IMG/VR virus record: IMGVR_UViG_3300043357_000021
Location: 1-23,371 of that record
Source: a virus
Length of the DNA: 23,371 bases
Strand: one strand, 5' to 3'
Below, piece by piece: positions 1-23,371 of this stretch. A program made the position numbers and the translations under genes. The notes under the pieces are model-generated. The model saw only the letters and a program-made list of their open reading frames with translations, was not told the DNA's origin and ran no database searches. The stretch's first letter is position 1. Every line of letters begins with the position of its first letter.

Positions 1-2
1 CG

Positions 3-167
3 GTCGAATATACCGTGACCATCCGTCATTTCGTCAGCGGCGGTGAGTGGATGATGGGGGTGACGGTCAAGGACGTCGCCATGGACAACGCGGAGGAATG
101 CCGCCGGGTGGCGCTGGATCTGAAATGCGCCGCCACGATGCTCGAGGAGGAGATCGCCGCCTCATGA
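3..167 (+). CDS. Partial hypothetical protein, C-terminal 54 residues
   Basis: An open frame enters from the left edge and ends at TGA 165-167, so only the C-terminal 54 residues are visible and no start can be given. The visible part mixes a short beta-like stretch (VEYTVTIRHF) with a helical, acidic C-terminus (ATMLEEEIAAS). The stop overlaps the next ATG as ATGA, the same coupling seen throughout the window, which supports it as a real gene end. I do not recognise the family and no function can be assigned. Confidence 0.6.
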   Translation, partial: VEYTVTIRHFVSGGEWMMGVTVKDVAMDNAEECRRVALDLKCAATMLEEEIAAS

Positions 168-430
168 TCATCCCCAGGATCACGCTCCTCCCCGAGATCA
201 TGCTCCTCTGCGCCCTCGGCAACCTCGCCTTCTTCATCTGGTGGTGGCGCGCGATCCGCCGCGTGCTCATCCTTCAGCGCCTCCTCGAGCGGATCTGCGT
301 CGACGCCTTCATGCGTCAGAGCGCCCCCGTCTGGAACGCCTGGGCCGATACCCACCACAAGGAGATCATGGTTCGGATCTCGGCGCGCGACACCGGCACC
401 GATGGGGTCGCCAATGACGAAGCAGCCTGA
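164..430 (+). CDS. Small membrane protein, unknown function
   Basis: This encodes an 88-residue protein. The start ATG at 164 overlaps the preceding stop by four bases; an in-frame upstream ATG at 47 would run through the previous gene and was rejected. Residues about 8-28 form one hydrophobic segment ending in a WWW cluster, followed by a basic amphipathic stretch (RAIRRVLILQRLLER), typical of a single-span membrane protein with a cytoplasmic basic flank. The rest is soluble and unremarkable. Small membrane proteins are common in early phage regions, but nothing here identifies a lysis, exclusion or other role. Confidence 0.65.
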   Translation: MIIPRITLLPEIMLLCALGNLAFFIWWWRAIRRVLILQRLLERICVDAFMRQSAPVWNAWADTHHKEIMVRISARDTGTDGVANDEAA

Positions 431-629
431 AACGACACGCTGGCCATTCCACCCCGTCGGGCCATGGCCCCGGCATTGCCATAATCAGGACAAATGCCGA
501 CTCAATCGTAAATGCTGGTGGGGTCTGGCTGACAATTTGTGCGCCCACCAGGACCGGGATATCGCGCCGGAAGTGGAACTGAGTGATGAGGGGGTTGACG
601 TTTTGTCTCCCCCCACCATATGGTCCTGA
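414..629 (+). CDS. Small cysteine-rich protein, possible metal binder
   Basis: This encodes 71 residues starting at ATG 414, inside the end of the previous gene; GGGGT at 404-408 gives a reasonable ribosome binding site, better than the in-frame ATG at 402. Four cysteines at 22, 28, 34 and 43 (C-x5-C-x5-C-x8-C), with nearby histidines at 21, 23 and 45, suggest zinc or iron-sulfur binding. The N-terminus is rich in Trp and Pro, the C-terminus acidic. Third-position G/C is about 65 percent, lower than most neighbours, so the gene may be recently acquired or only marginal. Family not recognised. Confidence 0.55.
   Translation: MTKQPETTRWPFHPVGPWPRHCHNQDKCRLNRKCWWGLADNLCAHQDRDIAPEVELSDEGVDVLSPPTIWS
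595..624 (+). promoter_or_regulatory. Candidate sigma70-type promoter
   Basis: TTGACG (595-600) matches five of six consensus -35 bases. TATGGT (619-624) matches four of six -10 bases, with an 18-base spacer. It lies at the end of the preceding cysteine-rich gene and about 80 bases before the ATG at 703, in a locally less GC-rich stretch. Transcription would begin around 631, just before the hairpin at 635-667. Prediction from consensus only. Confidence 0.45.
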
Positions 630-634
630 ACGAC

Positions 635-667
635 CCGGGGCCGGGCGCGCCAAACGCCCGGCCCCGG
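635..667 (+). promoter_or_regulatory. Strong hairpin in the leader of 703-1287
   Basis: CCGGGGCCGGGCG (635-647) pairs perfectly with CGCCCGGCCCCGG (655-667): 13 base pairs around a 7-base loop. No T-run follows, so it is a poor intrinsic terminator in this direction. If the promoter at 595-624 is real, this is a stem-loop at the very 5' end of the transcript, a position that often protects mRNA from decay. It could instead be a residual terminator or protein-binding site. Confidence 0.55.
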
Positions 668-702
668 CATTCCATACCCAGACCCAACACAAGGACCCTA
701 CC

Positions 703-1287
703 ATGTCAGACATCCGTGTCATCCCCACCAAGGACAACGGCATCGCCGTTGTCACTCCCTACAATTCCACTTTCGTGGTCGGCGCCCGGCGGCTCGCCGG
801 GAAGTGGGGCGCGGTGACGCTTCCCTCCGGCGGCACCGAGAGGGCGTGGCTGTTTCCCGCCGAGGTCAGACATGACGTCCTCGCCCTGCTGCGTGAGGTT
901 TACGGCGAGGACGGCACCGTCCCCGTCGAAACCACACGGCTGCGGGTCCGCGTCGACCTCGACGAACGCGGCCTCGATACCGGCGCCAAGACCAACGTCG
1001 TGATCGGCGGGCGTGAGATCGCCCACGTGTATGGCCGCGACAGCGGCGCCCGGCTGGGCGCCAACGTGGTGCTCCGTTCCGGTAAATTCAGCTCCGGCGG
1101 CAGCATGAAGCACCCCTTCATCGTGATCCACGACGACACCGTGATCGATCTGCCGCGCCTGCCGCGCCCGATGGCTGAGAAGCTGATCGCCGCTCACCCC
1201 GATCATTGCCGCATTGTCGCTGAGGACGGCACCGAGCTGGTCGAGACGCCGATCGGCGACAACGTCGTGCCGCTGCGGGGGGCCTGA
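703..1287 (+). CDS. Conserved mobile-element protein of unknown function
   Basis: This encodes a 194-residue protein. The ATG at 703 is preceded by AAGGA (691-695) at good spacing, and is chosen over an in-frame ATG at 583 that lies before the hairpin. Two conserved blocks are visible. The N-terminal one has the pattern TPYNSTFVVGARRLAGKWG...AWLFPAE...ALLREVYGEDG (about residues 18-69). The central one reads GREIAHVYGRDSGARLG followed by SGGSMKHPF. From memory this layout occurs in proteins carried by proteobacterial plasmids, integrative elements and some phages, with no established activity. The N-terminal block loosely recalls small modules with an AW-F-P signature, but I would not infer function from it. 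Confidence 0.85.
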   Translation: MSDIRVIPTKDNGIAVVTPYNSTFVVGARRLAGKWGAVTLPSGGTERAWLFPAEVRHDVLALLREVYGEDGTVPVETTRLRVRVDLDERGLDTGAKTNVVIGGREIAHVYGRDSGARLGANVVLRSGKFSSGGSMKHPFIVIHDDTVIDLPRLPRPMAEKLIAAHPDHCRIVAEDGTELVETPIGDNVVPLRGA

Positions 1288-1290
1288 ACC

Positions 1291-1671
1291 ATGGCGAACT
1301 GGATCTCCGTCTCCCCCGACGGCTGGACCCGCTGGGAGGTCAACCTGACCGAGTTTCCCTCGCCGGTCGTGGTCACCGTCTGCGTGAAGCGCACCGGCAC
1401 CGAATACAAGCGCAGGCTCAAACAATACTCCATCAACTGGGCGCGGGCGGTGCGATTGGCGCGTGACGCGGCGATGGAAACGCAACCCCCCGCTCGCGTT
1501 TCCAAACCGCCGTTACAGGACGAGAACACCGTCTCCTGCGGCGGCTGCGGCTCGTTCACCCACGAGGCCTGCACCTACGATCCCGCGTTCACCTTCATCG
1601 ACGGCGTCTGCCCGCACGACCCGCGCCCGTGGGTCAAGGCGGCGCGGGCCGCGCATGCCGGGAGGGCCTGA
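1291..1671 (+). CDS. Hypothetical protein with C-terminal cysteine cluster
   Basis: This encodes a 126-residue protein starting three bases after the previous stop. The N-terminal half contains alternating hydrophobic beta-like segments (for example SPVVVTVCVKRTGTEYKRRL) followed by a short helix. The C-terminal part has cysteines at 83, 86, 94 and 107 (C-x2-C-x7-C-x12-C, in CGGCG...CTYD...GVCPHD), compatible with a small zinc-binding knuckle. I do not recognise the family. Its position in a tightly packed series supports that it is expressed with the flanking accessory genes. Confidence 0.75.
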   Translation: MANWISVSPDGWTRWEVNLTEFPSPVVVTVCVKRTGTEYKRRLKQYSINWARAVRLARDAAMETQPPARVSKPPLQDENTVSCGGCGSFTHEACTYDPAFTFIDGVCPHDPRPWVKAARAAHAGRA

Positions 1672-1674
1672 GCC

Positions 1675-1968
1675 ATGCCTCTCGTCGTCTACCCCGGCCA
1701 CATCGTGGCCACCCCGGGCGCCATCGAGGCGGTCACCCCGGAGCGCATGTCTCGCTGCCTCCGTCGCCATCTCTCCGGCGACTGGGGCTGCGTCGATCCG
1801 CACGACCGAGCCATCAATGACGCGGCGGTGATCCACCGCCACCGCGTCATGTCGGCATATGCGATCGACCCCGATCTGCCGACGCTTGGTTACGGCGCCA
1901 ATACGTTGTGGATCATCACCGATCGCGGGTGGGGCATCACGACGTTTCTGCTGCCGAGTGAGTATTGA
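1675..1968 (+). CDS. Plasmid-related small protein family
   Basis: This encodes a 97-residue protein with a good ribosome binding site (GGAGGG, 1661-1666). The pattern SGDWGCVDPHDRAIND (about residues 34-49), then HRVMSAY, LWIITDRGWGITTFLLPSEY at the C-terminus, matches a small family I recall from plasmids, integrative elements and phages of Proteobacteria. Databases often misname it as a restriction-methylation subunit. No biochemical role is known to me. Its presence links the left part of this window to the shared accessory pool of mobile elements rather than to virion assembly. Confidence 0.85.
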   Translation: MPLVVYPGHIVATPGAIEAVTPERMSRCLRRHLSGDWGCVDPHDRAINDAAVIHRHRVMSAYAIDPDLPTLGYGANTLWIITDRGWGITTFLLPSEY

Positions 1969-1971
1969 GCC

Positions 1972-2157
1972 ATGCTCGCTGACATCTACTGGACCGTCAT
2001 GGCCTGCGTTCTCCTCTGGGTCATCAACGATTGCATGGCCGAACAGCGCCAGTGGAAGGCCAGCGCCGATCGGCTCCAGGCCGAGGCCGACAAGCGACAC
2101 TGGGACGCTGTCTTCGCGCGCATCGAGGGCCGCGTGACCGACGAGGGGGAGGGCTGA
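1972..2157 (+). CDS. Small membrane protein with coiled tail
   Basis: This encodes a 61-residue protein. Residues about 3-20 (ADIYWTVMACVLLWVIND) form a single hydrophobic span at the N-terminus. The rest is a charged helix (EQRQWKASADRLQAEADKRHW) likely to be coiled coil. The layout resembles small anchored phage proteins such as spanin-like or superinfection-exclusion proteins, but there is no lipobox or proline-rich segment to support a specific role. It starts three bases after the previous stop, so it is probably co-translated. Confidence 0.65.
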   Translation: MLADIYWTVMACVLLWVINDCMAEQRQWKASADRLQAEADKRHWDAVFARIEGRVTDEGEG

Positions 2158-2159
2158 GC

Positions 2160-2270
2160 ATGGGCTGGCTGCTTCTTGGTGTCCTGTTCTGGATTTTGTG
2201 CAATCCGATTTTCTGGGTGCTCGTGTTTCTCGGTGTCTGGACTTGCATCCCTTCGGCGGAGGACCGGTGA
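2160..2270 (+). CDS. Very small hydrophobic protein
   Basis: This encodes 36 residues, nearly all hydrophobic (GWLLLGVLFWILC...FWVLVFLGVWTC), ending SAEDR. A purine-rich site (GAGGGGGAGGG, ending about 2153) lies just upstream of ATG 2160. The stop overlaps the GTG start of the next gene (GTGA). It would insert as one or two membrane segments. Function is unknown; small size makes the call tentative, but the ribosome binding site and the double-ended packing argue it is translated. Confidence 0.55.
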   Translation: MGWLLLGVLFWILCNPIFWVLVFLGVWTCIPSAEDR

Positions 2271-2482
2271 CCCCCGTCGCCTACCGCGCCGCCCTGATCA
2301 CCCTCGGCTGGAGCCAGCGCGAGTTGGCTTCACGCCTGGGTATCTCGCACAACACGACATACCGTTACGCCAAGGGCGAGCGTCAGATCCCCCCTGGCAT
2401 CGCCGCGTGGCTCGAGAGCCTCGCGCGCCTCGTCGCGTCACACCCGCCGCCCCACCAACCCGACTCCGACCCCGAGGACTGA
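2267..2482 (+). CDS. Small XRE-type helix-turn-helix regulator
   Basis: This encodes a 71-residue DNA-binding protein beginning at GTG 2267, which overlaps the previous stop. An in-frame ATG at 2198 would add residues read from inside the membrane-protein gene and was rejected. The helix-turn-helix spans about residues 7-42: LGWSQRELASRLGISHNTTY with the typical -RYAKGER- turn, then a helix ending IAAWLESLARLV. The tail is short and proline-rich. Size and layout fit a Cro-like or other one-domain phage or plasmid repressor. Its operator is not identified. Confidence 0.8.
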   Translation: MTPVAYRAALITLGWSQRELASRLGISHNTTYRYAKGERQIPPGIAAWLESLARLVASHPPPHQPDSDPED

Positions 2483-2486
2483 TCCA

Positions 2487-2825
2487 ATGTGGCTTTCCAA
2501 CAGCCTGCTCGACGAAGCGCGCGCCCTTGAGGTGCGCGTTTTCTATCTCAGCTACGCCGCCTGCAGACGCTGGGCTGAACACCGCGACAAAGGGGAGCCG
2601 CTGGTTTTCAGCGGCTGGTATTGGACGCACGGCAAGCGCGAGGCCGGCCCGTATAAATCCCAAAGCGCCGCGTGGCGTGACGCGTGGTATACTCTCGGGC
2701 GCCACAAGGCGCCGCTGTTGACCGCGCACAATGACCAGTTCGAGCGCGAGCGGAACGCGCTCAAGACCACCGTGAAACGGCGCAAACACAAGATCGTCAC
2801 AGCCCAGGCAGCGGTGCTGCACTGA
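2487..2825 (+). CDS. Hypothetical protein between two regulators
   Basis: This encodes a 112-residue protein with GAGGA (2474-2478) upstream of ATG 2487. It is basic and rich in aromatic residues (VFYLSYAACRRWAEH; FSGWYWTHGKREAGPYKSQ), and ends in a lysine/arginine-rich helix (KTTVKRRKHKIVTAQ) that could touch nucleic acid. I do not recognise a family. It overlaps the next gene by one base (TGATG), so it is probably co-translated with the second helix-turn-helix protein. Confidence 0.7.
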   Translation: MWLSNSLLDEARALEVRVFYLSYAACRRWAEHRDKGEPLVFSGWYWTHGKREAGPYKSQSAAWRDAWYTLGRHKAPLLTAHNDQFERERNALKTTVKRRKHKIVTAQAAVLH

Positions 2826-3355
2826 TGACCACCATGCGATTTCGCGCCGAGCTGGAGCCCTCGGCGAAACGCCTGCGCGAGGCGGTGGCGGCCAAGGGCC
2901 TCAGCGCCTCCGACCTCGCCCGGGCGATCGACATCTCGCCCAATACGGTCACCAACCGCATGAGGGCCAAAAACGGCGTCACGCCCGCGCACGCCCGGGC
3001 GATGGCCGGGGTCCTGGGCTGCGCCTGGGAGCCGCTGGTCTCAAAGATCAACCGCGCCAACGGCAAGACGAAGGCCACACCGAAACCGAGGAAGAAGATG
3101 GGCCGCCCCAAGGGCGGCAAGAACCGCCCGCGCCAGCCTGGGCCGGCCAGCAGGGCTCTGGCGCTGCACAAGGCCGCCGCCCCCCTCGACCCGCCTCTGC
3201 TGCCTTTCACGCCCCGTCCCACCCTCTCGCGGCCCGTGCTGGCGATGGAGGTGCTTTCCGACGGCACCGCCAGCATTGTCCTGAACACCGTCCTGCCGAT
3301 CGACCGCGCCTCGGTGGTGTTTCGGCAGTTGCTGGACATGTCCCTGGTTCGCTAG
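2825..3355 (+). CDS. Helix-turn-helix regulator with AT-hook-like basic region
   Basis: This encodes a 176-residue protein. An XRE-like helix-turn-helix covers about residues 14-66 (LREAVAAKGLSASDLARAID, then ISPNTVTNRMRAKNG and a closing helix). It is followed by a strongly basic linker with GRPKGGKNRPR at 93-103, resembling an extended AT-hook. The C-terminal 50 residues (VLAMEVLSDGTASIVLNTVL and onward) look like a small beta/alpha domain, possibly for oligomerisation. An alternative start is Met4. It is the last gene before the double-hairpin terminator, so it could control the switch to the late genes downstream; that is inference. Confidence 0.8.
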   Translation: MTTMRFRAELEPSAKRLREAVAAKGLSASDLARAIDISPNTVTNRMRAKNGVTPAHARAMAGVLGCAWEPLVSKINRANGKTKATPKPRKKMGRPKGGKNRPRQPGPASRALALHKAAAPLDPPLLPFTPRPTLSRPVLAMEVLSDGTASIVLNTVLPIDRASVVFRQLLDMSLVR

Positions 3356-3365
3356 GCTCCCCGCG

Positions 3366-3433
3366 CCGGGCGGCCACGCCCGGTCCCCCCTCGACCCGGT
3401 TCGCGCCTGCCATCGCGCGGGCCGGGTCTTTTT
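3366..3433 (+). terminator. Tandem hairpins with T-run, rho-independent terminator
   Basis: The first hairpin is CCGGGCG (3366-3372) with CGCCCGG (3377-3383) around GCCA. The second is a stem of about 14 pairs: 3393-3406 pairs with 3415-3428, including two G-T pairs. TTTTT (3429-3433) follows directly. This is the clearest terminator in the window and closes the left operon 11 bases after its last gene. Confidence 0.88.
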
Positions 3434-3487
3434 CGTTTCATGGTTCGGTCGCTTGCGCTCCCCCTGTTGCCCCGGTATCGCTCAACC

Positions 3488-3503
3488 GCAACTTTTGCGC
3501 TGG
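3488..3503 (+). promoter_or_regulatory. GCAA-N3-TTGC dyad in gene-free gap
   Basis: The stretch between the terminator and ATG 3539 contains no gene. In it GCAACTTTTGCGCTGG carries a short inverted repeat (GCAA-N3-TTGC) and is nearly repeated in the only comparable gap before the portal gene (4754-4780). Location and recurrence suggest a regulatory site, perhaps a late promoter element or operator. I find no convincing sigma70 -35/-10 pair beside it. Confidence 0.35.
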
Positions 3504-3538
3504 CATGGTGCCGCGTCTGCAACCCGAGGAGTAACTCA

Positions 3539-4096
3539 ATGCCGTTCGTGCAGGGCTTTCTGAAGGTTCGCCGCTACCGGAACCCCGACAATTCCCTCCC
3601 TGGTGAAGAGGGGCCGGTGGACCCCGACTACGGGGTCGGCGAGGGGCACCCCGACAACGGGCTCCCCCCACTGGGATCTGGCGTCGGGCCTGATAATGGT
3701 CTTCCGAGGCCGCCTCCCGGCGCTGGCTGGCCGCCGCTGACGCCGAGCCACCCCATCCAGCCCGCGCCTCCGGGGACGCCCCCCGGCTCGATCTGGCCGC
3801 CCGTCAATGGTCCGGTTGACCCCGGTTACGGCGTCGGTCAGGGCGGCGCGGCGGGGCAGCTCCCGGCCGGGGCACCGCCGGCAGCGGGGCAACTCCCGGC
3901 CGGGACTCCGCCGGCAGCGGGGCAGCTCCCGTCTGGCGGACGTCCCGCCGCACCGGATCAGAGCCTGCCGTCTCAGGTGTTCTGGGTCGTCTGCGGCATC
4001 CCCGGCGTCGGTTGGAGATATGTCGCTATCGATCCGAACGCGGTGGTGCCGTCGCACCCGATCCACCGGCCCCCGCCGACCGCTCAGCCCAAGTAA
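3539..4096 (+). CDS. Proline/glycine-rich phage protein with internal repeats
   Basis: This encodes a 185-residue protein. ATG 3539 has GAGGAG closely upstream, and the in-frame ATG at 3440 sits next to the terminator without such a site. The first two thirds are low-complexity: PDNSLP or PDNGLP three times, GPVDPDYGVGEG and GPVDPGYGVGQG, PSHPI, and an 11-residue repeat (AGQLPAGAPPA). The C-terminal block (FWVVCGIPGVGWRYVAIDPN) is better conserved. From memory, similar PDN-LP/PSHPI/WRYV proteins occur in several podovirus genomes without a known role. It is the first gene after the terminator and leads directly into the hydrolase gene. Confidence 0.75.
   Translation: MPFVQGFLKVRRYRNPDNSLPGEEGPVDPDYGVGEGHPDNGLPPLGSGVGPDNGLPRPPPGAGWPPLTPSHPIQPAPPGTPPGSIWPPVNGPVDPGYGVGQGGAAGQLPAGAPPAAGQLPAGTPPAAGQLPSGGRPAAPDQSLPSQVFWVVCGIPGVGWRYVAIDPNAVVPSHPIHRPPPTAQPK
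3851..3931 (+). repeat. 33-base in-frame tandem repeat
   Basis: Two full units (3851-3883, 3884-3916) and a partial third (from 3917) encode AGQLPAG-PPA within the proline-rich protein. The units differ at only a few bases, so the array is young and could vary in copy number through slippage. Confidence 0.85.
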
Positions 4097-4468
4097 GTGC
4101 CTTTCGTCGCCTCCGATCCATACGCGCGACTGGGCGAGGTGATCGACACCGGCCACTGCATGCGTCACGTGCAAGTGGTGGCCGGCGTCACCCACTCGTC
4201 CACCCTGCGGCGTGGCGAGCGTGTGCGCGGGGCCAATGTCCCGCGTGGCACGGTCGTCGGCACGTTCGACGCCGAGGGCCGCTACGCCAACGCCACCGAC
4301 GGCTCCAGCCACGTCGCGATCCTGCTCGAGGAGACCGCCGACGGGCTCCGCGTGGTCGACCAGTGGCGTGGCCAGCCCGTGCATGAGCGGTTGATCCGTT
4401 TCAAGGGTGGGCAGGGCACCGCCAACAACGACGGTGATCGGTTCCATGTCGTCCTGGAAACCGCCTGA
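4097..4468 (+). CDS. BPSL0067-family NlpC/P60-like hydrolase
   Basis: This encodes a 123-residue protein with a GTG start (4097) directly abutting the previous stop (TAAGTG). The next ATG would remove the putative catalytic cysteine, so the GTG is preferred. Family signatures are visible: Cys21 in a GHCMRHVQ helix, a GTVVGTF...GRYAN strand pair, His72 in SSHVAILL, and VVDQW at 86-90. This cysteine-histidine arrangement is that of BPSL0067 proteins, which are small papain-like (NlpC/P60-related) peptidoglycan amidases or endopeptidases. Next to a small membrane protein and without signal peptide it may be the phage cell-wall-degrading enzyme. The activity is inferred. Confidence 0.8.
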   Translation: MPFVASDPYARLGEVIDTGHCMRHVQVVAGVTHSSTLRRGERVRGANVPRGTVVGTFDAEGRYANATDGSSHVAILLEETADGLRVVDQWRGQPVHERLIRFKGGQGTANNDGDRFHVVLETA

Positions 4469-4715
4469 CGGTTTCTCGACTCTGCGCGCCGCCTTCTGGC
4501 TGCTCGCCGTCGTTGTCGTCACCGAATTGATCGTCACCCTCGAGGCCGTGTCCGTCTGTGCGTGGATGGTCCTGACCCAGGCCACGAAGCTGGGCGATTG
4601 CGGCAACGTGGGCGTTCAGGTGCGCGAGGTCTGGGCAGAGATGCTCGCCGCGATCCTCGCGCTGCTGCTTGCCTCCCGGAACGGCGCGCCGCCCCCGCCG
4701 CCACCGCCGCCCTGA
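4446..4715 (+). CDS. Small two-span membrane protein, holin candidate
   Basis: This encodes an 89-residue protein. ATG 4446 lies inside the hydrolase gene (23-base overlap). Two hydrophobic segments are present, about residues 13-38 (AAFWLLAVVVVTELIVTLEA and onward) and 61-76 (VWAEMLAAILALLLA), separated by a small polar loop (TKLGDCGNVGVQ). It ends in a run of eight prolines. Size, two membrane spans and position beside a cell-wall hydrolase fit a class II holin-type protein, but holins lack shared sequence signatures, so this is inference. Confidence 0.6.
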   Translation: MSSWKPPDGFSTLRAAFWLLAVVVVTELIVTLEAVSVCAWMVLTQATKLGDCGNVGVQVREVWAEMLAAILALLLASRNGAPPPPPPPP

Positions 4716-4753
4716 CTACAACCTCCGCTTGCGCCGCCCTGGTTCTCCGCGTA

Positions 4754-4780
4754 TTTGCGCTGGTAGCAATTTTTGCGGTG
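4754..4780 (+). promoter_or_regulatory. Repeated TTTGCGCTGG and GCAA-N3-TTGC motif before portal
   Basis: The 78-base gap before the portal holds TTTGCGCTGG (4754-4763), identical to 3494-3503, and GCAATTTTTGCGGTG (4766-4780), which matches 13 of 15 bases of 3488-3502. The dyad is only 13 bases from the portal ATG, which otherwise lacks an obvious ribosome binding site. This suggests a shared regulatory element; its nature is unknown. Confidence 0.35.
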
Positions 4781-4793
4781 ATGATCTCACGCC

Positions 4794-7394
4794 ATGGCAC
4801 GGGCCGCGAAACCCCGTCACGAGCCGCTCGACGACGAGGACATCCTCGCCATCCTGCGCGCTTACAAGCAGGACGCGGAGAATTACGCTGACGATACGTT
4901 AGCGCCCGATCGCGAGCGCGCTTTCACCTATTACGAGGGCCTCGTCCTGAACGACGACAATACGCCCGAGCAACGAGATCCCGGGCGATCGGCGACGGTT
5001 GTCCGTGAGGTCGCTGACATCGTCCACACGATGCTCCCCGGCATCATCAGGATCTTCGCTGGCGGCGATCGCGTGGTTGATTACGAGCCCAGATCGCAGG
5101 AGGACGAACCCGCCGCGATGCAGGCGACCGAATATGTCTCCTGGCTCCTGAACGCTGACGGCAACAACTGGTTCTCGACTCTCTACGACTCTGTCCACGA
5201 CGCGCTGCTCAAGAAGATCGGCGTCATTAAATGGTGGTTTGAAGAGTCTACCTCGGTCGAAGAGTTCGATTACACCGGCCTGACCCTGCTTCAGTTCATG
5301 CAACTGTCCCGGGACCCCGAGATCACCGTGCTGGAGCAGTCCACCCAGGCGCCCGCCGGGGGCGCGCTGGACGACGCGGCGGGCGCGGGGGATACCGAGG
5401 ACCAGACCGAACCGCCGGACCCTGGGGTGGGTGCCGCTTCAGTCCCGGCCCCGCCACCCGGCGTGGGGCCTCCGCCGGATAACGCACCGCCCGGCGGAGG
5501 CCTGCCTCCCCTGGCCGCCGCGCCCCCACCCGGTGCCGTCCCAGGTTTGCCACCCCTCAACGGCGCCGGTCCCGGCATGCCGCCTCCGGTTTCCTCCGGC
5601 GGCATGCCGGGGCTTCCCGGCATGTTCGATCCGGGTCCGCAACCGGCGATCGACTGCACGGTGCGGCGTGAGCGGATCAAGCGGTTGTTACGGGTGCAGG
5701 CCGTTCCGCCCGAGGAATTTCTGATTGCCCGCGAGGCGCGCACGGTTCTGTTGTCCCGCTACACGGCGCACCGGACCACGCCGACGGTCTCCGAGCTGCT
5801 CGAGCTGGGCTACGATCGCGAGACGGTCGAGGCGCACGCCAAGCCCGATGCCGGCGGACGCAACACGGTCAGATCCAACGAGGCCCGACAGCGCAATCCG
5901 GGTCTGCGCGAGGGCGACAGCGACGGCGGCCCCGACATCAGCACGTGGCGCGTGCCCTATACCGAGGCCTGGGTCCGTATCGATGTAGACGGCGACGGCA
6001 TCGCCGAGCTGCACCGCATCTGCACCGTCGGGGAGAACGATGAGGAGATCGTCGCCGACGAGATCGATTATGACGCGCCGTTCGCGCTCCTCAACGCGAT
6101 CCGCCTGCCGCATGCCGCGATCGGCTACTCGATAGCCGACCAGACGATCGACCTGCAGGACATCAAAACCTCAGTCCTCCGCAGCATCCTCGACAGTTTA
6201 GCACAATCCATATTCCCACGCACGGCCGTTGTTGAAAATGCCGTCACGATGGACGACGTGCTCAACAACGAGGTCGGCGCCATCATCCGCATGCAGGCGC
6301 CGGGCATGGTCCAGCCGCTCAGCGAACCGTTCATCGGACAACAAGCCTTGACGGTGATGAACTACCTCGACGAGATGCGCGCGCAACGCACCGGCATCAG
6401 TCGCCAGTCTCAGGGCCTCGACGCCAACGTGCTCCAGAGCACGACAAAATCCGCTGTCTCCGCCTCGGTCGAAGCCACCCAGGATCGCGTCGAACTGATC
6501 GCGCGCACGTTCGCGGAAATCGGCATCAAGGACGTTTTCAAGGGTTTGCTGCGTCACATCATCCGGCACCAGGACAAGCCGCGCGTGGTGCGCTTGCGTA
6601 ACCAATGGGTGAGCGTCGATCCGCGCTTCTGGGACGCGGAGATGGACGTTTCGGTCAACGTCGGACTGGGGCGCGGCACCGACGAACAACGCATGGCGTT
6701 CCTGCAGACGATTGGACAAAAGCAAGAACAGGTCTTGCAGATGCTGGGCCCCGACAACGCTCTTGTTTCGATCGGGCAACTACGTGAAACCTACGCCGAG
6801 ATGCTCCGCATCGCGGGTTTCAAGAACCCCGATCGCTTCTTCCGGGTCGTTACGCCTATGCAAGAGCAGCAGCTCAGCCAGCAGATGGCTCAGAACAAGC
6901 CGCCCGATCCCAACCAGCTCCTGGCCCAGGTCGAGGGTGAAAAGACGAAAGCGAAATTCCAGACCGACCAGAGCCAGCAGCAGCTCGACGCCGCGAAAAC
7001 CAAAAGCGACGATGATTTCCGGCGCGATCAGCTCGACGCCGACGTGCTGCTGCGCGCCGCCGAGATCCAGGCCAAATATGGGACCCAGGTCGATATCCAG
7101 ACGATCCAGGCGGCGCTCGAGCGCGACCGTCAGGCGCTGACGCAGCAGCACGAGCTGCAGCTCAGCCGGGAGCAGCAGATCGCCGCCGCTGTCCAGCAGC
7201 GCGCCGCCGAGGCCGCCAGCGAACGGCAGCAGGCCGCGTCCCTCGGCAGCAACCGCGACATCGCGACCCAGAGGGCAAACACGCAGATCCGCACCGGCCT
7301 GATCCGCGAGGCCCTGCGGGCGCCGCCGATCGGCGCGGGCGTCAATGGCGCGCCCCCCGGCAACGGGGCCGCCGCGCCCGACGGGGGGTCGTGA
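4794..7394 (+). CDS. Portal protein with proline-rich insertion
   Basis: This encodes an 866-residue protein forming the dodecameric ring through which DNA enters and leaves the head. The N-terminal region has the podovirus portal pattern: YYEG, RSATVVREVADIVHTMLPGI, IFAGGDRVVDYEPRSQEDE, a QATEYVSWLL helix and a DALLKKIGVIKWW strand. The core continues after residue 285 (VRIDVDGDGIAELHRIC; DEIDYDAPF; a long AIGYSIADQTIDLQDIKTSV helix). Residues about 183-284 are a Pro/Gly/Ala-rich low-complexity insertion not expected in portals. Residues about 685-825 are Gln/Ala/Arg-rich helices resembling a C-terminal barrel or coiled coil. Its stop overlaps the next ATG by one base. No terminase is adjacent. 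Confidence 0.93.
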   Translation: MARAAKPRHEPLDDEDILAILRAYKQDAENYADDTLAPDRERAFTYYEGLVLNDDNTPEQRDPGRSATVVREVADIVHTMLPGIIRIFAGGDRVVDYEPRSQEDEPAAMQATEYVSWLLNADGNNWFSTLYDSVHDALLKKIGVIKWWFEESTSVEEFDYTGLTLLQFMQLSRDPEITVLEQSTQAPAGGALDDAAGAGDTEDQTEPPDPGVGAASVPAPPPGVGPPPDNAPPGGGLPPLAAAPPPGAVPGLPPLNGAGPGMPPPVSSGGMPGLPGMFDPGPQPAIDCTVRRERIKRLLRVQAVPPEEFLIAREARTVLLSRYTAHRTTPTVSELLELGYDRETVEAHAKPDAGGRNTVRSNEARQRNPGLREGDSDGGPDISTWRVPYTEAWVRIDVDGDGIAELHRICTVGENDEEIVADEIDYDAPFALLNAIRLPHAAIGYSIADQTIDLQDIKTSVLRSILDSLAQSIFPRTAVVENAVTMDDVLNNEVGAIIRMQAPGMVQPLSEPFIGQQALTVMNYLDEMRAQRTGISRQSQGLDANVLQSTTKSAVSASVEATQDRVELIARTFAEIGIKDVFKGLLRHIIRHQDKPRVVRLRNQWVSVDPRFWDAEMDVSVNVGLGRGTDEQRMAFLQTIGQKQEQVLQMLGPDNALVSIGQLRETYAEMLRIAGFKNPDRFFRVVTPMQEQQLSQQMAQNKPPDPNQLLAQVEGEKTKAKFQTDQSQQQLDAAKTKSDDDFRRDQLDADVLLRAAEIQAKYGTQVDIQTIQAALERDRQALTQQHELQLSREQQIAAAVQQRAAEAASERQQAASLGSNRDIATQRANTQIRTGLIREALRAPPIGAGVNGAPPGNGAAAPDGGS

Positions 7395-9127
7395 TGGCGG
7401 GCTGGGCCGATTACGTCGAGCCGGGTTCACCTGACCCGGGCCTGCTGGACGAGGACTGGCTGCGCTGGCGGCTGGCGCAGCTCCCGGCGGAGCCAACGCG
7501 ACAGCCGCCCTCGTCCGCGTCCGCGCAACAGCTGACCATGCCCTCGCCCGGCTTCCGCCCGGCCACGGAGGTCGGTGGCGGCGCCTGGGGCCCGCCCGGC
7601 CTGCTGTCGGCGGAGCAGGCCGACAGCATGCGCGAAGGCTCGCTCGACCTGTTCTCCCAGGCGGCGATGCTGGGTGGCGCGCCGGCACCGGCCAGCGCGG
7701 AGGCCCGGGCGCTGGCGCTGGGTCGCACGCGCGTGCCACGGAGCCCGGTGCCGCCGCGTCTCGCCGCGCGCATGACCGACGTCCCCGAGTTCGAGCCGAA
7801 CGCCCTATCCTACATCCAGCCGGGGGATACCGCCCTCGCCCCGCCGGAGGGCGTGCCGACCCGTGGCATTGGCGACAACCGGCCGCCGGTCCGCAACGCG
7901 ATCTGGGCCGGGCGGCCGGGCCGGGCAGCGGCGGTCAACGTCAGCGGGCGGATGGGCAGTGGCGCCGACAAGACGCTCGAGGAGCTGGGCCTCCCCGCCT
8001 ACGGCGACATCGTGCCCTCGACCAACACCGGGCCGGTCACCGAGGCCCAGGTGCAGGCCGGATCTCCGGTGCGCCCGGGTCAGGTGTTCGACCTGTCGGA
8101 CACCTGGAAGGTGCCAGCCGTGGCGCAGGAGGGCTTGCTGCGGATCGACCCCGACGCCGGCCGCCGCAAGGGCCTGCCGCAACACGTCATCGACGCGACG
8201 ACCGATCCCGACATCCGCGCGAAAATGCGGTCGGTCGCCGAGGCGGGCCTCAAGCAGGGTGGCGCTTACTGGTATAACGCCGAACCGTTACGACTGGCGT
8301 TCGTTTCGGAGCTGGGCCCCGACGACGGCAACAAGACGTTCGCGAAATACATGTCGACGATCGGCGCGGTCAGCGCCGGGTCCGACGTCGGCCAGAACGT
8401 CCGCACCGCGTCCTACTACAACGTGCGCGAGCGCCAGGGCGACCCGGTCCAGTCGGTCGAAGATCTTGAGAGCCCCTACGGGCACAAGATGCAAAACACC
8501 CAGTTCAACGCATACGCGGACATCGCCGGAGGTAACCCGCTGGACCCGGCGATGCGTCCAAAGCGCGCCTCGTTCGATGCCAATCTGCAAGGAAACCAGC
8601 AGCCGGTCACGGTCGACAAGCACAACCTCCGCCTGATCGGAATGTTGAGCCAGAACCCCGAGTTTCTCAACACGACGATGAAGGCTGACGTCAACTACCC
8701 GAGCGTCGGCATCAACAAAGGCGACAGCATCAACTGGCGTGACGCGGTCAAGAGCGGGCGCATCAGCATGGATCAGGCCTTGCAGATCCCACAGGCCTGG
8801 AAGGACGTGCCGGAGGCGAACCAATACGGCGCGCTGGAGGGCTTCCAGCAGTCCCTGGCCCAGGAGATGGGCCTCACGCCCGCGCAGCTGCAGGCGGCGC
8901 TCTGGGTCGGCGGCGGCCGGCTCACTGGCCTGCGCTCCCTGCCGACCTCGTTCATGGGGGCCGTCGAGAGCCGGTTGCAGAAGACCGCCGCCGCGCGCGG
9001 CGGCACGCCGACGGCGGCGTTGCTCGATTTCATTCGCGGAAAGAAACCATTGCTGACGCCGCTCGCGGCCGGCGGTGGCGCCGCCGCCAGCCTGCTCTAC
9101 CCTGATGACAAAGGGCAGGAGCAATGA
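7394..9127 (+). CDS. Conserved phage protein (DUF7178-like), function unproven
   Basis: This encodes a 577-residue protein. ATG 7394 overlaps the portal stop; a GTG one codon earlier is possible. The first 130 residues are low-complexity, starting with a DPGLLDEDWLRW motif. From about residue 260 the sequence follows a conserved phage family that I associate from memory with DUF7178: FVSELGPDDGNKTFAKYMS, NVRTASYYNV, SPYGHKMQNTQF, NLQGNQQPVTVDKHNLRL (about 395-414), NQYGALEGFQQSLAQEMGLT and QAALWVGGGRLTG (about 500). A Lys in a Gly-containing turn and a later VD-H motif recall the HhH-GPD DNA glycosylase fold, but that is inference. The gene sits between portal and scaffold, so the product may be packaged. 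Confidence 0.8.
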   Translation: MAGWADYVEPGSPDPGLLDEDWLRWRLAQLPAEPTRQPPSSASAQQLTMPSPGFRPATEVGGGAWGPPGLLSAEQADSMREGSLDLFSQAAMLGGAPAPASAEARALALGRTRVPRSPVPPRLAARMTDVPEFEPNALSYIQPGDTALAPPEGVPTRGIGDNRPPVRNAIWAGRPGRAAAVNVSGRMGSGADKTLEELGLPAYGDIVPSTNTGPVTEAQVQAGSPVRPGQVFDLSDTWKVPAVAQEGLLRIDPDAGRRKGLPQHVIDATTDPDIRAKMRSVAEAGLKQGGAYWYNAEPLRLAFVSELGPDDGNKTFAKYMSTIGAVSAGSDVGQNVRTASYYNVRERQGDPVQSVEDLESPYGHKMQNTQFNAYADIAGGNPLDPAMRPKRASFDANLQGNQQPVTVDKHNLRLIGMLSQNPEFLNTTMKADVNYPSVGINKGDSINWRDAVKSGRISMDQALQIPQAWKDVPEANQYGALEGFQQSLAQEMGLTPAQLQAALWVGGGRLTGLRSLPTSFMGAVESRLQKTAAARGGTPTAALLDFIRGKKPLLTPLAAGGGAAASLLYPDDKGQEQ

Positions 9128-9423
9128 CGCCCGCGCGCGATCCTTCTGTCGCCCTGCGCGAGGCCGTCGCCTTCGCCGAGCGGGCCACGGTGACGCTCGA
9201 GGACGCCGGCCTGCGCGCGTCGTTCGCGCGGCTGCAGGCGCACTACCTCGACCAGATGCGCCGTCTGCCTCCCGAGGACCGGGACGGGCGGGAGGGCGCC
9301 TACCTGATGCTCCGCGCGCTGGACGCGCTGGCCACTGATCTCGCCCAGATGATCAGCGGCGCCGCCATCGCGAAGCACAATTATCGTTCTGTCCTGAGAA
9401 CGGTTGGAGACGATCAAACATGA
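9124..9423 (+). CDS. Small helical protein before scaffold
   Basis: This encodes a 99-residue protein overlapping both neighbours by four bases (ATGA). It is almost entirely predicted helix, with alternating hydrophobic and charged residues (LREAVAFAERATVTLEDAGL; ALDALATDLAQMISGAAIAK). No cysteine or motif is conserved that I can recognise. Position between portal and scaffold genes suggests a head-assembly or packaged accessory role. No family assigned. Confidence 0.7.
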   Translation: MTPARDPSVALREAVAFAERATVTLEDAGLRASFARLQAHYLDQMRRLPPEDRDGREGAYLMLRALDALATDLAQMISGAAIAKHNYRSVLRTVGDDQT

Positions 9424-10499
9424 GTGGCACGCAGCAACCGGGCACCCCCGCGCCGCCGAGGCCGGGATCTACGTTGCAAGAGGCGGCGGCCAGCATCGAG
9501 GCTTTACTGGACCGCGAAAGCGATACCCAGGAGGCCCCGAGGCGGCCCGTGCCGCGCCCGACACCGTCGCCTCGGGCGACGGATGACGCGGCGCCGTCCG
9601 ACGATGCCGAGACCGACCCACGCGAGACGCTGGCCGAGGTCGAGGACGACGAGATCGACGATGTGGTCCCGCCGCCCGAGGCCGAGGAAGAGGGGACGGA
9701 GGAGGCGACCGATGACGCCGAGGATACCGACGAGGCCAAACCAAAGCCGCGCATGCTCACCGTCAGGCTTGACGACAAGACCGTGCAGCTGCCCGAGGAC
9801 GAGGTCGTCAGAGGCTATCTCAGGCAATCGGACTACACCAAAAAGACCACGGCGCTCGTGGAAGAACGCAAGGCGTTCGTTCCGCACGTCGAGGCCTTGC
9901 GTCAGGAGCGGGCACAATACGCCGAGCTGTTGCCGGTGCTGCATGAGCAGATCAAAGGGTTGCGTGGACAAATCGGCGAGCCCGATCCCGCGCTGATCAA
10001 TACGGATCTGCAAGAATACATGCGCCAGCGCGCCGTCTACGAAGATCTCGTCAAGCGGGAGGAGGCGGCGAAAACCGAGGGCCTCCGGCTGTGGCAGATC
10101 AGTGAGGCGGAGCGGCGGAAGGAACGCGCGGAGCTGCTGGTCCGTGAGCGGGAATTGATCAAAGAGCTGGTTCCCGCCTGGGCCGATGACAATCGGTGGA
10201 AACAGGTGACCGCGACGGCGCGCGCTTTCGCGGTCGAACTTGGCTACACCGAGGAGCAGATCCGAGAGGTGACCGACCACCGCGCGGTCTACGCGCTGTG
10301 GGCCGCCGCGCGTTATATTCAGCAGGCGAAACAAGGCCGGGCGGTGCCGAACCCACCTCGCCGCGAGGTCACGCCTTCGCCGGAACCGGGCCCGCACCCG
10401 ACACGCCGCCGTCTGTCGGCGCACACACAGAACAAACAGCGTCTCGCGAAATCACATTCAGTCGCCGACGCGGCGGCTGTCATCCGTGGCCTCCTGTGA
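9420..10499 (+). CDS. Capsid scaffolding protein
   Basis: This encodes a 359-residue protein that is expected to fill the procapsid and guide coat assembly before leaving or being destroyed. The first 110 residues are disordered and strongly acidic (EVEDDEIDDVV; EAEEEGTEEATDDAEDTDEA). Next comes a block usual in phage scaffolds: VRLDDKTVQLPEDEVVRGYL then RQSDYTKKT and a long charged helix (about 115-260). The C-terminus is basic (PTRRRLSAHTQNKQRLAKS), the usual coat-binding helix-turn-helix position. GGAG upstream of ATG 9420 and direct precedence to the coat gene support the call. Confidence 0.87.
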   Translation: MSGTQQPGTPAPPRPGSTLQEAAASIEALLDRESDTQEAPRRPVPRPTPSPRATDDAAPSDDAETDPRETLAEVEDDEIDDVVPPPEAEEEGTEEATDDAEDTDEAKPKPRMLTVRLDDKTVQLPEDEVVRGYLRQSDYTKKTTALVEERKAFVPHVEALRQERAQYAELLPVLHEQIKGLRGQIGEPDPALINTDLQEYMRQRAVYEDLVKREEAAKTEGLRLWQISEAERRKERAELLVRERELIKELVPAWADDNRWKQVTATARAFAVELGYTEEQIREVTDHRAVYALWAAARYIQQAKQGRAVPNPPRREVTPSPEPGPHPTRRRLSAHTQNKQRLAKSHSVADAAAVIRGLL

Positions 10500-10511
10500 T
10501 GGAGCGAGCTA

Positions 10512-11993
10512 ATGCCCAAGGTAACAAACGCCTTCACGACCTATCAGGCGAAAGGAAATCGCGAGGATCTGGCGAACGCGATCTTCAACATTGATCCGTC
10601 AGATGTCGTCTTCCTGTCCATGTCGGACACGCGCAGCATCTCCAACGTGATGTTTGATTGGCAGACCGAACATCTGCCGGCGGTCAACGCCACGAACGCC
10701 CAGGTTGAAGGTTTCCAGCTGGTGCGATCGGCGGCGACGCCAACGGTCCGCATCGGCAACGTCGCCCAGATCAGCGAGCGTGACGCGACCGTCTCGGGCA
10801 CCCAGGAAGCCGCCGACGCGGCCGGCAAATCGGGGGAGATGGCGCACCAGATGGCGCTGGTCGGCAAGGCGCTGAAGCGCGACATGGAGACCATTCTGCT
10901 ATCAGGACGTCCGTATAACGCCGGAGTGGACGACACCACCGCGCGCAACACGCGCGGCCTCGAGCACTGGATCACCACGAATGCGTTCTACGGCGCGACC
11001 GGCGCCAATCCGGTGTCGCCAACGGCGGCGATCACGCCCGGCACGCCGCGCGCGTTCACCGAGGCGATGCTGGCCGACGCCATCCAGCAGACCTACGACA
11101 ACGGCGGCGAGCCCGATCATCTGCTGATGGGCTCTTACATCAAGCGGGTGTTCAGCACCTTCGAGGGGAGGTCGGACAGCCGCCGCACGGTGGACACCGA
11201 CGAGGTTGTCGCGGCGGTGGATTTCTACCTCTCAGACTTCGGTGAGCTGAAAGCGTATCCCTGCCGTAACATCAACAAGTCCACCGTGATCGGCTGGGAC
11301 CCGGCCTATTCCAAGATCGCCTACTACAGGAAGATGGACCGGATTGATATCGGAACGATCGGTGACGCGACCACCAAACTGATCCTGTCCGAGTATGGCT
11401 TGCAGTGTTCCAACGAGGCGGCGCACTTCAAGATCGCCGACCTGATCACGACGGGCGCCATCACTCTGGCGGCACGGAACAGCAACGAGCCGCGCGTGAT
11501 CGGTGGCGTCTTTGGCACGGCGGCTTACGGCGATCCCGCCAGTCAGGCCCAGGACCGCCTGCGGATGGTCAACGCCCAGGGCGAGGTGACCGCGTTCGAC
11601 GGTTCCACGACCGGAGCGGTGCTGAGCAGCGACGGCGCGGTCGTCGCCTCGCCCGGCGGGCTCGCTCCGGTGCCCTACGCCGGGGTGAACCCCGGCGCGA
11701 TGCCGCCGCCGCCAAATACCACGCTCCCGGCTCCCGCCGCCCAGGCGGCGGTGGACCAGGGGACCACGCCCGGGGCGCTGACCCTGTCGCCGGGCGCCAA
11801 TCCCTCGGAGGTGGTCGCCAAGGCGCCCAGCGGGGTCAAGGGCAGCGTCGTGTGGGGTGACGCCACCGACGACGGCAAGGCGCACCACAGCGGCTCGAAA
11901 CACACCTACGAGACGCCGGGTGACTACGTCGTCCGTCTGGTCGATGAGAAGGGTGTCCTGCTCGACACGCAGACGTTCCACGTGCCGATCTAA
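10512..11993 (+). CDS. Major capsid protein (DUF5309 type) with C-terminal PKD-like domain
   Basis: This encodes a 493-residue protein with GGAGCGAG just before ATG 10512. Residues 1 to about 330 match the DUF5309-type HK97-fold coat protein: REDLANAIFNIDPSDVVFLS at the start, a VEGFQLVRSAATPTVRIGNV strand, QMALVGKALKRDMETILLSG spine helix, DHLLMGSYIKRVFSTFEG, and TTKLILSEYGLQCSNEAAHF. A Pro/Ala/Gly linker of roughly 85 residues follows. Residues about 427-493 then look like a PKD/Ig-like domain: VVWGDATDDGK, then HTYETPGDYVVRLVDEKG. Such domains on coat proteins decorate the capsid surface and may bind carbohydrate or stabilise the shell. The fusion is seen; its role is inferred. Confidence 0.92.
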   Translation: MPKVTNAFTTYQAKGNREDLANAIFNIDPSDVVFLSMSDTRSISNVMFDWQTEHLPAVNATNAQVEGFQLVRSAATPTVRIGNVAQISERDATVSGTQEAADAAGKSGEMAHQMALVGKALKRDMETILLSGRPYNAGVDDTTARNTRGLEHWITTNAFYGATGANPVSPTAAITPGTPRAFTEAMLADAIQQTYDNGGEPDHLLMGSYIKRVFSTFEGRSDSRRTVDTDEVVAAVDFYLSDFGELKAYPCRNINKSTVIGWDPAYSKIAYYRKMDRIDIGTIGDATTKLILSEYGLQCSNEAAHFKIADLITTGAITLAARNSNEPRVIGGVFGTAAYGDPASQAQDRLRMVNAQGEVTAFDGSTTGAVLSSDGAVVASPGGLAPVPYAGVNPGAMPPPPNTTLPAPAAQAAVDQGTTPGALTLSPGANPSEVVAKAPSGVKGSVVWGDATDDGKAHHSGSKHTYETPGDYVVRLVDEKGVLLDTQTFHVPI

Positions 11994-12000
11994 CGGGGAG

Positions 12001-12022
12001 GCGGCGGGCGAGAGCCCGCCGC
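12001..12022 (+). promoter_or_regulatory. GNRA-capped hairpin after coat gene
   Basis: GCGGCGGGC (12001-12009) and GCCCGCCGC (12014-12022) form nine perfect pairs closed by GAGA, a GNRA tetraloop. It begins seven bases after the coat stop and ends eight bases before the next ATG, with no T-run. It may protect the coat mRNA 3' end or limit translation of the next gene, whose ribosome binding region falls within it. Confidence 0.6.
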
Positions 12023-12030
12023 GACGTCTC

Positions 12031-12330
12031 ATGTCGTTTCGCATGCTGCTTGATAGCTCCGGGGGTGTGTTGCGCTGGGTGTCCACCACCCCGGGCAATG
12101 ACTCCGTGGTCGTCACTGATGAGCAGGAGGTCGGCGACATCCTGCGCGCCAATGCCAGGGATGCCGACGTCGACCAGACGGGCCGGCACTTCCGGCTGGC
12201 GGCACGCATTCCGATCGCCATCATCAACAAGGCCCGTGCCGAGGGCTGGCTCCACGACGAACAGAAGTGGCGGGATTTCTTAAATGATCCCGACAACCGA
12301 GCGTTCCGTGTCTGGCCGGGGAGGATTTGA
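12031..12330 (+). CDS. Small conserved protein between coat and adaptor
   Basis: This encodes a 99-residue protein from ATG 12031, the first start after the hairpin. There is no clear ribosome binding site outside the hairpin. Its C-terminal half (EQKWRDFLNDPDNRAFRVWP) resembles a small protein I have seen after the coat gene in other podoviruses; the middle contains a FRLAARIPIAIINKARAEGW helix. The position suggests a head-completion or decoration role, but none is proven. Its stop overlaps the adaptor start by one base. Confidence 0.75.
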   Translation: MSFRMLLDSSGGVLRWVSTTPGNDSVVVTDEQEVGDILRANARDADVDQTGRHFRLAARIPIAIINKARAEGWLHDEQKWRDFLNDPDNRAFRVWPGRI

Positions 12331-13004
12331 TGGCACTCACCAACTACAACGATTTGTTAGTTTCTGTTCCGAAATGGTTGAATAAGCGCAACCTCGACGG
12401 CATGGCCGGTGATTTCATTACGCTCACCGAGACTGACCTTCGGTCGAAGTTGCGAACGCGTGAGATGCAAACGACGGTTGACGCGCCGGTCAGCTGCGCC
12501 GCCGTCAATCTGCCGCTCGACTGGCTCGACGCCACCCGGTTGTGGATGGACGGCGCCAGTCGCGCGCTCGACTTTTGCACGCCAGATGAACTGGTTGAGA
12601 TCCGCGCGCGGGCGCGGGCGGTTCCCGGTTGCGCGCCCACGCATTTCACGTGGACCGACAGCGCGATCGAGCTGGCGCCAGCGCCCTCCGGCGAGCCGCT
12701 GCTGCACATGACCTACTATCGCAAGATCCCACGCCTGACCGTGGCTGAGCCGACGAACTGGCTGACCACGCGTGACATCGGCGTCTACCTCTACGGCGCC
12801 CTGGTGCGTGCCAGCCCCTACCTGATGGATGACACGCGCGTGGCGACGTGGTCGAAGGAGTATGGCGACCGCGTCGGCGCCCTCAACTTGTCGTCTCAGG
12901 TCTCGCTTCATTCCGGGGCGCCATTGAAACGTCGCATTCGGGGTTACGGCGGCGGCGTCAATCCAAAGCCCTGGAGCGCCAGCGCCGGAGGACGCTACCC
13001 ATGA
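12330..13004 (+). CDS. Head-tail adaptor protein
   Basis: This encodes a 224-residue protein. ATG 12330 has a strong GGGGAGGA site and is preferred to an in-frame TTG just upstream. The N-terminus (NYNDLLVSVPKWLNKRNLDG, then DFITLTETDLRSKLRTREMQ) is the signature of the podovirus adaptor family that binds beneath the portal, like P22 gp4 or the SU10 adaptor. A beta-rich middle (VNLPLDWLDATRLWMDGASR; LLHMTYYRKIPRL) and a final helical part (RDIGVYLYGALVRASPYLMD) are typical. The basic tail may reach the portal or nozzle. It overlaps the next gene as ATGA. Confidence 0.85.
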   Translation: MALTNYNDLLVSVPKWLNKRNLDGMAGDFITLTETDLRSKLRTREMQTTVDAPVSCAAVNLPLDWLDATRLWMDGASRALDFCTPDELVEIRARARAVPGCAPTHFTWTDSAIELAPAPSGEPLLHMTYYRKIPRLTVAEPTNWLTTRDIGVYLYGALVRASPYLMDDTRVATWSKEYGDRVGALNLSSQVSLHSGAPLKRRIRGYGGGVNPKPWSASAGGRYP

Positions 13005-13426
13005 GCGCGACCACCATCATCTACGGCGCGTTCTCCGACTACCTCGAGAAGGCGTTGCTTGGTCATGTCTTCGGCAACACGCCTTACGTCCGCCCGGTGG
13101 GCATCTGGGCGGCGCTGTTCATCACGGCGCCTACCGACGCGGGCCCCGGCATCGAGCCGCCCACGACCGCCGCCTACGCCCGCGTGGCGGTCACGTTCGA
13201 CGTCGCCCCCGACGCCACCGACGGCTCCTCGATGGCGTGGAACACCACCGTGCTGCAGTTCCCCACCGCGACCGGCGGCTGGGGCACGGTGCAGTGGGTC
13301 GGCCTGTATGACGCGGCGACCGACGGCAACATGCTCGCCTGGGGCGCGCTGTCGTCGCTCAAGGTGATCGGTGACGGGGACGCGGTGCGCTTCGGCGCGA
13401 ACCAGCTGATGATCGGGCTGCAATAG
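13001..13426 (+). CDS. Phage tail fibre-family small protein
   Basis: This encodes a 141-residue protein with GGAGGA before ATG 13001. The sequence runs DYLEKALLGHVFG, then GIWAALFITAPTDAGPGIEP, YARVAVTFDVAPDA, TVLQFPTATGGWGTVQWVGL and MLAWGALSSLKVI. This pattern is that of a widespread beta-rich family annotated as phage tail fibre protein. It probably forms a beta-sandwich in the baseplate or fibre attachment area. The family assignment is confident; its exact place in the virion is not known from sequence. Confidence 0.85.
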   Translation: MSATTIIYGAFSDYLEKALLGHVFGNTPYVRPVGIWAALFITAPTDAGPGIEPPTTAAYARVAVTFDVAPDATDGSSMAWNTTVLQFPTATGGWGTVQWVGLYDAATDGNMLAWGALSSLKVIGDGDAVRFGANQLMIGLQ

Positions 13427-13770
13427 TGGCCTACCGCCCGCGCCCCTACGGCCTCGGTCCTTACGGAGACGATCTGTATTCGCAGTATCGTCAGCCGGAT
13501 CTGGCCGCCCCCGGTGGACTGGTCGGACGCTCCTCGATCTCGAGGCCAGCGCCACTGCGCGATATTTACTTCCTCGCCGATCTCCGGGGCGTCTCCGACA
13601 TCAGGGCGCGCATGCTCGAGGACGCGGTGATCCATGTCGGCACTCTGGTCGGGCGGAGCCACGCCTCCGCCGTCCTGCGGTTCTACTGGGAAGAAAACGT
13701 CCCTTGCGACACGGTCTGGACCGTTCAGCCGCCGCCGCCATTCGTTTGCACGGAGCTGGTCAATGGCTGA
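13426..13770 (+). CDS. Small putative tail protein
   Basis: This encodes a 114-residue protein from GTG 13426, which shares one base with the previous stop (TAGTG). It begins with a Tyr/Pro/Gly-rich segment (YRPRPYGLGPYGDDLYSQY), then has a likely small beta domain (IYFLADLRGVSDI; SHASAVLRFYWEENVP). Similar Gly/Tyr-rich starts occur in short phage tail or fibre proteins, but I cannot name a family. It overlaps the fibre gene downstream by eight bases, placing it firmly within the tail module. Confidence 0.7.
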   Translation: MAYRPRPYGLGPYGDDLYSQYRQPDLAAPGGLVGRSSISRPAPLRDIYFLADLRGVSDIRARMLEDAVIHVGTLVGRSHASAVLRFYWEENVPCDTVWTVQPPPPFVCTELVNG

Positions 13771-14500
13771 TAGTTTCACGTTCGCTCTGAACCTGTGCAA
13801 ACCCGAGATCGATCAGTCGGCGGAAACCTGGGGGCAGAAACTTAATAACGATCTCGATCTGATCGACACGTTCGCGGGGGAGGTGCAGAATTTCATGGGC
13901 TCCGCCGGGGACAGCGGCAGCGCGGCCATCGCGGCGGCCATTGCCAACGCGGTCCCCAAGGGCACCATCGTGGCATGGTTCGGCCAGCCCAACGCGGTGC
14001 CCTCCGGCTGGCATATCTGCGACGGCAACGGCGGCACGCCGAACCTGACCGATCGTTTCATCATGGGAACGGCGGGATTGCAGGCGGTCGGCGCGGTCGG
14101 CGGCTCCGATCATTGGTCGGTGACGTCCCAGGCGGGTGGCGTGCACGATCACCTCTCGACCGTCATCCCCTACGCGCTGACCCCCGCGCAGATGCCGCAA
14201 CACAAACACGGCGGCGGCACCGATCTGCAGGGCTACCATGGTCATACCGTCGCGGGTAACAACGGGCAGTTCGTGGTCGCGGGGTCGGGTATCGCCGGGA
14301 ACCTGCCGGGGGGCGGCGGCTATACTCTGGCTCCCAGCACCGACGGCAATGGCGCGCACAGCCACTATGTCGACACTGATTGGCAGGGCGGTGGCCAGTC
14401 ACATACGCACGCGATCAATCTCGAGCCCGGTCACACCCACACGGTCAACGGGCCGATGACGCCAGCCTATGTCGCGCTTGTTTACATCATGAGGTTATGA
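13763..14500 (+). CDS. Collar-domain tail fibre with HxH metal-binding motifs
   Basis: This encodes a 245-residue protein; ATG 13763 lies within the end of the preceding gene and is followed directly by the conserved N-terminal module, so upstream starts were rejected. Residues 8-36 (ALNLCKPEIDQSAETWGQKL, N, DLIDTF) resemble the anchor of the tailspike next door. Residues 66-102 are a phage collar domain (GTIVAWFGQPNAVPSGWHIC, DG, TPNLTDRFIMG). Six HxH motifs follow at 128, 147, 159, 199, 214 and 224. In T4 gp12 such motifs coordinate metal ions along a fibre trimer. It is a likely host-contact fibre. Confidence 0.88.
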   Translation: MADSFTFALNLCKPEIDQSAETWGQKLNNDLDLIDTFAGEVQNFMGSAGDSGSAAIAAAIANAVPKGTIVAWFGQPNAVPSGWHICDGNGGTPNLTDRFIMGTAGLQAVGAVGGSDHWSVTSQAGGVHDHLSTVIPYALTPAQMPQHKHGGGTDLQGYHGHTVAGNNGQFVVAGSGIAGNLPGGGGYTLAPSTDGNGAHSHYVDTDWQGGGQSHTHAINLEPGHTHTVNGPMTPAYVALVYIMRL

Positions 14501-14504
14501 CGCC

Positions 14505-17141
14505 ATGGCAACTATGACGCCAGTCCTCAATCTCGCGAAGCCCATTGTCGGCGCCGACGAAGACCAATGGGGGTTTTTTTGGAACAGCAACGCAGACATA
14601 CTCGACATGATCGTCGGCGCGGTCATCAACGTGCTTGGTCTCGGCGCCGATCCAACTGGTGTGACCGACAGCGCCCCGGCGTTTCAGGCCGCGCTCGCGC
14701 GGCGACGAAACGGTGTTCCGCTGAACGTCTACGCGCCCGCCGGGAAGTATCTGCTCAAATCCCCGATCACGGTTGGTGATGTTAACTACTCGCAACGGCT
14801 TTACGGCGATGGCTGGTCGACTGTGTTGATGGTGGGGCCGGATTTCCCTTCGTCGGCCAACGGCGTGATTGTCATCCAGCCCGGTAACGACTATCCCGCG
14901 CAGGCGTCGGTGACGGACCTTCGCATACACTTTCAACAGCCACCCGATTTCAGCACGACGGCCACGGTCCTGACGGCCCAGGGCGGCATGACGATCACCG
15001 TGGCCAGCGTCACCGGGGCTCGCGTTGGCTCATACGTCGTCAATCAGACCAGCGGTGGCTCCCTGCCGTCACAGTCCAGCATGGCCAAGGTGACGGACAT
15101 CGCGGGCAACGTGGTGACGATTGACCGCCCCACGCTCATGCCCATCGGTGTCGGCCACGTCATCGCGTTCGCGGCCAGTCGTTCGCAGATGGTAACGCTC
15201 ACGCCGACACCAACGCTCAACCCCGGCGACCCCGGCATCAAATATCCGTGGGGGATTTATTGTGTCGCGCAAAGTTTCTTCACGGACCATGTGCTGGTCA
15301 GTGGTGCGTGGAACGGGGTTTACATAAGGGGCCAGACGTTCGCCATCGGCCAACTTTTCGTCGGCTCTCTCAATATCGCACTCGATGTGGACCAATGCTA
15401 CAACTTCCCGAAATTGGACCATTTCATGCTGTGGGGGTGGGGCCTCCCGACGGCCATGCTGGGCGTGTATTACGATGGCCAGACCATCGCGGCGAATATC
15501 GGTCGGTGTGATGATTTCACGTGTGATGTTTTCCAGACGTGGTGCGGTGCTCTCAATCTGACCTCGACGTGGTCCGGTGGGCAGATCAATCAACTTAAGT
15601 TGGACGGCGACAACAGCCGCGTAACCATGGCCGGGACCACCGGAACCTGGACCCAGATCGGCAAGATGTATAAGAGCGGCGGACAGGCCAATCTTGGCAT
15701 TCCCGTCGCGTTGAATGGTGATGATAAGGTATCCATCGGCAGTCTGTATATCTCAGCGGCGCATAACGATCTGGCGATAACGCTGGCGGGCGGATCGTTG
15801 ACGATCAACGGCGGCTATATGTGGAATGGCCTGGGCAATGTTTACCCGATGATAAGTGTCACGGGCGGTGACCTTAGTATCGATCAGGTGCGGTTTGATG
15901 GCTCGACCGGTCGGACCTCGGACTATCTCACGCAGACCGGAGGATCGGTAAGAGTAACCAATTCCGCGTTCATCATGCCACCCGCCCCTGGCGCCGTGGC
16001 GTTCCGTCTGATTGATGACGCGCGGAACAACATCTCCGACATCGCCCTGAACGGATGGGCGTTTACCGCCCCGGGGACGGCGGGCCATTATGACGCATCC
16101 GGCCAGACCGTCATCAAATCCGTTCCATCGGCCACTACGGCACAGTTGTATTTGGTGGGCGGTGACGGCGCCAACGCGGCGGAGGGAAAGCTTCGGTTCG
16201 GTGGCACCTTCCCGACCGGCACGGATACCGCCGCCCGGCACGTCGCGTCGTTGCGTTCGGGTTTCAACAGCACCAGTTGGACCGGGGGTTATTTCGATAT
16301 ATGGCTTGACAACGTGGCGAATGATGCCGCGTCGGACGCGAACCAGACGCGCGTGGCCCGATTTACCTCCAGCCTGATCACATTTGATAAGATGATCAAC
16401 GGGATTAACTTCGGCCCGGCGACGGTAGGCGGTGTGACCGACGTGTCCAGGCATCTGACTCTCTATGATGGTGGAGCGGGTAACAGTGTCGGGCTCAACG
16501 TCACTTCCGGTCGGTTCAATCTCGTGGCTCCCAGCGGGAACAGTGTTGATGTCGTCATCAACGCGGTTGATCGTTTGTCGATCTCCGCGACAGAGGCGAC
16601 TTTCAGTGTCCCGTTGGTCACGGGCGGGGCTGGAAGTTATATCGCGTCCGATCTGCTTAACTTCATCCAGGCGGGCGGCGGGCCGAACAATGCCATCAGA
16701 TTGACGCCGTCCGCTCCAGGCGGCTCACCAAATCTCGCGGTATTGGGTGGTGACGCCAACCCGGTCATGACGTTTTCCGCGCCGGGCACGGGCGGCTTCA
16801 ATTTCCAGGGATACGTGCTTTGTGACAAGGGGGTGAGTTTTGGTGGGCAACTCGCCGCGTCGATAAATGATCTGTCCAAGGGTATCGATTTCTACGGCGG
16901 CATCGTGGGGCTCAATCTCACCGCGTCACGGTTGAACCTTGTCGTCCCGAGCGGCAACTCACTCAGGTTCGTGATCAACAGTTCAGACCGCATGGCGATC
17001 ACCGAGACCGGAATGGGTTTCAATGGCACCGCGCCCGTCGCCAAACCGACCGTGACCGGCGCCAAGGGCGGCAACACGGCGTTGGGTTCTCTGCTTACCG
17101 CCCTGGCCGCTTACGGTCTCGTGACGGACAGTTCGACATGA
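14505..17141 (+). CDS. Tailspike / beta-helix fibre protein
   Basis: This encodes an 878-residue protein. Residues 6-36 (PVLNLAKPIVGADEDQWGFF then N..ADILDMI) form a short virion anchor. From about 43 comes a pectate-lyase-3-like beta-helix start (VLGLGADPTGVTDSAPAFQA, then APAGKYLLKSPITVGD). A long beta-rich region extends to about 540 and probably recognises or cleaves surface polysaccharide. About 555-640 is a fibre module (RFGGTFPTGTDTAARHVASL). Two similar blocks, near 645-700 and 785-840, share LN-T--R-NLV-PSGNS---VIN--DR. The end (PVAKPTVTGAKGG then NTALGSLLTALAAYGLVTD) is a common fibre tip or trimerisation tail. Catalytic residues cannot be assigned from sequence. Confidence 0.88.
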   Translation: MATMTPVLNLAKPIVGADEDQWGFFWNSNADILDMIVGAVINVLGLGADPTGVTDSAPAFQAALARRRNGVPLNVYAPAGKYLLKSPITVGDVNYSQRLYGDGWSTVLMVGPDFPSSANGVIVIQPGNDYPAQASVTDLRIHFQQPPDFSTTATVLTAQGGMTITVASVTGARVGSYVVNQTSGGSLPSQSSMAKVTDIAGNVVTIDRPTLMPIGVGHVIAFAASRSQMVTLTPTPTLNPGDPGIKYPWGIYCVAQSFFTDHVLVSGAWNGVYIRGQTFAIGQLFVGSLNIALDVDQCYNFPKLDHFMLWGWGLPTAMLGVYYDGQTIAANIGRCDDFTCDVFQTWCGALNLTSTWSGGQINQLKLDGDNSRVTMAGTTGTWTQIGKMYKSGGQANLGIPVALNGDDKVSIGSLYISAAHNDLAITLAGGSLTINGGYMWNGLGNVYPMISVTGGDLSIDQVRFDGSTGRTSDYLTQTGGSVRVTNSAFIMPPAPGAVAFRLIDDARNNISDIALNGWAFTAPGTAGHYDASGQTVIKSVPSATTAQLYLVGGDGANAAEGKLRFGGTFPTGTDTAARHVASLRSGFNSTSWTGGYFDIWLDNVANDAASDANQTRVARFTSSLITFDKMINGINFGPATVGGVTDVSRHLTLYDGGAGNSVGLNVTSGRFNLVAPSGNSVDVVINAVDRLSISATEATFSVPLVTGGAGSYIASDLLNFIQAGGGPNNAIRLTPSAPGGSPNLAVLGGDANPVMTFSAPGTGGFNFQGYVLCDKGVSFGGQLAASINDLSKGIDFYGGIVGLNLTASRLNLVVPSGNSLRFVINSSDRMAITETGMGFNGTAPVAKPTVTGAKGGNTALGSLLTALAAYGLVTDSST

Positions 17142-17290
17142 GGCGCGTCAAACACGTCCTTCTGGCACATCATACAGGTCAACGGCACCGGGTCCGACGC
17201 CGGAATGCGGCGGATGATCAAGGCATCACAGACGATGCAGCGGAACTCGACCATTCGCGTGGGTTCGGGGGTGGCGGGCTTTTCGGGCAT
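17111..17290 (-). CDS. Antisense zinc-ribbon protein (CxxC...CxxC)
   Basis: On the minus strand, 59 residues run from ATG at 17290 to TAA at 17113-17111; an ATG at 17305 would add MYDRA. The protein contains EFRCIVCDALIIRR and PLTCMMCQKDVF, two CxxC knuckles spaced as in a zinc ribbon. Third-position G/C in this frame is 47 of 59 codons; in the competing plus-strand frame (17138-17323), 34 of 61. That and the cysteines favour the minus strand. No convincing ribosome binding site is visible. It overlaps the 3' end of the tailspike gene by 31 bases. It may be a small nucleic-acid-binding or regulatory protein. Confidence 0.6.
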   Translation of the reverse strand: MPEKPATPEPTRMVEFRCIVCDALIIRRIPASDPVPLTCMMCQKDVFDAPHVELSVTRP

Positions 17291-17323
17291 GGCCCGATCA
17301 TACATCGCGGAGAAGGTAAGTAA

Positions 17324-17542
17324 ATGCTTGATGCCAACACGCCAATCCAGATCGTCATGACCGCCGAGCGGTGGAACCACGTGCTCGCCATCCTGACCGA
17401 GGCGGCGGTGCCGCACCGCGTCAGTGACCCGATCCTGCGAGACATCAGGATGCAGTGCATGGCGGCGGAGCGACCGCCGGGGCCGCGTATCGCGCCGGAG
17501 GATCACGAGCCGGTCGCCCAGCCACGATTGGTGGCGGAATGA
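17324..17542 (+). CDS. Small protein before nozzle gene
   Basis: This encodes a 72-residue protein with a good site (GGAGAAGG) before ATG 17324, so late plus-strand genes clearly resume here. It is mainly helical (PIQIVMTAERWNHVLAILTE then DPILRDIRMQCMAAE) and ends in a proline-containing polar tail. I cannot name a family. It overlaps the nozzle gene start by four bases, suggesting coupled translation and perhaps a structural or assembly role. Confidence 0.72.
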   Translation: MLDANTPIQIVMTAERWNHVLAILTEAAVPHRVSDPILRDIRMQCMAAERPPGPRIAPEDHEPVAQPRLVAE

Positions 17543-19086
17543 CCCTGACCGCGTTCAAATTCCCGCCCGGCGTCGTCCGCCTCGGCACTGATGGGATGGC
17601 GCGCGGGCGCTGGTGGAATGCCAATCTGATCCGCTGGCGCAACGGCAGTCTCGTTCCGGTGGGCGGCTGGGACCGGCTGACCACCGCGCCGATGGCGACA
17701 CCCGCGCGCAAGATGCTGGCGTGGCGCTCCAATCTCGACGTGCGCTATGTCGCGATCGGCACCGACACGCAGCTGCTGATCCTCGACGGCGCCCAGCTGC
17801 TGGACAAGACGCCCGGCGGGTTCACGCCGTTGCCATCGGGTTTCACGCTGCAGGGCGGCTACGGCACCGGCCCGTATAATTATTCCACCTACGATACACC
17901 CCGCGACAGCGGCGGTTTCAGCCCGGCGGGTAATCCCTACGCGCAGACGGCGATCTGGACGCTCGACACCTGGGGCGAGGATCTCGTCGCGGTCGCGTCC
18001 TCCGACGGGCGGCTGCTGCATCTCAGCCCGAACAGTAATCTCGGTCTGCCCACCTGGGACCTTCAGGCCAACGTGGTGAACGAAGCACCGATCAACAACC
18101 GTGGCGTGATCGTAACGGAAGAGCGGTTCGTCATGCTGTTCGGCGCGGGCGGCAACCCACGCGGCATCGCGTGGTGCTCGAGGGAGGATCTGTTCGACTG
18201 GGACATCGCCAATGTTAACAACACCGCCGGGGCCATCGAACTCGATTGCCAGGGCACGTTCATGAACGCGGTCAAGGTGCGCGGTGGCATCCTGCTGTGG
18301 ACCGAGGCGGAATGCTGGATCGGGCGCTACGTCGGCCTGCCCGCGATCTATGGTTTCGAGCGGGTTGGCAAGGCCTGTGGACTGCTGGCCGCCAACGCGT
18401 TCGCGACCATCGGGGGGAGCGCCATCTGGCCCGGGCTCAATGCGTTCTGGCGATATGACAACGGGGCCGTGCAGCCGTTGTCCTGCGACGTCGCTGACTT
18501 TCTTTACCGCAGGACCGACATCAAAGTGCTGGCCGACCGCATGACCGGCGGCAACAACGGGCGCTTTCCCGAGGCGTGGTTTTTCTTTCCCGAGGTCGGG
18601 AATTACGAGAACAACGCTTATATCGCGACCAACCCGAATGAGGGCTGGTGGACGATCGGGCACTTATCCCGCACCGCGCTCGAGGGCGCGGGCGTCTGGC
18701 CATTCCCGTTGATGAGCGGCGTGGACGGGCACCTCTATCAGCACGAGAACGGCTGGCTCGACGCCGGGGCCTCGCGCGGCGACAGCGTCTTCGCCGAGTC
18801 CGCCGCGCAACAAATCCCGCCCGCCGGGGACCGGTGCATCAACATCCTCGGTGGCCAGCTCGACAGCGGCAGCGGCTACGACGCCACTCAGATGCGCGCG
18901 TTCACCCGCGAGACACACGACGACCCGGTTGAGTTCGAGGAGGGGCCGTTCGAGGCCTACAGCGATGGCTGGATCGAGTGCCGGTTCAGCGGGCGCGACA
19001 TCCGCGTGCGGATTGAACAGATCCTCGACCAGCCGTGGGCGATCGGTGAAATGCGTTTCGATGTCATCCCCGGGCGCGGCAGATGA
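17539..19086 (+). CDS. Tail nozzle / P22 gp10-like hub protein
   Basis: This encodes a 515-residue protein; ATG 17539 overlaps the previous stop and directly precedes the conserved N-terminus, while an in-frame ATG at 17455 would read through the preceding gene. The start (FKFPPGVVRLGTDGMARGRW, then LIRWRNGSLVPVGGW) followed by repeated beta blades (VRYVAIGTDTQLLILDGAQL; WGEDLVAVASSDGRLLHLSP; VIVTEERFVMLFGAGGNPRG) resembles the P22 gp10 class of beta-propeller nozzle or DNA-stabilising proteins attached below the adaptor. Gene order after the adaptor and fibres agrees. Homology is inferred from layout and repeats rather than a decisive motif. Confidence 0.75.
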   Translation: MTLTAFKFPPGVVRLGTDGMARGRWWNANLIRWRNGSLVPVGGWDRLTTAPMATPARKMLAWRSNLDVRYVAIGTDTQLLILDGAQLLDKTPGGFTPLPSGFTLQGGYGTGPYNYSTYDTPRDSGGFSPAGNPYAQTAIWTLDTWGEDLVAVASSDGRLLHLSPNSNLGLPTWDLQANVVNEAPINNRGVIVTEERFVMLFGAGGNPRGIAWCSREDLFDWDIANVNNTAGAIELDCQGTFMNAVKVRGGILLWTEAECWIGRYVGLPAIYGFERVGKACGLLAANAFATIGGSAIWPGLNAFWRYDNGAVQPLSCDVADFLYRRTDIKVLADRMTGGNNGRFPEAWFFFPEVGNYENNAYIATNPNEGWWTIGHLSRTALEGAGVWPFPLMSGVDGHLYQHENGWLDAGASRGDSVFAESAAQQIPPAGDRCINILGGQLDSGSGYDATQMRAFTRETHDDPVEFEEGPFEAYSDGWIECRFSGRDIRVRIEQILDQPWAIGEMRFDVIPGRGR

Positions 19087-19304
19087 TCATCACGTTTCCG
19101 TATCCGCCAGACCGTTACAGCCCTGAACAGGCGCGTCAGCTGGTCGACCAGTTGTCCCGCGTGTTCGCGCGCGTGCTGTCGATCGAGAGCGCCTCACCGT
19201 TCGCGTTGCTGCTCTCGCCGGATCAGTCGGTGTGGAAGGTCACGGTGTCCGACACGGGTGTCCTCGGCGCGGTGAAGCTGCCCAAGGGGAGCCCGGTGTC
19301 ATGA
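19083..19304 (+). CDS. Small conserved virion-associated protein
   Basis: This encodes a 73-residue protein beginning at ATG 19083 (ATGA overlap). It starts with FPYPPDRYSPEQARQLVDQL, a helix containing RVFARVL, then a beta part SPFALLLSPDQSVWKVTVSD. I recall similar small proteins near nozzle genes in other podoviruses; none has a known function. The next gene overlaps it by four bases, supporting expression as part of one tail-assembly unit. Confidence 0.7.
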   Translation: MIITFPYPPDRYSPEQARQLVDQLSRVFARVLSIESASPFALLLSPDQSVWKVTVSDTGVLGAVKLPKGSPVS

Positions 19305-19669
19305 TGATGGACGCGCGCCAGCTCCGTCTGGTTGAGCGGGTCAACAAGGCCCTCGCTCACATGGGCACGCACGAGCTGTCCGACGTGATCGCCCTGGCGC
19401 ACGACCGGAAAGCGCAGATCTGGGAGGGCGACGACGCCCTCGTCGTTACGGAACTGAACGATTATCCGTTGTGCCGTGTGCTGCGCTACTGGGTCATCGC
19501 CGGATCGCTCGAGGGCGCGTTCGCGATCCAGCCCAGGATCGAGGCCTGGGGCCGTGAGCACGGCGCCACTGTCGCCGACGCGATCGGCCGGCGCGGCTGG
19601 GAGCGCACCCCACGGCAACCCGGCTGGGAGCACGTCGCGGGATACTGGAGAAAGGGTCTCACATCATGA
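19301..19669 (+). CDS. GNAT-like phage protein
   Basis: This encodes a 122-residue protein; ATG 19301 overlaps the previous stop and has AGGGGAG upstream. The pattern of a strand with DDALVVTELNDYPLCRVLRY, then WVIAGSLEGAF, AIQPRIEAWGREHGATVADA and IGRRGWERTPR resembles a group of phage GNAT-like proteins found beside nozzle and ejection genes. A typical acetyl-CoA-binding Q/RxxGxG/A loop is not obvious, so it may be a structural descendant rather than an active acetyltransferase. The assignment rests on family memory and layout. Confidence 0.6.
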   Translation: MMMDARQLRLVERVNKALAHMGTHELSDVIALAHDRKAQIWEGDDALVVTELNDYPLCRVLRYWVIAGSLEGAFAIQPRIEAWGREHGATVADAIGRRGWERTPRQPGWEHVAGYWRKGLTS

Positions 19670-20664
19670 GCGGCGGCGGATCAGGCAACACCACGACGAC
19701 GACCAAGGCGGAGCTGCCGGGCTGGCTCGCCAACGCGTCACAGGACAATCTCAACCGCGCCGTCGGCGTGGTCAACAACACGGGCTTCACACCTTACACG
19801 GACCCGCGCATCGCCGGGCAGACGCCCGACCAGCTCGCCGCCGCGACCGCGATCCGAAACATGCAGGGCCGGACCGGCGCGGCCCTCGGCTCGCTGGGCG
19901 ATGCCTCCGCCGGTCTGGGCACGTATCAGGCACCCGACGTGAACGCGTGGAAGTTGAGCGACAGCGACCTCACCGGCTACATGAACCCGTTCACGGGCGA
20001 GGTCGAAACGAATGCGTTACGCGCCCTCGAGGGCACGCGGCAGGACAGCCAAAATCAAATAGGTGACGCATTCCAATCGAGCAAGGCCTTCGGAGGATCA
20101 AGGCAGGCACTGCAAAGCGCGGTGACGGATGCTCAATTCGGCCAGCGCGCCGGGGACCTCTCGGCGCAGCTGCGGCAGGCTAACTTCAATCAGGCGCAGG
20201 CGGCGGCGACCGGCGACATCAGCCGCGATCTGCAGGCTCAGCTGGCCAACCAGCAGGCGGGTCTCGCCAGCACCGGCCTCGACCTCTCCGCCTACAAGCA
20301 GGCCGCCGACATCTACGGCCAGCGGCAGGCCGCCGACGTGCGCGACATCGGCCTGCTCGACGCGAGTGGCGGTCAGCAGCAGCAGATGCAGCAGGGACAG
20401 CTGGACATGAACTACCAGAACTGGCTCGAGGGGCAGAACTTCTCCAAGGACCAGATCGCGTGGCTGCAGCAGATGCTTGGCAGCACGCCCGGCAGCGGCA
20501 CGACGACGGTCAACACCGGGGGAGGCAGCAAGGCCTCTCCGGCGATGGGCGCCCTCGGTGGCGCCGCCTCCGGCGCGGCCCTGGGCACGTCGATCAGCCC
20601 CGGCTACGGCACGGCGATCGGTGCCGTGGCTGGAGCGTTATACGGCGGGCTCTCTTCTCGTTAA
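19666..20664 (+). CDS. DNA-ejection / internal virion protein
   Basis: This encodes a 332-residue protein with GGAGAAAGGG before ATG 19666. It contains YMNPFTGEVETNALRALEG (about residues 105-123), a Gln/Ala-rich helical section (QARQAN-type repeats such as AQLRQANFNQAQAAATGDIS) and a glycine/alanine-rich membrane-active-like C-terminus (GALGGAASGAALGTSI, GAVAGALYGG). The YMNP motif and Gly-rich tail are recurrent in podovirus proteins that leave the capsid with DNA or extend the tail tube. It directly precedes the antisense HNH gene. Confidence 0.75.
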   Translation: MSGGGSGNTTTTTKAELPGWLANASQDNLNRAVGVVNNTGFTPYTDPRIAGQTPDQLAAATAIRNMQGRTGAALGSLGDASAGLGTYQAPDVNAWKLSDSDLTGYMNPFTGEVETNALRALEGTRQDSQNQIGDAFQSSKAFGGSRQALQSAVTDAQFGQRAGDLSAQLRQANFNQAQAAATGDISRDLQAQLANQQAGLASTGLDLSAYKQAADIYGQRQAADVRDIGLLDASGGQQQQMQQGQLDMNYQNWLEGQNFSKDQIAWLQQMLGSTPGSGTTTVNTGGGSKASPAMGALGGAASGAALGTSISPGYGTAIGAVAGALYGGLSSR

Positions 20665-20687
20665 AATGATGATAGTATCTTGATGTT

Positions 20688-21383
20688 TTATACATTCCCA
20701 AACAGGCTGCCGTCAACTGTCTTCCGATGTTTCATGGAGGGAGCGAAATGAAGCTGACCTCTGCGATGACGACACCACAGGGCGGCGTAAGAGAGGCCCG
20801 ACCGCAAGGCGGCGTCGGCCAAATTCATGCGGCCCCAGGGGGTGTCCACGATGATGCTGTTTCGCTGATTGCGGTTCTGCTCCGCGCGTGTCGCCCAACG
20901 ACAATTCGCGGGAGAATACGGGCCGTTGTTGTCGATGCGTTCAATTGTCATGCCTTTCTGAAACGTCGGCAGCATATCGTCCTGAAACGCCTGGAAACTG
21001 TTCCGCCAACGGTCGCAGACCGTGATCCCTCTTCCGCCGTAGCGCGGGTAGTCGGGGGCTTTGGTGTTATAGCAACGCTCTTTGAGGCAGCTCCAAACCC
21101 CATAAAGCGGTCTCAGGGCCGCCTTGTTGGGTCCGGCCTTCCGTCGTTGCTCGCGCGTCTTCTCAGGGTTGGCGCGGCGCCAGGCGCGGTCAGCGGCGCG
21201 AGACTTCTCAGGGTCGGCGTGATATCGGGCGCGTTCCTGGGCACGGACTTTCTCAATGTTGGCCTGCCGCCACGCGTTCTGTTGCTCGCGATGGGCGGCG
21301 TTATAGGCGTCCTGCCGGGCGGCGCGTTTCTCTTTGGTCTTCAGCAAATACGCGGCGCGCTTCTCTGGTGTATTGTGCGGCAC
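20688..21383 (-). CDS. HNH homing endonuclease
   Basis: This encodes 231 residues read leftward from a GTG start at 21383; GAAGGA lies upstream on that strand. Residues 1-85 are a basic repetitive helix (AWRQANIEKVRAQERARYHA, AWRRANPEKTREQRR). Residues 92-174 carry the phage HNH pattern: RYGGRGITVCDRW, FQAFQDDM, then MTIERIDNNGPYSPANCRWA and EQNRNQR. The C-terminus (GRMNLADAALRSGLSYAALW) looks like a DNA-binding helix-turn-helix. Such enzymes nick or cut DNA and spread by copying into cut sites. It lies antisense in the late operon between + strand genes, with a small AT-rich strip at 20661-20700, as expected for an intruder. Confidence 0.9.
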   Translation of the reverse strand: MPHNTPEKRAAYLLKTKEKRAARQDAYNAAHREQQNAWRQANIEKVRAQERARYHADPEKSRAADRAWRRANPEKTREQRRKAGPNKAALRPLYGVWSCLKERCYNTKAPDYPRYGGRGITVCDRWRNSFQAFQDDMLPTFQKGMTIERIDNNGPYSPANCRWATRAEQNRNQRNSIIVDTPWGRMNLADAALRSGLSYAALWCRHRRGQLHFAPSMKHRKTVDGSLFGNV

Positions 21384-21420
21384 AGCTCTCGTTCCTTCGG
21401 TGAAAGGGCGCGGGTCAGGG

Positions 21421-21451
21421 GCGGCGGTGGCGGTCAGAACGCCATCGCCGT
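21421..21451 (+). other. Hairpin between HNH gene and next late gene
   Basis: CGGCGGTGGCG (21422-21432) pairs with CGCCATCGCCG (21440-21450), eleven pairs including one G-T, around a 7-base loop. No T-run follows on the plus strand. It lies in the 95-base gap before ATG 21479. It could be a remnant of the insertion boundary, an mRNA-processing site or weak terminator; none can be chosen from sequence. Confidence 0.45.
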
Positions 21452-21478
21452 TCCGTCATAGCAGACAGGAGCGCGAAA

Positions 21479-22288
21479 ATGGCAGGCGGTCTGACCTGGG
21501 ACGATTGGCTTAAACTGGGCCTCAGCGCGGCGGGATCGGCGGCGGGAGCGGGAGGCGGCATGGACGTGGGCAGCGGGCTCGCCATGCCGGGCGCCGAGGC
21601 GATGCCCGCGCCGGTAGGTGCCGGTGGCGGGCCCGCCATGCCCATGCCCGCTCCGGTGATGCCGAACGCCGGGCTCCCGGCGACCGTGCCGCCGCCCGGC
21701 GCGGCACCCGGCTTCGGACCGCTCACTCCCATGCCGGGCGCGCCGACCGTCACGCCCGTGCCTGGGCCAGGACCGATGAGCCTCGGCCCGTCCCCGGTGC
21801 CGCCTCCCCCCGGCGCACCCCTGCCCATGGGCCCCGGGGGCCCGGCGGGGCCGGTGCCCGACCCGGTCAATCCGGGGGCCGCCGGGATCAACCAGGGCCC
21901 CGGCTGGCTGCGGCGCAACGTCGGCTCGCCGCTTTCGGAGATGTGGAACGGCAAGCCCAAACCGGACCCGTTCGGTAATCCGGTGCTCGACGCCCAGGGC
22001 AAGCCCGTGCTCGACACGACGGGCGGCCTGACCCCCCAGCAGAAGGCTCTGGTGGGCGTCGGCAACTCCCTCGGCGGGACGCTGTCCAAAGTGGGAGCGG
22101 GAGCCCCGGCGGCGGCCCCGGCGGGTGGCGGGGCGGCTGCCGCCCGGCCGACGACGCCCACGCCGATCGACGCCGCGAGGATCTCGCAGAACCGGCTCCA
22201 GCAGCTGGCCCTGCTGCGCCAGCAGGCAACCCTCGCCGCGCCCTGGTTGCGACGTTACCAGCAGCAGCAGCAAGGACTGATGGGATAG
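21479..22288 (+). CDS. Proline/glycine-rich late protein
   Basis: This encodes a 269-residue protein with AGGAG (21467-21471) before ATG 21479. It opens with GLTWDDWLKLGLSAAGSAAG, then about 110 residues dominated by Pro, Gly, Ala and Met (PMPAPVMPNAGLPATVPPPG; SPVPPPPGAPLPMGPGG). A better-ordered middle has GWLRRNVGSPLSEMWNGKPK and the C-terminus is a Gln/Leu/Ala helix (ISQNRLQQLALLRQQATLAA, with five Gln near the end). It lies between the ejection protein and the lysozyme-like protein, so it is probably an ejection or internal virion component. No family recognised. Confidence 0.75.
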   Translation: MAGGLTWDDWLKLGLSAAGSAAGAGGGMDVGSGLAMPGAEAMPAPVGAGGGPAMPMPAPVMPNAGLPATVPPPGAAPGFGPLTPMPGAPTVTPVPGPGPMSLGPSPVPPPPGAPLPMGPGGPAGPVPDPVNPGAAGINQGPGWLRRNVGSPLSEMWNGKPKPDPFGNPVLDAQGKPVLDTTGGLTPQQKALVGVGNSLGGTLSKVGAGAPAAAPAGGGAAAARPTTPTPIDAARISQNRLQQLALLRQQATLAAPWLRRYQQQQQGLMG

Positions 22289-22297
22289 GAGGCAGCC

Positions 22298-23371
22298 ATG
22301 GCTGATGGGGACCCTGGCCTGCTCGACGACGCCTGGGACGGCTGGAAACACTGGTGGGCGCCAACGGCGACGGACGTGCCGGCGGGCTCGCCCTATGATG
22401 CCGAGACCCTGGGCCTCGCCCGCACCAACATGATCGGCGCCCTCGGCGGCAGGCTACTGGCGCTCAGCCAGGGTGGCCTGCAACCCGCGCAGCGCGCGGC
22501 GCTCCTCGGGTCGATCGGGGAGGTGCCTCAGGTGTTTCAGGACACCCTGACCAAGGGCGCCGAGATCCGCGTGCACGACGCCGCCGCGCGCAAGGCCCAG
22601 GCCGAGCTGACCAGCGAGACCGCCAGCAACGCGATGTTCGACAAGCTGATCGCGGCCAGATCCGGCGGCTCGACCGCCGGGCCCTCCGGCAACCTGCCGA
22701 CGGGCGGGGCGATCCAGCAGGCCCTGGCCGCCCTGGCCCCGGCCGAGAGCGGCGGCAACGCGGGCGCCCAGAACAGCCAGGGCTACTCTGGACGTTATCA
22801 AATAGGTTCATCTCTGGCGGCGGACTCGGGGGTCTACCGGCCCGCCCCCGGCGAGGCCGTCGCCGACGATCGCGGCCGGGCGACCAACCAGTGGCGCGGC
22901 ACGTGGGTGCTCCCCGGCATGGAGCCCATGACGCACGAACAATTCCGCGCCAACCCGCAGGCCCAGCAGGCCGCCGCCGAGGCGGCGATGGCGCACAACT
23001 GGCGCCAGATCCAGGCGGCGGGCCTCGACAAATACGTCGGGCGCGAGGTCGGCGGGGTCAACATCACCGCGCCTGGCTTGTTGCAAGGTGCCTGGTTGGG
23101 CGGCATCAAGGGGCTCCAGACGTGGCTCTCTGGCCAGGGCGACCCCCAGGACAGCAACAAGACCTCGGTCAGCAAGTGGGCCTCGCTACAACCCCCGGGC
23201 GGCGCCAGGACCATGACCGACGCCGGGGGCGGCGGCGCCTCCGAGGCGCCCGGTGGCGCGGCGTTCGTGCCGCCCACGAAGCCGAAAAGCATCGCGGACC
23301 TGACACCGGATCAGTTGATCCTGCTGCGCCAGATGCCCGCCGCGCAGCGCCCGGCGAAGATCCTCGAGCTG
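22298..23371 (+). CDS. Lysozyme-like ejection protein, partial at right edge
   Basis: Starting at ATG 22298, with AGGAGG just upstream, an open frame continues to the window end: 358 residues with no stop. The first 16 residues contain DPGLLDDAWDGW. After a helical region (about 35-125) comes a transglycosylase-like segment: QALAALAPAESGGN with Glu150 as candidate catalytic acid, then GYSGRYQIGSSLAADSGVYR, MTHEQFRANPQAQQAAAEAA and GLLQGAWLGGIKGLQTWL. The ESGG plus GRYQIG pattern is that of lysozyme-like enzymes that open a path through the cell wall during DNA entry. The C-terminal part visible is low-complexity, and more of the protein lies beyond the edge. Confidence 0.8.
   Translation, partial: MADGDPGLLDDAWDGWKHWWAPTATDVPAGSPYDAETLGLARTNMIGALGGRLLALSQGGLQPAQRAALLGSIGEVPQVFQDTLTKGAEIRVHDAAARKAQAELTSETASNAMFDKLIAARSGGSTAGPSGNLPTGGAIQQALAALAPAESGGNAGAQNSQGYSGRYQIGSSLAADSGVYRPAPGEAVADDRGRATNQWRGTWVLPGMEPMTHEQFRANPQAQQAAAEAAMAHNWRQIQAAGLDKYVGREVGGVNITAPGLLQGAWLGGIKGLQTWLSGQGDPQDSNKTSVSKWASLQPPGGARTMTDAGGGGASEAPGGAAFVPPTKPKSIADLTPDQLILLRQMPAAQRPAKILEL

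Follow-up and report, generated by a model that had tools for sequence, protein, structure and literature searches.

The window analysed here is a whole 23,371-nucleotide stretch (positions 1 to 23,371 of the IMG/VR record IMGVR_UViG_3300043357_000021) and represents a phage fragment whose genes include those for a portal and a capsid protein of the SU10 type, a scaffold, tail proteins and an ejection module. A 577-residue protein, P577, occupies a variable slot between the portal and scaffold genes, which relatives fill with unrelated proteins of effector type that have similar N-termini. The features on which the analysis draws are as follows.

4794..7394 (+): portal (SU10_portal), which bounds the cargo slot on the upstream side
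7394..9124 (+): P577, 577 aa, immediately after the portal; DUF7178 body, predicted to be glycosylase-like
7433..7468 (+): 12-residue stretch of P577 singled out in the preliminary description, DPGLLDEDWLRW, aa 14-25
7439..7456 (+): putative tag core of P577, GLLDED, aa 16-21
9089..9124 (+): C-terminal tail of P577, SLLYPDDKGQEQ, aa 566-577
9420..10499 (+): scaffold, which bounds the cargo slot on the downstream side
10512..11993 (+): major capsid protein (SU10_MCP)
19666..20664 (+): DNA ejection protein with a glycine zipper, ejection module
21479..22288 (+): ejection-module gene preceding Lys (the 21479 gene)
22271..22285 (+): putative C-terminal tag of the 21479 gene, QGLMG
22298..23371 (+): Lys, a lysozyme-like protein of the ejection module, truncated where the window ends
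22310..22357 (+): putative N-terminal tag of Lys, DPGLLDDAWDGWKHWW, aa 5-20, a conserved feature of Lys homologs

The P577 reading frame starts at the ATG at 7394, and an alternative GTG at 7391 would add one residue; a 99-aa protein is encoded at 9124. Lys, which reaches 742-780 aa at full length in relatives, follows a PHROG ejection protein and has weak PHROG matches to tail-lysozyme/transglycosylase families; a Lys-like N-domain is also found in phiM5 gp29, a protein annotated as virion-detected. The AF2 model of Lys, built from three sequences, has a mean pLDDT of 53, a confidence too low for use. An HNH endonuclease gene (20688-21383, minus strand) sits between the ejection-module genes of the window, and G004, G007, G008, G010 and G016 leave no room for it at the equivalent place. 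The tail protein at 14505-17138 contains a pectate-lyase-like region; relatives match over only ~40-60 residues at one end or the other, and the remainder appears to have been swapped.

In the predicted model of P577, a confident core covers aa 190-557, and the low-confidence ends, which form disordered tails with a short helix at aa 21-29, contain both tag copies. The body is helical, and DUF7178 is the sole domain found. The best PDB neighbours of the model in Foldseek are the 8-oxoguanine DNA glycosylases TmOgg and MjOgg, the match to TmOgg having a probability of 0.99, a TM score of 0.54 on the target and 15% identity, at an E value below significance (E=0.086). K390 and D408 of P577 are invariant across 37 sequences and lie 18 residues apart; in HhH-GPD glycosylase/lyases, the catalytic Lys and Asp are about 18-19 residues apart. 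The body of P577 may be a divergent HhH-GPD DNA glycosylase-like enzyme, as predicted from the model and this residue pair. Some distant homologs of P577 occur within ORFs of up to about 2,100 aa, and PDB sequence searches with P577 and the lysozyme domain returned nothing useful.

According to the preliminary description, a 12-residue stretch near the N-terminus of P577 recurs in Lys. Positions 7433-7468 (+) indeed translate to DPGLLDEDWLRW (P577 residues 14-25) and positions 22310-22345 to DPGLLDDAWDGW (Lys residues 5-16), and the two agree at 8/12 residues, as claimed, and at 28/36 bases. The remainder of the two proteins had been said to look unrelated; the bodies are taken as such because BLASTP of P577 against Lys aligns the tag stretch only (13 columns, E=0.014, single comparison). 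In a chance test on 18 late proteins, each represented by its first 40 residues, 12-mer matches of at least 8/12 arose in 12/1000 shuffles, and draws of interior 40-mers gave them in 7/1000 cases. Taken alone (p ~0.01), the P577-Lys match is modest and only suggestive evidence.

Alignment of relatives separates a conserved part of this stretch from a part that is not. Close relatives of Lys keep G(L/I)LD..W..(W/F)W, whereas P577 relatives have neither DPGLLD nor the second W, which rules out the 12-mer DPGLLDxxWxxW as a conserved unit. P577 relatives on the same backbone retain GLL or SLL with acidic residues at the N-terminus, as in MGWSDLGGLLTEDDDVWL (G010), MSLLYPGEAELDDDW (G004), MGLLMPDEEDELL (G016) and MSGLLDDYPVNP (Microcystis phage MJing1). 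In Lys, where the tag runs into a Trp-rich segment (W..W..WW), GLL is invariant in seven aligned homologs with identity down to 24%, and the L363 contig, retrieved with a tag-less Lys query, retains the tag segment at its N-terminus (MVGILDDIGSAWGNFW, containing GILDD). The string WDDWLKLG, which the preliminary description had compared with the tag, is present in the 21479 gene (21497-21520), but relatives keep only (D/E)WL..L there, without GLLD. The N-terminus of this gene was ruled out as a third copy, since the C-terminal GLM matches better; GLM is conserved at the C-terminus in relatives, and the gene has no N-terminal GLL.

The LLYPDD of the C-terminal tail of P577 also stands at the start of neighbouring slot proteins in G004, G007 and G009. 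An N-terminal cassette with LLYPDD is common to different post-portal proteins (L050 3477-4709; L046, the 836-aa protein of G007; L070 9635-12334), in two of which IW(N/D)PNNPVGTET(L/I)QSMGMP comes next, and unrelated bodies then follow.

The recurrence of GLL was quantified in portal-anchored loci by comparing 64 de-duplicated slot proteins with a control set of 245 genes that follow the capsid gene. The effector domains ART-PolyVal, PBECR5 and DUF7178 are located directly after the portal in the late cluster, and the tagged slot bodies, which include these and others, are mutually unrelated. Within 40 aa of the N-terminus, GLL occurs in 31/64 slot proteins versus 10/245 controls and ranks first of 1507 tripeptides (p=1.5e-16), followed by LLD at rank 2 (19 slot versus 4 control proteins, p=4e-11); of these figures only the tripeptide ranking is unbiased, because GLL had first been noticed in part of the same data. 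Counted per 20-residue bin from the N-terminus of the 64 slot proteins, GLL falls from 27 through 12, 6 and 12 to 2 and 2. For the last 20 aa, the GLL count is 22 in 60 slot proteins, compared with 10 in 245 controls. After clustering by body sequence, the N-terminal enrichment persists (11/28 slot versus 6/132 control families, p=4e-6), and the C-terminal one becomes far weaker than the per-protein count (5/28 versus 5/132, p=0.016). Examples include the ART-PolyVal protein of G004 (MADPGLLYPDDEQ), MAGLLDPHYG in L164 and MAGLLDDPYY in L167. The single phage L087 has three such slot N-termini: MSGLLDADL, on an ART-PolyVal-like protein that scores below the curated cut-off; MKGLLDAPRK; and MSGLLSDEEF, on a DUF7178-like protein that is likewise below cut-off.

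About half of the slot proteins carry no tag. In a test on new contigs that was set beforehand, GLL was found in the first 40 aa of 0/6 slot proteins versus 1/46 controls, an underpowered comparison that gave no support; three of the six slot proteins look like methyltransferases and are untagged, and L339 has SRGLLDPESER near residue 40, behind a probably mis-called start. A simple rule was used to call gene starts, and wrong calls mask some tag cases as well as producing others. Portal relatives were also found in bacterial genomes, mostly at ~30% identity, and no cargo slot with a GLL tag was seen there; a direct P577 scan of genomes gave no matches.

Where control genes have GL(L/M) at a terminus, their products are mostly internal-virion proteins, namely Lys, the 21479 family and annotated internal virion proteins of phiM5, ctvy9321 and ctyzp037. 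In phiM5, gp28, annotated in GenBank as detected in the particle, ends in MPKGLL. Several ejection proteins have no terminal GLL. As read from these termini, the tag is shared between cargo and internal-virion proteins. One late protein of the LUZ24-like Pseudomonas phage MR299-2, which has no cargo, terminates in GGLLF, and two adjacent late proteins of this phage (L365 14199-14582 and 14587-16110) have SGILS(K/R) near their C-termini.

The two ends of one protein also tend to resemble each other. Over 99 cargo-type proteins, the likeness of N- and C-terminal tails scored 20.3 versus 18.5 (sd 0.4) on permutation (p=4e-4), and p=0.005 was obtained without the GLL class; a few of the high-scoring pairs are low-complexity or mis-assigned scaffold. 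Pairs of like tails are exemplified by SGLLSDEEFDR/TGLLDDEERDR and, in another phage type, by IGALAAQDAYQP/LGALAAQDDYQP. The DUF7178 proteins of another phage type at L228 9686-11014 and L230 1052-2338 carry GA(L/I)AAQDxY at both termini, and the GALAAQDxYQP tag of these P577 relatives is absent from the other proteins of those two loci. The scaffold of the window has the terminal segments EAAASIEALLDRE (9480-9518) and DAAAVIRGLL (10467-10496), and in the scaffolding proteins of the group the segments at the two ends are similar (EAAxxFEALL near the N-terminus and DAAxxFExLL at the C-terminus). Mimicry of the scaffold termini (IEALLDRE / IRGLL) by the tag is treated as a lead only, because phages with cargo and phages that lack it conserve this pair alike.

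The P577/DUF7178 body (loci L002-L008 and L218-L289) is common to unrelated backbones, and its SU10-type and P22-type versions are 67-81% identical. Six further contigs, two of them nearly identical, carry this body and are otherwise window-like only in the HNH gene and a short tail-protein stretch. G003 has a P22-type portal and coat, the coats of G001 and G005 begin with the same sequence, and P577 again follows the portal. The tails of P577 in these phages are different and read VNPLSYGDP..DNPLG and NALQPDD, that is, N(P/A)L. In the same phages, three ejection-module lysozymes (peptidoglycan hydrolases) have the C-termini ENPLTGAPPP, RNPLQSP and ANPLQP, with NPL at most 9 residues from the end in all three although these C-termini cannot be aligned; ..VNPLAA stands at the N-terminus of a second protein from this module. 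In the other genes of the three genomes on which this comparison is based, terminal N(P/A)L was counted in 0/38, 2/43 and 1/44; one of these cases is a P577 fragment, and another would adjoin the ejection module on a circular contig. A Fisher value for the terminal motif overstates independence, because homologs are counted. G005 (IMGVR_UViG_3300046514_000317) contains two non-identical P577 matches at opposite contig ends (151-1686 and 42289-43380), which are 71% and 82% identical to the window and possibly represent two gene copies.

On these sequence comparisons, we consider it somewhat probable that the 12-mer exemplifies a short terminal tag by which virion-internal proteins are marked for loading. 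In SU10/LUZ24-like podoviruses, the tag would consist of G-L-(L/M) with nearby acidic residues, placed in flexible tails at one or both protein ends, and its carriers would be the variable effector-type proteins of the portal-scaffold slot and the proteins of the ejection module. During procapsid assembly, the tag could bind a backbone-specific receptor inside the head, such as the portal crown, the scaffold or an ejection core. This binding would recruit tagged effectors and ejection proteins together, and they would then exit with the DNA. When a cargo gene enters another phage type, its body would remain unchanged and its tails would become those of that type. Compared with the preliminary suggestion of an N-terminal signal for head incorporation, the GLL/acidic core does recur on unrelated slot proteins and internal-virion proteins, and rarely on tail or capsid proteins, but the unit is not the 12-mer; likewise, the tag is N-terminal in slot proteins and Lys, but it is also found at C-termini, the only tagged end of the 21479 gene. 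The general idea of a short virion-incorporation signal appears strengthened, not proven, and is partly supported by the sequences. A wider and more tentative proposal is an address code of backbone-specific end tags, GL(L/M)+acidic in SU10/LUZ24-like and N(P/A)L in P22-like phages, in which horizontally moving effectors might acquire the tails of the new type.

Several other explanations bear on the same observations. The tags could be docking or assembly motifs of the ejectosome that act during or after ejection and bring effectors and ejection proteins to each other or to the channel, with packaging achieved via other contacts. The identity of the tagged proteins, which are ejection-module proteins and slot cargo, is in line with such docking, and the W..W..WW segment of Lys could bind a membrane or a partner; however, a slot beside the portal and scaffold genes suits head assembly equally well, and we regard docking as somewhat unlikely. 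Mosaic shuffling offers another account, in which the tails are end pieces inherited within a few recombining cargo families, GLL reflects common ancestry and no binding has been selected. Some slot proteins do share long N-terminal cassettes by descent (LLYPDD...NPVGTET..SMGMP), tagged P577 relatives are alike around the tag, and the cluster counts are small. Inheritance would not readily place the same core on the Lys and 21479 families, which are unrelated to cargo, or NPL at the unalignable C-termini of three P22-type lysozymes, nor would it make the N- and C-terminal copies alike within one protein, and it is judged unlikely.

The likeness of P577 and Lys might also have arisen by chance, as a common hydrophobic-acidic helix start that is meaningless outside the window. 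The p value of ~0.01 within the window alone, the loss of the 12-mer in P577 relatives and the negative new-contig test all agree with coincidence, but the first rank of GLL among 1507 tripeptides in slot N-termini (31/64 versus 10/245), which survives body-family clustering, makes it quite improbable. That the tag is a processing site at which a prohead protease trims the tails, in the way of T4 at (L/I)xE, seems barely credible: acidic residues follow GLL in many tags and P577 has LDE at aa 18-20, but (L/I)xE is not conserved among the tags (LDD in Lys, LYPGE in G004).

How podoviruses select the internal proteins that are loaded and ejected seems poorly described. If the proposed loading tag operates, a signal readable from sequence would predict injected effectors, such as DNA glycosylase-like enzymes, ADP-ribosyltransferases and nucleases, in metagenomic phages. 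It would also indicate a head receptor and provide a short handle for placing reporter proteins in phage heads, and the swapping of tags would explain concretely how cargo genes pass from one phage backbone to an unrelated one. Literature searches, mostly without subscription papers, found no description of such a terminal tag, and a term search of a 2022 review of ejection proteins (PMC8954989) found no passage on a targeting signal.

Among known systems, encapsulin cargo-loading peptides are short, terminal, hydrophobic peptides of the Gly/Leu type in flexible tails that direct unrelated enzymes to an HK97-fold shell. The tag described here resembles them in its shortness, terminal position, hydrophobic Gly/Leu-type residues and placement in flexible tails, a likeness of kind for which no homology is claimed, but it would act in a phage head containing DNA and is found at both protein ends. 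The capsid-targeting sequence (CTS) of T4 is a short peptide at the N-terminus by which mutually unrelated proteins, an ADP-ribosyltransferase among them, are brought into the head, and the T4 prohead protease cleaves at (L/I)xE. The tag resembles the CTS as a short N-terminal peptide common to unrelated proteins; unlike the CTS, it is also C-terminal and occurs on podoviral ejection proteins, has other letters and lacks a conserved (L/I)xE site, and it is not assigned to the T4 CTS. The body of P577 may be comparable to HhH-GPD/8-oxoguanine DNA glycosylases in its predicted helical fold and its invariant Lys/Asp pair, but the match of its model to these enzymes remains below significance, at 15% identity. 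According to the study on polyvalent proteins (Iyer et al. 2017, PMC5512222), T4 Alt is packaged into the head, and phage ART-PolyVal and PBECR domains near portal genes are predicted to be packaged and injected; a term search of that paper found no terminal tag. The slot proteins resemble polyvalent proteins in carrying the effector domains ART-PolyVal, PBECR5 and DUF7178 after the portal, whereas P577 has a single DUF7178 body instead of multiple effector domains. Finally, a shared terminal tag sets the present proteins apart from podoviral ejection proteins as described, for which no description of one was found. In other respects, the window is similar to the systems of podoviral internal virion proteins (T7 gp14-16, P22 gp7/16/20 and phiM5 gp28/gp29), with an ejection module that combines an ejection-type protein and a lysozyme-like protein, and the phiM5 homologs of this module are recorded in GenBank notes as detected in virions.
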